A stretch of 58,788 nucleotides of DNA from Candidatus Gastranaerophilales bacterium (GTDB taxonomy: Bacteria; Cyanobacteriota; Vampirovibrionia; Gastranaerophilales; Gastranaerophilaceae): positions 1-58,788 of the forward strand of contig CALUSL010000012.1 of assembly GCA_944323425.1 (NCBI GenBank), written 5' to 3'. The notes under the pieces were generated by a model, which saw only the letters and a program-made list of their open reading frames with translations, was not told the DNA's origin and searched no databases. The position numbers were made by a program, and so were the translations under genes. Positions 1 to 58,788 of the stretch are shown here, piece by piece (position 1 is the first letter of the stretch; every line of letters starts with the position of its first letter).

Positions 1-300
1 GAGTGAAACGACGAAGCAATCCAGTCAACCGGCGCGGGTATTTAGTGCCCGACTCCGGAGTTGTCAGATCCTGAAACAACTTCAGGATGACATTGGTTCA
101 ATTGTCAATTTGCGTTTTTGGAGATTGCCGCGGTCGTCCTTCGGACTCCCTCGCAATGACGCATCAATTTTATGTTTTTATTCTCTGTCATTGCTGTGAA
201 TTGTATAGCGATTTATCCCTTCGAATGTATTATGACGTAAAACGTATGAAAAGTGAATTGAACTAAAGTTTGAACTTTTTCATACTTTAGTTGGAAAATT
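1..300 (-). repeat. Left copy of an inverted dispersed repeat
   Basis: This non-coding stretch matches, in reverse complement and in the same order, about 58204-58424 at the other end of the window. Shared blocks are the element at 1-30 (cgaagcaatccagtca core), the element at 122-164 (attgccgcgg...cgcaatgacgcat), the block at 206-245 (attatgacgtaaaacg core) and the block at 262-297 (gtttgaactttttcatactt core). Positions 31-120 are an insertion not seen on the right; inside it is an imperfect hairpin (atcctgaaacaacttcaggat) of the kind found as dispersed repeats in many bacterial genomes. No gene is present here. Confidence 0.8.
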
Positions 301-310
301 GTGCATTATT

Positions 311-2149
311 TTAGTTTTTTACCTTTTCCGGATTATTATTAAAAAAATCGAATACCGCTTTTGCTGCGCGTTTGCTGATTGTTTCCGCCAGTTCTTCTTT
401 TGTTGCCTGAGAAATTTTCCTTATATTTTTATATTTTTTTAGGAGCAAATCTTTTCCTTCGTCACTCAACCCTTTTATTTCATCAAGTACTGATTTTGTC
501 GCACTTTTCTGACGTAATTGTCTGTGATAAGTTATTGCGAATCTGTGAGCTTCATCTCTGATGCGCTGGAAAAAGTATAATGCAGGAGAGTTAACTGGGA
601 ATATAACAGGATCCGAATGTCCCGGAAGAAAGACTTCTTCAAGTCTTTTTGCAAGAGAAACTATATCATGTTGTTCAATACCCTCTTCTTTAAATGTTTC
701 CATTACTGATGACAGCTGCCCTTTTCCGCCGTCTATGATGATTAAATCAGGTTTTGTCATTGTTTCAGAGAGTTTGCCTTTATATCTGCGTTTTACTACT
801 TCCTGCATTGATTTGAAGTCATCTGGTTTTGATTCTGTAGATTTGATTTTAAATTTTCTGTATCCGGATTTTTTAGGCATTCCATTTTCAAATCGTACCA
901 TTGAGGCGACTGTGTTTGTTCCTTGGATATGCGAAATATCAAAACATTCCACAATATAGGGGAAGTTTTTAAGACCCAGTTTTTCTTGGATATAAGAGCC
1001 TACTTCGTTGTAGTCTCTTTGGATTTCTGTTAATGTTTGTAATTTAACTTTTTCAAAATAAAACTTTGCATTTTTTTCAGCAAGACTTTCGAGTTCTATA
1101 TTGCGTTTGCTTTTATTGGTAACAAATTTAACTTTTTTGCCCGCCCGTGAAGATAGCCAGTCAGAATACAGCTGCATTTCTTCTTTTTCAAGGTAATCAG
1201 GTATAAGTACTGTAGTCGGGATTTCAAAATCAGAACACATTGTATAATATTCTTTAAGGAATGTATTGAGAACCTCATGTTCGGATGTAAGATTCAGGTT
1301 TTTAAATTCAAAATCCTTTTTGTCCGTGAGTCTGCCCTGTCTGATTTGTAACAAAGATACCACATATAGATTGCCTTCGAAATATACCGCAGCAATATCC
1401 TGATTTATGCTTGTATTTTCAAATACAACTTTCTGTTTCTCCATAGTTTTTTGCACATCAAAATAGCTGTCACGGTATCTTGCTGCTTTTTCATATTCCT
1501 GACGCTCTGCATATTTTTCCATTTCCAGTTTTAGCTGCTCGACAAGCTCCTGTTGCTTTCCTGTCAAAAACAATTCAACGTTTTTCAATATTTCTTTGTA
1601 TTCATCAGGCGTTATCATCCTCTGGCAAGGGGCGGAACAACGCCCTATTTGATAATACAGACATGGTCTGTCCCTAAATTTAGGCGTCTTGCACTGTTTT
1701 AAAGGAAAGAGTTTTTTTAGCAGATCAAGTGTTGAATACATGGCTCTTGAATCTGTATAAGGACCGAAATATTTGCCTTTGATTTTGTTCCTGTTAGCTT
1801 TTCTCGCCACGACAATTCTTGGATATTCTTCATCAGTGATTACAAAATAAGGAAATTTTTTGTCGTCCTTCAAAAGAACATTGTATTTGGGTTTGTATTT
1901 TTTTATGAGGTGTGATTCAAGAATAAGTGCTTCTACTTCAGAGTCTGTAATAATAAATTTTATCTGTGCAATTTGCGGAACCATTATTCTCAATTTGGGT
2001 GAGTCGTGGTTTTTGTTAAAATAACTATGCACCCTGCGTTTTAGATTTTTTGCTTTTCCGACATAAATGACCTCGCCGGTTTCGTCATAAAATTGATAAG
2101 AACCGCTGAGTTCGGGTATGATTGATAGGGTTTGTTTTACGTCATTCAT
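311..2149 (-). CDS. uvrC: UvrABC system protein C (excinuclease subunit)
   Basis: UvrC makes the two incisions flanking a DNA lesion after UvrA/UvrB have loaded. The 612-residue product has the full family layout: an N-terminal GIY-YIG nuclease domain (residues about 10-95, with VIYVGKAKNLKRR), a cysteine cluster near 170-190, a UVR motif near 205-240, the RNase H-like second nuclease domain (ECFDISHIQG and DLIIIDGGKGQL) and a helix-hairpin-helix tail. The open frame runs further upstream to about 2371, but that extension has no family match and overlaps the divergent gene at 2208. The ATG at 2149 places the GIY-YIG domain at the N-terminus, as usual, so I chose it, although no clear Shine-Dalgarno precedes it. 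Confidence 0.96.
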   Translation of the reverse strand: MNDVKQTLSIIPELSGSYQFYDETGEVIYVGKAKNLKRRVHSYFNKNHDSPKLRIMVPQIAQIKFIITDSEVEALILESHLIKKYKPKYNVLLKDDKKFPYFVITDEEYPRIVVARKANRNKIKGKYFGPYTDSRAMYSTLDLLKKLFPLKQCKTPKFRDRPCLYYQIGRCSAPCQRMITPDEYKEILKNVELFLTGKQQELVEQLKLEMEKYAERQEYEKAARYRDSYFDVQKTMEKQKVVFENTSINQDIAAVYFEGNLYVVSLLQIRQGRLTDKKDFEFKNLNLTSEHEVLNTFLKEYYTMCSDFEIPTTVLIPDYLEKEEMQLYSDWLSSRAGKKVKFVTNKSKRNIELESLAEKNAKFYFEKVKLQTLTEIQRDYNEVGSYIQEKLGLKNFPYIVECFDISHIQGTNTVASMVRFENGMPKKSGYRKFKIKSTESKPDDFKSMQEVVKRRYKGKLSETMTKPDLIIIDGGKGQLSSVMETFKEEGIEQHDIVSLAKRLEEVFLPGHSDPVIFPVNSPALYFFQRIRDEAHRFAITYHRQLRQKSATKSVLDEIKGLSDEGKDLLLKKYKNIRKISQATKEELAETISKRAAKAVFDFFNNNPEKVKN

Positions 2150-2174
2150 AGTATAAAGTATAGCATTATTATTG

Positions 2175-2180
2175 TATAAT
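2175..2180 (+). promoter_or_regulatory. -10-like TATAAT in the uvrC/2208 divergent region
   Basis: A consensus TATAAT lies 27 bases before the ATG at 2208. No convincing -35 box is seen at the expected distance. A very similar ttgtataat sequence precedes ilvD at 47247. Confidence 0.4.
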
Positions 2181-2207
2181 GTATTAAAGAAATAGATAGG
2201 GATATAT

Positions 2208-3386
2208 ATGAGAATTGTATTAAGATTATTTTTTGTGTTAATTATTGGTTTTTGTTTTGGCGCTGAATCATTTGCTTCAGAAGGGTTTGCGCAGTTGTAT
2301 CTTTTGAAAAAAACTGACGCAGATACTATATCCGGAATCATGCGTGATAAATTAAAAGCGGACGGGTACAAGGTTCTGGGGGCGAGAAATATGTATGTTG
2401 TGCCTGAAAATGTTGATCCTATGGTTCCTAAGTATTATGTACTTTTATTTAAGCAGAACAAAAATGACTGTTATTATTACAATTTTACAAATGTAAACTA
2501 TATGCTTAATGACACTCTGCTGGAAGAATTGGAGAAAAAGAAAATTAAATACAAAAAGAAGAATAATAAGGATTTGGAAGAGCTGTTTGAGGAAGCTGCA
2601 ATTGATTTAAAAAGCAAGGCTGAAAATTTTAATTTGAATTACAAGTATGATTTTAGCGATGAAGCACAGAAAAACTTCGATAAAATGTATTTCGGTAATG
2701 TTTCTATTGATGAAAAAAAAGCAGGACTTTTGGAACAGATGAAAAAAGTAGAAGAAAAGGATTTTTCTTCTCTTAGAACTGAGAATAGTCAGGTCAAAAT
2801 TCCAGAAATTCAAGTAAAAGAAACATCGACCAAAACAAAACCGTTGAACGGACGTGTTTTAACTGTTCCTGCCGGTACAGCAATGAATGTAAAACTGCAA
2901 TCCGATATTAGCACTGCAAGTTTGTCTACTGATGACAGTTTGACTGCAACATTGCTTAGTGATTTTATTTATGATGATGTTTTAATTGCACCGGCTGGCA
3001 GCATATTGTATGGGAAAGCACTAAGTGCAAAAAAGGCGGGATATGCATATGGTAATGCCAGTGTGGAGATTGCGTTTAATGAATTATTAACCCCTGAAGG
3101 CAAAAGTTTTCGTCTCAGCACTGAATCTATTCTGTTGGAAACAGATACAAATAGAGCAGGAAAAATAACAAGAGATGTTGCTGTAGGTACGGTGGTTGGT
3201 GTAGTAGGAGGACTAGTCGGTGCTTTGCTGGGGTTGGATTTGAAAAATTCTATTTTATGGGGACTTAGTGCCGGAGCCGCTTCAGGAACTATGCATGCTG
3301 TTTTGCAGCGTGGAGAAAATGTCGAAATTCAGAGTGATCAAAATTTGAATATAAAGCTAATTGAGCCTATGACTGTTTCTGAGTAA
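2208..3386 (+). CDS. Secreted protein with C-terminal beta domain and glycine zipper, function unknown
   Basis: The 392-residue product starts with a typical signal peptide (hydrophobic residues about 5-20, then SFAS). The middle (about 90-210) is charged and lysine-rich. Residues about 215-310 look like a beta-rich module with two PAG turns (VPAGTAMNVKL and APAGSILYGKAL), a pattern also seen in TrbI/VirB10-like and periplasmic beta domains. Residues about 325-365 are a glycine-zipper-like hydrophobic segment (VGVVGGLVGALLG). A purine-rich site (atagggat) lies upstream of the ATG. It stands alone between uvrC and the tRNA-Leu region. An envelope location is inferred; the function is unknown. 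Confidence 0.75.
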   Translation: MRIVLRLFFVLIIGFCFGAESFASEGFAQLYLLKKTDADTISGIMRDKLKADGYKVLGARNMYVVPENVDPMVPKYYVLLFKQNKNDCYYYNFTNVNYMLNDTLLEELEKKKIKYKKKNNKDLEELFEEAAIDLKSKAENFNLNYKYDFSDEAQKNFDKMYFGNVSIDEKKAGLLEQMKKVEEKDFSSLRTENSQVKIPEIQVKETSTKTKPLNGRVLTVPAGTAMNVKLQSDISTASLSTDDSLTATLLSDFIYDDVLIAPAGSILYGKALSAKKAGYAYGNASVEIAFNELLTPEGKSFRLSTESILLETDTNRAGKITRDVAVGTVVGVVGGLVGALLGLDLKNSILWGLSAGAASGTMHAVLQRGENVEIQSDQNLNIKLIEPMTVSE

Positions 3387-3585
3387 TATGTTAGCGAAAC
3401 AAGGTATGGAGTTTTAAAATGCCGATGGCCACTCTGCCGAGAAAAAGCTGACTAAATGTCAGGTTTTTCGAGAGGTAGAACCAAGAACTCTGTCGAGAAT
3501 TGACTAAATGTCAATTCGAGATAGAGGCAGGCTAAGTCAGAAGCAGAGCTTCTGCGTGCCGTATAAAAATTGCGACTCCGACAAC

Positions 3586-3612
3586 AAAAAAACTCCTTTT
3601 CAGGAGTTTTTA
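3586..3612 (-). terminator. Second copy of the tRNA-Leu terminator
   Basis: Hairpin of actcc/ggagt with flanking A and T runs, identical to the hairpin next to the tRNA (3704-3730) and lying in the duplicated array. Confidence 0.6.
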
Positions 3613-3703
3613 AAAATGCCGATGGCCACTCTGCCGAGAAAAAGCTGACTAAATGTCAGGTTTTTCGAGAGGTAGAACCGGGAACCGGTTCGACTCCGAC
3701 AAC

Positions 3704-3730
3704 AAAAAAACTCCTTTTCAGGAGTTTTTA
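3704..3730 (-). terminator. Intrinsic terminator of tRNA-Leu
   Basis: On the minus strand, a few bases after the tRNA 3' end, aaaaactcc-tgaaaa-ggagttttt forms a stem followed by a run of seven T. Confidence 0.8.
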
Positions 3731-3734
3731 AAAA

Positions 3735-3820
3735 TGCCGATGGCCGGAGTCGAACCGGCACGTGGCGCAAACCACACAAGATTTTGAGTCTAGCACGTCT
3801 ACCAATTTCATCACATCGGC
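3735..3820 (-). tRNA. tRNA-Leu (anticodon CAA)
   Basis: On the minus strand the 86-base sequence has a perfect 7-bp acceptor stem (GCCGATG with CATCGGC), discriminator A as expected for leucine, a D-arm with GGTAGAC, and a long variable arm typical of class II tRNAs. The T-arm is CCGGTTCGACTCCGG. The anticodon loop is CTCAAAA, giving CAA, which decodes UUG. One U-U mismatch is present in the anticodon stem. CCA is not encoded. Fragments of this gene are repeated on both sides. Confidence 0.93.
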
Positions 3821-3851
3821 ATAAACATATATTTAATTTTCACTTTTTTGC

Positions 3852-3925
3852 TTCTGTGATGAAATCGGTAGACCTTAATCTGAGTAGTCTCCGCTGCCGC
3901 TCCGGTCAGTCATCACATCGGCATA
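3852..3925. repeat. Rearranged tRNA-Leu 5' fragments
   Basis: Upstream of the tRNA (minus-strand sense), bases about 3859-3874 (tgatgaaatcggtagacc on the plus strand) repeat the start and D-arm of the tRNA in inverted orientation. Bases about 3910-3925 (catcacatcggcataaa) repeat its first 13 bases in direct orientation. A GC-richer filler lies between them. No complete second tRNA can be folded. Confidence 0.65.
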
Positions 3926-3973
3926 AATTTGATTATACAAAAATTCTATCAAAACAAGAATAAATTGCAATTA

Positions 3974-5374
3974 TTAAAATCTAAAATAAATAAATGGATT
4001 GTATGTTGAGGCAGCTATGGTTGCAGACGAAAGCAAGAATAACGCTAACAACCATACATTTACAAATCCGTACAAAATTTTATTTTCGCGTTTCACATTC
4101 AATATATTTCTAAATATCGGAACTGAACAAATCAAAGCCGCAAAAATCATAATAACTTCATACGAATCAACATAATATGGTAATGCATATGCAATATCGT
4201 GTACATCCAATAGTCCGAACATATTTCTAATATATTTGAATGCATAGCCCATATCATCAGACCTAAAAACAACCCATCCGAGTATAAAAACAAATATCGT
4301 GTAAAAATGTTTTATAAAATTCAACGGTTTTGAAACGGTTTCTTTTGACCAGCCTGTAATTTTTTCAAGAATAATAAATAAACCGTTCCAGACACCCCAG
4401 ATTACAAAAGTCCAGCTTGCACCATGCCAGAGTCCTGTAAGCAAGAACACAATCCCCAGATTTAAACAGGTTCTTTTTAGTCCATTTCTGTTACCTCCAA
4501 GCGGAATGTACAAATATTCCTTAAACCATGTAGAAAGGGATATGTGCCATCTGCGCCAGAATTCAGTAATAGATTTTGATATATATGGATAGTTAAAGTT
4601 CTCCATAAACTTAAACCCGAAGATAAATCCGAGTCCGATTGCCATATCAGAATAACCGGAAAAGTCAAAATATAACTGGAAAGAATAAGATACAGCGCCC
4701 AGCCACGCGATCAAAGGAGAAAATGTGTCCGGTGACTGAATAAAAATCTTATCCGCAATTGCTCCGAGGGTATTTGCTATTAGCATCTTTTTGGACAGTC
4801 CTATTATGAATCTTTTCACCCCGTACTGAACTTTTTCAAAATTTACATCTCTATCGTCGATTTGTTCTGCTATATCATGATATTTTACGATAGGTCCTGC
4901 TATTAGCTGTGGGAACAAACAGATATATAGTGTAAGTTTGTAGAAATTCTTCTGTGCTTTGCATTCGCCTCTATATACATCAATCAGGTATGACATTGCC
5001 TGAAAGGTATAAAAAGAAATACCCAATGGCAATATAACTTCAATGAATTTTATGTCCATTGAAAAAATGTGATTTATGTTCTCCAGTACAAAATTAAAGT
5101 ATTTAAAATATGCAAGAAACCCTAAGTCTGCTATAACCGTTAATATAAGTGCAAGTTTTTTGTGCTTTTCAAATTTTTCTATTGCCAGTGCACCTGTGTA
5201 ATTTACAATAATCGTTAAAAGCATTATTGCCAGATACTTTGGTTCGCCCCATGCATAAAAAAGTATGCTCGACACAAGCAGTATCGGATTGTGCAGTTCT
5301 TTTTTGCTACAAAGATATAGCACACACAATATAGGTAAAAATAAAAATACAAACGTCATAGAACTGAAAAGCAT
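3974..5374 (-). CDS. MBOAT-family membrane O-acyltransferase (AlgI-like)
   Basis: This 466-residue polytopic membrane protein belongs to the membrane-bound O-acyltransferase family. Such enzymes move acyl groups (usually acetyl) across or onto envelope glycans such as alginate, teichoic acid or exopolysaccharide. About ten hydrophobic segments are visible, together with family signatures YFDFSGYSDMAIG, EFWRRWHISLSTWF and the invariant histidine in GLWHGASW (His317). The start codon directly follows the stop of the upstream DHHW gene (TAAATG), so the two are one operon. This MBOAT plus DHHW pairing is the known arrangement of AlgI with AlgJ/AlgX. The actual glycan acceptor cannot be told from sequence. 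Confidence 0.93.
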   Translation of the reverse strand: MLFSSMTFVFLFLPILCVLYLCSKKELHNPILLVSSILFYAWGEPKYLAIMLLTIIVNYTGALAIEKFEKHKKLALILTVIADLGFLAYFKYFNFVLENINHIFSMDIKFIEVILPLGISFYTFQAMSYLIDVYRGECKAQKNFYKLTLYICLFPQLIAGPIVKYHDIAEQIDDRDVNFEKVQYGVKRFIIGLSKKMLIANTLGAIADKIFIQSPDTFSPLIAWLGAVSYSFQLYFDFSGYSDMAIGLGFIFGFKFMENFNYPYISKSITEFWRRWHISLSTWFKEYLYIPLGGNRNGLKRTCLNLGIVFLLTGLWHGASWTFVIWGVWNGLFIILEKITGWSKETVSKPLNFIKHFYTIFVFILGWVVFRSDDMGYAFKYIRNMFGLLDVHDIAYALPYYVDSYEVIMIFAALICSVPIFRNILNVKRENKILYGFVNVWLLALFLLSSATIAASTYNPFIYFRF

Positions 5375-6595
5375 TTAATTCTCTCTTTCGTACATATTTT
5401 TCAAAGGAATAATATAAGCACTGGAGATAGTTAGAATCAGTATATCAGGTTTAATTTTTAATATTTCTTTTTCATAGCCGGACATTTTAATTTCATCTAC
5501 AAATTTTCTTTTGGTATTATTCGCCCTCATATATTTTAGATGTTTAAAACTGTATGGCAGAATGTCATTAAAATTCTCCGACATACTATTGCCTATCTCT
5601 ATAGCTGTTAAATTATTTTTCGCGGGAAAGTAAAAATCTTTTATTTTGTTATCGTAATCTATATCTATTTTCAAACTTTTATGTTTTTTATGATTGTAAT
5701 AAGGATATTCAACATCCAGAACTTTTTCTGATATTTTCTTATCATCAAGGTTTAAAAATGCATACAATGTTTGTCCCGTTGTATATTCTCTGGTAAAATC
5801 ACTACGCACCAACGTATTTTTTGATATGTTATAGTCAGTTATCGTGTCAGACATAAAACCAGGGAAATCTTTCTTGATTTCTTTTGCAAGCAGTGTGTAA
5901 CCGATAAATGCGCCATAATCTGTCCAATGGTGGTCAGTTTTAAAAAACACAAAATTTTCTTTAGCTAAAGATTTGAACTGTTCAGATGGGAAAATTATTT
6001 TTAAATCTGTATTCTTCTTCGCATATTCATATATTTGATGAAAGTTTTCAGTTTTTCCTGCCGGCATGTAAACATTTTGTTCTTTGTAAATATCTTCTTT
6101 TGCAGGTACGACTACAAGATAGAATTTGATATTGTGTGAATTGCAAAACTCATTTAATCTTTGCAAATTTGAAATAATATGTTTTACTGTATTTTCGGAC
6201 AGTTTATCATAAACTGCCAGTGAGTATGGTTCTAGCCTGAATCCCCATTGTGTTTCTTTATTTAATAAAGCATGATTGGGCAGAACATAATTTTTATATG
6301 CTATGTAGTATTTAAACTTATCAAAATACGAAATTATTTCATCTCTCAAATAAAAATGATCTGAAAAATAGTTATTATAATTATTGCCCCAGTCATAATT
6401 TATGTTCTTATCCATAATGAATGGCTGATATGTCGCCAATATACGAAGTTCTTTTTCTGAGAACACTTTCGTATCAAGTTTTACCATCGGCACAAAAAGC
6501 AGAATAAAGAATGTTAAAAGAAAGACTATATCCATCCTTGACTGATTTTTAAGTGTCTTAAAATCTGCAAGATAACCGGTAAGTTTATAAAACAA
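5375..6595 (-). CDS. DHHW/AlgJ-AlgX-like protein, C-terminal part of a gene split by a C10 tract
   Basis: This 406-residue frame holds an ALGX/ALGJ-type SGNH-like acetyltransferase domain. A membrane segment sits at about 23-42 (FLLTFFILLFVPMV), then a catalytic domain with the DHHW signature (D221-W224 counted from the TTG at 6595) and a serine-bearing block EIGNSMSEN near 335-343. The nominal TTG start lacks a ribosome site. Reading upstream, the frame stays open past 6595 to the G10 tract at 6824-6833 and would join the frame of 6793-7116 if the tract had 8 or 11 bases. The real gene is therefore probably 5375-7116 (579 or 580 residues), out of frame here. Its partner is the MBOAT gene directly downstream. 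Confidence 0.85.
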   Translation of the reverse strand: MFYKLTGYLADFKTLKNQSRMDIVFLLTFFILLFVPMVKLDTKVFSEKELRILATYQPFIMDKNINYDWGNNYNNYFSDHFYLRDEIISYFDKFKYYIAYKNYVLPNHALLNKETQWGFRLEPYSLAVYDKLSENTVKHIISNLQRLNEFCNSHNIKFYLVVVPAKEDIYKEQNVYMPAGKTENFHQIYEYAKKNTDLKIIFPSEQFKSLAKENFVFFKTDHHWTDYGAFIGYTLLAKEIKKDFPGFMSDTITDYNISKNTLVRSDFTREYTTGQTLYAFLNLDDKKISEKVLDVEYPYYNHKKHKSLKIDIDYDNKIKDFYFPAKNNLTAIEIGNSMSENFNDILPYSFKHLKYMRANNTKRKFVDEIKMSGYEKEILKIKPDILILTISSAYIIPLKNMYEREN

Positions 6596-6792
6596 AAGAA
6601 AAGAAAGGACAGTAATTATTACAAATAGTTTGAAATCGAATTTTATTGATGAACGAACTTTTAGCGGTTTGTTATAAATTATTGAGAAATTTTCTGATTT
6701 AGGAGTTACTACAAGAGAATTGTCTTTGATTTCTATATCTGCATTTTTTGCAGAAAAATTTTCTAAATCATTGATTTTATACTTGCCATTTC

Positions 6793-7116
6793 TTAGCTCA
6801 AATTCAGATATAATAAGGGTTTCGGGGGGGGGGTAAATGCTTTATTCAGAACAATTTTTATGCGTTTCGCAGATGTTACATGTGCAAATGTAACATTAAA
6901 TTTTGACGATTTAGATAAATCAATATCATATCCTGCTCTTTTTACTTTTTTGAAGTCATTATTGTTTTTCTTGTTCAAAAGAACTTCAATATTAGTGAGT
7001 CCTTGTCCTTTCACATTAAAACAGACATTAAAGGGCTTAAAAATCAACCAGTATCTGTTTGCCGCAGCCACGCATAAAATTGTCAAAATTAGCGCTATTA
7101 TTGTTCTTTTTCTCAT
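6793..7116 (-). pseudogene. N-terminal fragment of the DHHW/AlgJ-like gene, truncated after the C10 tract
   Basis: These 107 codons encode a signal-anchor (residues about 4-22, IIALILTILCVAAANRYWL) and the start of a beta-rich domain. On the minus strand a run of ten C gives TPPP and then 10 out-of-frame codons to a stop. In the alternative frame after the tract, the reading continues without a stop for about 76 codons, through a second membrane segment (FVIITVLSFLLFY), into the DHHW domain of the next entry. It is either a phase-variable gene captured in the off state, a genuine frameshift, or a homopolymer error. Confidence 0.75.
6824..6833. repeat. G10 homopolymer (C10 on the coding strand)
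   Basis: Ten consecutive G on the plus strand, the longest G/C run in this AT-rich window. It lies inside the coding region of the DHHW gene, exactly at the point where the reading frame breaks. Losing two or gaining one base restores a single open frame 5375-7116. Confidence 0.9.
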
Positions 7117-7179
7117 TCGTATACACTTATTTCCAAATCAATACAAAAATTCTACCAGAACAAAAAGAAAATGCAAACA

Positions 7180-9549
7180 TCACTCTTCAAAAATTGCTTT
7201 GAAATATATATCAGCACTCTGTGTATTATACATTGGCGTGTGTTTCCAGAGTTTGAAAGTAACACCTGCAGGCAGGTCTGTTATACTGAACTCCAGCTTA
7301 GGCTGCATTGGCGAAGTATTATTGCAACCGCCTTTTAGCTTACAGCTGGAGCCGACATGAATATAATCTAACAATTCATAAACATTTTCTGATACATTGT
7401 CAGATTTTGTAAAATACAAATTATATTTTTCATAAACATATGTATATTTATATCCGAAATCACGGGCATTTAATCCTACAAATGCAAGCGGTACAATATA
7501 TTCCGGCTGCTGTATGTTTCTTATCAGGCTTTTATCTGCTTTATATACAGCAATAATCATTTTGTGATCTTTGTCATAATACATAGATTTGGGAATAAAC
7601 TGCATAAGCTTATTTTTGCAAAATGGAGTGTTTTTCGGATAGTGATATCCAAGATGATTTATAACCCCGAGAAGTAAAGACGGATTGTTCATATAAACAC
7701 TTCTTGCTGTTGGTCCGTCTGCAACGTCGGGTCCGAATGGGCAGGCTGTATTGTCCAGACCATACCAAGGCTTTTTATCCTGTATTCCTCCGAATACTGT
7801 TTCATTGGGCTTATAAAATTTTGATGCAAAACGGGATGAATTAACGTATTTTTTTCTTAAATTAAATATTTCTTCTTTAGTCAGATTGTCATACTCTGAG
7901 GGGGGATTAACTTTAATTTTTTCCAGATTTTCAAACAATTTTTCACTGCTTTGTGCTTTTTCTTTTTTTTGTTTTTCTGCGGCATTTTTGTCAATTGAAG
8001 CAATCAAATTTTCAACTTCTGCCAGATTCTTTGCATTATATTTAAACGTGTTTTTTTTCAATCCCGCTGTTACAATTTCTCTATATTTAGTAAAATCGTC
8101 AAGAGCCTCTTTCTTCTTTCCCAGCTTTAGATAACATTTACCCCTGTTCAATCTTGAGGTTGTATAGCTGTCAGGAATAACGATTGTATCAAGTAGTTTT
8201 GTGTAATATATAACGGCATTTTCGCAATCATCAAGTTTTCTGTATGCAAGGGCCGCATTATATAAAGCCTCTATTTTTGCATCAAACTGGTCATCTGCAT
8301 ATTTTATATTTTTTGCAACAAGCGATTTTTTGTTTGATTCGTTCAATTCAATAGATTTTAGTGCATATTTGACAACATTTTCATAATCATGCTTGTCTCT
8401 GTAAATATCAGAAATATCAAGAGCAATCAAATAATCATCAGCATATACGGACTCAGCTTTTTTTAGAAAGTTCAAAGCTTCTTCGTTCATTTTGTCATAT
8501 TTAAAATCCAGAGCCTGGTTATAATAACCAATGAATACCTTTTCCATAGACTGTTCTGAAGAAAAATTTAAACTAAAATTTGCACAAATTATGTAGTAAA
8601 TACAAAAAGAAAGTATTGCAGATGTGCAAACAAGTTTTTTATCCATAATTTTTGCAGGCAGCACAACTCCAGAAAATCCCCAGAGCAGAAGAAAGATAAT
8701 CAGCCATAATAATGGAGTGATATAAGTATAAGAAAATGTTGCATCATTATTTTCTTTGAATTCGTTTAATTTATATGCAAAATGTTTTGCCAAAAAAGGC
8801 ATATAAAAATATAATCCCGGATCAATTGTATAAACTTTTCCATTTTCGTTTATATCAATTTTTAATTCATAATGTCCGTAACGTCCGCCGTGTTGATATT
8901 CAAGTCTTGTATCTTGAACATTATTTATATTGAACATATTGACGTTTGGGGTTAAAAAAGCATATGAGCGTAATGTGCATTGACCATCCGTTCTATTACA
9001 GTCACAGCTCATTACCGAAAACATAACAATACCAGCAATAATCAGAACAATAGAGGTTATTCCTATTGTGAGAATTTCGTTTATACTCATTTTTGATTTT
9101 AGGTCGAGATTTTGTATTATCAGCGGCTCCAGATGCAAAAACAAATTTTCTGCACCGGATTTTTTTAAAACCAATCGCTCTTCTTCCCCTTGATTGTTTT
9201 TCAGGTACAGTGTATTTCCCCGATATAATGCTTTTGTAATACAGCTGTATGGAAAAACTTTTGCTATTGAATTATTTTTTACAAAGCAGACTGTTTGCGC
9301 TTCATCAGAAATCATTACCCTGTCATACCTGTTATAATTCAGTGTAATATATGTAAGTATTGCAACCGGTAATATATTAAGAATAATGATTGCAGGTATT
9401 ACAAGAGAACCTAGCTTTTCTATGAAATACTGCATATACAAATAACTGCATACACACGTAACCGCCAAAATTATAAACAAAAAAATCCATAAAGGTAGCT
9501 TGTTTATCTTTTTCAACTCATAAACAATGTAATCAGGTTCATTTTTCAT
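7180..9549 (-). CDS. Multi-pass membrane protein with TPR repeats, function unknown
   Basis: The 789-residue protein has membrane segments at about 18-38, 43-66, 160-182, 278-302 and 308-328, enclosing a small cytoplasmic module (70-150) and an external loop (185-275) with a CDCxxxxxxC cluster. Residues about 345-520 contain tetratricopeptide repeats, e.g. ALNFLKKAESVYADDYLIAL and AVIYYTKLL. A lysine-rich linker follows, then a C-terminal domain (560-789) with several cysteines. It lies 63 bases upstream of the split DHHW gene on the same strand, so it may be part of the same envelope-acylation locus; that link is by position only. Confidence 0.75.
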   Translation of the reverse strand: MKNEPDYIVYELKKINKLPLWIFLFIILAVTCVCSYLYMQYFIEKLGSLVIPAIIILNILPVAILTYITLNYNRYDRVMISDEAQTVCFVKNNSIAKVFPYSCITKALYRGNTLYLKNNQGEEERLVLKKSGAENLFLHLEPLIIQNLDLKSKMSINEILTIGITSIVLIIAGIVMFSVMSCDCNRTDGQCTLRSYAFLTPNVNMFNINNVQDTRLEYQHGGRYGHYELKIDINENGKVYTIDPGLYFYMPFLAKHFAYKLNEFKENNDATFSYTYITPLLWLIIFLLLWGFSGVVLPAKIMDKKLVCTSAILSFCIYYIICANFSLNFSSEQSMEKVFIGYYNQALDFKYDKMNEEALNFLKKAESVYADDYLIALDISDIYRDKHDYENVVKYALKSIELNESNKKSLVAKNIKYADDQFDAKIEALYNAALAYRKLDDCENAVIYYTKLLDTIVIPDSYTTSRLNRGKCYLKLGKKKEALDDFTKYREIVTAGLKKNTFKYNAKNLAEVENLIASIDKNAAEKQKKEKAQSSEKLFENLEKIKVNPPSEYDNLTKEEIFNLRKKYVNSSRFASKFYKPNETVFGGIQDKKPWYGLDNTACPFGPDVADGPTARSVYMNNPSLLLGVINHLGYHYPKNTPFCKNKLMQFIPKSMYYDKDHKMIIAVYKADKSLIRNIQQPEYIVPLAFVGLNARDFGYKYTYVYEKYNLYFTKSDNVSENVYELLDYIHVGSSCKLKGGCNNTSPMQPKLEFSITDLPAGVTFKLWKHTPMYNTQSADIYFKAIFEE

Positions 9550-9671
9550 TGTTTGATTATATCATTTTTATATAACTGGCAAACACGTCTTTTGGTGTAT
9601 AAAATATTTGTGCCTGAACGAATTTTTGTCTGTTGATAAATATAGTAGTAGTGCGGGTATAATTTTATTTA

Positions 9672-9703
9672 GCAAAAAAGCTCCGAATTTCGGAGCTTTT
9701 GCT
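9672..9703 (-). terminator. Intrinsic terminator of rpsO
   Basis: On the minus strand, aaaagctccgaaa-ttcggagctttttt forms a near-perfect stem with a T run, about 20 bases after the rpsO stop. Confidence 0.85.
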
Positions 9704-9721
9704 AAATTATCAAACTTTGAA

Positions 9722-9997
9722 TTAACCTCTGAGTCCTAAAGCTTTAACAAGTTCTCTGTATTTTTCAAGATTTCTTCCTTTAAGGTAAGCAAGAAGTCTT
9801 TTTCTGCGACCAACCATCATGAGAAGACCACGACGACCCTGAAAATCTTTTTTGTTTATTTTCAAATGTTCTGTCAATTCATTGATTTTTTCGCTAAGCA
9901 TTGCAATTTGGACTTCAGTTGCACCGCTGTCTTTAGCATCTTTACCGAATTTTTCGATTAATTCTTTTTTTTGTTCGTTTTTCAAATTTATTGCCAT
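9722..9997 (-). CDS. rpsO: 30S ribosomal protein S15
   Basis: S15 binds 16S rRNA early in small-subunit assembly. The 91-residue product has the family length and conserved blocks ([42 protein letters not shown]). A good ribosome site (aaaaggaac) lies upstream of the ATG. It is monocistronic, with its own promoter-like sequence and terminator, and is divergent from thyX. A small hairpin in the leader (10019-10039) could serve S15 feedback control, which is known for rpsO leaders in several phyla but not shown here. Confidence 0.98.
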
Positions 9998-10018
9998 TGT
10001 TTTGTTCCTTTTCTGTCA

Positions 10019-10039
10019 GCTTATGTTGGTGGCGTAAGC
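10019..10039 (-). promoter_or_regulatory. Possible rpsO leader hairpin
   Basis: In the rpsO leader the minus strand reads GCTTA, an 11-base loop, then TAAGC, just upstream of the ribosome-binding site. Several bacteria regulate rpsO through S15 binding to leader structures; here only the short stem is seen. Confidence 0.3.
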
Positions 10040-10062
10040 CCGACAAAATATAATCCTTTTTG

Positions 10063-10090
10063 ATAATATCATCTAAACCCTCTAAGTCAA
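10063..10090 (-). promoter_or_regulatory. Promoter of rpsO
   Basis: On the minus strand TTGACT (10085-10090) and TATTAT (10063-10068) are separated by 16 bases, a good sigma70-type match about 65 bases before the rpsO ATG. Confidence 0.6.
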
Positions 10091-10182
10091 TAGAAATAAC
10101 GGATTATGTTAAAAAAAAGTAAAATTGTGGAGACATTAATCTGCTAATGATATGATAGAAAAGAGTTAGGGAGAGGCGAATT

Positions 10183-10884
10183 ATGGAAAATAACAAACCG
10201 ATAGTTAATCTTATATCTAAGCCTGAAAATATGCTTAGAACTATATATACGGCATGTCGCACCTGTTACAGTGCAGACTTGCCAATAAATATATATGACA
10301 ATGCTACTGACGAAGAAAAAATGCTGAAACTTGTTGAAAGAGTTATTTCGTCAGGTCATTATTCGACAATAGAGCATATTCAAGTCAGCTTTGCAATATC
10401 AAATGTGTCACGAGCCTGTACCCACCAGCTGGTACGTCACAGACATATGTCTTTTTCTCAGAAATCGCAGCGTTATGTAAAAGAGAAGGGGTTGTTTGAC
10501 TATATAGTTCCGCCAACTATTGCCAGAAACGCAGATCTGGCAGAAAAATACAATAAGTTTATGAAAAATGTATCAGAATTTTACCTTGAGCTTACGGATA
10601 TGGGGATTCCTGCAGAAGATGCAAGATTTATTCTGCCAAATGCAGCCGCTAGTTCAATGGTTGCTTCTTTAAATCTTAGAGAAATGATTCATCTGGCAAA
10701 CATTCGTTTATGCACACGTGCCCAGTATGAAATACGTACTATGGTAAAAATGATGTGTGATGAACTTATCAAAGAAGAACCATGGCTTGAAAAATATCTC
10801 ACACCAAAATGCGAAAAACTCGGATATTGTGATGAAGACAAATGCTGTGGTCGAAAAATTCCTAAATCAGAATTTTTTAAATAA
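10183..10884 (+). CDS. thyX: Flavin-dependent thymidylate synthase
   Basis: ThyX makes dTMP from dUMP using FAD, NADPH and methylene-tetrahydrofolate. The 233-residue product carries the diagnostic ThyX motif RHRxxSxxxxSxR (RHRHMSFSQKSQRY) and the downstream region with LNLREMIHLANIRLCTRAQYEIR. A strong ribosome site (gggagagg) precedes the ATG. The gene is single, followed by a terminator. No thyA is in the window; two thymidylate-kinase-like genes lie at 29.8-31.2 kb and folC at 16.9 kb, so three steps of thymidylate and folate supply are present. Confidence 0.97.
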   Translation: MENNKPIVNLISKPENMLRTIYTACRTCYSADLPINIYDNATDEEKMLKLVERVISSGHYSTIEHIQVSFAISNVSRACTHQLVRHRHMSFSQKSQRYVKEKGLFDYIVPPTIARNADLAEKYNKFMKNVSEFYLELTDMGIPAEDARFILPNAAASSMVASLNLREMIHLANIRLCTRAQYEIRTMVKMMCDELIKEEPWLEKYLTPKCEKLGYCDEDKCCGRKIPKSEFFK

Positions 10885-10888
10885 TAAA

Positions 10889-10919
10889 AGAAAGCCGGTG
10901 ATTAATTCCCGGCTTTCTT
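10889..10919. terminator. Bidirectional terminator between thyX and the 10926 gene
   Basis: agaaagccgg-tgattaatt-cccggctttctt forms a strong GC stem between two convergent genes. Confidence 0.8.
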
Positions 10920-10925
10920 ACTTGA

Positions 10926-13457
10926 TTATTCTGTCTTTTTGTCTTCTGCTTCTTCTTCTATTGTTTGTTTTGCAAGACCAGCTTTATCTTCGACTTTTGA
11001 CAGGAATGTGTCAATAAGACCGGATGTAGTGTATGAATAAGATTGAACATTAAACAGTTCTCTATATTTTTCTGGCAAACTGGCTGCTTTTGTTAAAGAG
11101 GTGTTGACAGAATTTGCCATCTCTTCTTCGCTCAAACCTTCTACATCAAGATTTGTAAGCTCATTGATAGTTTCTGAGATAGAATCATCAATAATCGTAT
11201 CTATATCATCTATACTAATGCCCTGTGAGCTTAAATTAGATCTTAAAGCACTGCTTACCGAACTCAAAGTAGCTTTGGCTTGATTGATAAAGGCTGTAAG
11301 TTCGCTTTTATTTGTACTTGATGAATAGCTTGTATTTGTGTAATAGTCATTTCCAACACTGTTCGCTATAACATTTTCTTTATCATAGGATTTCTTTGAA
11401 GGATCTGTTGATGTTGTTGCATTAAGTTTTGAGGCTTCATTGAATTTTTCCATGAATGTATTTGTAAGAGCCTGTACATTGTATGACCAACGACCTTTTT
11501 CGTTTTTATGCTTTTTAATGCTACCCCTGTAGTTCCAGACAAACGCCTGTGAGTCGCTCGGAACATTATAATCACCGCTGCAATCATGTTCATAATTGTT
11601 CTGTGTGAATATAGCAATGGTATCATTGGTTGCATTTATAATCCATTGAGAAACTTTTGCCTCATCATAATCAGAGCCTAATTGTTCTTTTAAATCTTCT
11701 TTTAATGCTGTTGCAACAGCGTCCAAATCAGCACGTGCCATTGACTGGACTTCTTCCATTCTTGACATTTTATCTTTTGTTGCAACTCTTCCGCCCAGAG
11801 AACGTGATACATTTGCAGTATAGTCAGTTCCTATTGTACTGTTTTGGATAATTCTGTTTTTCTGTTCATCTTTAATTTCAAGAGGTCCTGATGCTTGTAT
11901 TGCTTTGGCAATGTTTGAACCTGTATAGTTATTTAAGAAATTATCCATTGCTGCTGTTGCTTCATCATATAGCTGCTGTATTTCATCCGGATCAGTGGAT
12001 GCTTTAAGCTGTTTAATAAGTGCAACCGCATTTTGATAGTCCTCATTTGTTGAATACCTTGAACTGATATTGTTAAGCAAATCTGAGGCATCAGCGTCGT
12101 TTAGCAGCTGATTTATAAGAAAATCAGATGTCTGACCGACCAGCTCTTCTTTTTCTAAGCCGGAAACGAATTTGTCATCCAAAACTTCGTCTGCAAGAGC
12201 CTGTAGTTCTTCAAATTTTCCAGTCGGATCTTCTTTGAGTCCTTCTAGCATTTCTGCAACAGCCTTCTGTTGTTCTATTTTTCCATCCAGAAATACGTCA
12301 AGACGTGTTTTCAATCTGCCGGATTTTTCTTCTCCGTCAAACTCACTTTCGATAAATTCATCAAGACTGTTGGTTAGATATTCTTGAATCTGGTTGATTT
12401 CTTCTTCTGTCAGGTCTGGATTTTCTTTTATGTAATCTTCAATAAATGTATCAACCATTGGTAGAATGTCTTCTTTGAGCTGAGCTTTTTCTTCTGTTAA
12501 TTGCTGAGTTTCTCTGTTATTGATGCCGCTAATTAGCGTGTCTTTAAGGTTGTTAAGGTTTGTGCCGTTTTCCAAGAAAGCGTTTAAATATTCTTTAGCC
12601 TCATTTAAATATTGAAGTTGGGTTTGGGCATCCGTTGCGTTTTTCATTTTATCTATTGCTATTTTTGCTTTTTGATAGTTTGAATTTGTAGCATAACTTT
12701 TGCTAATACCGCTCAATAATGCAGTATCAACAGACCCATTCAACATCGTACTAATTAAATAATCACTTGTCATATCTTTCAGTGTTTCAGTTTCCTGAGT
12801 GCCAATACGATTATTTCCCTGTAGTGAATATTCGGTTTCATCTATCAAGTTGTTATAAAGTTCTGTAGGGTCGGATGATAAGAGATTGCTCATTTGTTCT
12901 GTGGCAATTTCATTATTTGCCTTCCAGTTTTCAGCTTCCAACATAATATATTCTTCAAATGCAGTTGTTGCATCCATCATATCAATTGTGCCGCTGCGAC
13001 CGTTTAAGTAACTTTCCACAAAATCTCCGGTTAAACCTTTGATATAATCATCAAAAGCAGCGGCTTCTTCAATAGAAAGTCCTTCACTTGCGACTTCCAT
13101 ATACTGGTCAATATACTCAGTCAAATCATTTTCCAGCTGAGCTTTTTCTTCTTCAGTATATGCAGGTTCTGCAGGAACTTCTTCTGTCGGTGTGTCCGTT
13201 ACTGTTGAATCTGTATTAGTGGAGGTGTTGTTGTCCACATTAGATGTTGTATCATCTGTTTTGTTATCTTCTTCGACAGTTGATGTATCTTCATCAAGCA
13301 CAACATCGTCATCGACAGAGGTATCTTTACCAATATCGGAATCAGTATCTGTGTCGTCTGTGCCTTGTCCGTACAATACTTTGTTAATAAGATCCGGGGT
13401 GATTGCATCTATTGATTTTTGTGTAAACCAGTTTAAACCTGAAATTTTGTCCGTCAT
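10926..13457 (-). CDS. Large acidic modular repeat protein, function unknown
   Basis: I do not recognise a family. The 843-residue protein has no signal peptide or membrane segment. Residues 32-95 are an Asp/Thr-rich low-complexity linker. Two copies of an alpha-helical module of about 205 residues follow (about 101-310 and 321-525; each starts TEE(E)KAQL and contains a Y/YST-N-x-YQ-A block). Two copies of a second module come next (about 532-676 and 693-832; compare TNTFMEKFNEA with IDTFLSKVEDKA). The tail is acidic/lysine-rich. The first residues (ISGLNWFT) resemble those of the 76-residue protein encoded just upstream (IQGINFFT), and both have the same ribosome site (aaaggagtc). A secreted or surface/effector role is speculative. 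Confidence 0.7.
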   Translation of the reverse strand: MTDKISGLNWFTQKSIDAITPDLINKVLYGQGTDDTDTDSDIGKDTSVDDDVVLDEDTSTVEEDNKTDDTTSNVDNNTSTNTDSTVTDTPTEEVPAEPAYTEEEKAQLENDLTEYIDQYMEVASEGLSIEEAAAFDDYIKGLTGDFVESYLNGRSGTIDMMDATTAFEEYIMLEAENWKANNEIATEQMSNLLSSDPTELYNNLIDETEYSLQGNNRIGTQETETLKDMTSDYLISTMLNGSVDTALLSGISKSYATNSNYQKAKIAIDKMKNATDAQTQLQYLNEAKEYLNAFLENGTNLNNLKDTLISGINNRETQQLTEEKAQLKEDILPMVDTFIEDYIKENPDLTEEEINQIQEYLTNSLDEFIESEFDGEEKSGRLKTRLDVFLDGKIEQQKAVAEMLEGLKEDPTGKFEELQALADEVLDDKFVSGLEKEELVGQTSDFLINQLLNDADASDLLNNISSRYSTNEDYQNAVALIKQLKASTDPDEIQQLYDEATAAMDNFLNNYTGSNIAKAIQASGPLEIKDEQKNRIIQNSTIGTDYTANVSRSLGGRVATKDKMSRMEEVQSMARADLDAVATALKEDLKEQLGSDYDEAKVSQWIINATNDTIAIFTQNNYEHDCSGDYNVPSDSQAFVWNYRGSIKKHKNEKGRWSYNVQALTNTFMEKFNEASKLNATTSTDPSKKSYDKENVIANSVGNDYYTNTSYSSSTNKSELTAFINQAKATLSSVSSALRSNLSSQGISIDDIDTIIDDSISETINELTNLDVEGLSEEEMANSVNTSLTKAASLPEKYRELFNVQSYSYTTSGLIDTFLSKVEDKAGLAKQTIEEEAEDKKTE

Positions 13458-13487
13458 AGTGACTCCTTTTCTTTATAACTTCCTAAA

Positions 13488-13718
13488 TTAATTTTGTTGA
13501 AAACCTTTTTTTAGATGTTCTAAATCTAACATAGGTTCTTCATCTACGCCCATGTCCATACTTATTGCAGGAGCCTGATCTGACGGTGGCTGAGCCTGAG
13601 CAGATGATGCATCAGATGTTTCTTCAACACCTTCTACACCCTGTGCACCTTGTAGACTCTGCATATCTTCGGGTGGTTTTATACCGTGTGTAAAAAAGTT
13701 TATGCCCTGTATAGTCAT
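13488..13718 (-). CDS. Small acidic low-complexity protein, function unknown
   Basis: A 76-residue product, rich in Gln, Ala, Ser, Asp and Glu, with no membrane segment. It starts MTIQGINFFTHGIKP and is preceded by a strong ribosome site (aaaaggagtc). It lies 30 bases upstream of the 843-residue repeat protein, almost certainly in one transcript. Its N-terminal motif resembles that of its neighbour while the rest does not, suggesting a shared localisation signal or a common ancestor for the first exon-like segment. Confidence 0.6.
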   Translation of the reverse strand: MTIQGINFFTHGIKPPEDMQSLQGAQGVEGVEETSDASSAQAQPPSDQAPAISMDMGVDEEPMLDLEHLKKGFQQN

Positions 13719-13817
13719 AGTTAGACTCCTTTTCTGATATTTTCCCTGTAATCGTCATGTCGGCATTTTTTTTAAAAACTTAATAGTTTTAGGAGATAAT
13801 GTTAATTTTTTGTTACA

Positions 13818-13837
13818 AATGCTAAAAAAATAGCATT
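13818..13837. promoter_or_regulatory. Perfect inverted repeat upstream of the 13885 gene
   Basis: aatgcta-aaaaaa-tagcatt, a 7-bp perfect inverted repeat in the intergenic region between divergent genes 13718 and 13885. It could be an operator or a transcript hairpin; nothing identifies the binder. Confidence 0.35.
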
Positions 13838-13884
13838 AATTAAGGAAATAAAGTGTTTATGTATTTAGGAAAAGTAGGTGAATT

Positions 13885-14622
13885 ATGCAGAATATTCCTG
13901 TTGGATATCAACCATACCCTAGCAATACAGTGGCGGTTCCGGCTACAGGCGGAAGTGTGAATATTATTATAAACAATCCATCTGCATCTCTTAACCCCAA
14001 TGGAGCAAATATAAACAACAGTTGCTCCGGCTTGCCGGGACAGGCATATCCTCCGGGGTATTACATAAACAATAACAATACAAATAATGCGCCCTCTGGA
14101 ACATCAACAGCTCAAGTTCCATATTCGACGCTTCCTATTGGACAGCAGCCATTGAATGCAAACACTTCAGCTGCAAATACGGCAAAAGATGAGAAAAAGC
14201 CGATGAAAGATATAGTTCAACTGACTGATGAATATATCCAGACTCTTGAAAACTATCTGCGAAATCCGAATCCGGAAATTAAACTGATGGGTGCAAAAGA
14301 ATTGATGAAACGATTTAGGGAAGACGAATCAAGGAAAAATGATGTTGCTCTAACAAATCTGTTGAATTTAACACTACAGAGCAAATATTCTCCGGTAAAA
14401 ATGGTTGGTATGACTATTCTGGATAATGGATGGGCACAGGGAGATGATTTTACAAGACAGCTGCTTAACCAAATTCAGCAGTCCAGTTCCGGATATGGCT
14501 TAGACGCGCTCGATGCAGCTTCTGCGGCATTAAAATCAGCAGAAAATAAAATAAAAGTACCAGATAACAATCCTAAAGCTTCTAAAGAAGAAAAGAAATC
14601 GAATGAGGTAAAGAATGAATAA
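13885..14622 (+). CDS. Asn/Pro-rich protein with C-terminal helical repeat domain, function unknown
   Basis: The 245-residue product has a low-complexity N-terminal half (residues 1-110, rich in Asn, Pro, Gly, Ser and Thr) and a helical C-terminal half (about 111-215) resembling HEAT-like repeats (e.g. NPNPEIKLMGAKELMKRF, YSPVKMVGMTILDNG). It ends with a charged lysine-rich tail. A ribosome site (taggtg) precedes the ATG. Its stop overlaps the start of the next gene by eight bases (ATGAATAA), so the two are translationally coupled. I cannot assign a function. Confidence 0.7.
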   Translation: MQNIPVGYQPYPSNTVAVPATGGSVNIIINNPSASLNPNGANINNSCSGLPGQAYPPGYYINNNNTNNAPSGTSTAQVPYSTLPIGQQPLNANTSAANTAKDEKKPMKDIVQLTDEYIQTLENYLRNPNPEIKLMGAKELMKRFREDESRKNDVALTNLLNLTLQSKYSPVKMVGMTILDNGWAQGDDFTRQLLNQIQQSSSGYGLDALDAASAALKSAENKIKVPDNNPKASKEEKKSNEVKNE

Positions 14623-15055
14623 GTGGACAATACTCTCAAAAGTTGCCGGTGCGATAGCACTATGCGGAATCGGATATGATGCGAACAAATCAGCTGTCCG
14701 ACGAGCAAGAGAAAATGTCAAAATAGGCATTGCTGACAGACTACCGGATGCTTTTATTAAATCCAGACGGCTTGATGAAACAAGTTATGTAACAAGCAAA
14801 TTAAAAGACAAGGTATTCCAGGAAGATGTAGACGGCGCTTTGTCTGATAAGTTTAATGCCGTAACAGGTTATTTAGGCGGTTTATTTGACCAACTTATAT
14901 CCAATATAATACCTCTCGGTTGTGCTGTAGGTACTCTTGTTACCAATAAAGCAAGTAAGTTCTTTGGTATTGGTCTGGGCTTATGCGGAATAAAATACCT
15001 GCTAAGTGATGTATTTGATTTCGGCAGGGTCAAATACTTTGATAACGACTCATAA
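14615..15055 (+). CDS. Small membrane-associated protein, function unknown
   Basis: The 146-residue product has a hydrophobic N-terminus (residues about 8-22, VAGAIALCGIGYDA) and two further hydrophobic, glycine-rich stretches near 85-110 and 115-132 (IIPLGCAVGTLV, FFGIGLGLCGIKYLL). It overlaps the preceding gene by eight bases and is followed by a strong terminator. In style it resembles the membrane proteins at 32.0 kb and 49.9-51.2 kb (N-terminal hydrophobic segment, glycine-rich membrane stretches), but I could not align them convincingly. Confidence 0.65.
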   Translation: MNKWTILSKVAGAIALCGIGYDANKSAVRRARENVKIGIADRLPDAFIKSRRLDETSYVTSKLKDKVFQEDVDGALSDKFNAVTGYLGGLFDQLISNIIPLGCAVGTLVTNKASKFFGIGLGLCGIKYLLSDVFDFGRVKYFDNDS

Positions 15056-15058
15056 ATA

Positions 15059-15091
15059 AAAAAAGACTGTTTTTAAACAGTCTTTTTTTAT
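15059..15091 (+). terminator. Intrinsic terminator after the 13885-15055 pair
   Basis: aaaagactgttt-ttaaacagtcttttttt forms a stem with a seven-T tail, directly after the stop codon at 15055. Confidence 0.85.
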
Positions 15092-15130
15092 TCCCCTCTA
15101 TTAGTCCAGTATTGCGTTTTCCCGTAAAAA

Positions 15131-15319
15131 TTAGTCTAGTAATGCCTCTAAGATTGTTGCATTTTGTGCTGCCAGTGTATTTTCTCTGACTTTCTGTTTG
15201 TGAATGTAAGTTCTAAGTGCTTCACGAATAAGTTCGCTTCTTGTGCGATTTTCGTTTTCTGCTACTGTGTCAATTTTGTTTAAAAAGTCTTCCGGCATTG
15301 AAATCAAAACTCTTGCCAT
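15131..15319 (-). CDS. CopG-type ribbon-helix-helix DNA-binding protein
   Basis: A 62-residue protein with the ribbon-helix-helix pattern: a short beta strand (ARVLISMPEDFL), helix A (NKIDTVAENEN) and helix B (TRSELIREALRTYIHKQ). Such dimers bind operator repeats and often act as autoregulators or antitoxins. No toxin gene is adjacent, so a plain regulator is more likely. A consensus ribosome site (ggaggaattgc) precedes the ATG. Just past the stop, the minus strand encodes a second copy of a similar tail (RENAILD then stop), as if the C-terminus had been partly duplicated. Confidence 0.88.
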   Translation of the reverse strand: MARVLISMPEDFLNKIDTVAENENRTRSELIREALRTYIHKQKVRENTLAAQNATILEALLD

Positions 15320-15502
15320 TGCAATTCCTCCAGTTATATCATTCTCTCTTTGTTTTTTTATTTATCTCTCGTACTTATATAAACGCAAATCGAAAATGGA
15401 AATTGCCTTTTTTGATTTCATTTGTATTTATGGAATATATATATTTTATAAAAACTAGCTACACAAAAGAGTTTCGGAGTTTACATTTTGTAACATAAAC
15501 GT

Positions 15503-16867
15503 TTAAATTTTATTTTTTTTGTTTAAAATTTGCTGCATTTCCAGTAAAGCCGTATAAGTAGGCATAATAACCAGCTGTCCTTTTGAATCAGTAGGAAATG
15601 TTTTTATTGCATATTTTATGGCACTTTTGATATCATAGACTGTTATAATTTGTTTTGGATTTACGCCAGCATACTTCAATCGGACAGCCATATCGTCTGC
15701 TCTTATTCCACTGACTACAATTTCTGAAGGATAATCCGCAAGCATTTCAAAATCACTGTCCCAAAGCCAGGAAACATCTCTGCCGTCTGCATAGTTGTCA
15801 TTTATAATAATTACAAGTTTTGCTGCAGAGCTTTTGTTTATTGTTCTTAATACCTCGGATGCACCTGTCGGATTTTTAATAAGCTGGACAAGAACCGGCT
15901 TATCTTCAATAAAAAACTTTTCTGCCCGTCCAAAAACAGATTTATATGAATCCAGAGCTTCTTGTATACATTCTGCATCAATTTTTTGTTCAAGTGCTGC
16001 TGATATTGCAGCTAGAACATTATATGCATTGTATAGACCAACAAGGTTCGTTTTAAACTCATATGTTCTGTCATTGTGAGTGACAATAATTGTTGTATGA
16101 TTCGCAAAAATCAATGCCCGTCCGGAATAATTAAGCTGATGTCTTTTGTTTCCGCATTCAGGACAGAAATAGTCGCCAACGTGTGCATAGTATCTTTTTA
16201 CGTATGCCAGAGAAGCGCCGCATTTGCAGGCAATAGACTCAGGAGGACTCTGGGATTCAGAGACAGCATCTTTATAAATAATTTCATCAAATCCGAAATA
16301 AATATGCTGATGTCCTTCGCCAAGCTCTGCAACCATAGGGTCATCTGCGTTTAAAATGATTTTTAGGTCAGGATTTTTAGATATAGCATCTTGAATTTTT
16401 TTTGCTGTCGTATCCAGCTCTCCGTATCTATCAAGTTGATCACGAAAAAGGTTTGTAATCAGAAGGTAGTCAGCCTTTAGATAGTCATATAGTTTGGTAA
16501 GATATGCTTCATCCGACTCAAGTATTGCATAGTCAAACTTTGAAAAAGGTTTGTAATTTACAGCAAGCGAGCTTGCTATACCGGAAAGCATATTCGCGCC
16601 TTTTTCATTATGCAGTACAGAACAGCCTGATTTTTTTATTATATGAGCAATTAATCCTGCAGTTGTTGTTTTTCCGTTTGTTCCGGTTACGGTTATTATA
16701 TTTTTTTTACAATATTTTGAAATTGATGAAATAAAATCTTTTTGTATTTTTAGTGCAACAAGTCCGGGCATGGACGTTCCTGAACTATTAAGCAGATGAA
16801 GTCCAATGTTTGTTGACTTTGCTGATACAAGAGCCATATAAAAATTTATTTTATTTAAAAATTTCAT
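15503..16867 (-). CDS. murT: MurT-like lipid II isoglutaminyl synthase ligase subunit (Mur ligase, DUF1727)
   Basis: MurT with the glutaminase GatD amidates the alpha-carboxyl of glutamate in the lipid II stem peptide. The 454-residue product has a Mur-ligase ATP site (TGTNGKTTT, residues about 60-68) and a four-cysteine zinc ribbon (CKCG ... CPEC, about 205-230) that is specific to MurT. The C-terminal DUF1727 domain has IKNPTGASEVL and DGRDVSWLWD. The length fits the family. gatD, usually adjacent, is not in the window. It is divergent from folC, another Mur-ligase-fold enzyme, with only 40 bases between the starts. Confidence 0.9.
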   Translation of the reverse strand: MKFLNKINFYMALVSAKSTNIGLHLLNSSGTSMPGLVALKIQKDFISSISKYCKKNIITVTGTNGKTTTAGLIAHIIKKSGCSVLHNEKGANMLSGIASSLAVNYKPFSKFDYAILESDEAYLTKLYDYLKADYLLITNLFRDQLDRYGELDTTAKKIQDAISKNPDLKIILNADDPMVAELGEGHQHIYFGFDEIIYKDAVSESQSPPESIACKCGASLAYVKRYYAHVGDYFCPECGNKRHQLNYSGRALIFANHTTIIVTHNDRTYEFKTNLVGLYNAYNVLAAISAALEQKIDAECIQEALDSYKSVFGRAEKFFIEDKPVLVQLIKNPTGASEVLRTINKSSAAKLVIIINDNYADGRDVSWLWDSDFEMLADYPSEIVVSGIRADDMAVRLKYAGVNPKQIITVYDIKSAIKYAIKTFPTDSKGQLVIMPTYTALLEMQQILNKKNKI

Positions 16868-16907
16868 ACTAATTGATTATAACGCAAAAGAAACATATAA
16901 TTGAAGC

Positions 16908-18182
16908 ATGAAAACAAAAATTAGTTACGAAGAAGCCACACGAATATTAACATCGAGAGAAAAATTTTATATATGTCTTGGACTTGATAGAATAGCCAAA
17001 GTACTGAATCTTATGGGAAATCCTCAAGAGAAACTGAGAATAATACATATTGCTGGTACAAATGGCAAGGGCTCAGTATCTAAGATGCTTTCTGAAATTC
17101 TTTCTTATTCCGGATACAAAACCGGTCTATACACCAGCCCGCATATAATTGATTACACTGAAAGAATTCAAATAAACGAAATACCAGTGTCTAAAGATGA
17201 TTTTTCTGAATTAATACCTGATATATGTCGGCTTGCAGAGAATAACGACATATATCTCACTGAATTTGAGGTACTTACGGCTGCAATGTTCAAATATTTT
17301 GAACAGCAAAAAACGGATATCTGTGTAATAGAAACAGGTTTGGGCGGCAGACTGGACGCCACGAATATAATAAGCTCTAATATTTTATCTGTTATAACGT
17401 CCATTTCTCTTGATCATACAGATAGACTTGGGAATACTATTGAAGAAATTGCGGCAGAAAAAGCAGGCATAATAAAGCCGGAATGTCCTGTTGTTATCTC
17501 TGCGTCGAACAGAGGCTATAATACTGTAATAAGCAGGGCAAAATCCATAAATGCAACTGTATTGACGGCAGATGATGCAGATATAGAGTTTATTAACAAT
17601 AACAATTATGCAAGAGTCAATGGTAAAAATTACCGGTTTAATTTGCTGGGACTATGGCAAAAACAGAATTTGGGTCTTGTCGCAACTGTAATTAATTACC
17701 TGATAGATGCAGGCTACAATATTAATGAATTCGCGTTTTCCGAAGCATTAAAAAATGTTGTTTGGAACTGCCGATTTCAATATTTACAGGAGGAAAATAT
17801 TGTAATTGATGGCACGCATAATCCCGATGGGGCTGCACTTCTCAGACAAAGTCTGGACTTCTATTTTCCGAATTCAAGAAGAATCTGGATTTACGGTTCA
17901 ATGAAAAATAAGGACTATGCCAACATAATGAATACGCTCTTTAGAGATGATGATATAATATATTTCTGTGAATTTGGTCATTCTGGCAGTGCTACGGCTG
18001 ATGATTTAAAAAAGAAAATTAATAAAAAATCTGAAATAATCAAAATTGATGAAATTGATAATTTTATATCAAAGAAAGAGGATACCTCTTTGACCTTGAT
18101 ATCAGGCTCTTTTTATATGATTGGAGAAATTTTGAATTTGAATCCGAAACTAAAAAATATAGCCCGATTGGATAATACATAA
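16908..18182 (+). CDS. folC: Dihydrofolate/folylpolyglutamate synthase
   Basis: FolC adds glutamate to dihydropteroate and to folates. The 424-residue product shows the family signature LxGTNGKGS (IAGTNGKGSVSKML) and the region SPHIIDYTERIQIN. The metal/ATP block ETGLGGRLDATN and SLDHTDRLGNTIEEIAAEKAGIIK are also present, and DGTHNPDGA lies in the C-terminal domain. It diverges from murT. The start codon lacks a strong Shine-Dalgarno. The gene lies 51 bases ahead of the response regulator on the same strand. Confidence 0.96.
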   Translation: MKTKISYEEATRILTSREKFYICLGLDRIAKVLNLMGNPQEKLRIIHIAGTNGKGSVSKMLSEILSYSGYKTGLYTSPHIIDYTERIQINEIPVSKDDFSELIPDICRLAENNDIYLTEFEVLTAAMFKYFEQQKTDICVIETGLGGRLDATNIISSNILSVITSISLDHTDRLGNTIEEIAAEKAGIIKPECPVVISASNRGYNTVISRAKSINATVLTADDADIEFINNNNYARVNGKNYRFNLLGLWQKQNLGLVATVINYLIDAGYNINEFAFSEALKNVVWNCRFQYLQEENIVIDGTHNPDGAALLRQSLDFYFPNSRRIWIYGSMKNKDYANIMNTLFRDDDIIYFCEFGHSGSATADDLKKKINKKSEIIKIDEIDNFISKKEDTSLTLISGSFYMIGEILNLNPKLKNIARLDNT

Positions 18183-18233
18183 TAAATTTTTAGAAAGTAA
18201 TAATAACATGACCTAATAAAAAAGGAGTTTAAT

Positions 18234-18935
18234 ATGTTAACAAGTACAATCAAAACAGAAGAAGAAAAAACAACAAAATTAGTTAGTGTGGTTATCGTTG
18301 AAGATTACAAACTTACCCGCGTAGGTCTCCGTTCAACAATTAATGAATTTGAAAACATACGTGTAGTTGGTGAAGCAGAAGACGCAAAAACAGGGCTTGA
18401 AGTAATTGCTAAAGTTCAGCCAGATGTAATACTTATGGATTTAGGTCTTCCGGAAATGAACGGTATAGATGCAACCCAGAAAGTGAAAGAAATTTCTCCA
18501 AAATCCAAAGTTATTATATTAACATCACACGACAGAGATGAAGAAGTACTTGCTGCTCTTGGTTCCGGTGCTTCTGCATATTGCTTGAAAGATATTGATC
18601 CGAAAACTCTTGCTGATGTTATAAGAAATGTCAGTAAAGGAGCTTGCTGGCTGGATCCGGCTATTGCACAGGTAGCACTTAACCTGTTCCCAAAACCTGA
18701 AAATACAGCATTAAAAACTTCCGGTGATATATCAGACGCCCGTACTCAGCTTACAGAAAGAGAATTTGAGGTTCTAAGGCTGCTGGTTCAAGGAAAAAGC
18801 AATACGGAGATTGCAAAAGAGTTAATAGTAAGTGTACACACTGCAAAAGCTCATGTATGCAGCATATTGCAGAAATTATGCGTGGATGACCGTGTACAAG
18901 CTGCAGTAAAAGCAATCAAAGAAAATATAATCTAA
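18234..18935 (+). CDS. NarL/FixJ-type response regulator (REC-LuxR HTH)
   Basis: A DNA-binding response regulator of 233 residues. The receiver domain (about 17-135) has the acidic pair in IVEDYK, phosphoacceptor Asp69 (VILMDLGLPEMNG), Thr in ILTSHD and Lys in CLKDID. The LuxR-type helix-turn-helix is at about 170-220 (LTEREFEVLRLLVQGKSNTEIA). It has a strong ribosome site (aaaggag) and its own terminator. No cognate kinase is adjacent on this strand; the histidine kinase at 20988-22574 is the nearest candidate, but is linked to other receivers. Target genes are unknown. Confidence 0.94.
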   Translation: MLTSTIKTEEEKTTKLVSVVIVEDYKLTRVGLRSTINEFENIRVVGEAEDAKTGLEVIAKVQPDVILMDLGLPEMNGIDATQKVKEISPKSKVIILTSHDRDEEVLAALGSGASAYCLKDIDPKTLADVIRNVSKGACWLDPAIAQVALNLFPKPENTALKTSGDISDARTQLTEREFEVLRLLVQGKSNTEIAKELIVSVHTAKAHVCSILQKLCVDDRVQAAVKAIKENII

Positions 18936-18954
18936 CCGGTCTCTTTTAAAACAC

Positions 18955-18981
18955 CAAAAGACCCGCAATGCGGGTCTTTTG
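18955..18981. terminator. Terminator between convergent response-regulator genes
   Basis: aaaagacccgca-atgcgggtctttt, a perfect stem with T and A tails, usable in both directions between 18935 and 19002. Confidence 0.85.
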
Positions 18982-19001
18982 AATTTCTTATACAATTTTT
19001 A

Positions 19002-19643
19002 TTACTGCTTGTTGCAATAATCGAGCAATGTGCTCTGCCAGTCTTCTACCTTTTCGATATAGAAATCTGCGCCTTTTTTCATACAGAGCTGTCTGTGTTC
19101 TTTTTTGGAGGAGGCTGTCATTACACCGATTTTTGAATGATATTTGTTCATTTTGTATAGTTTAACCAGTTCATCTAACAGCATAAAGCCTTCTCTATCT
19201 GTTGGAATAAACAAATCCATAATAACAAGTTCATAATCCTGTTTTTTATATTTGTCTATAGCATCATAGATTTCTTTTGCAACAGTAACTTCATAACCGA
19301 TATTTTTAAACAATACAGACAGCTGGTAAGTAATTACGCCTAAATCGTCAATAATTAATATTTGTTTAGCCGGATTTTGCGCTGTCTCGTCTGTTTCGAG
19401 AGCCGCTCCATCGTCTTTTGTTACTATTTTACCGCTGACTGAAGCTCTTTCCTGAGATGCTGTTGCGTCTCCTCCGCTGGTTTGTAATCTGTCAATCTTT
19501 CTTTTTATATCAAGAAGTAAATCTTTTAATAAATCGACATTTATGCCTTTTTCTCCCGGGGGCATTTTCCCGACAAGACCATATAATTCTTCCAGAAACT
19601 CATCATCTACTTCGATAGTTCGTCTTGCACCATCTTCACTCAT
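19002..19643 (-). CDS. Single-domain response regulator with N-terminal helical extension
   Basis: The 213-residue product has a helical N-terminal part (about 10-55), a flexible Ser/Thr/Ala-rich linker (about 55-92) and a receiver domain (about 93-211). The acidic pair is Asp99-Asp100, the phosphoacceptor is Asp143 (VIMDLFIP), the Thr is in GVMTAS (about 175) and the Lys is at about 198. No output domain is visible, so it probably acts by protein-protein contact. It has a ribosome site (aaaggaat) and follows the 19654 gene by 10 bases, closing a signalling gene run that includes REC-HD-GYP and a histidine kinase. Confidence 0.85.
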   Translation of the reverse strand: MSEDGARRTIEVDDEFLEELYGLVGKMPPGEKGINVDLLKDLLLDIKRKIDRLQTSGGDATASQERASVSGKIVTKDDGAALETDETAQNPAKQILIIDDLGVITYQLSVLFKNIGYEVTVAKEIYDAIDKYKKQDYELVIMDLFIPTDREGFMLLDELVKLYKMNKYHSKIGVMTASSKKEHRQLCMKKGADFYIEKVEDWQSTLLDYCNKQ

Positions 19644-19653
19644 AAATATTCCT

Positions 19654-19896
19654 TTATTCTTTAATACTATTATTTATTGTAATCTTTTTTTTTAATATTT
19701 GCCACCACTTTTTTTCCGAAATTTTATTTATGGTTTTATTTCTGATTTTATGTTCAAGGATACAATTATTCAGGATTTGTATAATCTGGCTGTCTGAGAG
19801 GCTCATATGCATCTGTAAGTCAGAAATATACTTGTTAATATACTTTTCTGCTATTTTAGAAGTTTCACTTTTTTTATTCAACAGACCGTCATTCAT
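19654..19896 (-). CDS. Small basic protein, function unknown
   Basis: An 80-residue, lysine- and isoleucine-rich helical protein with no recognised domain. A good ribosome site (aaggagttctg) precedes the ATG. It lies between the REC-HD-GYP gene and the receiver gene in the same direction, so it is probably part of the signalling operon. A nine-base A run in its 3' end (19684-19692) is long but near the stop. Confidence 0.6.
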   Translation of the reverse strand: MNDGLLNKKSETSKIAEKYINKYISDLQMHMSLSDSQIIQILNNCILEHKIRNKTINKISEKKWWQILKKKITINNSIKE

Positions 19897-19959
19897 CAGA
19901 ACTCCTTACTCCTAAATGTAATATACAAAAAATTCTAATGAAAAACATTGTCAGTTAGT

Positions 19960-20970
19960 TTAATCATCATATTTAATTAAATCTAACTGCTTGATTGTTG
20001 AGATAATTTCGTCGAAACACTCCTCAAAAGCAGCAACAACCGCAGGATCAAACTGAGTTCCTGAGTTATTTTTTATTTCTTGAAGTGCATCACTGTAATC
20101 AAGTCTGTTTCTGTATATCCTGTTTGAAACAATACTGTCGAATGCATCGGCAAGAGCTATTATTCTGGAACCTACAGGTATTTCATCTCCTTTTATTCCA
20201 GAGGGATATCCGCTTCCATCATATTTTTCATGGTGATACTTTATAATTTCTACGACATCCCTGAGTTGTTTTATGTCCTCAAGAATTTTTACACTATAAC
20301 TGATATGTTTTTTTATTTGATCGTATTCTTCTTGATTAAGTGCACCTATTTTATAAAGAATATCGTCAGAAACACCAATCATTCCTATATCGTGCAGCAT
20401 ACCGGCAAGTTCTATTTTTCCCACGTCCACAGTGGGGAGGTTCATTTTGTTAGCAATTTTTACAGAATAATAAGTAATCCTTCTGCTTCTGCCGGATGTA
20501 AATGAGTCTCTGGCGTCCAGCGCTCCCATAATAGCCTTTATTGTACCGGAGAATAGTTCTTTTAAGTCATCAATAAGCTTGTCATTATCGTGTTTTAGCT
20601 GGTAGTACTCAAGAGCTGATGAAACTATAAGCTGAAGTTCATCCGGATTGTAGGGTTTTTTTATGTATCTGTAGATTTTTGCATAATTGATTGCATCAAT
20701 AAGAATATTTGCATCAGAATATGCAGTAAGCAGAATACGCATTGTGCTGGGGCTTTTTTCAAGTACTTTTTTTAAAAACTCAACCCCGTCCATCTCCGGC
20801 ATTTTGTGATCAGAGATAACAAGCTCATAATGCTTTTCATCAAGCATATCAATTGCCTTTAGAGGAGAGGTTGATTTGTCAAGATTATATGACCCTCTTA
20901 GTGTTCTATATAGCAGTGCCAGATTATCTTCTTCATCATCAACTAATAATATGTTATATTTTTCTGTCAT
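19960..20970 (-). CDS. Response regulator with an altered HD-GYP domain
   Basis: RpfG-type protein of 336 residues. The receiver domain (1-120) has Asp54, Thr82 and Lys105. The HD-GYP domain (about 140-330) would hydrolyse cyclic di-GMP in active members. His193-Asp194, His222, His246-His247 and GYP (254-256) are present. The usual HDxGK reads HDIGM, so the lysine is Met197, and the usual GHSRR reads GRSRR, replacing a metal-ligand histidine with Arg161. Activity may therefore be changed or lost. It is 17 bases downstream of the histidine kinase, the likely partner. Confidence 0.92.
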   Translation of the reverse strand: MTEKYNILLVDDEEDNLALLYRTLRGSYNLDKSTSPLKAIDMLDEKHYELVISDHKMPEMDGVEFLKKVLEKSPSTMRILLTAYSDANILIDAINYAKIYRYIKKPYNPDELQLIVSSALEYYQLKHDNDKLIDDLKELFSGTIKAIMGALDARDSFTSGRSRRITYYSVKIANKMNLPTVDVGKIELAGMLHDIGMIGVSDDILYKIGALNQEEYDQIKKHISYSVKILEDIKQLRDVVEIIKYHHEKYDGSGYPSGIKGDEIPVGSRIIALADAFDSIVSNRIYRNRLDYSDALQEIKNNSGTQFDPAVVAAFEECFDEIISTIKQLDLIKYDD

Positions 20971-20987
20971 TTCTTCTATTTCCTATA

Positions 20988-22574
20988 TTATTCAGCGTCT
21001 GTCATTTTGATGGGCAATGTAATCGTGAATTTCGTTCCTTTACCTTCCTGAGATGAAATTGTTATATTTCCTTTATGGTTTTTTATGACCTTATAGCTTA
21101 TTGCCATCCCCAAACCTGTTCCCTGACCTACAGGTTTGGTTGTAAAGAAGGGGTCAAAAACTTTGTGTGCAACTTTTTCCTCCATCCCGCATCCGTTATC
21201 TTCGAATTCAAGCTGGATGTGATCACCTTCATTTTTTAATCTTATCCATACATCGCCTTTTTCTTTAATTGCAAAGGCAGCATTGTCTAGAATATTCATA
21301 AATACCTGATTTAATTGACCGCCGTATCCTTCTATATTAGGCAAATTCTCTGCATATTCTTTATGAACGGTAATTTTGTTCTTAAATTTATTATGAAGTA
21401 TATTCAGTGTTGTATCAATTTCTTTCGGCAGGTCAACACTGTTTATAACAGCTTCTTCCAGTCTGGAGAAGTTTTTCAGGTCAAGAATAATATTTTTGGT
21501 TCTTTCTGTACCTTCCTGACAGCTTCTGATTAAGTCAGGCAGGTCGCTTTTTAGAAATTCATAATCAATATTTTCTTTCAACGCTTCGATTTTTTGTTTA
21601 TGTTCCGGTGTTAAATCACCCTCAAATTCTCCGAATTTATCTATAATTTCAATAAGATCTTTTGAGTAATTATTGAGGTGAATAAGGTTTCCATAGATAA
21701 AATTAACCGGATTGTTTATTTCGTGTGTAATACCTGCAACAAGTTCACCCAACGATTTCATTTTTTCACTATGAACCATCATTGCCTGAGTACTTTTCAG
21801 TTCTGTATAAGCAGCTTCGAGTTCTGAGGTACGCTCTTTAACCTGTTGTTCCATTGATTGGTATAACTTTTCAAGAGATGAAGCCATTTCATTATATGAT
21901 TCAATAAGTCTGTTTATTTCAAGATAGTTAGTTGTTTCAAGACGGTGTGAAAAATCACCTTTTGCTTTTTTCAAACTCTGTATAAGAATATTTATTGGTT
22001 TTATCAGTATATTAGCAATCAGGTTAGCGAGGAAGAAACCGATAAATATGAAGATAACAACCATTGCGCCCATATTTTCCATAAGAATGTCGAGATATAT
22101 TTTTACGACCGGCTCAGAATAAAATCCTATACGGATAAGTTTGTCACCACTGACAGTAGAGGCTGTGACATAATATATTGTAGTAGAATCCCGTTTTGTT
22201 GTTTTATCTACTATTTTTTGTTCAATAGGTTTCGAGATAACAGCTTGTTCAGCAGATTCGTACAGAATTTTATGTGTAGCTTTGTCCGTTATCCTCAAAT
22301 TTGCTATCAAGTCCGTATTTATCATACTTTGAGTAACTTTTTTAATCTGATTGTAATCCCCGCGCTCGAGATAGTCTCCCATAAGCTGCATCACAATAGC
22401 AGAGACAGCTGTATTTACATTTTTTGAATCACTTGTATAAACTTTGGAAAAATCATTCATAAAGTGAATAGAGTAGCTAGCAAGAAAGAGCACAATTATT
22501 GCAATCAACAAACTTGTCAAAAGTGAGAATTGTGAACTCAAGCGTGTTTGAAAATTCTTAAAAAAGTTAGACAT
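20988..22574 (-). CDS. Membrane sensor histidine kinase
   Basis: The 528-residue kinase has membrane helices at about 17-38 and 168-192 enclosing a periplasmic sensor region of about 130 residues, a HAMP domain (about 192-245) and a coiled coil (about 235-268). A dimerisation domain carries phospho-accepting His284 (GITHEINNP), and the ATP-binding domain has N (LDNAAFAI), G1 (DNGCGM) and G2 (GTGLGMAI) boxes. The large insertion between H box and N box matches the HATPase type that often pairs with single receivers. It heads the REC-HD-GYP, small protein and receiver genes and follows PilZ and a small membrane protein, suggesting a motility/second-messenger pathway. Confidence 0.95.
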   Translation of the reverse strand: MSNFFKNFQTRLSSQFSLLTSLLIAIIVLFLASYSIHFMNDFSKVYTSDSKNVNTAVSAIVMQLMGDYLERGDYNQIKKVTQSMINTDLIANLRITDKATHKILYESAEQAVISKPIEQKIVDKTTKRDSTTIYYVTASTVSGDKLIRIGFYSEPVVKIYLDILMENMGAMVVIFIFIGFFLANLIANILIKPINILIQSLKKAKGDFSHRLETTNYLEINRLIESYNEMASSLEKLYQSMEQQVKERTSELEAAYTELKSTQAMMVHSEKMKSLGELVAGITHEINNPVNFIYGNLIHLNNYSKDLIEIIDKFGEFEGDLTPEHKQKIEALKENIDYEFLKSDLPDLIRSCQEGTERTKNIILDLKNFSRLEEAVINSVDLPKEIDTTLNILHNKFKNKITVHKEYAENLPNIEGYGGQLNQVFMNILDNAAFAIKEKGDVWIRLKNEGDHIQLEFEDNGCGMEEKVAHKVFDPFFTTKPVGQGTGLGMAISYKVIKNHKGNITISSQEGKGTKFTITLPIKMTDAE

Positions 22575-22587
22575 TCTGTTATCCTCA

Positions 22588-22836
22588 TTATTTTTTATTT
22601 TTTAACATACTATTTAAAGATCTTTTTTTTCTGGGCACATCAAAAATTTTTCCTATTTGAAACCCCAGATAACCTACTATTATCGCTGCAGGTATGATAA
22701 TACTCAATCCGTGTATTAACAAATCCAAATCAAAGGTGGCAGAACGTGCAAAAATAAGCGCACCGCAAACAAATGCTGTCAAGCTTGCCATCATTCCGCT
22801 AAATTTTTTTGAATATGTAATACCTGATTTAATCAT
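22588..22836 (-). CDS. Small two-helix membrane protein, function unknown
   Basis: An 82-residue protein with two hydrophobic helices (about 14-32 and 40-64) and a basic C-terminal tail. Its start follows the stop of the PilZ gene by one base (TAGTATG), so the two are coupled. No family recognised. Confidence 0.65.
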   Translation of the reverse strand: MIKSGITYSKKFSGMMASLTAFVCGALIFARSATFDLDLLIHGLSIIIPAAIIVGYLGFQIGKIFDVPRKKRSLNSMLKNKK

Positions 22837-22837
22837 A

Positions 22838-23431
22838 CTATTTGTTTACGTTTTCTGTTTCTTTCTTGAAGCAATACTGGACTATGGCGATTTTGTCTAT
22901 ATTTTTTAATGCCATAAATTTTCCGGAAATCACTGTTTTACCCTTCTTTTCAACCTTAACTCTGATAGGGTGGAAGAAGGTTGAAATTTCAATTTTTCCA
23001 TCCAGTGAAAATTTGATTTCGTAATCACAATTTGTTTGTATATCTTCATAACAAGCAAGTTTCATACCGCCGGCACTGAGATCGGAACAGTCACAGCTGT
23101 ATTCTTTATTGCCTGCTTTTAATTTCACCGGCTGTTTAAATGGAACTCTGGTGTACTCACGTCTTTGAATAACTTCATGTTCATCCGGCATTTTAACCGT
23201 TATGATATTATCACCGACTGATTCCACTTTTGATTTGAAATACAACATGCCGTCATCAACTACTGTAAATAGTTCGACATTGCCGTTTTCTTTGTAATAT
23301 TTCATATCTTTTGCGTTTATTTCCACATCAAAAAAAGATTTGTCTGTATATAATACAACGCAGGATGCAGCTCCCTTTACGTTTTCAGGGATAATATTAA
23401 ATTTTTGATTCTTTTTAACCGTCTTTTTCAT
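22838..23431 (-). CDS. PilZ-domain protein, YcgR-like (cyclic di-GMP receptor)
   Basis: The 197-residue product has an N-terminal YcgR-like beta domain (about 12-85) and a C-terminal PilZ domain (about 88-190). The c-di-GMP-binding residues are visible: the arginine motif QRREYTR (Arg91 and Arg95) and DLSAGG (Asp117, Ser119, Gly121-122). YcgR proteins slow flagellar rotation when bound to c-di-GMP. Location directly downstream of flhA supports a flagellar role. Confidence 0.9.
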   Translation of the reverse strand: MKKTVKKNQKFNIIPENVKGAASCVVLYTDKSFFDVEINAKDMKYYKENGNVELFTVVDDGMLYFKSKVESVGDNIITVKMPDEHEVIQRREYTRVPFKQPVKLKAGNKEYSCDCSDLSAGGMKLACYEDIQTNCDYEIKFSLDGKIEISTFFHPIRVKVEKKGKTVISGKFMALKNIDKIAIVQYCFKKETENVNK

Positions 23432-23468
23432 TACTTCTATCCTTGAATTTATTAATTATGCAATTGTT

Positions 23469-25577
23469 CTAAACTTTCATTGCTTCCACTCTGACAACAC
23501 CTATGGATTTTGCTTTTATATTGTTGCTAATTTCATTATACGACATAACCGCAATTTGTGGATACGTTCTTTCGATGAGTCTTCTAAAAGGCATTCTTAT
23601 GGGCGACGAACAAAGTATTACCGGCTGATTTCCAGAAGACGAAATTGCCCTTTCCAGCTCGCTATTCAAGTTATCAAGCATTCTACGGGTAAAATCAGGA
23701 TCCAGAGTAAGACTTGTACCATCAGGGCTTAAACCTTGAGCGATGACGTTTTCGACATCAGGTGCAAGAGTTACTGCCAGCAATTCACCGGTATCAGCAA
23801 GATTCTGCTTGCAGATACTTCTTGACAGCGCCTGTCTAACTTGTTCTGTCAGGTAATCAGGATTTTTGCTGACTCTGGACTGCAGACTGATGACTTCCAG
23901 TATGGTTTTAAGATCCCTGACAGAGACTCTTTCTTTAAGCAGATTCTGTACTATTAATTGAACTTCTCCCACTGAAATATCTTTCATCAGGTCATTTACG
24001 TAATCTTCTGAAACTTCTTTTTTTAGATTGTCTATTAGCTGTTGGATATCTGCACGGCTTACAATCTCTGAAGCATTTTTCTTTATAACTTCAGTCAAAT
24101 GTGTTGAAATGACTGCAGACGGACTGACTACTGTATATCCGTATGTTTCTACTATTTCTTTGTCTTTTTCTTCAATCCAGATAGCCGGAAGTCCAAAGGC
24201 GGGTTCAATTGCACTTATACCGTTGATGTTCAAATCATTATCTGAACCTGATGCATTCATAGCAAGACTTCTGTCAGGATAAACTTCTCCATTTTCAATA
24301 GGGACGCCTTTTAATTTAATTTGATAAGAATTGGGCGGCAATTGCAAATTGTCTCTAACTCTGATGGAGGGCAGAACAATCCCAAGGTCCAGAGCTGTCT
24401 GGCGTCTTATTTGAGCTATTCTTTCTAGCAAATCTCCGCCCTGTTCTGCATCAAGAAGAGGAACAAGTCTATATCCAATTTCTATTTCGATTGTTTCTAC
24501 ATTTAAAAGCTCCATAACGCTTTCTCTGGTAGCTTTTTTCTTTTTCTTTTTGATTTTACCTTCGTTAATAGGTTCTTCTGCATTCTGCTGAGCTTCAGCT
24601 GCTGCAGCTTCCTCTTTTTTCTTGTTGTTATTTTTGCTGTATGCAAACCATGCTAGAGTTAATGAGATTATAATAAATGGTAAGGTTGGCATACCGGGAA
24701 CAATACCGAGACAGAACAATAGTACCGAAACGATACCTAGCACCATAGGATTGGAAAACATTTCACGTTTGATATCATCACTCAGGGAATCATCCTGTCC
24801 GCTTGCTCGGCTGACAATCAAACCTGTTGCGAAAGAGATTAGCAGTGCAGGCAGCTGTGATACAAGACCATCACCTACTGTCAATATGGTAAATGTGCTC
24901 ATTGCTGTCATAATATCCATTTTGAGCTGCCATACGCCGATAACAATACCGGCAAAAATATTAACAACGGTAATGATGATTCCTGCTGTAGCATCACCTT
25001 TTACGAATTTCGAAGCACCATCCATAGTACCATAGAAATCAGCTTCTCTTTCAAGTTTGCGTCTGCGGGCTTTTGCCTGTTCCTCGTTAATCAATCCTGA
25101 GTTCAAGTCAGCATCGATACTCAGCTGTTTACCGGGCATACTGTCCAATGTAAATCTTGCTGATACTTCAGCAACCCTTGTCGCACCGCCTGTAATGACC
25201 ATAAAGTTAATCAAAACAAGGATAATAAAGATGATAAAACCGACTACATAATTACCACCTACGACAAACTGACCGAACGAATGGATAACCTCTCCGGCAG
25301 AACCATATAGGAGAATAAGTCTGGTAGAACTAACGTTAAGCCCGAGCCTGAATATTGTTGACACCAGAAGAATGATAGGAAAGGAAGAGTATTCTAAAGG
25401 TTCTTTAATAAACAGACACACCAGCAAAATAATTACAGCCAGCGATATATTAAGGGTTAAGAGTATGTCTAGCAGCATAGGAGGCAACGGTATAATCATC
25501 ATGGTGACAATGATGACAAGACCTATTGCCATTATAATATCGTTATTTTTTAATATACTTGATAAGCTTATCTGCAT
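23469..25577 (-). CDS. flhA: Flagellar export gate protein FlhA
   Basis: FlhA is the core export gate of the flagellar type III secretion apparatus. The 702-residue product has the N-terminal eight-helix membrane region (residues 1-320) with the family signature FRLGLNVSSTRLIL and the conserved FHIPEP-family block GGATRVAEVSARFTLDSMPGKQ. The C-terminal cytoplasmic domain starts at about 355. An Ala/Glu/Lys-rich linker (about 315-350) contains a run of six lysines. No flhB, fliP, fliQ or fliR gene is near, so the flagellar genes are scattered. PilZ follows 37 bases later. Confidence 0.97.
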   Translation of the reverse strand: MQISLSSILKNNDIIMAIGLVIIVTMMIIPLPPMLLDILLTLNISLAVIILLVCLFIKEPLEYSSFPIILLVSTIFRLGLNVSSTRLILLYGSAGEVIHSFGQFVVGGNYVVGFIIFIILVLINFMVITGGATRVAEVSARFTLDSMPGKQLSIDADLNSGLINEEQAKARRRKLEREADFYGTMDGASKFVKGDATAGIIITVVNIFAGIVIGVWQLKMDIMTAMSTFTILTVGDGLVSQLPALLISFATGLIVSRASGQDDSLSDDIKREMFSNPMVLGIVSVLLFCLGIVPGMPTLPFIIISLTLAWFAYSKNNNKKKEEAAAAEAQQNAEEPINEGKIKKKKKKATRESVMELLNVETIEIEIGYRLVPLLDAEQGGDLLERIAQIRRQTALDLGIVLPSIRVRDNLQLPPNSYQIKLKGVPIENGEVYPDRSLAMNASGSDNDLNINGISAIEPAFGLPAIWIEEKDKEIVETYGYTVVSPSAVISTHLTEVIKKNASEIVSRADIQQLIDNLKKEVSEDYVNDLMKDISVGEVQLIVQNLLKERVSVRDLKTILEVISLQSRVSKNPDYLTEQVRQALSRSICKQNLADTGELLAVTLAPDVENVIAQGLSPDGTSLTLDPDFTRRMLDNLNSELERAISSSGNQPVILCSSPIRMPFRRLIERTYPQIAVMSYNEISNNIKAKSIGVVRVEAMKV

Positions 25578-25678
25578 GTGGTGTTATTTTGTACTCTTCC
25601 CCATTATAAATATTACCCTATAAACAGATATTTTTCGAATTCTTAACCAAACTTTAGAAAAAGAAAAGCAAAAAGATT

Positions 25679-26077
25679 TTACTCTGATATAGCTTTGTTA
25701 ATGTTTTCTACAATGTTATGCAAAAATGATTCTTTTTTGTCTACTATATTTTCTCCGTTCCGTAGCTGTGTAATCTGGTGACCATTAAATTTGTCCTCAA
25801 AAACATATGTGTTCTCAATCTTTTTACCTTTTTCTATGTGTGAACGGACAAAAATAGTTTTTGATTTTAAAATTACTACGTTTTCTCCGATTTCGAAAAT
25901 TTCAGCAAGTCTTCTTAAAATAGGCTTGTCTGAGATTTGAATAGAAATTTTATGAGTTTCTTTAAGGGGACATGATTTTATACCCTTATCAATCTGCTTT
26001 GTAAATTCTGAACGCAGTTTTTTCGAGCCAGCCATTATAATACTGTTTTTGTCACGTATCATGTCAAATCTAATCAT
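25679..26077 (-). CDS. Conserved-looking hypothetical protein next to flhA
   Basis: The 132-residue product is basic, with alternating hydrophobic/charged stretches that look like an alpha/beta fold and no signal peptide. It lies between flhA and the 26101 gene on the same strand. No motif recognised; a flagellar accessory role would only be a guess from location. Confidence 0.6.
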   Translation of the reverse strand: MIRFDMIRDKNSIIMAGSKKLRSEFTKQIDKGIKSCPLKETHKISIQISDKPILRRLAEIFEIGENVVILKSKTIFVRSHIEKGKKIENTYVFEDKFNGHQITQLRNGENIVDKKESFLHNIVENINKAISE

Positions 26078-26100
26078 AAAAACCCTTTCTTGACTAAATT

Positions 26101-26490
26101 TTATTTTTTTATAAATAAACCTGATGCGCCTATGGGTACAACAACTGTATAACCAAAAATATTCTGTTTTACCTCATATCCAAACGGCAAAATACAGGTG
26201 CCTGTTCGAATATTAAACCAGTTATTCACGATTTTATACCCGCCGAAGAGCTTTGGCACAAATTTTGCATTAGGAGGCAGCTCTCCCTTTTCGTTGATTA
26301 GCTTTATTTGTGTATCGTTTAGTCGGTTAGATAATAACTGCCATTTTGTTATTTTTTGTTTTTTTTCGTCATCATTAATTTTTGGAACCTCTTGTACAGG
26401 TGGCTTTTCCTGTGTTTTTTGAGAGTCCATGTCATTGAGCATACTGTCAAGAGTATCCTCTACATCAAATTCCGATATACCTAGAACCAT
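26101..26490 (-). CDS. Hypothetical protein upstream of flhA
   Basis: The 129-residue product has an acidic N-terminus with low complexity (about 1-45) and a C-terminal region (about 48-129) with several aromatic/glycine motifs (KLFGGYKIVNNWFN, GYEVKQNIFGYTVVVP). A ribosome site (caggt) precedes the ATG. It sits between murE and the flhA cluster in the same direction. No family recognised. Confidence 0.6.
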   Translation of the reverse strand: MVLGISEFDVEDTLDSMLNDMDSQKTQEKPPVQEVPKINDDEKKQKITKWQLLSNRLNDTQIKLINEKGELPPNAKFVPKLFGGYKIVNNWFNIRTGTCILPFGYEVKQNIFGYTVVVPIGASGLFIKK

Positions 26491-26531
26491 TTTTTACCTG
26501 CTATTAATAGTGTGATAACAACTTTTTATTA

Positions 26532-27989
26532 TTAATTAAAAACTTTTCGCGCCTCTTCTCGGTCATCAAAGTGAATAGTTTTGTCTTTTAAAATCTGATA
26601 GTCCTCATGTCCTTTACCGGCAAGAACAACTACATCTCCTTCTTTTGCAATTTGTTTGAGCATTGAAATAGCGGTTCTTCTATCAGGTTCAACATAGATT
26701 CTCTGGGTATTTACAGATTTTATACCCGCAAGAATATCTGATATAATAAGCTGAGGATCCTCACTTCTCGGGTTATCTGAAGTAACCACGACTATATCAG
26801 AGAGTTCATCTGCAATTTTGCCCATTTTAGGTCGTTTGGTTGCATCTCTGTCACCACCGCAACCGAACAGGCATATAAGGCTATTACCGGAGGGTGTCAG
26901 TTCTTTCGCTGCTTTTAAAACATTTTGAAGTCCGTCAGGTGTATGCGCATAATCAACGATAACCAGCGGTTTTTTATTTACTATTTCAAAACGACCGTCT
27001 ACGCTTTTTGTTTCTTCCAGTGCCTTCACGCAAGTATCTTCTTCAATGCCTGCCGCAAGACCTGCTGTAAATGCCGCAAGAGCATTGTAAACACTGAACA
27101 TACCGTTCATCTGTAAATTAACATTTCTTTTCTTTCCGTGTATTATGCAGTCAAACTTTGCTCCGTGAATAGAAAAATCTATATTTTCTGCTGTTATATC
27201 TGCTTTTTTCTTGATGCCGTATGTGTAAATTTTTACTCCTTCAGGCACAATATCAATAAATTTCTGAGCGTATTCATCATCTGCGTTAATAACCGCAAAG
27301 CAACCCGGTTTAAGCTTTTTGAAAAGAATAGCTTTTGCTTCAAAATAGTTGTGCATTGTGATGTGATAGTCAAGATGGTCCTGTGTAAGGTTAGTGAATA
27401 CAGCACCGTCAAAAAAACATCCCCCGACTCGATTCTGTTCCAATGCGTGAGAGCTAACTTCCATGGCTACGCAATCTATATTTTCATTTTGCATTTTTTT
27501 AAGCGTTTTTTGCAGTTCAGGAGCCTGAGGAGTCGTATGTTTTGCATCATGATATGAGTCTTTACCGGACATTTTGTAACCTAGTGTTCCAATAATAGCG
27601 CAGCTTTTACCTGCATCTTCTATAATTCTTTGTATAAGGTGGGTTACAGTTGTTTTTCCGTTTGTGCCGGTAACACCTATCAATTTAAGACTTTTTGAAG
27701 GATACTCGTAAAATGCAGAAGCTACATCCGCAATCTGGTGTCTGGTTGATTCTACTATAATTTGCGGAGCATTTATATCCAGCTTTTTCTCTGTTAAAAA
27801 CGCAACAGCACCATTTTTGAAAGCCATTTGAGCATATTCATGTCCGTCAGAATATTCTCCCTTCAAACATACAAACAGATTTCCTTTTTCTGTGGTTTTC
27901 GAATTATAAGAAATTCCCCTTATTTCAATGTCATCAAAATTTAAAAGTTCTTTATATCGTGTATTTTCAATAATTTTAGACAGTTTCAT
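26532..27989 (-). CDS. murE: UDP-MurNAc-tripeptide synthetase (MurE)
   Basis: MurE adds the third residue of the peptidoglycan stem peptide. The 485-residue product has the N-terminal UDP-MurNAc domain (to about 95), the ATP site GVTGTNGKTT (about 103-112) and the C-terminal domain with DNPRSEDP. DNPR is the signature of the meso-diaminopimelate-adding enzymes, so the wall is predicted to be of the DAP type. It follows ftsI by 21 bases, the classic division/cell-wall pairing. A clear ribosome site (gaggtatt) precedes the ATG. Confidence 0.97.
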   Translation of the reverse strand: MKLSKIIENTRYKELLNFDDIEIRGISYNSKTTEKGNLFVCLKGEYSDGHEYAQMAFKNGAVAFLTEKKLDINAPQIIVESTRHQIADVASAFYEYPSKSLKLIGVTGTNGKTTVTHLIQRIIEDAGKSCAIIGTLGYKMSGKDSYHDAKHTTPQAPELQKTLKKMQNENIDCVAMEVSSHALEQNRVGGCFFDGAVFTNLTQDHLDYHITMHNYFEAKAILFKKLKPGCFAVINADDEYAQKFIDIVPEGVKIYTYGIKKKADITAENIDFSIHGAKFDCIIHGKKRNVNLQMNGMFSVYNALAAFTAGLAAGIEEDTCVKALEETKSVDGRFEIVNKKPLVIVDYAHTPDGLQNVLKAAKELTPSGNSLICLFGCGGDRDATKRPKMGKIADELSDIVVVTSDNPRSEDPQLIISDILAGIKSVNTQRIYVEPDRRTAISMLKQIAKEGDVVVLAGKGHEDYQILKDKTIHFDDREEARKVFN

Positions 27990-28010
27990 AATAATACCTC
28001 TATCAATATA

Positions 28011-29750
28011 TTAATCCAATTTTGCAGGTTTGTTGACTTTTACTTTATCAGGCACTATGTTCATAATTCGTGCCGTTTGCAGAGCAACTTCTCTGAATAC
28101 AGGTGCTGCAACAGTACTTCCCCACAGAGCACCCTTTGACGGAGAGTCAATTACTACATAGATAAGCACTTCAGGGTTTGTTGCCGGGAAAAAGCCTATA
28201 ATTGATGTTACAAGCTTCGATGTGTATCCTTTACCGCCGCTTACAGATTTTCTTGCTGTTCCTGTTTTTGCAGCTACTGTGTAATCTTCAAGGTTTACAG
28301 GTGATTTTGAACGTCCGATACTACCGGCTAAAAGTTTTGTGACAGAATGTGCTGTTTGCGGTGACAATACCTGAACCTGTTTTACTTTTTCAGGCAACAA
28401 TTCCGGAGGATATTGAATTACGTGGGGCGTAACTCTTACACCATTGTTTGCAATGGTGGAAATAGCAGAAGCCAACTGTATTGCAGTGACCGAAACACCA
28501 TAACCGTATCCGATTGATGCATGAGTCGATTTGTACCAGTCTTTGTAGTCTGTAATCAGTCCTCTGGACTCTCCCGGCAAATCTATACCTGTTCTTTCGC
28601 CGATTCCGAACCGTTTCAGCATATTATAGTGCTCTTGTTTTGTCATCATTAATGCAACTTTAGCGCTACCAACATTGCTGGAATGCTCAAAAAGGTAATA
28701 TAAATCAATAGCACCCGGGAAAGGATGGACATCATAGTCATAATTTTTTATTGTCCATTTGTCAACTTCCAGTTTTCCGGAGTCTATGATTTTGGAATTT
28801 TCTTTTATTCTTCCGGTTTCTAGGGCGGATGCAATTGTTAGCACCTTGAAAGTGGAACCGGGTTCAAATACATCACTCAATGTCCAGTTTGTCAATTGAG
28901 TGAGCGTTGCTTTTTTATAGTTATTGGGATTGTATGAAGGCTGTACTGCATAGCCTAAAATTTCTCCGTTTTTCGGGTTCATTACAATAACTGTACCACG
29001 TATTGCACCCTTTTCTTTTAATACTTTAGCCAGTTCAACTTCGCAAACATGCTGTATTGCGGAATCTATTGTCAGAGTAATTGATTTTCCTCTCAAGGGT
29101 GCGGTTGTTGCCGCAGGGTCTGTCGAAACTTCATATATAATATCGCCGTCCGGAGTTTTTTCAAAATTGACGTTCTGTTCCACTTCTTCAAGAATATCTT
29201 TTGCTGTAAGTTCAACACCGGCTGCGACGTCTGCATCAGGATTGTAATAGCCAAGAATATGAGCAGCCATTGTTCCCTGGGGGTATACCCTTTCGTTCTT
29301 TTTTCCGAGGCTTATTTCTCGCAATCCAAGTTCTCTTATTTTTTTTGCAGTAACTCTTGGAACATCCTTTTTAAGCACAATAATTTTTTGATCCTGTGCA
29401 AGTTCTTTGGCGAGTTTACCCTTATTGAGGTCAAGAACAGGGGCAAGAATAGCTGCTAATTCGTTAGGGGTATGATCATAATATTCTGTATGAGCATAAA
29501 CATCAAAAGATGTTTTGTCAGAAGCAAGTTTTATGCCGTTTCTGTCAAGAATTGCACCTCTCATAACAAAACTTTTTGCACTGCGCTGCCGTTTTGCCTG
29601 ATTTCGATAATTTTTTATGTCAACAACCATTATCAAAAAAAGATACACAATAATGACAAAGCAAACAAAAATACATAAGCATTGCCACAAAATCAGTTTT
29701 TTATCAAATTCCTTAAATTTCTCTTTTTCGCTGTGATAACTTCTCCCCAT
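28011..29750 (-). CDS. ftsI: Peptidoglycan transpeptidase FtsI/PBP3
   Basis: This monofunctional class B penicillin-binding protein cross-links septal peptidoglycan. The 579-residue product has a single N-terminal membrane anchor (about 20-45), the dimerisation domain (RGAILDRNG) and the transpeptidase domain. Active-site Ser299 lies in STFK, followed by SSN and KTG (AAKTGTARK). It is next to murE. Known elsewhere: ftsI and murE are adjacent in the dcw cluster; here the other dcw genes are missing, though murA is at 52 kb. Confidence 0.95.
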   Translation of the reverse strand: MGRSYHSEKEKFKEFDKKLILWQCLCIFVCFVIIVYLFLIMVVDIKNYRNQAKRQRSAKSFVMRGAILDRNGIKLASDKTSFDVYAHTEYYDHTPNELAAILAPVLDLNKGKLAKELAQDQKIIVLKKDVPRVTAKKIRELGLREISLGKKNERVYPQGTMAAHILGYYNPDADVAAGVELTAKDILEEVEQNVNFEKTPDGDIIYEVSTDPAATTAPLRGKSITLTIDSAIQHVCEVELAKVLKEKGAIRGTVIVMNPKNGEILGYAVQPSYNPNNYKKATLTQLTNWTLSDVFEPGSTFKVLTIASALETGRIKENSKIIDSGKLEVDKWTIKNYDYDVHPFPGAIDLYYLFEHSSNVGSAKVALMMTKQEHYNMLKRFGIGERTGIDLPGESRGLITDYKDWYKSTHASIGYGYGVSVTAIQLASAISTIANNGVRVTPHVIQYPPELLPEKVKQVQVLSPQTAHSVTKLLAGSIGRSKSPVNLEDYTVAAKTGTARKSVSGGKGYTSKLVTSIIGFFPATNPEVLIYVVIDSPSKGALWGSTVAAPVFREVALQTARIMNIVPDKVKVNKPAKLD

Positions 29751-29817
29751 TCCCTAATCATAGCACAACAAAAACGAGTTGAACGATTAATTTATGTAAA
29801 ATTTTTCCTCTTAAAAA

Positions 29818-30483
29818 CTAGTCAAGCTTTCCTTCATCAAGCAGACTTTGCACCTTTTCTACAATAATTTTATGTATTTCATATACCCCGAGTGTTCCGT
29901 CAATACTGACAAAGTTGTAATCTTTTTTCATTTGTTCGTATTCTGTCAAACATTTATCCTGATATATGGTAAAGCTTTTATAGAAATCTGAACTTAGTCC
30001 GATATCTCTTCCAGATTCCCAGTAGTCAAGTCCGGTTGTACCAATAACTCTCTTTAGCAACACATCTACAGGCATATCAAGATAAAAAACAAGGTCGGGC
30101 TCTGGTGCAAAATCATAAAGTTTTTCAACCCATTCTAAATCAAGACCTCTTACTACATCTCTGGCAAATGCCGTATATTTGTATCTATCCATTAGTACAA
30201 CAAAACCTGCTTTTAGCGCCGGTATAATAGTGTTTTCCAGTCTGTCTGCAAAATCGGCAGCATACAAAAGGCTGAATGTAGTGGCGTTTAATAAGTTTCT
30301 GTCCTTTGCATCATCAATAACGTTGGCAATAAGCCTCGAAGTTTTCCATTCGCTGACCATAGCTCCATAGCTTTTTTCTTCAATCCACTGTTTCAAAAGT
30401 TCTATTTGTGTGGATTTTCCTGACCCGTCAGTCCCTTCTATTACTATTAAAAGCCCGTTATGTTCATTGTTTTTGTGTTCCAT
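29818..30483 (-). CDS. Thymidylate-kinase-like nucleotide kinase, copy 1
   Basis: The 221-residue product has a P-loop (EGTDGSGKST, about 16-25), a Tmk-like DRY motif (VLMDRYKYTAFARD) and the matching fold order. In canonical Tmk the stretch after the P-loop reads TREPGGT; here it is SEWKTS, as in a divergent subfamily. It overlaps the upstream paralogue by one base (TAATG), and the two share the blocks IIPALKAGFVVL/IIPAMKAGFIVL and FADRLE. Which of the pair, if either, is the housekeeping dTMP kinase is uncertain. Confidence 0.85.
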   Translation of the reverse strand: MEHKNNEHNGLLIVIEGTDGSGKSTQIELLKQWIEEKSYGAMVSEWKTSRLIANVIDDAKDRNLLNATTFSLLYAADFADRLENTIIPALKAGFVVLMDRYKYTAFARDVVRGLDLEWVEKLYDFAPEPDLVFYLDMPVDVLLKRVIGTTGLDYWESGRDIGLSSDFYKSFTIYQDKCLTEYEQMKKDYNFVSIDGTLGVYEIHKIIVEKVQSLLDEGKLD

Positions 30484-31154
30484 TATAAAATAATTCCTTT
30501 TTTTGCAAGAATTTCAACAACAAGTTTTCTCATCTCTACCTGTTTTGCGTGTATAGACTGTTTTGCATCTATAGAAACAAGCCCGTATTCCTCTACCATC
30601 TTTTCATATTCATTATTTACACGATTTTGGAAAATTACGTAGCTTTTGTATGGGTTATTGCTCAATTTTAAATCCATACCTGCCTCATAGAAGCTTGGCG
30701 TTCTGTTAGCACAGATTCTTTCCAGTGATATTTCTGCAGAAATTGAATAATACAATGCGAGATCCGGTTTTATTGCAAATCCGTACATATTTCTAACCCA
30801 GTTTCTATCAACACCTCTGGCTACGTCTCTGGCAAAAGCTGTATATGCATATCTATCTGCGAGAACAATGAAGCCGGCTTTCATTGCAGGTATGATTATC
30901 TGTTCCAGTCTGTCCGCAAAATCTACAGCATGCAAAAGGCTGAAAGTTCGCGGGCTTAGAAGATTTTTTTTCTTTGCGCGTTTAGTTGTCTGTGAAATTA
31001 AATCCGAAGAATTCCATTCAGTATAAATAACATCAAGATTTTTTGATTTTAACCAGTCCCTTAAAATTCCAATCTGGGTAGATTTTCCTGACCCATCAAT
31101 ACCCTCAACGCAGATTAATGTTCCGGGCAGTCCATGTTCTTTTAAAAATCTCAC
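30483..31154 (-). CDS. Thymidylate-kinase-like nucleotide kinase, copy 2
   Basis: The 223-residue paralogue of the downstream gene has a P-loop EGIDGSGKST and motifs TEWNSS, FADRLE and ADRYAYTAFARD. It begins with GTG; a GAGG ribosome site sits five bases before it and no better ATG exists upstream. The tandem pair looks like an old duplication, since the two differ over most of their length while keeping the key motifs. One may have a different nucleotide substrate or a regulatory role. Confidence 0.85.
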   Translation of the reverse strand: MRFLKEHGLPGTLICVEGIDGSGKSTQIGILRDWLKSKNLDVIYTEWNSSDLISQTTKRAKKKNLLSPRTFSLLHAVDFADRLEQIIIPAMKAGFIVLADRYAYTAFARDVARGVDRNWVRNMYGFAIKPDLALYYSISAEISLERICANRTPSFYEAGMDLKLSNNPYKSYVIFQNRVNNEYEKMVEEYGLVSIDAKQSIHAKQVEMRKLVVEILAKKGIIL

Positions 31155-31210
31155 ATCAGCCTCACATTTTTAGATAATATTCAAATATAATACCATATTT
31201 CTAAACAAAC

Positions 31211-31243
31211 AAAAACAGCCGGCTAAACACTAACCGGCTGTTA
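31211..31243 (-). terminator. Terminator of the 31265 gene
   Basis: On the minus strand aacagccgg-ttagtgtttag-ccggctgttttt forms a 9-bp stem with a T tail, 22 bases past the stop of the 31265 gene. Confidence 0.85.
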
Positions 31244-31264
31244 AGCTATATATGAAATGATCAA

Positions 31265-31567
31265 TTAAGCCGTCAGACTCAAAGAACCTGAAGCATTTTC
31301 GGCGCTTTTTCCGCCGTCAACACGTGCATTGTTTCCAAAAAGATTTTCATTCTTTCCTTTTTCTTTCTGAATTCGTTCATTATTCATTGCAGTCATTTCG
31401 GCCTCAAGGCGGGTCATTTTTGTTTCAATCTGAGAAAGTTGGTTTTTATTCTGGTCTGCTCCCTGAGCTTCAAGATTTTTTTTCTGTTTTTCTAAATCTT
31501 GATATTCTGTTTTTTTAGACCAATCAGAAACTGAAACAAACTGAATAGCGTTAAGATTAAATGACAT
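31265..31567 (-). CDS. Small coiled-coil protein, function unknown
   Basis: The 100-residue product is predicted helical with a coiled-coil core (about 22-70, heptad-like Leu/Glu/Lys/Gln pattern) and a Gly/Asn/Ser-rich tail. No membrane segment. A strong ribosome site (aaaggaaaagag) precedes the ATG, and it has its own terminator. Its N-terminus (SFNLNAIQFVSV) resembles in style the short starts of the other lineage-specific proteins here. Confidence 0.65.
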   Translation of the reverse strand: MSFNLNAIQFVSVSDWSKKTEYQDLEKQKKNLEAQGADQNKNQLSQIETKMTRLEAEMTAMNNERIQKEKGKNENLFGNNARVDGGKSAENASGSLSLTA

Positions 31568-32016
31568 AGCTCTTTTCCTTTCTTACTTACACAATATTTT
31601 TAATTAATTACACCTCATACATATATATAAAGTATTTAAAAAATATAGAATTTCGGATTTAAGAAAAAACGTTACATTACTTAATGTGTGTATTAAATAT
31701 AGGATTTTAGATAATTTTAGCTATATGTGAACAACTTTCTAAAAAAAAGCCCCGATTTATTTCGGAGCAATACTTTAATAGGAAGGGAAGGTTAGGAAGT
31801 TAGGTAGGTTAGTGTGAAAGTCTCATCTTATTTAATGTTTTATTGTGTTTATTTTAAGTTTGTTATCTCTTACATATGTATAAAGTATATACTAAGATAA
31901 AAATTGCATTAGAACGCTCCTTTTGTTACATTTGTTTACAATTTGTCGGAATTATTCTAAAATTCAGCAAAAAGAAAAATTGTGGTATTTTAAATAAACA
32001 GCGATGGAACAGTAAT
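31568..32016. other. 449-base non-coding region between divergent genes
   Basis: Very AT-rich. It holds an orphan intrinsic terminator pointing left (31741-31768) and a purine-rich plus-strand stretch (gggaaggttaggaagttaggtagg, about 31782-31812). The frame of the downstream gene extends into it from 31876 but without a ribosome site. No gene with coding evidence is seen; see the candidate small RNA. Confidence 0.6.
31741..31768 (-). terminator. Orphan intrinsic terminator
   Basis: On the minus strand gctccga-aataaa-tcggggc followed by eight T forms a strong terminator. No minus-strand gene ends here; the next minus-strand gene upstream is beyond several plus-strand genes. It therefore suggests a short non-coding transcript that begins within about 31770-31900. 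Confidence 0.7.
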
Positions 32017-32979
32017 ATGAATATAACAAGGTTTAAAAATATAGTTTTAGACTCAAGAACAATAGTACCTGCGGTCTTTGTTCTTTCAGGTGCTGCAAAA
32101 ATGTATTCTGATTATAAAATAGCTAAACCTGAAAAGAAAAAGTCTATATTTATAAAAGATTCTACTATTCTGACCGGGTCTGCCGTCGCTTCTCTTGGAA
32201 TGTATTATCTTATAAAGAAAACTCCCGGATATGAGGTTATTAACAATATAATAAAAATATCCAGCAAAGGTGTTGAGAGAATAAAAAACACTGAATTTAT
32301 TAAAAATAAAGTATTACCCAAAATTGCATTCTTGTACAAACCTGTTACAGCAACCGGAAATGCCGTAAAATACTCACTAAACTCAATAGAAAGAGCAATA
32401 AAAGACTGTATAGGCGGTGCATTGATGACACTCTCCGCTTTTGGCGGGGCGCTTGGTGCAAACGAAATTTTAACCAAATTAATTTTCAGGAAACATAAAA
32501 ATCTTAATAACTCGGAAAAAACAGCAATAACTACAGAACAGCTAAAAAAAGAAACAGAAAAAGAACAAAAAAGAGTCGCAAGGTATATGAAGTTTGTTGA
32601 TGAAAAAATAGCTAAAGACAGTGCTAACAGTGCATTTTTTGCGATTGTAAAGGATATACCGACTCTTAATATGCTCGATAAACCTCTTGTGGCGCTTGCT
32701 GGATTTGACATAATAAAAGAGAAAACTTTTGAGGACCGATTCAAAAGAACAACTCATGACCTGATAGCCAACACTTTGATACCAACATTTATTATTTCTA
32801 TTACTACTGCAATAACTCAAAATATGCATAATGTTATTAGATTTCCATTAATAATTCTTGCTGCAGTTGGGGGCTCATTCGCTGGAAAACATGCAGGAGA
32901 GAAGGTAAAGAATAACTTTCCCGAACATCTTGATTATAACGAAATGTTAAAAAATTGGCATGGTCTAAAACTATGGTAA
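32017..32979 (+). CDS. Multi-pass membrane protein, function unknown
   Basis: A 320-residue protein from the ATG at 32017; the frame is open from 31876, but that extension is an AT-rich leader without a ribosome site, so I use the internal ATG (weak ggaac upstream). Hydrophobic segments are at about 15-27, 47-66, 125-150 and 245-290, the last long and rich in Ile/Thr. A lysine/glutamate-rich segment is at about 163-190. It precedes a STAS-like gene and rsmI on the same strand. Gly/Ala-rich, it resembles the 49.9-51.2 kb proteins in style. Confidence 0.65.
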   Translation: MNITRFKNIVLDSRTIVPAVFVLSGAAKMYSDYKIAKPEKKKSIFIKDSTILTGSAVASLGMYYLIKKTPGYEVINNIIKISSKGVERIKNTEFIKNKVLPKIAFLYKPVTATGNAVKYSLNSIERAIKDCIGGALMTLSAFGGALGANEILTKLIFRKHKNLNNSEKTAITTEQLKKETEKEQKRVARYMKFVDEKIAKDSANSAFFAIVKDIPTLNMLDKPLVALAGFDIIKEKTFEDRFKRTTHDLIANTLIPTFIISITTAITQNMHNVIRFPLIILAAVGGSFAGKHAGEKVKNNFPEHLDYNEMLKNWHGLKLW

Positions 32980-33031
32980 TATTTCGATATAAGCCTTTTG
33001 GCAAAACTAAAAATATTTGCGGGTTGAGTAC

Positions 33032-33334
33032 ATGACACATAAGATTTATTTAGAAGATTTATTTAAAGAAAAAAACGCGCTGAGAAAGATTACAATAGAC
33101 ACTAACGAAGAATTAGAGCTGGATTTTTCAAATATAAAGGAATTAAGACTGCCTGAAATACAAAAACTTCTGGCTTTGCATAAACTGGCAATATTTAACG
33201 AGTTACATCTTCAGGTAGCGCATATCGCACCATCTATACAACTTCTGCTGGAACAGACAGGTTTGTATAAAACACTTAATACAATGAATCTTTCCTGCAG
33301 CAGAAATATTAAAAAGAGGATGGTACCGGACTAA
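33032..33334 (+). CDS. STAS-like domain protein
   Basis: The 100-residue protein has the strand/helix order of a STAS (anti-sigma-factor antagonist) domain: an acidic strand (ELELDFSNIKELRLPEIQKLL), a helix, a strand (NELHLQVAHIAPSIQLLLEQTGLYKTL) and a final helix. The usual phospho-serine position is not clear. The stop overlaps the rsmI start by one base (TAATG), so it is coupled to rsmI. The frame could start at a TTG at 33017, but the ATG at 33032 is more likely. The family assignment is tentative. Confidence 0.6.
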   Translation: MTHKIYLEDLFKEKNALRKITIDTNEELELDFSNIKELRLPEIQKLLALHKLAIFNELHLQVAHIAPSIQLLLEQTGLYKTLNTMNLSCSRNIKKRMVPD

Positions 33335-34155
33335 TGGGCGAATTATATATAGTAGCCACTCCTATTGGGAACAAGGACGATATCAGCATCAGAGCGCTAG
33401 AAATATTGAAAGCTGCGGATATTGTAGCCTGTGAAGATTCGCGTGTCAGCAAAAAACTTTTAGAATCTTACGGAATATCTCAGAAGCTCGTCAGCTATCA
33501 TAAGTTCAATGAAAAACAGCGTTCAGTCGAATTACTTCAGGCTCTGGATGCGGGAAAGAGTGTTGCTCTGATATCCGATGCAGGAATGCCATGTATTTCC
33601 GACCCTGGAAGAATACTTGTGCAAGAAGTAAGAGAAGAACTGCCTGACACAAAAATCTCCTGTATTCCCGGTGCCAGTTCGGTGACAACATTTTTGGCAC
33701 TTGTGCCGAGGGGCGGCGAAGAGTTTTCTTTTATCGGTTTTTTACCTCGAGTAAAAAATCAACAGCAAAAAATTCTTGAAAAATATAAATTTGTGGATAC
33801 GGTATTTTTTGAGGCGGCTAACAGGTTAATTGAAACTTTAGAAAACATAAAAGAATTCAGGGGAGCGGATTCTAAAATAGCAATAGGCAGAGAATTAACA
33901 AAGTTATATGAAGAAGTACAAACCGGAACGCCTGATGAAATCATTAGTTATTACCGGAATCATACATTAAAAGGCGAAATTGTCGGCATGATTTATGCGG
34001 AACCAGAAAGCAATACAGACGAATCTGAAATAGTAGAAAAAGTTAAAGCCTTGCAGTCTTTAAATTATTCAGCAAAAGATATTTCTCAAATTTTGAGTAC
34101 ATTATACCCGGTCAATAAAAACAGCATTTACCGTCTGGCAGTAAAAGATAACTAA
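33334..34155 (+). CDS. rsmI: 16S rRNA (cytidine-1402-2'-O)-methyltransferase
   Basis: RsmI methylates the ribose of C1402 in the ribosomal decoding centre using SAM. The 273-residue product has the SAM-dependent tetrapyrrole-methylase fold with LYIVATPIGNKDDISIRALEIL, ACEDSR, LISDAGMPCISDPG and the loop PGASSVTTFLALVPRGGEEFSFIGFLPR. It overlaps the STAS-like gene by one base and ends four bases inside the convergent GGDEF gene. Confidence 0.97.
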   Translation: MGELYIVATPIGNKDDISIRALEILKAADIVACEDSRVSKKLLESYGISQKLVSYHKFNEKQRSVELLQALDAGKSVALISDAGMPCISDPGRILVQEVREELPDTKISCIPGASSVTTFLALVPRGGEEFSFIGFLPRVKNQQQKILEKYKFVDTVFFEAANRLIETLENIKEFRGADSKIAIGRELTKLYEEVQTGTPDEIISYYRNHTLKGEIVGMIYAEPESNTDESEIVEKVKALQSLNYSAKDISQILSTLYPVNKNSIYRLAVKDN

Positions 34156-35759
34156 TCATAAACTCCATTAGGCAACAATATGCAGCCTTCAGGAGTATAC
34201 TGACATACACAATTTTTGCCGTTGTTTTTTGCATTGTAGAGAGCAACGTCAGCAAGTTCGATAAGTGTCTGTTCATCAAGTGCGCAAGACGGATACTCTG
34301 CCATACCAATACTTACTGTCGGGCAAATAACAGCTTCTTTTACTGTAATTTTGATTTCGCTTATATTTTTTCTCAATCTTTCTGCAATAATTCTCGCATC
34401 CTGACCGTTTGTTTCAGGAAGGATTACAGTAAATTCTTCACCACCGTATCTTGACGCAATATCAATTTTTCTGACAGTTGAAGAAATACAGTTCGCAATT
34501 TCTCTCAGAACCTGGTCGCCTACCGGGTGACCGTATGTATCATTGATTGATTTGAAATTATCAATATCCATCATGAGCAGTGTTACTTCGTGGTTGTATC
34601 TGGCTGAACGTTTGAGTTCGTTTTCCAGCAGTGTATAGAAGTGTCTGTAGATGTATAATTTTGTTAAACCGTCTTTTGTCGCAAGTTCGTATAATTTTGC
34701 ATTATCTATTGCTATAGCGGCCTGATTTGCAAGAGCTTCAATAAATTCCAAATCCTGCTTATTAAATAATTTTCCATTCAGCTTGTTGGTAATGTTGATT
34801 ACCCCGATAGGCTCACCCTTTGCAATCAAAGGAACGCACAACAGAGAGGATACGTTCAGATCACTTCCGTTATCCAAAAATCTGGGGTCATTTTTACCGA
34901 GATTTGATATTATTGATTTTTTCTCAACAAAAACTGTGCCTGCAATACCTTCGCCGACTTTTATTTTTGAACATTCAACCATTCCGTTGTTGATTTCTGT
35001 TTCGAGATTTTTATCGGCAAGACCATATACAACTTTTGTCTGCAGAACGTTTTCTGTGTAGTTATACAGCATCAAAGAACCTTTTTCTGCGTCTATTGTT
35101 TCAAGAGCTTTGTTAAGTATAACTCTCAATAATCGTTTCAGGTCATCAATGAAGTTTACGGCCTGAGAAATGTTGTATAAAATGGAAATATTATGCAGAG
35201 ATTTCTGCAATTTTTTCAAATCATTTTCCTGTTCACGTCTTTTTATGTATTTTATCAAAATAGGCTGAATATAATTAAATACTTTTTCAAGATACTGGAT
35301 TTCTTCATCTGTGAATTTTTCATTATTTGCCTTAGAGCCTATTGAACAGATAAAATATGCTATTCCATCTTTCTGAAACAGTTTAAAATACGAACTTTTT
35401 AAGTTATGCAAAGAGTATTTATCCCAGAAAGATTTATATATCGGATCACCGTTGTCCGTAGAAACTTTTATAAAATCATTTTTGTTGAGAACTTCCCAGA
35501 ATCCCTCGTCTCCATTCTCAAACTGTATAATATCACGATTTTCATCATGATGGTTTGCTACCATATAGTAAACTCTATTATGATTTACAAAGAAATGTAT
35601 ATTCGTAAGTCCCAGAGTGTCTATAATAAAATCAGTAATTTTATCTACAAGATCCTCTAGTGACTCTGCCTGAGTGGCTATAATGCTCAGTTCAAAAAGA
35701 TTATTCAGGTCGTAAAAATTCTTTTGTAATGCGGTTAATTTTTCTGAAATATTTTCCAT
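34152..35759 (-). CDS. Diguanylate cyclase with two GAF-like domains
   Basis: The 535-residue protein has an N-terminal GAF-like domain (about 25-185), a second clear GAF domain (about 200-355, ending LANQAAIAIDNAKLYE) and a GGDEF domain (about 365-525). The active site reads GGEEF (439-443), an active variant. An inhibitory RxxD site (Arg430-Asp433) lies five residues before it, so product feedback is expected. It makes cyclic di-GMP, sensed by the PilZ protein and degraded by HD-GYP-type proteins; one of each lies in this window. Confidence 0.95.
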   Translation of the reverse strand: MENISEKLTALQKNFYDLNNLFELSIIATQAESLEDLVDKITDFIIDTLGLTNIHFFVNHNRVYYMVANHHDENRDIIQFENGDEGFWEVLNKNDFIKVSTDNGDPIYKSFWDKYSLHNLKSSYFKLFQKDGIAYFICSIGSKANNEKFTDEEIQYLEKVFNYIQPILIKYIKRREQENDLKKLQKSLHNISILYNISQAVNFIDDLKRLLRVILNKALETIDAEKGSLMLYNYTENVLQTKVVYGLADKNLETEINNGMVECSKIKVGEGIAGTVFVEKKSIISNLGKNDPRFLDNGSDLNVSSLLCVPLIAKGEPIGVINITNKLNGKLFNKQDLEFIEALANQAAIAIDNAKLYELATKDGLTKLYIYRHFYTLLENELKRSARYNHEVTLLMMDIDNFKSINDTYGHPVGDQVLREIANCISSTVRKIDIASRYGGEEFTVILPETNGQDARIIAERLRKNISEIKITVKEAVICPTVSIGMAEYPSCALDEQTLIELADVALYNAKNNGKNCVCQYTPEGCILLPNGVYD

Positions 35760-35806
35760 GGTACCTATTTTAGACTAAGTCCGACAATAATTCAAATATT
35801 AATATT

Positions 35807-36922
35807 CTATCTCTCACATTTTGGATATAATTCAAACAATATATCCGGCTTCAACAATTCTACACGTTTCACATCAAATTCACATGCATCATTTATATTA
35901 TTTACATCAAAACCGGAAAGCCATTGTTTCGCATTTATGTCACCTGTCGCTTTGGGGGCAACATACAAATATATTTTATCAACAAGTTTATCCTTCATAA
36001 ACTGACCGCAAAGTTCACCTCCGGCTTCAATTATAATACTGTATATGCCTTTTTCGAATAATTTTTGGGTTAAATAGGGCAGGTAAATTTTTCCTGAATG
36101 TAACGGACAAAAAATAAACTCTACATTTTTAGGATATTTCTCAAGTAACGTTCTGTCCGTATTTTCACCAACAGCAATAAAGACACGTACCCCGTCATCA
36201 TTGTAGATTTTTGCATCTTCCGGCGTTTTAAGTTCCGAGTCAATAACTATTCTTGCAGGGCTGCGGCCGTTTTTTAGTCTTACGGTCAAAGAGGGATTAT
36301 CAACTAAAACAGTGTTAGAACCTGTAAGAATAGCATCATATTTGTTTCTCAACCTTTGTACTGAATTACGGGCTTTTTCTGCCGTTATCCATTTTGAAGA
36401 GCCGGTTTTTGTCGCAATTTTTCCATCCAGTGTAATAGCTGATTTTATGGCAATGAATGGTCGATTAGTTTTTTTATTCTTAAAAAATATTTCATTCAGT
36501 TCCCGGCATTTTTCTTCGAGAACCCCGGATATTACTGTCAATCCGGCATCCTGAAGTTTTTTTAAACCATTGCCTGAAACTATGGGGTTCGGGTCTAAAA
36601 TTCCTGCTACTACTGTTTTTAGCCCCTTTTTAATTATTAAATCTGCACAGGGTGGTGTTTTTCCGTAGTGAGAACATGGCTCCAGGCTCACTATAATAGT
36701 TCCGCCTTTTGCTTTTTCTCCTGCCATATTAAGCGCATTTACCTCTGCGTGAGCTTCACCGTAATGTTCATGCCTACCCCAACCGCAAATTTCTCCGTTT
36801 TTATCAAGAACTACAGCGCCAACAAGGGGATTAGGCGAAACAAAACCTTCTGATTTTTTTGCCAGAGAAATACATTTTTTCATATATTTCTCATATGTTT
36901 TTATGTCCTTTTTTTTGTTCAT
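35807..36922 (-). CDS. ribD: Riboflavin biosynthesis deaminase/reductase RibD
   Basis: Bifunctional enzyme of the riboflavin pathway: deamination, then reduction, of the pyrimidine intermediate. The 371-residue product has the deaminase domain (residues 8-150) with zinc motif HAE and PCSHYGKTPPC, and the reductase domain (about 155-371, SAITLDGKIA, SSKWIT). Its start overlaps the stop of the upstream 36919-37530 gene by four bases (ATGA). Confidence 0.96.
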   Translation of the reverse strand: MNKKKDIKTYEKYMKKCISLAKKSEGFVSPNPLVGAVVLDKNGEICGWGRHEHYGEAHAEVNALNMAGEKAKGGTIIVSLEPCSHYGKTPPCADLIIKKGLKTVVAGILDPNPIVSGNGLKKLQDAGLTVISGVLEEKCRELNEIFFKNKKTNRPFIAIKSAITLDGKIATKTGSSKWITAEKARNSVQRLRNKYDAILTGSNTVLVDNPSLTVRLKNGRSPARIVIDSELKTPEDAKIYNDDGVRVFIAVGENTDRTLLEKYPKNVEFIFCPLHSGKIYLPYLTQKLFEKGIYSIIIEAGGELCGQFMKDKLVDKIYLYVAPKATGDINAKQWLSGFDVNNINDACEFDVKRVELLKPDILFELYPKCER

Positions 36923-37530
36923 TTTACTCTGTTAAAAAACTGTTCAGTAATAATTTGGGAATATTTATCACTGTCATTTGCTGCAAGAAGTATTTTGTTT
37001 TTCTGTTCTTTTCCGTCTTTAAATTCTGCAACAGCTATCATTCCCTGTATTTTGCTTATTGGAAGATTCACAACATCAGCTTCAAATCTTGCATATGGTA
37101 CGGTCTGTCCCATTGTTGAAAAGTTACCTTTTTTTGTGATTTCAAGATTTTCAAGTCTTATAAACTGATATGCAAACTTTTCATTAAGCTCAGAGAGCTT
37201 TTTTGAAAGCGATTCTCCGTCAAAATCTTTTTTGGTTATTAACTCTTTTTTTCCCGGATTTAGAACCACAAGTTTTTGACCGGAGGCTTTATGTTCCGCA
37301 AGAACAGCTTTGAATCCGAGAATATTTGCTGTTTTGTCTATTTCATATTCTTCGGATATATCAGTAAAATCTGCAACGTCTTTACTTTTCTCCAGTAAAG
37401 CTTCCTGTGACGGCTTTTCGAATAAAGAAGGAAGTTTGTCTTTTATAAAATCCCATCCTCCAATAGATTTAAAGCCAATGAACGCTAATACTAAGATAAT
37501 AAGTCCTATAATTTTTTTTAAACAGCCCAT
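36919..37530 (-). CDS. Single-anchor membrane protein, function unknown
   Basis: The 203-residue product has an N-terminal membrane helix (about 5-23) and a soluble, lysine- and glutamate-rich domain. A strong ribosome site (aaggagtgtc) precedes the ATG. It is coupled to ribD (four-base overlap) and follows purB by nine bases, so it belongs to a purB, unknown, ribD transcript. No family recognised. Confidence 0.7.
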   Translation of the reverse strand: MGCLKKIIGLIILVLAFIGFKSIGGWDFIKDKLPSLFEKPSQEALLEKSKDVADFTDISEEYEIDKTANILGFKAVLAEHKASGQKLVVLNPGKKELITKKDFDGESLSKKLSELNEKFAYQFIRLENLEITKKGNFSTMGQTVPYARFEADVVNLPISKIQGMIAVAEFKDGKEQKNKILLAANDSDKYSQIITEQFFNRVK

Positions 37531-37539
37531 GACACTCCT

Positions 37540-38832
37540 TTACAGCCCGAATCTTTCATAAATCTTAGAAATATTTCTCAAATAATACTCTGAATCAAAA
37601 CAATTTTCAATTTCGCTGTTACTTAGTATATTAGTGACTTCTCTATCGGAAAGAAGATTTTTTTTGAAATCTCCGTGATTATTAAAAGCATCAAGTGCAT
37701 TTCTCTGAACAAGAGTATAAGCATTTTCCCTTGATACTCCTTTACCTGTTAAAGCAAGCAGTACACGCTGTGAAAAAACTATGCCCCCATAAAGAAAAGT
37801 ATTTTTTAGCATATTTTCTTTATGTACAACAAGTCCGTCAATAAGTTTGTTAAAACGATTCAGCATATAATCTATTAGTATTGTTGTATCAGGAAAAATT
37901 ATACGTTCAACAGAACTGTGAGATATATCTCTTTCATGCCACAGAGGTATGTTGTCCAGAGCAGCAGCGGCGTTTGATTTGACTACACGGGCAAGACCTG
38001 ACAAATTTTCTGCTGATATAGGATTTTTTTTATGTGGCATTGCAGAGGAGCCCTTTTGCCCCTTTTTGAAAGACTCTTCAGCTTCAAGCACTTCTGTTCT
38101 TTGCAAATGTCGAAGTTCTACTGCGCACTGTTCAATAGCTGCACCGATAAGAGCAAGTGATTGCATATAATATGCATGTATATCTCTTGGTATGACCTGT
38201 GTAGAAATTCTTGCCGGGCTAAGACCAAGAGTGTCACAGGTTATTTTTTCTATGTCCGGTGAAATATTGCTATATGTCCCCACGGGACCTGAAATTTGTC
38301 CCACGGCCGCTTCTCTAGCAGCAATGAGAAATCTGTTTTTGCATCTCTCGAACAGGTCTACCCAGGAACACATTTTGACTCCGAATGTCATTGGTTCAGC
38401 AATTACTCCATGGGAACGTCCTATACAAACTGTATCTTTATGTTCTACAGCCTTTTGTCTTAAAGTGTTGATTACTGTATCCAGATCTTTTTCTATAATC
38501 TTTGATGCTTCCTTTATCTGCAGAGCAAAAGCCGTATCAATAACATCAGAACTTGTCATCCCCATATGAATAAATCTTGAATTCTCTCCGACATTTTCAT
38601 TTACGTTAGTCAAAAAAGCAATTACATCGTGGTTTACTTCTCTTTCTATTTCATCAATTCTTGAAACACTGAACGCAGCCTTTTCTTTTATTTCTTTTAA
38701 AGCTTCGTCGGGGATAACGCCTGTTTTATTGTATGCATCACAGACCGCAAGCTCCACCTGTAAATAATAGCTGAATTTTTGCTCAAGATTCCATATTTTT
38801 TCCATTTCCTCACGGCTGTATCTTTCAATCAT
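37540..38832 (-). CDS. purB: Adenylosuccinate lyase
   Basis: PurB cleaves SAICAR and adenylosuccinate in purine synthesis. The 430-residue product has the fumarase/aspartase fold, the signature SSAMPHKKNP and the catalytic region GMTSSDVIDTAFALQ. Length and N-terminus (MIERYSREEMEKIWN) match the family. It starts a short operon with the 36919 gene and ribD. Confidence 0.97.
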   Translation of the reverse strand: MIERYSREEMEKIWNLEQKFSYYLQVELAVCDAYNKTGVIPDEALKEIKEKAAFSVSRIDEIEREVNHDVIAFLTNVNENVGENSRFIHMGMTSSDVIDTAFALQIKEASKIIEKDLDTVINTLRQKAVEHKDTVCIGRSHGVIAEPMTFGVKMCSWVDLFERCKNRFLIAAREAAVGQISGPVGTYSNISPDIEKITCDTLGLSPARISTQVIPRDIHAYYMQSLALIGAAIEQCAVELRHLQRTEVLEAEESFKKGQKGSSAMPHKKNPISAENLSGLARVVKSNAAAALDNIPLWHERDISHSSVERIIFPDTTILIDYMLNRFNKLIDGLVVHKENMLKNTFLYGGIVFSQRVLLALTGKGVSRENAYTLVQRNALDAFNNHGDFKKNLLSDREVTNILSNSEIENCFDSEYYLRNISKIYERFGL

Positions 38833-38895
38833 AACTTTCCACCCGTCATTGATACTACTTATTTATTATCTCTAAAGTTATAAAAACTTGCAATA

Positions 38896-38936
38896 AAATA
38901 CCCGCACGTATTTACATTAAATCGGTGCAGGTATTT
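38896..38936 (-). terminator. Likely terminator of the 38967 gene
   Basis: On the minus strand aaatacctgcac ... gtgcgggtatttta forms an interrupted stem with a T-rich tail between the 38967 stop and purB. Confidence 0.6.
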
Positions 38937-38966
38937 ATTTTAAATACTAAATTTTTGATTTACAAA

Positions 38967-39272
38967 TTATAGATCATCAACACTCATATGATTAAATTGT
39001 GTATTATGACCGCCAAATTCAGGATGTTCAAATGTCGGGTCAACTGTATAGATGAACTTTTTACCTATACCTTTCCATACTGTGTCTTTTTCTTTAACAG
39101 GCTCGGGAGCGAGCTGATCTCTTGCTCGAAGCTGGATTAAATCAGAAGCTTCTGTTGAATAACCCTGATTGCGGATAAATACAGGATCAATAATGTCTGT
39201 TGAAGAAATTGCGGCATTTGCAGCCATTGGTGCTAAAACAAGTAAACCAAACAATACAAAATATTTTTTCAT
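38967..39272 (-). CDS. Small secreted protein, function unknown
   Basis: The 101-residue product has a clear signal peptide (MKKYFVLFGLLVLAPMAANA, cleavage after ANA). The mature part (about 80 residues) has no cysteine and no recognised motif. I chose the ATG at 39272 (three codons inside the open frame), because the aagaggt ribosome site is correctly spaced for it and too close for the upstream one. It is probably periplasmic. Confidence 0.72.
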   Translation of the reverse strand: MKKYFVLFGLLVLAPMAANAAISSTDIIDPVFIRNQGYSTEASDLIQLRARDQLAPEPVKEKDTVWKGIGKKFIYTVDPTFEHPEFGGHNTQFNHMSVDDL

Positions 39273-39340
39273 ACAATACATACCTCTTCTTATCTAATTA
39301 TATACTATATTATTTTCTTGATTTAGGCAAATCATATGAA

Positions 39341-40387
39341 TTAACTATTTTTTATCAAATTCATCAGTTCATCTAAAATTTTTTCCTCAGGAACTCTCTT
39401 CAAAATTTCGCCTTTTTTAAAAATATAGCCTTCTTTAATAGCACCTGCCACACCGAAATCCGCATGTTTTGCTTCTCCGGGACCATTAACAGGACATCCC
39501 ATTACTGCAACGGTTATTGGTTTATCAATATCTTTTAGTGCATTTTCTACTTTTTTAGCCAGTCCTATGAGGTCAATCTGACACCTTCCACAGGTCGGAC
39601 AGGATACAAAGTTTATACCTTTTTGTCTTAGTTCAAGTGATTTTAATATAGAAAAACCTGCGTGTACTTCTTCGATCGGATTTTCAGTAAGCGAAACTCT
39701 TATAGTGTCTCCTATTCCTTCAGAAAGAAGTGTTCCCAGTCCTACTGCAGATTTTATTAAACCGCCTTTCATTGTTCCTGCCTCTGTAACACCTAGATGA
39801 AGCGGATATTCAATTTTTTTTGATATCTCCCGATAAGCAGCGATAGTTGTCGGTACGCTGCTGGATTTCAGAGACACTTTTATCATATCAAAATTGTTAT
39901 CCTCAAGTATTTTGATATGTCGCATTGCGCTCATAACCATTTTTTCATGCAAGGGAATATCCAGAGATGCTATATCTTTTTCGAGAGAACCGGCATTTAT
40001 TCCTATTCTTATAGGAATATTATTATGTTTTGCAGAGTCAACGACTTTTTTAATATTTTCTTCCCTGCCAATATTTCCGGGGTTGAGTCTTAAAGCATCT
40101 ACACCGTTGTCGATACATTGCAGAGCAAGTCTGTAATCAAAGTGAATATCTGCAATTAACGGAATTTCTATTTTTTTCTTTATTTCTTTTATTGCGTCGG
40201 CTGCATCTTTGTTCAAAACAGCTACTCTGATTAGTTCACATCCTGCATTTTGTAATTCTTTAATCTGAGCAACTGTTTTTTCAACATCTCGTGTATCCGT
40301 ATTGCACATAGATTGTACAGAAACAGGTGCATCTCCGCCTATTTTGACATCTCCGATTTTAATTTGTTTTGATTTTCTTCTTTCCAT
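39341..40387 (-). CDS. ispG: 4-hydroxy-3-methylbut-2-en-1-yl diphosphate synthase IspG
   Basis: IspG catalyses the penultimate step of the methylerythritol phosphate isoprenoid pathway with a 4Fe-4S cluster. The 348-residue product has the TIM-barrel start (PVSVQSMCNTDTRDVE), the NPGNIG block, and the cluster cysteines CPTCGRC and MGCPVNGPGE. Twelve bases separate it from the PHP-domain gene upstream, so co-transcription is likely. Confidence 0.97.
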   Translation of the reverse strand: MERRKSKQIKIGDVKIGGDAPVSVQSMCNTDTRDVEKTVAQIKELQNAGCELIRVAVLNKDAADAIKEIKKKIEIPLIADIHFDYRLALQCIDNGVDALRLNPGNIGREENIKKVVDSAKHNNIPIRIGINAGSLEKDIASLDIPLHEKMVMSAMRHIKILEDNNFDMIKVSLKSSSVPTTIAAYREISKKIEYPLHLGVTEAGTMKGGLIKSAVGLGTLLSEGIGDTIRVSLTENPIEEVHAGFSILKSLELRQKGINFVSCPTCGRCQIDLIGLAKKVENALKDIDKPITVAVMGCPVNGPGEAKHADFGVAGAIKEGYIFKKGEILKRVPEEKILDELMNLIKNS

Positions 40388-40399
40388 ATATTACCAGCC

Positions 40400-41062
40400 T
40401 TATCTATGCATTTTGGGAGCAATCTCTGCATGAGAATCCGTGCCGCCCGTTGCTATAAGATTATATTTTTTTGCTACTTTTGCAACTGTTGATGCAAAAT
40501 GAAACTTTATTATTCCTCTATGTCTCTTATATGGATAGTAAACTTCTATTCCATCCAGACCATATTTTATAAGTGATTTTACAAACCAATCCAGACTAAA
40601 ACACCAGTAACATGCCGGATGTGCCAGAACTGCCACTCCCCCGGCTGATTTTATAGCCTTTATAACATCTTTAGGATGTCTGTGGTTGAACAATCTTACT
40701 ATATCAGCCTCTGTCCCTTTTTTATCTTTTGCGCAGTGTTTAAGAAGTTCTTTATTTGTTACATCAATGCCGTAACCAAGAATATGAACAAGAACACCCT
40801 GATACCAGCAATCAAACTCTATTGCAGGCACGACTTTAGGATTTTTTAGTATGTCTGTTTCAAGATAAGCATTGACTGTATTGTGGTCAGCTATTGCTAT
40901 ATATCTTAATCCTTTTGACTCAGCATCAGCTACAAGCTCATCCGGAGTCAGATGACCGTCTGAAAAACAAGAATGAATATGCAGGTCAACATCTTTTTCA
41001 AAATCTTCTTCAGTAAAACTCTTCAACAATCCAATTATATTTTGCTCGTTCATATCAAACAT
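40400..41062 (-). CDS. PHP-domain phosphoesterase
   Basis: The 220-residue product has the polymerase/histidinol phosphatase fold and metal-binding motifs: DLHIHSCFSDG, IADHNT, AIEFD, LAHPA and GGTDSHAE. It resembles the stand-alone PHP phosphoesterases (YciV/RNase AM-like), which act on nucleoside 3',5'-bisphosphates or oligoribonucleotide 5' ends. Substrate not determined by sequence. Upstream of ispG on the same strand. Confidence 0.88.
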   Translation of the reverse strand: MFDMNEQNIIGLLKSFTEEDFEKDVDLHIHSCFSDGHLTPDELVADAESKGLRYIAIADHNTVNAYLETDILKNPKVVPAIEFDCWYQGVLVHILGYGIDVTNKELLKHCAKDKKGTEADIVRLFNHRHPKDVIKAIKSAGGVAVLAHPACYWCFSLDWFVKSLIKYGLDGIEVYYPYKRHRGIIKFHFASTVAKVAKKYNLIATGGTDSHAEIAPKMHR

Positions 41063-41127
41063 GTTAATATAAATATACTCAGAATTAAAATAATATTTTA
41101 AACGGAATAGAGAGAATAAAAACAGAA

Positions 41128-42057
41128 ATGAAAAAGAACGAATCAGTATTTTCTAATGTAATGAAAATCTTTTTCAGCGGAATAAAAATATATTTTCTAA
41201 ACTTTAACAAATTTTTTAAATACATGGCTTTTCCTGTGCTGGGACAAATAATAGGTATAAGCATTATCTTTACGGCAGCATACTTCTTTACGCTCAAAGT
41301 AGAGACAATAACCAGACTAAGTCCTATATTTGATAATATCCTTTTTGTATTTATATTGCTGCTGGTGATTGCATTGCCCGGATTTTTTATCTTTTGTAAG
41401 GCATTCTGGGATTATTTGATTTCGATGCTTGCGCTTAATTCTATGGCGAGCAATATTATAGAGGGCGCTACACTTGATGACACAAGTATTCATGTGGATA
41501 TGGCAAGACGGCGTTCTTTTTCGTATATCCTTTTACTTCTGATTCTCAGTATAATTTATTCTATAGGCTCATTCCCCTTATTCTGGGTGATTTTTGCGAT
41601 AGCAGCAGTATATCTTTGTCTCGTTTTTCAGGTTTTTGCACTTGAAGAAGATTCTTCACCTATTGACGCTATTTCTTTGAGTATAAGTTTTGTCAAATAC
41701 AATTTCGGTCGTACCCTTTTTCTTCTTATATTGCTTTTTATCTCTACATACTGGATAATTCCTGCAATAATAAGCTGGGGATTTGAGGCAGGTAATCTGG
41801 CAGGCTTTCTGTCATATCCGGCAGAGCAGTTTATAAAACTTTTACCTTTATCTGACGTAAATAACACTCTTTCTTCATACCATATACCTTTAAAGCTGGA
41901 AAGTTATGAAATAGCTAAAAGTGTTGTTCTTTCAGTAGTTAGTTTTGCCGTTATTGGGTTTACGTTGCCGCTTAGAAGTATATGCTGCACAATATTATAC
42001 AAGCAGATTTATGCACAAAATTACGCCGGAAAAATTGCAGTTGAAGAGACAGAGTAA
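41128..42057 (+). CDS. Multi-pass membrane protein, DUF975/YciC-like
   Basis: The 309-residue product has six or more hydrophobic segments (about 30-52, 68-100, 130-150, 150-172, 195-220, 270-295). The motif LEEDSSPIDAISLSISFVKYNFGRTL matches the amphipathic signature of YciC/DUF975-type membrane proteins. The protein at 46377 has a similar layout. Function not known. A zinc-ribbon gene follows 20 bases later. Confidence 0.7.
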   Translation: MKKNESVFSNVMKIFFSGIKIYFLNFNKFFKYMAFPVLGQIIGISIIFTAAYFFTLKVETITRLSPIFDNILFVFILLLVIALPGFFIFCKAFWDYLISMLALNSMASNIIEGATLDDTSIHVDMARRRSFSYILLLLILSIIYSIGSFPLFWVIFAIAAVYLCLVFQVFALEEDSSPIDAISLSISFVKYNFGRTLFLLILLFISTYWIIPAIISWGFEAGNLAGFLSYPAEQFIKLLPLSDVNNTLSSYHIPLKLESYEIAKSVVLSVVSFAVIGFTLPLRSICCTILYKQIYAQNYAGKIAVEETE

Positions 42058-42077
42058 CAGAGGGCTGCGAATAGAAA

Positions 42078-42293
42078 ATGTTTAGATGTAAGAATTGTAA
42101 GTCTATAGATAAATTCGAATTAATGTTTGCGCCTGACTACAAAGGTGCACGCAATTACAAACAGGAATATAATGAAAATAACGATATTGTTATAACCGTA
42201 GACGGATATACATTCATTCCGGATTTGAACTTTATGAATCACCACGCTGTGTGTAGATATTGCGGACAAATATATAGCTGGGATTACGATTAA
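42078..42293 (+). CDS. Small zinc-ribbon protein, function unknown
   Basis: The 71-residue product has two CxxC knuckles (CKNC at residues 4-7 and CRYC at about 59-62), typical of a zinc ribbon. It has no other recognisable domain. It converges with the Clp_N-repeat gene, overlapping it by four bases. Confidence 0.7.
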   Translation: MFRCKNCKSIDKFELMFAPDYKGARNYKQEYNENNDIVITVDGYTFIPDLNFMNHHAVCRYCGQIYSWDYD

Positions 42294-43669
42294 TGATGTT
42301 CCGCACCGCCCTGTTGCATTTCTGTTAAGATTCCCTGACGTATTTCAAGAACATCGACACCCATATTCGCAAGTACACGCATTGCCAGCGAATTTGGCTC
42401 AAGGGTAATTGCCCAGAGCAAGTCTTCTGAATAAATCTTTGTTTTGTTAAAACGTTTGGCTCTTTCCCACGCCTTTTCCAGAATTCTTTTTGCTCTTTCG
42501 CTGAATGAAATATCTTTGTCCACATAATCAGAACTTGTTCCGAGAACTCTTTCGACTTCTATGCGGGCATCTCTTATATTGATACCGAGTTTGCCAAGCA
42601 CTCTCGCGCCAACCCCGACAGCTTCGTCAATTATGCCGAGGAGCAGAAATTCTGAACCTACAACATTTCTGCCGAAATTTCTTGCTTCTAGTTTTGCAAA
42701 ACGCAATATAGTAAGAGTTTCAGGCATTTGTTTTTCTATCGGTTTTATAATTTTATGCGCAAGATTATTATCTTCAACTTTTAATTCCTTAAAAATGTTA
42801 TAAGCAATGCCGCTTTTGTTCTTTAACAGACCGAGAATGATGTGTTCAGGCTTTACTGCGGCACTTCCGAGTTCTTTCGCTGTTTCAAGAGCAAGAATCA
42901 TGGTTTTAAAAGCATTCGGAGTAAAAATAATTTGCTTTTCTTCAAATTCGGCCTGCCTTGAATTGATTTCCTGAAGTTTTTGAGTGTATGAATCAAGATT
43001 TATCCCGTATTCGTTTAATATATGGGACAAAGAAGAGTCTGAATCTTCAAGAATTGATTGAACAATTTGTTCAGTGCCAAGAATTTCATAATTTGAGGCA
43101 GTAAGTTTAGCAACAGCTCTGGTCAGTACATCCTGCAAATCCTGTTCTTTAAATAGTGAGAGAATATTCGAATATCCGTCCGGGGTGTTTTCAAATATCC
43201 TGTTTTCAGGATGATGGTTCATTTTTTTTCGCTTTTTTTCTAGCAGTTTTATCAATGTAGAACGCAGCTTTTCAACATCTATACCGTATAATTTAAGAAT
43301 TTTTGCTGATTCTGTGCTGTCGTTTTTTATCAGTGCCAGCATGAGATGTTCAGGAATTATATACGAATTCTTATATTCATTTGCGTACAAAAAAGCATCT
43401 GTGACAACCTGTTTAGCCTCTTCGCTGAAGGAAAGAGTTGTATTTAAATTATCGGGTTTTACATGGTATTTTACTCGATGCATCCTGTTGCGCAAATCAT
43501 TGATATTCAGACCTGAAAAAGATAACAGTCTTGAACAGATATTTGATTTTGATTGCAAAATACCAAGAAGTATGTGCTGCGGGTATATTTTGCATTCGTT
43601 CAAATTCTGGGCTTCTTTCTGTGCCGTTGAAATAATATTGATGGCTTTTTCAGTAAATTTTTCTAACAA
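42290..43669 (-). CDS. Clp N-domain repeat protein without ATPase domain
   Basis: The 459-residue product begins like ClpC (EKFTEKAINIISTAQKEA) and consists of six half-repeats of the Clp_N type, i.e. three tandem Clp_N domains: about 1-70 and 75-145, 175-235 and 240-310, 312-378 and 383-450. Markers include YPQHILLGIL, IPEHLMLAL, KPEHIILGLL and GSEFLLLGI. There is no AAA+ module, no Walker motif. ClpC N-domains bind substrates and adaptors, so it may be an adaptor or a decoy; this is inference. The start is TTG, with aagga nine bases upstream; no ATG is available. Confidence 0.9.
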   Translation of the reverse strand: MLEKFTEKAINIISTAQKEAQNLNECKIYPQHILLGILQSKSNICSRLLSFSGLNINDLRNRMHRVKYHVKPDNLNTTLSFSEEAKQVVTDAFLYANEYKNSYIIPEHLMLALIKNDSTESAKILKLYGIDVEKLRSTLIKLLEKKRKKMNHHPENRIFENTPDGYSNILSLFKEQDLQDVLTRAVAKLTASNYEILGTEQIVQSILEDSDSSLSHILNEYGINLDSYTQKLQEINSRQAEFEEKQIIFTPNAFKTMILALETAKELGSAAVKPEHIILGLLKNKSGIAYNIFKELKVEDNNLAHKIIKPIEKQMPETLTILRFAKLEARNFGRNVVGSEFLLLGIIDEAVGVGARVLGKLGINIRDARIEVERVLGTSSDYVDKDISFSERAKRILEKAWERAKRFNKTKIYSEDLLWAITLEPNSLAMRVLANMGVDVLEIRQGILTEMQQGGAEHH

Positions 43670-43739
43670 AATCTGTTCCTTATCTTTTTTATCTGATTAT
43701 ATTACATAAAAATAAAAACGTTGTCATTAGATTACAAGA

Positions 43740-45425
43740 TTAATCCTCTTTTGGTTTTATATTTTGAATTAGTGAATATTTTAAGCCTTTTCCTATAATT
43801 TTGAAAGTATATTTTTTATTCAATTCATTTAGTTCAGAATTTGTTATTAAAATTCTAGTTTCAGGATACGTTTTTGATAAAGATAGAACAGCTTCTATTT
43901 GTTTTTTAGCAAAGGTGCTTATCTCTTTATCGTAATAATATAATACGGAGTATGTGTTTGGCGTATTGTAAGTTACTATCGGAGCTCCTTCTTGTTTAGC
44001 TATCATAGAATACAGTACAACATCATACTGTTCCATTGAGCAAATGAAATTAAAAATACCTGTTGAGACTATCATTGAAAGTCCTGTCATTAAAACAATC
44101 AGCGATGAGAACAGAACCTTTTTCGCTTTTCTTAAATAGGCAAATATCTGCATTGTAAATACAACAAGTAAAAGCAAGAGCATTTCAGGTTGTATATGTA
44201 TGAGTTCTTGTTTTTGTTGTCCTTCAAAATAATTGGGAACAAAAAATATTCCGGCTATACACGCTGCTATAATAAGTGTCCATACTCCCATCGTTATATT
44301 GATTGCTATATGATGCTTTTCTTCTTCAAAATAGTCTATCCAAAATTTAGGGAGTATAACTGATGCAGGAATCAATGCCGGTAATACATAAACCGGATGT
44401 TTTGTAGCCAGAAAAGAAAAAATAATGATAATTGCAAGAAAATAAACTACATTATAAAATATAAACTTTTGTGGAAAATTTAATGAATTAAAGTCCGTAA
44501 AGTATTTTGGGAATTCTTTCCATTTATCTTTGAAAAATACGATAATCTGAGCAACAAAAGAAAAAATCCAGGGCAAAAATGCGCTTAAAAATGCGAGTAG
44601 TATAATATACCAGGGTGCAGGATTTCCGTTCGCAAATAAATACCAGTATTTATCAACATGTTGCTTTAATATATATTCGTTAAAAAACATGGGATTAAAA
44701 TTACTGAACATTATCCAGTGCCATGGAAATACTATGAGGAAAAAGAACAATAGACCCGGAATCAAAAAAACAGGTCTGAATATTTCTTTAAACTTACGTG
44801 AAAAACAAGAGCAGAGAAAAATAACAGCAAATGGAACTAAAATTCCTGTAAATCCTTTTATCATAAGGCAAAAACCGGCAAAAATATAAAAAAGCCACCA
44901 GAAATATTTTTTGTGAGCTTCTGAACATAATAATGTATAAATGCCGGAATATACTGCTACTCCGGTACAAACAGAAAACAGCATATCTGTTACGGCTATT
45001 TTTGCAAGTATTGTATACATCAGGCTGGTTGCTAAAATTAATGAAGCAACAACAGCATATTTTCTTGAAATAATCTTTCTGCAGAAAATATAAACAAGGA
45101 ATACTCCTATTGTTGCACAAAAAGCTACAGGAATACGCGCAATAGTTTCACTAACTTTCCCGAAAATTGAAAAAGCAAGCGATTCAATCCAGAAGTAGAG
45201 CGGTGGAGCTTCAAAGAAAAAATTTCCATTTAAGTTTAAGACAAACAACTCACCTGTTTTATACATTGAACGTGCGATAGATACAAATTTTGTTTCATAC
45301 GGATCTATAAGAGGATAATTACCGATTGCAAAAAAGTATAGAAGAAAACACAAAATTAACAGTCCACTCACTGTAAAAGCTTCTTTGTGCTCTTTTATAT
45401 ATCCAAAAACTTTTTCTTTTTCCAT
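43740..45425 (-). CDS. ArnT/PMT-like membrane glycosyltransferase
   Basis: The 561-residue product is a GT-C-fold glycosyltransferase of the dolichyl-phosphate-mannose/4-amino-4-deoxy-arabinose (PMT/ArnT) superfamily. About eleven membrane helices are present, the first extracytoplasmic loop carries the acidic motif (IDPYETKFVSIARSMYKTGE), and the following block is PPLYFWIESLAFSIFGK. Such enzymes move a sugar from a polyprenyl-phosphate carrier to lipid A, protein or glycan. The substrate is unknown here. It is likely part of envelope modification, like the MBOAT locus. Confidence 0.88.
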   Translation of the reverse strand: MEKEKVFGYIKEHKEAFTVSGLLILCFLLYFFAIGNYPLIDPYETKFVSIARSMYKTGELFVLNLNGNFFFEAPPLYFWIESLAFSIFGKVSETIARIPVAFCATIGVFLVYIFCRKIISRKYAVVASLILATSLMYTILAKIAVTDMLFSVCTGVAVYSGIYTLLCSEAHKKYFWWLFYIFAGFCLMIKGFTGILVPFAVIFLCSCFSRKFKEIFRPVFLIPGLLFFFLIVFPWHWIMFSNFNPMFFNEYILKQHVDKYWYLFANGNPAPWYIILLAFLSAFLPWIFSFVAQIIVFFKDKWKEFPKYFTDFNSLNFPQKFIFYNVVYFLAIIIIFSFLATKHPVYVLPALIPASVILPKFWIDYFEEEKHHIAINITMGVWTLIIAACIAGIFFVPNYFEGQQKQELIHIQPEMLLLLLVVFTMQIFAYLRKAKKVLFSSLIVLMTGLSMIVSTGIFNFICSMEQYDVVLYSMIAKQEGAPIVTYNTPNTYSVLYYYDKEISTFAKKQIEAVLSLSKTYPETRILITNSELNELNKKYTFKIIGKGLKYSLIQNIKPKED

Positions 45426-45484
45426 TTATTTGTAATTCTCCCCGTATATTATTTACTACATAATCTTTTAATTATCTTTGTAAA

Positions 45485-46393
45485 TTATACTACATTAACT
45501 ATATCTGCCGCAATTTCATCAGCAGATTTTTTTTCAATATCAAACCACCTTATTTTCTTATTTTGTCTGAACCATGTCAGTTGACGTTTTGCGTATCTTC
45601 TTGTATTTTGTTTTATTTGTTCTTTCATTTCGTCATGTGATATTTTTCCGTTAAAATAATCAAAAAACTCTTTATAACCTATTGTGTCAAATAAAAGCTG
45701 CATATTTCCGTATTTTTCAAACATTTGTTTTGCTTCTGTTTCAAGCCCGTTCTGAATCATTATATCTACACGTTTGTTGACTCTTTCATATAAAAATTGT
45801 CTGTTTTCCGCATTCAACCCGAACCACAGAACATCGAATTCGGGTGTTTCTTTAATCTTTTGGGCTTCAGACATAGGCATATTAAGTGTCTTACAGACTT
45901 CGAGTGCTCGTATAATTTTGACGGTATTATTTGGATGGATTTTTTCAGATATAACGGGATCGAGTTTTTTAAGCATCTCATAAAGTTCCTGAACGGACAG
46001 TTTTTCAAGTTCAGCTCTCATTTCTTTATTTGGTGCAACTCTTGGCATATCAAAATTTTCGAGCAATATCCTGAAATATAGTCCCGTACCGCCTACCACA
46101 ACAGGAATTTTTCCCTCTTGATGCAGCTGGTAAATTATTTTTCTGGCTTCATCAGCAAAATTTGCCACGGTAAAGTCATCATCAGGATTGACAAACCCGA
46201 GCATATGATGAGCAATTCCGTTCATTTCCAACTCTGTAGGCTTTGCAACGGCAATGTTAAAATCACTGTATATCTGTCTTGAATCAGCGGATATAATTTC
46301 TGTCTTCAGTTTTTTTGCCACATTTATTGCCACAGCAGTTTTTCCGGATGCTGTAGGACCAACTATTGCAATAACTTTATTGTTTTGAGTCAT
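45485..46393 (-). CDS. miaA: tRNA dimethylallyltransferase
   Basis: MiaA adds a dimethylallyl group to A37 of tRNAs that read UNN codons. The 302-residue product has the P-loop IVGPTASGKTAVA, ISADSRQIY, VVGGTGLYF and the C-terminal RRYAKRQLTWFR. The start overlaps the stop of the upstream membrane-protein gene by 17 bases. The tRNA-Leu(CAA) in the window decodes UUG and is a likely substrate. Confidence 0.97.
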   Translation of the reverse strand: MTQNNKVIAIVGPTASGKTAVAINVAKKLKTEIISADSRQIYSDFNIAVAKPTELEMNGIAHHMLGFVNPDDDFTVANFADEARKIIYQLHQEGKIPVVVGGTGLYFRILLENFDMPRVAPNKEMRAELEKLSVQELYEMLKKLDPVISEKIHPNNTVKIIRALEVCKTLNMPMSEAQKIKETPEFDVLWFGLNAENRQFLYERVNKRVDIMIQNGLETEAKQMFEKYGNMQLLFDTIGYKEFFDYFNGKISHDEMKEQIKQNTRRYAKRQLTWFRQNKKIRWFDIEKKSADEIAADIVNVV

Positions 46394-47210
46394 AGTACAA
46401 AAATATCAACACCACGTAATAAGTTGCAAAATAGAACATTATAAAAAATGCAATAACAGAAAGAATTATATTTATGCTGAATATCGCATTTATAACAAAT
46501 ACTATAAAATTCAATATCGAAAGGAAACACATTACACCGACGGAGCCAAGAAAATTTTTGAATAAAAATTTTAAATTTTTCCAGAAAGAAACAAACGGCG
46601 ACCAGAAAGTTGTTTTTTCCATATAAAACAAAGACGGAAACCAGAACAATGTAACAAAGCTATAAACAGCTGCTGCAAAAGTAATAGCCGTCATCCAGTA
46701 ATTTATTGCTTTTATTTGTCCGAAAGTCAGTGAATATAAAAACTGTTCCAGCGCTTGCTGAGATTGCATTGCAGCCTGATATATTTTTTCAATATGAACA
46801 TTATGAGATGTAAGATATCCTATCCCCCACTCAACTCCAACCAGATATATAATGCCGGCAGAAAGTAATACATAAATTAAAAATACAACAGTCACAGGAA
46901 CAAAATAAGCAGACACACCCGGGAAAAATTCTTTCAGTAAATCCAGAGATGCAGCTGCCCTTTCTTCTGGTTTTTCGTATTCAATTTTTGCATGCTGGAC
47001 TGTTTTTTTTACCATAAAAAACCAGCCTGCAAGAAATGCCGTAGTTAAAAGGAAATTAGCTATGAAGAAAATAATAAAAGCAATTTTATTTGATTGACGC
47101 GCAAGACCTATAGAACTGATGCTAATAACAAGCAAAAAGACTATTAGCGGCTGTGCCGTAACAATATTTTCTCTTGTTATATCAAATGCTTTTTTTATTA
47201 AAGATGTCAT
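46377..47210 (-). CDS. Multi-pass membrane protein, function unknown
   Basis: The 277-residue product has six hydrophobic segments (about 20-37, 42-65, 100-128, 170-195, 220-240, 240-270). The phrase SPFVSFWKNLKFLFKNFLGSV resembles the amphipathic motif in the 41128 protein and in YciC/DUF975-like families. It is coupled to miaA by a 17-base overlap. Confidence 0.7.
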   Translation of the reverse strand: MTSLIKKAFDITRENIVTAQPLIVFLLVISISSIGLARQSNKIAFIIFFIANFLLTTAFLAGWFFMVKKTVQHAKIEYEKPEERAAASLDLLKEFFPGVSAYFVPVTVVFLIYVLLSAGIIYLVGVEWGIGYLTSHNVHIEKIYQAAMQSQQALEQFLYSLTFGQIKAINYWMTAITFAAAVYSFVTLFWFPSLFYMEKTTFWSPFVSFWKNLKFLFKNFLGSVGVMCFLSILNFIVFVINAIFSINIILSVIAFFIMFYFATYYVVLIFLYYDSKQ

Positions 47211-47249
47211 AGCGTGTATTATTATATCATAATTTCAGGAATATTGTTG

Positions 47250-47255
47250 TATAAT
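47250..47255 (+). promoter_or_regulatory. -10-like TATAAT of ilvD
   Basis: Consensus TATAAT, 35 bases before the ilvD ATG, within ttgtataattg. No clear -35 box. A near-identical ttgtataat sequence precedes the gene at 2208. Confidence 0.45.
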
Positions 47256-47289
47256 TGTATACAAAAAAGAACTAACCAAGGAGGATAAA

Positions 47290-48948
47290 ATGAGAAGCGA
47301 TAATGTAAAAAAAGGCATACATAAAGCACCGCACCGCTCGTTATTGTATGCGACAGGTGTTTCAAAAGAAGGAATGAAAAGACCTTTTATCGGTATCGCA
47401 AGCTCATTTTCTGACCTCGTGCCCGGACATGTCGGAATGCGTGACCTTGAACGTCAGATAGAAAAAGGGATTCACTCCGGCGGCGGTCAGGCTTTTATTT
47501 TTGGTGTACCTGCGGTATGTGACGGAATTGCGATGGGGCATAGCGGTATGAAATATTCTCTGCCTTCAAGAGATCTCATCGCGGATTGCGTTGAAACTGT
47601 TGCCGGTGCTCACCAGCTTGACGGTCTTGTCCTTTTGACAAACTGTGACAAAATTACACCCGGCATGCTGATAGCAGCGCTTCGTATGGATATTCCCTGT
47701 ATAGTTGTAACAGCTGGTCCCATGCTTGACGGCTGCAGTAAAAAAGAAGTGCTGACTATGATTAGAGGTTCTTTTGAAGCAATAGGCAAACTCTCTAACG
47801 GCGATATATCAGAAGAACGGCTTTATGAACTGGAAGAAGAATGCTGTCCGTCAGCAGGTGCTTGTCAGGGGCTTTATACTGCTAATACAATGGCTTGTCT
47901 TACAGAAGTAATGGGTATGAGTCTGCCGTACTGCGCTACTGCTTCTGCTGTTTCTGCCAAGAAAAAGCAGATTGCTTTTAATTCAGGTATGCAGATTGTT
48001 GAACTCGTAAAACATAATATAAAACCGTCAGATATAATAACAAGAGACTCCATGAGAAACGCAATTGCTGTAGATATGGCACTGGGCGGGTCGACAAATA
48101 CAATATTGCATATGCTTGCAATTGCAAATTCCGGTAAAATAAATATTACACTGAACGATTTTGATGAACTAAGCCATAAAATTAATCAAATAATAAAACT
48201 TGATCCGTCAGCCCTTCCTACAATGACGGACTTTGCCAACGCAGGCGGCATTCCCGGGGTTCTGAAAACAATGTACGGGCATACACCTGAAATAAAAGAT
48301 ACGAAAGGTGTTTCCGGATTAAAAATCAGCGAAATAGCTAAAGGTGCGTGGGTTGACAATGAAATTATTCATACACTCGAAAATCCGCTTACTACAACAG
48401 CCGGTCTTGCTGTACTTCACGGGAACCTTGCTCCAGACGGGGCTGTTGTAAAGACATCAGGCGTAGCAAAGGAATGTCTGGAGTTTGAAGGAACAGCAAA
48501 AGTGTTCAACTCGGAAGAAGAAACCATGGACGCTATAGACAACAACAAAATTCAAGAAGGTGATGTCGTTGTTATATGCTATGAAGGGCCCAAAGGCGGT
48601 CCCGGAATGAGAGAAATGCTTGCCCCAACATCAATGATAGTAGGAAAAGGACTCGGCAGCAAGGTAGCTCTCATAACAGACGGAAGATTTTCAGGCGGTA
48701 CAAGAGGTCTTTGCATCGGTCATATATGTCCGGAAGCTGCAATGGGCGGACTCATCGGTCTTATTAAGGACGGAGACAGGATAAAAATAAGCATACCCGA
48801 AAGAAAACTTGAACTTCTTGTGCCGGATGATGAAATTGAGCAAAGAAAAGTAAATTTTGTCCCGCAAAAACCAAAAGAAACTAAGGGTTATCTTTCTAAG
48901 TATGCTAAAATAGTACAGAGTGCTTCGTTAGGAGCAATTTGCGAATAA
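47290..48948 (+). CDS. ilvD: Dihydroxy-acid dehydratase
   Basis: IlvD dehydrates dihydroxy acids in valine, leucine and isoleucine synthesis, using an iron-sulfur cluster. The 552-residue product has the three cluster-type cysteines ([22 protein letters not shown] and [17 protein letters not shown]). The C-terminal domain has [15 protein letters not shown] strong ribosome site (aaggagg) precedes the ATG. yebC follows 18 bases later. No other branched-chain amino-acid gene is in the window. Confidence 0.97.
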
Positions 48949-48966
48949 TTAGAAAAGGAATAAAAT

Positions 48967-49716
48967 ATGTCAGGACACTCAAAATGGTCAACAATTAAAC
49001 ACAAAAAAGCTAAAGTCGACGCACAGAGGGGCGTTGCATTTCAGAAATTTTCTAAAGAAATTATAGTGGCAACAAAACTTGGCGGTCCGGATCCGTCTGC
49101 AAATTTCAGACTGAGAACAGCAATTGAAAAAGCTAAAGCTGCAGGTTTGCCGAATGATAATATAAAAAGAGCTATCGAAAAAGGATCAGGCGCCGGCGCA
49201 AGCGATAATTATGAAGAATTGACATATGAAGGATACGGCGCCGGTGGTGTTGCGATAATTATCGAAGCAATGACTGATAACCGAAACCGTACTGCCGGAG
49301 ATTTGAGAAGCTATTTTACTAAATTTAACGGAAATATGGGTGAAACCGGTTGTGTGGGCTGGATGTTTAAGCAGGCCGGAGTTATTACTTTTGATAAAGA
49401 AACCACTGATTATGAAAAGCTTTTTGAAGAGTCAATAAACGCCGGTGCTCAGGATTTTGTTGATGAAGACGATGAATATAAGGTTATAACAAGTGTTGAA
49501 AACTTCCAGATTATAACAGAATCACTTGAAAAGCTCGGTTTTACTCACAAAAGTGCCGAACTCACAAGACTTCCGGAGAATACAATTGAAATCACAGACG
49601 CAGCAGTTGCTTCAAACATCCTGAAGCTTATGGATAAACTAGAAGAACATGATGATGTTCAGAATGTATACTCTAACTTCGATATTTCAGATGAAATAAT
49701 GGAAACAATACAGTAA
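48967..49716 (+). CDS. YebC/PmpR-family protein (TACO1-like)
   Basis: The 249-residue product has the conserved start MSGHSKWSTIKHKKAKVDAQRG and the full three-domain family layout (FRLRTAIEKAKAAGLPNDNIKRAIEKG). Members act as transcription regulators or, as shown for TACO1 and some YebC proteins, help translation of difficult sequences such as polyproline. The gene has its own ribosome site (aaaggaat) and ends in a terminator, in one transcript with ilvD. Confidence 0.96.
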   Translation: MSGHSKWSTIKHKKAKVDAQRGVAFQKFSKEIIVATKLGGPDPSANFRLRTAIEKAKAAGLPNDNIKRAIEKGSGAGASDNYEELTYEGYGAGGVAIIIEAMTDNRNRTAGDLRSYFTKFNGNMGETGCVGWMFKQAGVITFDKETTDYEKLFEESINAGAQDFVDEDDEYKVITSVENFQIITESLEKLGFTHKSAELTRLPENTIEITDAAVASNILKLMDKLEEHDDVQNVYSNFDISDEIMETIQ

Positions 49717-49734
49717 GTATAAAATGCTGAAAAG

Positions 49735-49765
49735 ACCAAAGAGCGCACTATGTGCGCTCTTTGGT
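49735..49765 (+). terminator. Terminator of the ilvD-yebC operon
   Basis: accaaagagcgcac-tat-gtgcgctctttggt, a 14-bp perfect stem. The T run is inside the stem end (tttggt), so it may also act as a processing or stabilising hairpin. Confidence 0.8.
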
Positions 49766-49960
49766 TATAAATCTTTATATTCTTATTTAATAATAGAATG
49801 TTACATGTTAGTAATTTAAAATTTTTATGTGTTGTAAGTATTTTAATTAAATATGAAAAGTAATTACAAAACTTAAAATTCTTTAGTTTACACGCAATTA
49901 TGAAGTGTCTTTTGTTTTTATTGCCTCGGAAGTAAGTGTTCTATTTGAAGGTGTATATTA

Positions 49961-50515
49961 ATGCTTGTTACAAACAACAAAATCATTAATGCCGTCAACT
50001 GGGCAGGCAAAAAACTTAACTCCGTTGAACAAAGAATAGTTCTCGGTGCAACTGCTCTGGCTACACAACCATTCTTTGATTATTACAATAAAAATGTAGA
50101 TGAAGATACAAGAAAAGTCTCAACAGCAAGAACTATTGCAAAGATTATAGCAGGTACTGCTGTTGGGATTGCTGTGCGATTGTTATTCATAAAGGGATTC
50201 AGAAAATTTTCGAATTATGACCTGAAAATAGTAAATGGAAATATTGAACAAATACTTCCTAAAAGCCCAAAAGACATTTTTGTTCCTATCTTTGCAAAAG
50301 TGAAGAAAGGTATGACCCAGGATGAGTTCAAAAACGACTATGAAAACTATATAAAAACAGGTGGAGTAATAGGTGCTTCTGTTGCAATGATTGCGACGAA
50401 CTTTCTACTGGATGCACCGCTCACAAATATTTTGACAAATAAAATAACAGCGCATATGAATCTTTCAGACAACAGTAAACAAAAAGAACAGGAGGCTGAC
50501 AATGCAGCAGCCTAG
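49961..50515 (+). CDS. Membrane-associated protein, function unknown (pair member 1)
   Basis: The 184-residue product has hydrophobic stretches at about 25-38, 62-82 and 133-155 and otherwise charged segments. Blocks such as VEQRIVLGATALATQP and TARTIAKIIAGTAVGIAVR look conserved, but I recognise no named family; I associate this type with Gastranaerophilales-like genomes, from memory only. A ribosome site (gaaggtg) precedes the ATG. The next gene begins inside its 3' end (14-base overlap). Confidence 0.7.
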   Translation: MLVTNNKIINAVNWAGKKLNSVEQRIVLGATALATQPFFDYYNKNVDEDTRKVSTARTIAKIIAGTAVGIAVRLLFIKGFRKFSNYDLKIVNGNIEQILPKSPKDIFVPIFAKVKKGMTQDEFKNDYENYIKTGGVIGASVAMIATNFLLDAPLTNILTNKITAHMNLSDNSKQKEQEADNAAA

Positions 50516-51194
50516 TTTTTTCCAGAAATGTCTGACAAAAATATGGGATACCTACTCTAAAGATGTGGGCAAATCTCTTATTCATCTCGGCGCAGTGGGC
50601 TGGCTTTTTGGTGCACTTGCTCAGGTAGGCGCTCTGGCATTTAACAAAAAAATAGATAAAGAAGAGAAAAATTTCCTTTTTCCGCAGGAAATAGCTGATG
50701 GCGTGATAAATGTAGGTCTATATTATACTATTTGTCAGGGTATAAAAACATTTGCGGATAAATGTGTGGACAAGGGCAAATTTATACCGAAAAATGTCAA
50801 TGAAGCCTTTGAAAAATTGCTTGCCAACAAACATTTCTTTTCGACCCAAGAACAGTCTCAAATTTTTGCTAATAAAAAGAATATTACTGAAACGCTTAGT
50901 GCAGTCACTGACTCATCGTTTATAAAAAATCTGGCACCTGCTGTCAGGGATTTTATTACAAATGAGATAAAACCTGCTGCAGCCAAAATGTCGGGCTGGA
51001 AAAACGGGGTTGGAACCCTTGCTACTTTTGGCGCATCTGTACTTGCTTGCAATATAATTACTCCGTATGCCAGAAATATTGTTGCAAGTAAAATCCAGTC
51101 AATGACCGGTAAAAAAACATATTATGACTATAAAGCATATGGAAAAATTTGTTCTTTTTCTCAATCAAAGACTTTTAGCAAATTTAAGATATAA
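50502..51194 (+). CDS. Membrane-associated protein, function unknown (pair member 2)
   Basis: The 230-residue product has hydrophobic segments at about 25-47, 68-88 and 168-185, and a Lys/Ser-rich C-terminus. A strong ribosome site (ggaggctgac) lies in the end of the preceding gene, which it overlaps by 14 bases; the two are thus translated together and may form a complex. It is followed by a weak terminator. Unknown family. Confidence 0.7.
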   Translation: MQQPSFFQKCLTKIWDTYSKDVGKSLIHLGAVGWLFGALAQVGALAFNKKIDKEEKNFLFPQEIADGVINVGLYYTICQGIKTFADKCVDKGKFIPKNVNEAFEKLLANKHFFSTQEQSQIFANKKNITETLSAVTDSSFIKNLAPAVRDFITNEIKPAAAKMSGWKNGVGTLATFGASVLACNIITPYARNIVASKIQSMTGKKTYYDYKAYGKICSFSQSKTFSKFKI

Positions 51195-51198
51195 AAAA

Positions 51199-51222
51199 AA
51201 ACCCGGATTCGGGCTTTTAAGA
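51199..51222 (+). terminator. Weak terminator after the 50502 gene
   Basis: cccg-gatt-cgggcttttaa, a short GC stem with a short T run, directly after the stop codon. Confidence 0.5.
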
Positions 51223-51322
51223 TAAAAAACTTTTTTTTGCCCTGCATCCAGGAATGTGTGTATATGTGTGTTTATTAATATTTCGGCTAGTAAGTGCCCT
51301 ACCAGCACAATGTGTGTGTTTA

Positions 51323-51622
51323 TTAGATTTTATATAAAACGTTGTCTTCAGATGAATAAGTCAGATAATTTTCTATGGCTTTATCAAGAACTCTTGCTTT
51401 TTCTGTGTTTTCTCTTGAAAACAATTTGTCAATAAATCTGGCAAAGCCTGAAGTTTTCTGATTATTTGTTTTTACAGCCTGAACAAACTGGTCTGCTATA
51501 GCCTGTTGCATAATATAAGCAGAAGCAGGTGTCTGTTTGAAAGACGGTACAGATGAGTACTGTTTCATACTTGCTTTATTTATATTTGAATAGTCTATAG
51601 TATTTATTCTATTAACTTTCAT
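51323..51622 (-). CDS. Small protein, function unknown
   Basis: The 99-residue product starts MKVNRINTIDYSNIN, contains VPSFKQTP at about 25-32 and is then helical. Short INxI starts followed by a PSFK-like stretch are, from memory, frequent in Gastranaerophilales-like small proteins. A ribosome site (aaggac) precedes the ATG. A perfect inverted repeat (agtgt-ttttaat-acact) lies upstream at about 51655-51671. Function unknown. Confidence 0.65.
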   Translation of the reverse strand: MKVNRINTIDYSNINKASMKQYSSVPSFKQTPASAYIMQQAIADQFVQAVKTNNQKTSGFARFIDKLFSRENTEKARVLDKAIENYLTYSSEDNVLYKI

Positions 51623-51775
51623 TTTTCTCGTCCTTATGTTGTGAACATGAATTAAGTGTTTTTAATACACTATTTATTACATTTTTATTATGAATCATAT
51701 TGGTTTTTTTGTCAACCCCTTTTGGTGAAATCTTTATATTTCCTTTAGATGCTTTCTATTTAAGGGTTTCAGAAA

Positions 51776-51794
51776 AAGTGCATTTTGTACACTT
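51776..51794. terminator. Bidirectional hairpin, likely terminator of the murA operon
   Basis: On the minus strand aagtgta-caaaa-tgcacttttt forms a 7-bp stem (one wobble) with a T run, at a fitting distance past the 51976 gene. The plus strand also has a T run after it. Confidence 0.5.
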
Positions 51795-51807
51795 ATTTTT
51801 TTATAAT

Positions 51808-51973
51808 CTTACTTCATTTTCCCAATAAAATATATACCTGACTGGCTATAAATATTTACCCGACAAGGTAATGGAAGAAAACGACTATACACTGTTAAAT
51901 ATAGTCAAATCTTTTTCATACTTCCAACTTATTCTTAATTCCAAACAATCAGGGCTGTCATGCCCTTTTTTTT
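51808..51973 (+). ncRNA. Candidate small RNA, tentative
   Basis: A consensus -10 (TATAAT, 51802-51807), a perfect 7-bp hairpin near 51880-51903 and a plus-strand intrinsic terminator (51951-51973) mark a possible transcript of about 165 bases with no gene on that strand. No convincing -35 is present. I cannot match it to a known RNA family. Confidence 0.3.
51951..51973 (+). terminator. Orphan plus-strand terminator
   Basis: agggc-tgtcat-gccct followed by eight T. It points plus, while the flanking genes are on the minus strand, so it does not serve any annotated gene. Confidence 0.65.
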
Positions 51974-51975
51974 AT

Positions 51976-52314
51976 TTAATTATCGGTATTGTTTTCTTCA
52001 GGTTTTGTAATACCAGCTTCTTCTAGTGTCTTAATAAAATGAATTGCAGCTGCTTTTTGAATCTCAGGAGGAACAACCCTTAATAGTTCAACTGTTTTCG
52101 AAATAACAGGGTCTTTGTCATACCAACGATTTCCGTTTATTGGTTTAACCATTTCGTAAAATTTATCTATAGTTTCTTTTGAAACCTTTTCTTCTATTTT
52201 CTTTAGAAACACTTCTGCCTGTGCTTTGAGCTCATCCTGATAATTTCTTAGCAAATCAAGAACTTCCATCAAAACAGGGTCATGATCATACCATCTTTTA
52301 TATTGAGGCTTCAT
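51976..52314 (-). CDS. Small two-repeat protein coupled to murA, function unknown
   Basis: The 112-residue product (from the ATG at 52312-52314) holds two copies of a motif of about 35-45 residues: RWYDHDPVLMEVLDLLR near 7-23 and RWYDKDPVISKTVELLR near 62-78, each followed by an amphipathic helix. The chosen start has a strong ribosome site (ggaagg) inside the end of murA and overlaps it by 17 bases; the open frame reaches 52359, without such a site. The coupling hints at a link with cell-wall synthesis, but nothing proves it. Confidence 0.75.
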   Translation of the reverse strand: MKPQYKRWYDHDPVLMEVLDLLRNYQDELKAQAEVFLKKIEEKVSKETIDKFYEMVKPINGNRWYDKDPVISKTVELLRVVPPEIQKAAAIHFIKTLEEAGITKPEENNTDN

Positions 52315-53623
52315 TATATTTACCTTCCTGCAATAGCTTGGGTTCCACAATATCGTCATTATATCTTACTATATCTGCACCGATATTTCTGAATTTTTCC
52401 TCAAAATTCTCGTATCCTCTATCTATATGGTGAAGGGATTCTATTTCACTCACACCATCTGCCATAAGAGCAGCGATAATTAATGATGCACCGGCTCTTA
52501 AATCACTTGCCTTCAGATTTGCACCTGTAAGTTTTTTTACTCCGCGAACAAGCGCATGATTTCGTTCTTGATGTATATCAGCTCCCATTCTGCGCAGTTC
52601 CGGAACTTGCATAAACCTGTTTTCGTACAGACTTTCAGTAATAATACTTACACCATCCGCCGTTGTTAACATCGCCATTGCCAGCGACTGTAAATCTGTT
52701 GGGAATCCCGGATATGGCTGAGTAACAATGTTTACTGCAGAAAGACGTTGCTTGCAGCTTACTTCTATGACTGATGGCTCTAAAAGTTTGATATTAGCCC
52801 CCATTTTTATGAGTTTTGAGTTAAAAAACGTTAAATGCGAGGGCATGACATTTTTTATAATACCTTTACCGCGTGTTGTAATAAATGCTGCCATATAAGT
52901 ACCGGCTTCAATACGATCAGGTATTGTTGCATATTCTATGGGGTGCAAATCTTCTTGTTTTACCCCGTTGATTACAATTTCTGAAGTACCGGCGCCGGAG
53001 ACGTCTGCTCCCATAGTGTTTAAAAAGTTTGCAAGATCAACTATTTCCGGTTCTTGCGCAGCATTCTGTATTCTTGTTGCACCTTCTGCCATAACAGCCG
53101 CGAGCATAAGGTTTTCAGTTGCACCTACTGATGGTATATCAAGATAAATATCAGCTCCATGCAGCTTTGTTGCTTTTGCATGAACATATCCGTTTTCTAT
53201 CTTAATTTTTGCACCAAGCGCCTCCAGACCTTTTATGTGAAAATCTACCCTGCGTTCACCAATTGCACATCCTCCCGGAAGTGCAACAATAGCTTCTTTA
53301 CATCTGGAAACCAGTGCCCCGAGTACTATAAATGAAGCACGCATTTTGCTTACAAGTTCGTACTTTGCTGTAATACTGGTTATATCAGTAGCTTCAATAG
53401 CAACTGTTTTGTTGACTTTGTCATATTTTGTTTTTACGCCGAGACCTTCAATAACTCTCAGCATAATCTGAACATCCGTTAATTCCGGAACATTATAAAT
53501 CTTGCTTTCACCTTTTGCGAGGAGTGCTGCAGCCATAAGTTTAAGTACCGCGTTTTTTGCACCGCCGATAGAGACTTCGCCTTTTAGCGACACGCCGCCC
53601 CGTATTTTAAGTTTTTCGGTCAA
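52298..53623 (-). CDS. murA: UDP-N-acetylglucosamine 1-carboxyvinyltransferase
   Basis: MurA makes enolpyruvyl-UDP-GlcNAc, the first committed step of peptidoglycan. The 441-residue product has SIGGAKNAVLK (Lys/Asn of the active site), the catalytic cysteine in PGGCAIGERRVD (cysteine-type, so the usual fosfomycin target) and IPDRIEAGTYM. The frame opens at an ATG at 53659, but a perfect ggagg sits four bases before the TTG at 53621-53623. Starting there gives the usual N-terminus (TEKLKIRGG...LKGEVSIGGAKN). I therefore use the TTG. Confidence 0.95.
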   Translation of the reverse strand: MTEKLKIRGGVSLKGEVSIGGAKNAVLKLMAAALLAKGESKIYNVPELTDVQIMLRVIEGLGVKTKYDKVNKTVAIEATDITSITAKYELVSKMRASFIVLGALVSRCKEAIVALPGGCAIGERRVDFHIKGLEALGAKIKIENGYVHAKATKLHGADIYLDIPSVGATENLMLAAVMAEGATRIQNAAQEPEIVDLANFLNTMGADVSGAGTSEIVINGVKQEDLHPIEYATIPDRIEAGTYMAAFITTRGKGIIKNVMPSHLTFFNSKLIKMGANIKLLEPSVIEVSCKQRLSAVNIVTQPYPGFPTDLQSLAMAMLTTADGVSIITESLYENRFMQVPELRRMGADIHQERNHALVRGVKKLTGANLKASDLRAGASLIIAALMADGVSEIESLHHIDRGYENFEEKFRNIGADIVRYNDDIVEPKLLQEGKYNEASI

Positions 53624-53709
53624 TTGTCCTCCAAAAAGTTCTATTCCTTCTATTATCATAATATAACTAATAGAAATTGTCGCAAATAATTTAAATAATG
53701 TAAATTATA

Positions 53710-54990
53710 TTAAATTTTTCCACCTGTTGCAGCCTGTTTTTCATAAAAGGTCTGCGTGCCTATCTCTTTTAAATATATGTTTTTTAAATTCCAATCATAC
53801 AGTGGAAGCTGATTTTCCGGTTGGACAGAAGGTTCGTTCTTTTGAATTTCTGGAGTAGTTTTAGGTGGTGTTTGCATCGGATATTCCAATTTTTTCACTT
53901 CTACTGCAGGTTTTTTTTCGATTTTGTTAACAGCTGGTTTTTCATTTTTTTTCTGCGTTTTTGGTGCAGGAGTCTGTTTTATAAATTTTTGTTGTATAAC
54001 TTTATCCTGTGGTTGTTTGTATATAGCAGGCTGAATAATTTCTTGCTGCTGTTCGGTTTTGGGCTGGATATTATTGATTTGTTGAATGTTTAAGTTTTCA
54101 GGACTTACTGTTTTTTCTGTGGAATGAGTGCTATTTTCTTTTTGTTTAACTTTTTCGTCACGTTTGAAGCGATCAGTAAATTTGTTGACCTTTTTTTGCA
54201 CTTCTTCTTTATGAATTACAGGATAGTAGAGCCTTTTATCTTCATTTATGTGCATTTTTTTTAGTTCTATGGTTTTTGGCTCTTCTGGCGGCTGTAATTC
54301 GGGATTTACATTTTTGTCCACGATAGGCACAACATGTTCTGCAACTCTGGTTGAATATTTTTTAATTTTAGAAAGCTGTGCATATCCGGGTGAAAATTGA
54401 ACTGCACCTATGTCGAAATTTTTAGCTGAAATATCTTTTATATACAAATCCTGCCATACTATCTCGCTGGTTTTGTTATCAATGAGGGTTAAAAGTGTGC
54501 TGAGACGATATGTTGGTCTTACAACATCCATGCCTGAAATATTGAGTTTATTCCACCAGGTATCTTTCAAAAAGCTGCTCTGTATATCTAGACCACTGGT
54601 AACCATGAGGATATAGTCCGCTTTAATATTGCCGGTAAGCCGTTTAAGATTTACGAAATCAATATTGTAATTAGATTTGTATTCCTGAAAAAATGTATCT
54701 TTATAAATAGCGAGCTTATTGTCTGTTATTTTTGCCATAGTCTCTCCGAGCAACGGCGCCTGTATTCGTTTTGACTGATTCAGCGCATTTATAATATCTG
54801 TTGCTATAATATCGGCAGCAGAACCGCAAATCAGGTATGTAGTACCGTTTCTATGTGCTCTGTCACTAATAACAGCTACAACCGGAGTCTTTTTCTTTTC
54901 ATTTTTTGCAGGTTCAGATATCGCAAAACACTGTGTGCAAAAAATTAGAAGAGTCAACCCTAAAAGCCCCAGTCTAATTATATTTTTCAT
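53710..54990 (-). CDS. Secreted proline/glutamine/lysine-rich protein, function unknown
   Basis: The 426-residue product has a signal peptide (about 1-23, ending TQCFA). A globular alpha/beta part (about 30-245) resembles periplasmic beta-propeller-free lipoprotein-type domains only vaguely. A long low-complexity region (about 250-395), rich in Pro, Gln, Lys and Glu, may span the wall. The ATG at 54990 has a good ribosome site (aaaggga); the upstream ATG at 55020 does not. It is probably an envelope protein; no family recognised. Confidence 0.7.
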   Translation of the reverse strand: MKNIIRLGLLGLTLLIFCTQCFAISEPAKNEKKKTPVVAVISDRAHRNGTTYLICGSAADIIATDIINALNQSKRIQAPLLGETMAKITDNKLAIYKDTFFQEYKSNYNIDFVNLKRLTGNIKADYILMVTSGLDIQSSFLKDTWWNKLNISGMDVVRPTYRLSTLLTLIDNKTSEIVWQDLYIKDISAKNFDIGAVQFSPGYAQLSKIKKYSTRVAEHVVPIVDKNVNPELQPPEEPKTIELKKMHINEDKRLYYPVIHKEEVQKKVNKFTDRFKRDEKVKQKENSTHSTEKTVSPENLNIQQINNIQPKTEQQQEIIQPAIYKQPQDKVIQQKFIKQTPAPKTQKKNEKPAVNKIEKKPAVEVKKLEYPMQTPPKTTPEIQKNEPSVQPENQLPLYDWNLKNIYLKEIGTQTFYEKQAATGGKI

Positions 54991-55138
54991 TATCTTCCCT
55001 TTAATTTCGCAATTCCCCACACAATATTATTCCTTATTTTTCAAATATTGGTATCCCTTACATAATGGATTTTTATATTGAAAAATGATTTTATAATTAA
55101 AGAACAATACACTGAATAATAGGGAATTTTAAGGTTTT

Positions 55139-55531
55139 ATGCGAAGCAATCAAGAACTTTTAGACATGGCAAAAGCTGCTTGTGACAATGCATACGCTCC
55201 TTATTCGAATTTTTTTGTCGGAGCATGTGCGCTTTATGATTCTGGCAATACATATGTAGGCTGCAATGTAGAAAATGCAAGCTATGGACTTTCTCTTTGT
55301 GCGGAAAGAAACGCAATGTCCAATGCGATTGTTGCCGGAGAAAAAGGGAAATTAATAAAAATAGCAATATACAGTAAAAACCAAAAAAACTGTATGCCAT
55401 GCGGTGCTTGCCGTCAATGGATGGCTGAATTTAAAAAAGATAAAGATATGGAAATAATTATGGAAAGCGAAGACAATAAATGTGCTGTCTTTACTATAGA
55501 ACAACTGCTTCCATACGGATTTATGCTATAA
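55139..55531 (+). CDS. cdd: Cytidine deaminase
   Basis: Cdd deaminates cytidine and deoxycytidine in pyrimidine salvage. The 130-residue product matches the tetrameric class, with zinc ligands in the motifs CAER (about 59-62) and PCGACRQ (about 84-90), and NVENASYG. Ribosome site aagg; a TATAAT is at 55092-55097. It is followed by a terminator. Confidence 0.95.
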   Translation: MRSNQELLDMAKAACDNAYAPYSNFFVGACALYDSGNTYVGCNVENASYGLSLCAERNAMSNAIVAGEKGKLIKIAIYSKNQKNCMPCGACRQWMAEFKKDKDMEIIMESEDNKCAVFTIEQLLPYGFML

Positions 55532-55537
55532 CACAAT

Positions 55538-55565
55538 AAAAAAGCCGGTCTTAAAACCGGCTTTT
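55538..55565. terminator. Bidirectional terminator between cdd and hsp20
   Basis: aaaagccgg-tcttaaaa-ccggctttt, a 9-bp stem with A and T tails between convergent genes. Confidence 0.85.
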
Positions 55566-55598
55566 CAAGAAGTTGGGATAGGATAAGATAAATGGATA

Positions 55599-56054
55599 TT
55601 ATGAAACTGTGAGTTTCTTTGTTGCTTCTTTCTCTGCAGCAACTTTCGGTGCTTCGATTCTCAAAACGCCGTGTTCAAGTTTAGCTGTAGTTTTTTCGAC
55701 ATCAATTTCTTGAGGAAAATAGATAGTACGAGAGAAATCACCGTATTTAAACTCGGATTTTCTAAATGTTTTAGTATCTTCCCTGTGTTCCTCATGCTTT
55801 TTAGCGTTTATAGTAAGATGGCTTCCGTCAATATCTATATCCAAATCTTCTTTTTTTACACCCGGAAGCTCTGCTTTTACACAATATTCTTTATCTTTTT
55901 CATGAATTTCTACAGGCATTGCGTATTTGTCCATTTCTTCCGTGAAAATATATTCAGGGAACAAGCTGTCAAAATTTCTGCTCAAAATTGAACTGATTTC
56001 ATCGTTGACTGATTTTATAAATCCATCCGGTGTTTTCTTTATTAAGAATTTCAT
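55599..56054 (-). CDS. Small heat-shock protein (Hsp20/alpha-crystallin)
   Basis: The 151-residue product has the alpha-crystallin domain (about 45-140: MPVEIHEKDKEYCVKAELPG, GVLRIEAPK), a helical N-terminus and a short tail. It acts as an ATP-independent holdase chaperone. The open frame starts at 56114, but the ATG at 56054 has a good ribosome site (aaaggag) and gives the normal length, so I chose it. Confidence 0.95.
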   Translation of the reverse strand: MKFLIKKTPDGFIKSVNDEISSILSRNFDSLFPEYIFTEEMDKYAMPVEIHEKDKEYCVKAELPGVKKEDLDIDIDGSHLTINAKKHEEHREDTKTFRKSEFKYGDFSRTIYFPQEIDVEKTTAKLEHGVLRIEAPKVAAEKEATKKLTVS

Positions 56055-56178
56055 AATCTTAACTCCTTTCTGATTTCTTTCCTTCAACAATTGTATTATT
56101 ACTCTGTTTTTCAAAAATTCTTCAGATTTTAACTAAGTTTTAACAATTGTGATAGTATGGAAAAAAGAGGAGCGATTT

Positions 56179-56361
56179 ATGCAAAAATTCAGGCATTTAA
56201 AAACCGGAAACACATATGAAATGATAAGGGACGATGTAATAAACTGCACAAACGCAAATGACCATCAGACAATGGTCCTCTACAAACGTCCGGATTATCC
56301 TGATTTGATATTTGTTCGGGAAAAGGAAGAGTTCTTTCAAAAATTTGAAGCAATGGACTAA
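56179..56361 (+). CDS. DUF1653-like small protein
   Basis: The 60-residue product (FRHLKTGNTYEMIRDDV ... VLYKRPDYPDLIFVREKEEFFQKFE) resembles the DUF1653 beta-barrel-like proteins. The ATG at 56179 is preceded by gagga(g); an upstream GTG in the same frame is not. It may be involved in nucleic-acid or metabolite binding; function is unknown. Confidence 0.75.
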   Translation: MQKFRHLKTGNTYEMIRDDVINCTNANDHQTMVLYKRPDYPDLIFVREKEEFFQKFEAMD

Positions 56362-56382
56362 AAAGCCGAAATACGGCTTTTT
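56360..56382. terminator. Bidirectional terminator between the DUF1653-like and M49-like genes
   Basis: aaaaagccg-aaata-cggcttttt overlaps the stop codons of both convergent genes (56361 and 56381). Confidence 0.75.
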
Positions 56383-58102
56383 AGTCTTTTAAAAGTTCAT
56401 CGGCAAGCGGATACTCAACCCTTCCGTTGAGCTCCAAATCAGTAGTTCTGAGTTTTTTTGCAACCCTTTCCATTTCTTCGGTCCATACAAAATTACGATT
56501 TATATATGCTTCTGCCTTATCAAAATCACGGTCTATCTGAATTCGTATTATTTCTTCGAGCATCTTCATTGCTGTGGGAACAACCTTTTCTATATCAACT
56601 TGAATGTGCCCGTCATCGTCTACACTTACAGCGCCGTTATCCAGAAAATATTTTGTTTGCATAACAGAACGAACTCTGTGTGCTTGAGAAATCGGAGGTT
56701 CTGATTTCATAAAATTGCCGGCACAGAATGTTACGATAATCTGCTTCTTTTCTTCTTCTGTATACATGCCTTCTTTAACCAGTATATCGAGAAATGCCAT
56801 TGAGCCCATGTCTGCTTTGTTTTCTTCAATAATATTTTTGTATTTTCCAAGTGCTTCTGTACCGTTTTTAGGTCCAAGTGAATGAACATTTTCATGTCCA
56901 ATAGTGAATTTATGTGACGCTTCCGCATCAAAATATTTGTGAAGCTCTTTGTCCAAAGTCGCATCCAGGCGTTTCTGAAGTTTTTCTTTGTCTTTTATTT
57001 CCCGGATTTGGCGGTGATAGACATTTCTTCTTCCCCCTCCGATAGTAAGAGATAGTTTGTCGTTGTTTGGAAGATTTTGAGCTACAGTAATACCGCCTCT
57101 GTAAGCACCTTCATCTCCGTATAAAGCTGCAAGGTCGACGTCAACCATTGTCTGTTTATCATCACCTTCGGAAATATTCTGTTCGTATTCGTCTTTAAAG
57201 GGCATATAGCCAGCAAGCATCGGAATATATTTTTTGATTTTCAAAAGGTTTTCAGTGCCTTCTTTGTTGATTATCCCGATTCTGATGCCTATTGAATCTT
57301 TTGCAAGCGGTTCAATCCCGTTTTCTTCAAGAAGTTTTTTCAACTCTTCGTTTTCAATAACTGTACCTGTCAGCATATCTGCATATTGTTCTCTTGATAT
57401 AGTGAATTCTAATACAGCATTTTCCTGTAATTCCGCCCATTTTTTGTCCGCATAAGCATCGAGCATCGGGTCATTCGTTCTCAGTGCTTTTGCCTGTAAT
57501 GTTAAATATTCGTTGAAGTCAGAATTTGAAGAACTTTTTGCTGCCATATCAAGTTCATCTGCCGCTTTTGAAAATTCTTCTTTAAAAAATTCTGTGTAAT
57601 CTATGCCCTTTAACTCATTACCGTCTCTGACTACCATTGAACGCTGGGTAAGAATATTTTTCACATCATCTTTGCGACCGTCTTTTAACATTTTTATCAA
57701 AATTTTATGAAACTCTTCTTTTGTAATATCAGAGGGGTAAAATCCTTTACCGTCGGTTGTCGTTTCACCTTTTGCAAGATAAACCATATTGGACTCCCTG
57801 TCTATTGCACTCATTCCTTTCTGTGCATTGAACAGAATAAGCGAAAGTTTTGCGCGTTCATTACCTTTTGCTGTTTCTTCTTCAAGAAATTTTTTGAAAT
57901 CTTTATTTTTTTCGTTATCCTGTCTTAAATACACGTCTTCAAGGATTTTTCCGGCTTTCAGAAGATGCCTTAACGCTTCTTTGTCACCGTCAGAAAGATT
58001 TTTATATGATTCGTGTTCTGCAGAAATCATGGTTTTGGTTAACAGATATGTTTTGTTAGTTCTTTTTCTGAGCTCTTCTTCTGATAAGTTAAGTTCAAAC
58101 AT
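56381..58102 (-). CDS. M49-like zinc metallopeptidase (dipeptidyl peptidase III-like)
   Basis: The 573-residue protein has no signal peptide, so it is probably cytosolic. Zinc-binding HENVH (His403-His407) and the downstream EENKAD (426-431) match the pattern of M49 dipeptidyl peptidase III proteins and their bacterial relatives (His-Glu...His with EExxAD). The N-terminal 300 residues are helical and fit the M49 upper lobe. A good ribosome site (aagggg) precedes the ATG. The product is expected to remove dipeptides from small peptides, but this is from the family only. It is the last gene before the right-hand repeat. Confidence 0.8.
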   Translation of the reverse strand: MFELNLSEEELRKRTNKTYLLTKTMISAEHESYKNLSDGDKEALRHLLKAGKILEDVYLRQDNEKNKDFKKFLEEETAKGNERAKLSLILFNAQKGMSAIDRESNMVYLAKGETTTDGKGFYPSDITKEEFHKILIKMLKDGRKDDVKNILTQRSMVVRDGNELKGIDYTEFFKEEFSKAADELDMAAKSSSNSDFNEYLTLQAKALRTNDPMLDAYADKKWAELQENAVLEFTISREQYADMLTGTVIENEELKKLLEENGIEPLAKDSIGIRIGIINKEGTENLLKIKKYIPMLAGYMPFKDEYEQNISEGDDKQTMVDVDLAALYGDEGAYRGGITVAQNLPNNDKLSLTIGGGRRNVYHRQIREIKDKEKLQKRLDATLDKELHKYFDAEASHKFTIGHENVHSLGPKNGTEALGKYKNIIEENKADMGSMAFLDILVKEGMYTEEEKKQIIVTFCAGNFMKSEPPISQAHRVRSVMQTKYFLDNGAVSVDDDGHIQVDIEKVVPTAMKMLEEIIRIQIDRDFDKAEAYINRNFVWTEEMERVAKKLRTTDLELNGRVEYPLADELLKD

Positions 58103-58788
58103 AAAATTTCCCCTTGTTTTCTATTGTGCAAGAGGATTATAGCTTATTTCCGGCATTTTATGATACATGCTAATGGAGTATTTGGGGGGGAATGATGATT
58201 TATCAACTTTCCACCCAAAGTATGAAAAAGTTCAAACTTAAGTATAATTCCCTTTTTCAGCGTTTTACGTCATAATACAATTGAAAGGGATAGCATCTCT
58301 AAGCAATTCTCCGCAATGACGAGGAATGAAAATGTAAAATGATGCGTCATTGCGAGCGAACGAAGTGAGCGCGGCAATCTATAAAAACATGCTGGCTGAC
58401 TGGATTGCTTCGTCTTTTCACTGTCTTGGATTTCCTTATCGCTCAGCTCTGCCGCTCGTTTGGCTTCGCCAGTACTCGCTTCGAGCTTCGCTCCCCGGAC
58501 TAGCTCCCTTCAGTCGCGTCGTCCGTACGGAAATCCGCGTCTTGAATTTTTGCGTTCCGTCGGTCTTGCATTCCATTTCGAAATTCTTCGAATTTCTGCA
58601 TTCCACAGCCCGACTCCACATGGGGCGTTCACTTCGTTCAGCCCCGCAAAAATCCGCTCCTCTCAATGACGTATTGATAATATTTATTATGTAAAAATAT
58701 AAAAACTAAACCCAACGTTAATAACCGCATCAAGCCCAAACCTCACCATAACGACACGAATAATCAATGTTAGTGAAGCAGCGACAAA
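58103..58788. other. 686-base non-coding right end
   Basis: No gene with coding support. It holds a G7 run (58184-58190), the right repeat copy (about 58204-58424), then a GC-richer stretch (58424-58670) and an unusual AT-rich tail. The apparent open frames within the GC-rich stretch are repeat sequence, not genes. Confidence 0.65.
58204..58424 (+). repeat. Right copy of the inverted dispersed repeat
   Basis: Matches 1-300 in inverted orientation and order: 58205-58243 with about 262-297, 58258-58292 with about 206-245, the palindromic unit atgcgtcattgcgag...ggcaatct (58342-58380) with 122-164, and 58394-58423 with 1-30. The palindromic unit has the look of a common dispersed bacterial repeat. 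Confidence 0.8.

Follow-up and report, generated by a model that had tools for sequence, protein, structure and literature searches.

A C10 homopolymer as candidate phase-variation switch in a putative two-component O-acyltransferase gene of a Gastranaerophilales bacterium

Phase variation driven by homopolymers is known mainly in pathogens such as Campylobacter, Neisseria and Haemophilus, and the protein pairs AlgI/AlgJ and PatA/PatB are known to carry acetyl groups through the membrane and attach them to exported glycans. Campylobacter offers the best-known case of poly-G/C switching: in Campylobacter jejuni NCTC11168, the poly-G/poly-C loci of 7 or more number 29 (PMC4965091). The oafA gene of non-typeable Haemophilus influenzae encodes a phase-variable O-acetyltransferase which decorates a surface glycan (PMC6479036). 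In Neisseria meningitidis, pglI is responsible for a phase-variable O-acetylation, its ON or OFF state deciding whether the surface glycan is acetylated (PMC11130364).

The window analysed here is a stretch of 58,788 nucleotides from a Candidatus Gastranaerophilales bacterium (contig CALUSL010000012.1, assembly GCA_944323425.1) with a G+C content of 35%, and it contains on its minus strand a putative O-acyltransferase gene interrupted by a homopolymer of ten cytosines. As in the poly-G/C genes of Campylobacter jejuni, the tract is intragenic, of similar length, carried by an AT-rich genome and located in a candidate surface-modification gene whose ON or OFF state would depend on the reading frame. 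The two cases differ in that the lineage and the gene are unrelated, switching is here inferred from relatives, the genus of the window possesses mutS and mutL, and either G or C can occupy the coding strand at one site. By comparison with oafA, where a GCAA tetranucleotide repeat controls a single acyltransferase, the window displays an SGNH-MBOAT pair. In the case of pglI the modified glycan is a protein-linked oligosaccharide, and the likeness lies in the phase-variable acetylation of a surface glycan. The closest two-component O-acetyltransferases, AlgJ/AlgX-AlgI and PatB-PatA, likewise associate a membrane-anchored SGNH protein with an MBOAT protein encoded beside it; the gene of the window differs from them by an additional N-terminal domain, inside which the tract is found. 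It also differs in that no alginate or other polysaccharide cluster is present among the genes listed around the locus.

The tract occupies positions 6824..6833 and consists, by direct reading, of exactly 10 bases, C10 in the coding strand and G10 on the plus strand. From the ATG at 7116, a frame of 107 codons extends to a stop at 6793, and 3' of the tract another frame stays open for 485 codons up to a stop at 5375. A tract of 8 or 11 bases would restore a single frame of 579 or 580 residues, and the arithmetic of the sequence-only reading was right on this point. That reading had assigned the feature to 6793-7116; the tract does lie there, but the feature is the whole interrupted gene (5375..7116, minus strand), which would comprise about 580 codons if in frame and has full-length single-frame homologues in other genera. 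The tract is, as had also been claimed, the longest C/G run of the AT-rich window, the runners-up measuring 7 and 6 bases. Under a first-order Markov model of the window, 0.0035 runs of at least 10 bases are expected in the window and 0.12 in the 2.03-Mb genome. The C10 is thus far above chance for a mononucleotide run inside a reading frame. A pattern search of the 2.03-Mb genome returned three C/G runs of at least 10 bases and two of 9; all genome-wide run counts given below were likewise obtained by pattern searches.

The N-terminal part of the gene (6793..7116, minus strand) encodes a membrane anchor and the first portion of the N-terminal domain, the stretch before the tract being without Pfam match, and runs out of frame past the tract to the stop at 6793. 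The open frame after the tract (5375..6832, minus strand) contains the rest of this domain, two membrane segments and an AlgJ/PatB-like SGNH (DHHW) catalytic domain. This part matches the Pfam families ALGX (1.7e-12) and DHHW (2.9e-07), and its Protein Data Bank matches are PatB1 of Bacillus cereus (5v8d, E 2.9e-07) and AlgJ (4o8v, E 1.7e-04). The catalytic motifs TDHHW and GNS are intact, with the conserved Asp, His and Ser motifs present. The product is best described as a probable O-acyltransferase subunit. Single-sequence structure prediction of the read-through protein gave a mean pLDDT of 35 and was set aside. The ATG of the partner gene, an MBOAT O-acyltransferase (3974..5374, minus strand; PF03062, 7.1e-36), directly follows the DHHW stop codon (TAAATG), and an MBOAT gene adjoins the DHHW homologue in nearly every homologous locus examined; both the DHHW domain and the MBOAT neighbour proposed earlier are confirmed by Pfam. 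Upstream, on the same strand, a membrane protein with TPR repeats is encoded at 7180..9549 (Pfam TPR) and is also the neighbour in two congeners, G001 and G002; this gene is possibly on the same transcript as the DHHW gene, without any implied role in the switch. A promoter scan performed no better than on shuffled sequence. Elsewhere in the window, two copies of one terminator-like hairpin (3588-3611 and 3706-3729) lie at a distance of about 118 bases from each other, beside an apparent tRNA and partial copies of its end.

The species of the window is represented by one genome (G000), and comparison within the genus relied on three other genomes (G001, G002 and G003). No match was found when viral contigs were searched with the tract flanks for another copy from the same species, and a contig scan returned only the congener G001. 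The gene is kept in two of the three congeners, G001 and G003, with 84% and 76% identity after the tract. At the same site, the coding strand carries G13 in G001 and G12 in G003 instead of C10. None of the three assemblies has its two halves in frame, and the tract is the sole lesion in each. In G002, most of the pair is lost through a deletion (C14:56118 onward) that leaves DHHW residue ~33 joined to MBOAT residue ~384.

Nei-Gojobori omega was computed among the three congeneric genes for three segments: ahead of the run it lies at 0.10-0.26, over the next 70 codons at 0.05-0.18 and over what remains of the gene at 0.09-0.15. Because omega is low in all parts, the stretch from the run to the first possible start at 6595 is coding and the gene is not decaying freely; the earlier proposal that these ~76 codons are coding is borne out by their conservation in the congeners. 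The dS values for pairs including the window's gene are about 0.9-1.45, near saturation, and omega therefore says little about the very recent past. Omega values of 0.05-0.26 show purifying selection on both halves and, taken with the intact catalytic motifs, indicate that the gene is kept functional despite its OFF states. Each of the four genomes of the genus encodes both mutS and mutL, so there is no sign of slippage raised through lost mismatch repair, and loss of mismatch repair was rejected as a cause.

Homologues were detected in 52 of the 146 genomes of the family, spread over 22 of its 41 genera. Those devoid of a tract mostly consist of one open frame of ~540-600 codons and about a dozen are continuous, the exceptions being G011 and G048, with one internal TAA each, and G071, which is split near residue 440. 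Among homologues carrying G/C runs of 9-14 bases, nine are in frame (C11 in G073, C10 in G117, G13 twice in G049, G12 in G102, G13 in G017, G11 in G037 and in G094, G14 in G101) and nine are out of frame (C10 in G000, G13 in G001, G12 in G003, G110 and G113, G11 in G077, G9 in G085, G11 in G057, G13 in G101). According to alignment coordinates, nine genes have their halves at offset 0, five at +1 (G003, G110, G113, G077 and G085) and four at +2 (G000, G001, G057 and G101). G000, G077 and G085 were scored out of frame by the frames of their HSPs, as alignments running back through the run mimic an in-frame gene. Run length varies among close relatives and shifts an otherwise intact coding sequence into and out of frame, and the earlier suggestion of candidate phase variation is strengthened by these tracts of varied length and phase.

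All these runs belong to the N-terminal domain; most fall within query residues 92-99, the remainder lie at ~109-130 apart from a single one at 37, and the runs have therefore settled in more than one loop. Runs of G11, G11 and G12 are present in three species of another genus (g35). In a tree of the catalytic part calculated for 35 homologues, run presence or absence changes at least 5-6 times. Distant homologues without an alignable N-terminal domain (G103, G120, G139 and extra copies in G049 and G101) also carry runs near their start. As a separate observation, G091, a genome assigned to a different genus, contains a nearly identical version of the out-of-frame G101 gene with the same G13 run; this near-identity may reflect either horizontal transfer or contamination, the G091 contig measuring 3.2 kb.

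The reading that we favor, with a probability of roughly 0.85, is that the window's gene is a phase-variable (contingency) gene of a two-component O-acyltransferase, switched by slipped-strand mispairing and OFF as assembled. The proposed mechanism can be briefly summarized as follows. Mispairing of the strands during replication would alter the length of the G/C run. One frame in three would then yield the full membrane-anchored SGNH protein of ~580 residues, and this protein and its MBOAT neighbour would jointly place acyl (probably acetyl) groups onto an exported glycan. Translation in either of the remaining frames would end shortly past the tract without producing the catalytic domain, leaving the glycan unmodified, and the assembled C10 sequence would correspond to this OFF state. 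The OFF frame may also lower translation of the MBOAT gene, because the start of the latter abuts the DHHW stop codon. Slippage at replication is strand-symmetric and fits the data well, since the coding strand may carry either base and the homologues cover all three frame phases. From the variation among relatives we infer that the tract switches reversibly within a population, and such a switch would be expected to change the cell surface. Three findings count against phase variation: all three copies of the gene in the genus are OFF as assembled, mutS and mutL are present, and dS near saturation limits what omega can say about recent times.

The sequence-only reading had itself named an assembly error, or relatives holding two truly separate genes, as outcomes that would overturn it. 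Separately assembled relatives carry either base, with different flanks, in the same N-terminal region, and the long tract is on that account not an assembly error; runs of 9-14 bases recur in separately assembled species and genera, and the existence of the tract is no artefact, but its exact length may be off by one or two bases. It is very unlikely that the true run is in frame and the break an artefact of sequencing or assembly. Indel errors are usual in homopolymers of at least 10 bases, and the population may hold a mixture of lengths of which a draft assembly gives just one. An error of one or two bases would nevertheless leave the AT-rich gene with a long G/C run, eight further homologues are out of frame at their tracts, and an error would not put runs of G in some congeners and of C in another at one site. 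The relatives do not hold two truly separate genes either: the frame is continuous in nine homologues with a tract and in about a dozen that lack one. The second frame of the window moreover offers no ATG, GTG or TTG before 6595, a position which is itself inside a membrane segment. A chance overlap of two genes at the run, as the two open frames of a mechanical annotation would have it, can hardly be entertained and is the least probable of the explanations considered.

A recent pseudogene, frameshifted and now decaying, could be suspected from the broken frame in the window's genome and in both congeners with the gene, and from the deletion that removed most of the DHHW-MBOAT pair in G002. 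We regard it as no less improbable than a sequencing error: none of the three genes has a lesion other than the tract, the low omega extends over the N-terminal, middle and catalytic parts, the catalytic motifs are intact, and decay would not hold a long tract in place while swapping its base. Programmed ribosomal frameshifting or transcriptional slippage, by which a genome that does not switch would still make a constant proportion of full-length protein, would be compatible with the conservation of both halves and with the ability of RNA polymerase to slip at long homopolymers. Against it, the offsets of 0, +1 or +2 among homologues define no fixed direction, and the coding strand may carry C (Pro codons) or G (Gly codons) alike, a misfit to a codon-specific slip site. 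This explanation is rated marginally below assembly error and pseudogene in probability. A programmed frameshift of fixed direction in particular is disfavoured by the occurrence of all three frame phases, and some slippage at the RNA level may be superimposed on DNA slippage. Slipped-strand phase variation of the gene is consequently retained as the preferred reading.

The number of C/G runs of at least 10 bases per genome ranges from 0 to 176 with a median of ~36 among 52 genomes of the family, a sample weighted to a few genera; elsewhere in the class it is mostly 0-3, although some genomes reach as many as 27. In the window's genus, long runs are mainly found in flagellins with large inserts between conserved ends, at the point where the conserved N-terminal part stops, and about half of them are in frame. 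Large flagellins with GLUG or RTX-like repeat inserts and a G/C run of 9-13 bases occur in all four genomes (G000, G001, G002 and G003). The flagellin runs of G003 are in frame in six cases and out of frame in six, and Flagellin_N matches number 23 in this genome and 9-10 in the other congeners. In G049 and G025, which belong to two other genera, most runs are located in genes encoding a type-IV-pilin N-methylation motif, a few codons past the start and ahead of that motif; 15 of 34 were scored in frame, a few start codons being ambiguous, in a sample of 20 stretches per genus.

Other runs of the genus include an 11-base G/C run near the 3' end of an Acyl_transf_3 gene in G000 (C9:41393-41403) and in G003, where slippage would therefore change the C-terminal tail, and a 9-base C/G run, in frame, in a repeat-rich surface-like protein of 1455 codons (G000, C1:87663-87671). 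Similar tracts are present in other surface genes and the tract of the window is therefore read as one of a class. The gene is probably, though with less assurance than its own phase variation, part of an extensive repertoire of G/C-run contingency loci in this family of non-photosynthetic gut relatives of cyanobacteria, comprising giant flagellins, pilin leaders and acyltransferases, with tens to more than 100 runs of at least 10 bases in individual species, such that each cell would display its own surface combination.

Phase-variable glycan O-acetyltransferases are already known and seem to be undescribed in the lineage of the window: no report of phase variation in Gastranaerophilales or Melainabacteria was found in the open-licence literature, which is weak evidence of absence. 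The locus represents a candidate phase-variable surface gene in an uncultured gut commensal, amid many like tracts, and gut metagenome reads that already exist would allow a direct test. Should switching be confirmed, cells within a single population would differ in surface acylation, and such cell-to-cell differences, if true, would bear on recognition by phages and by the immune system.
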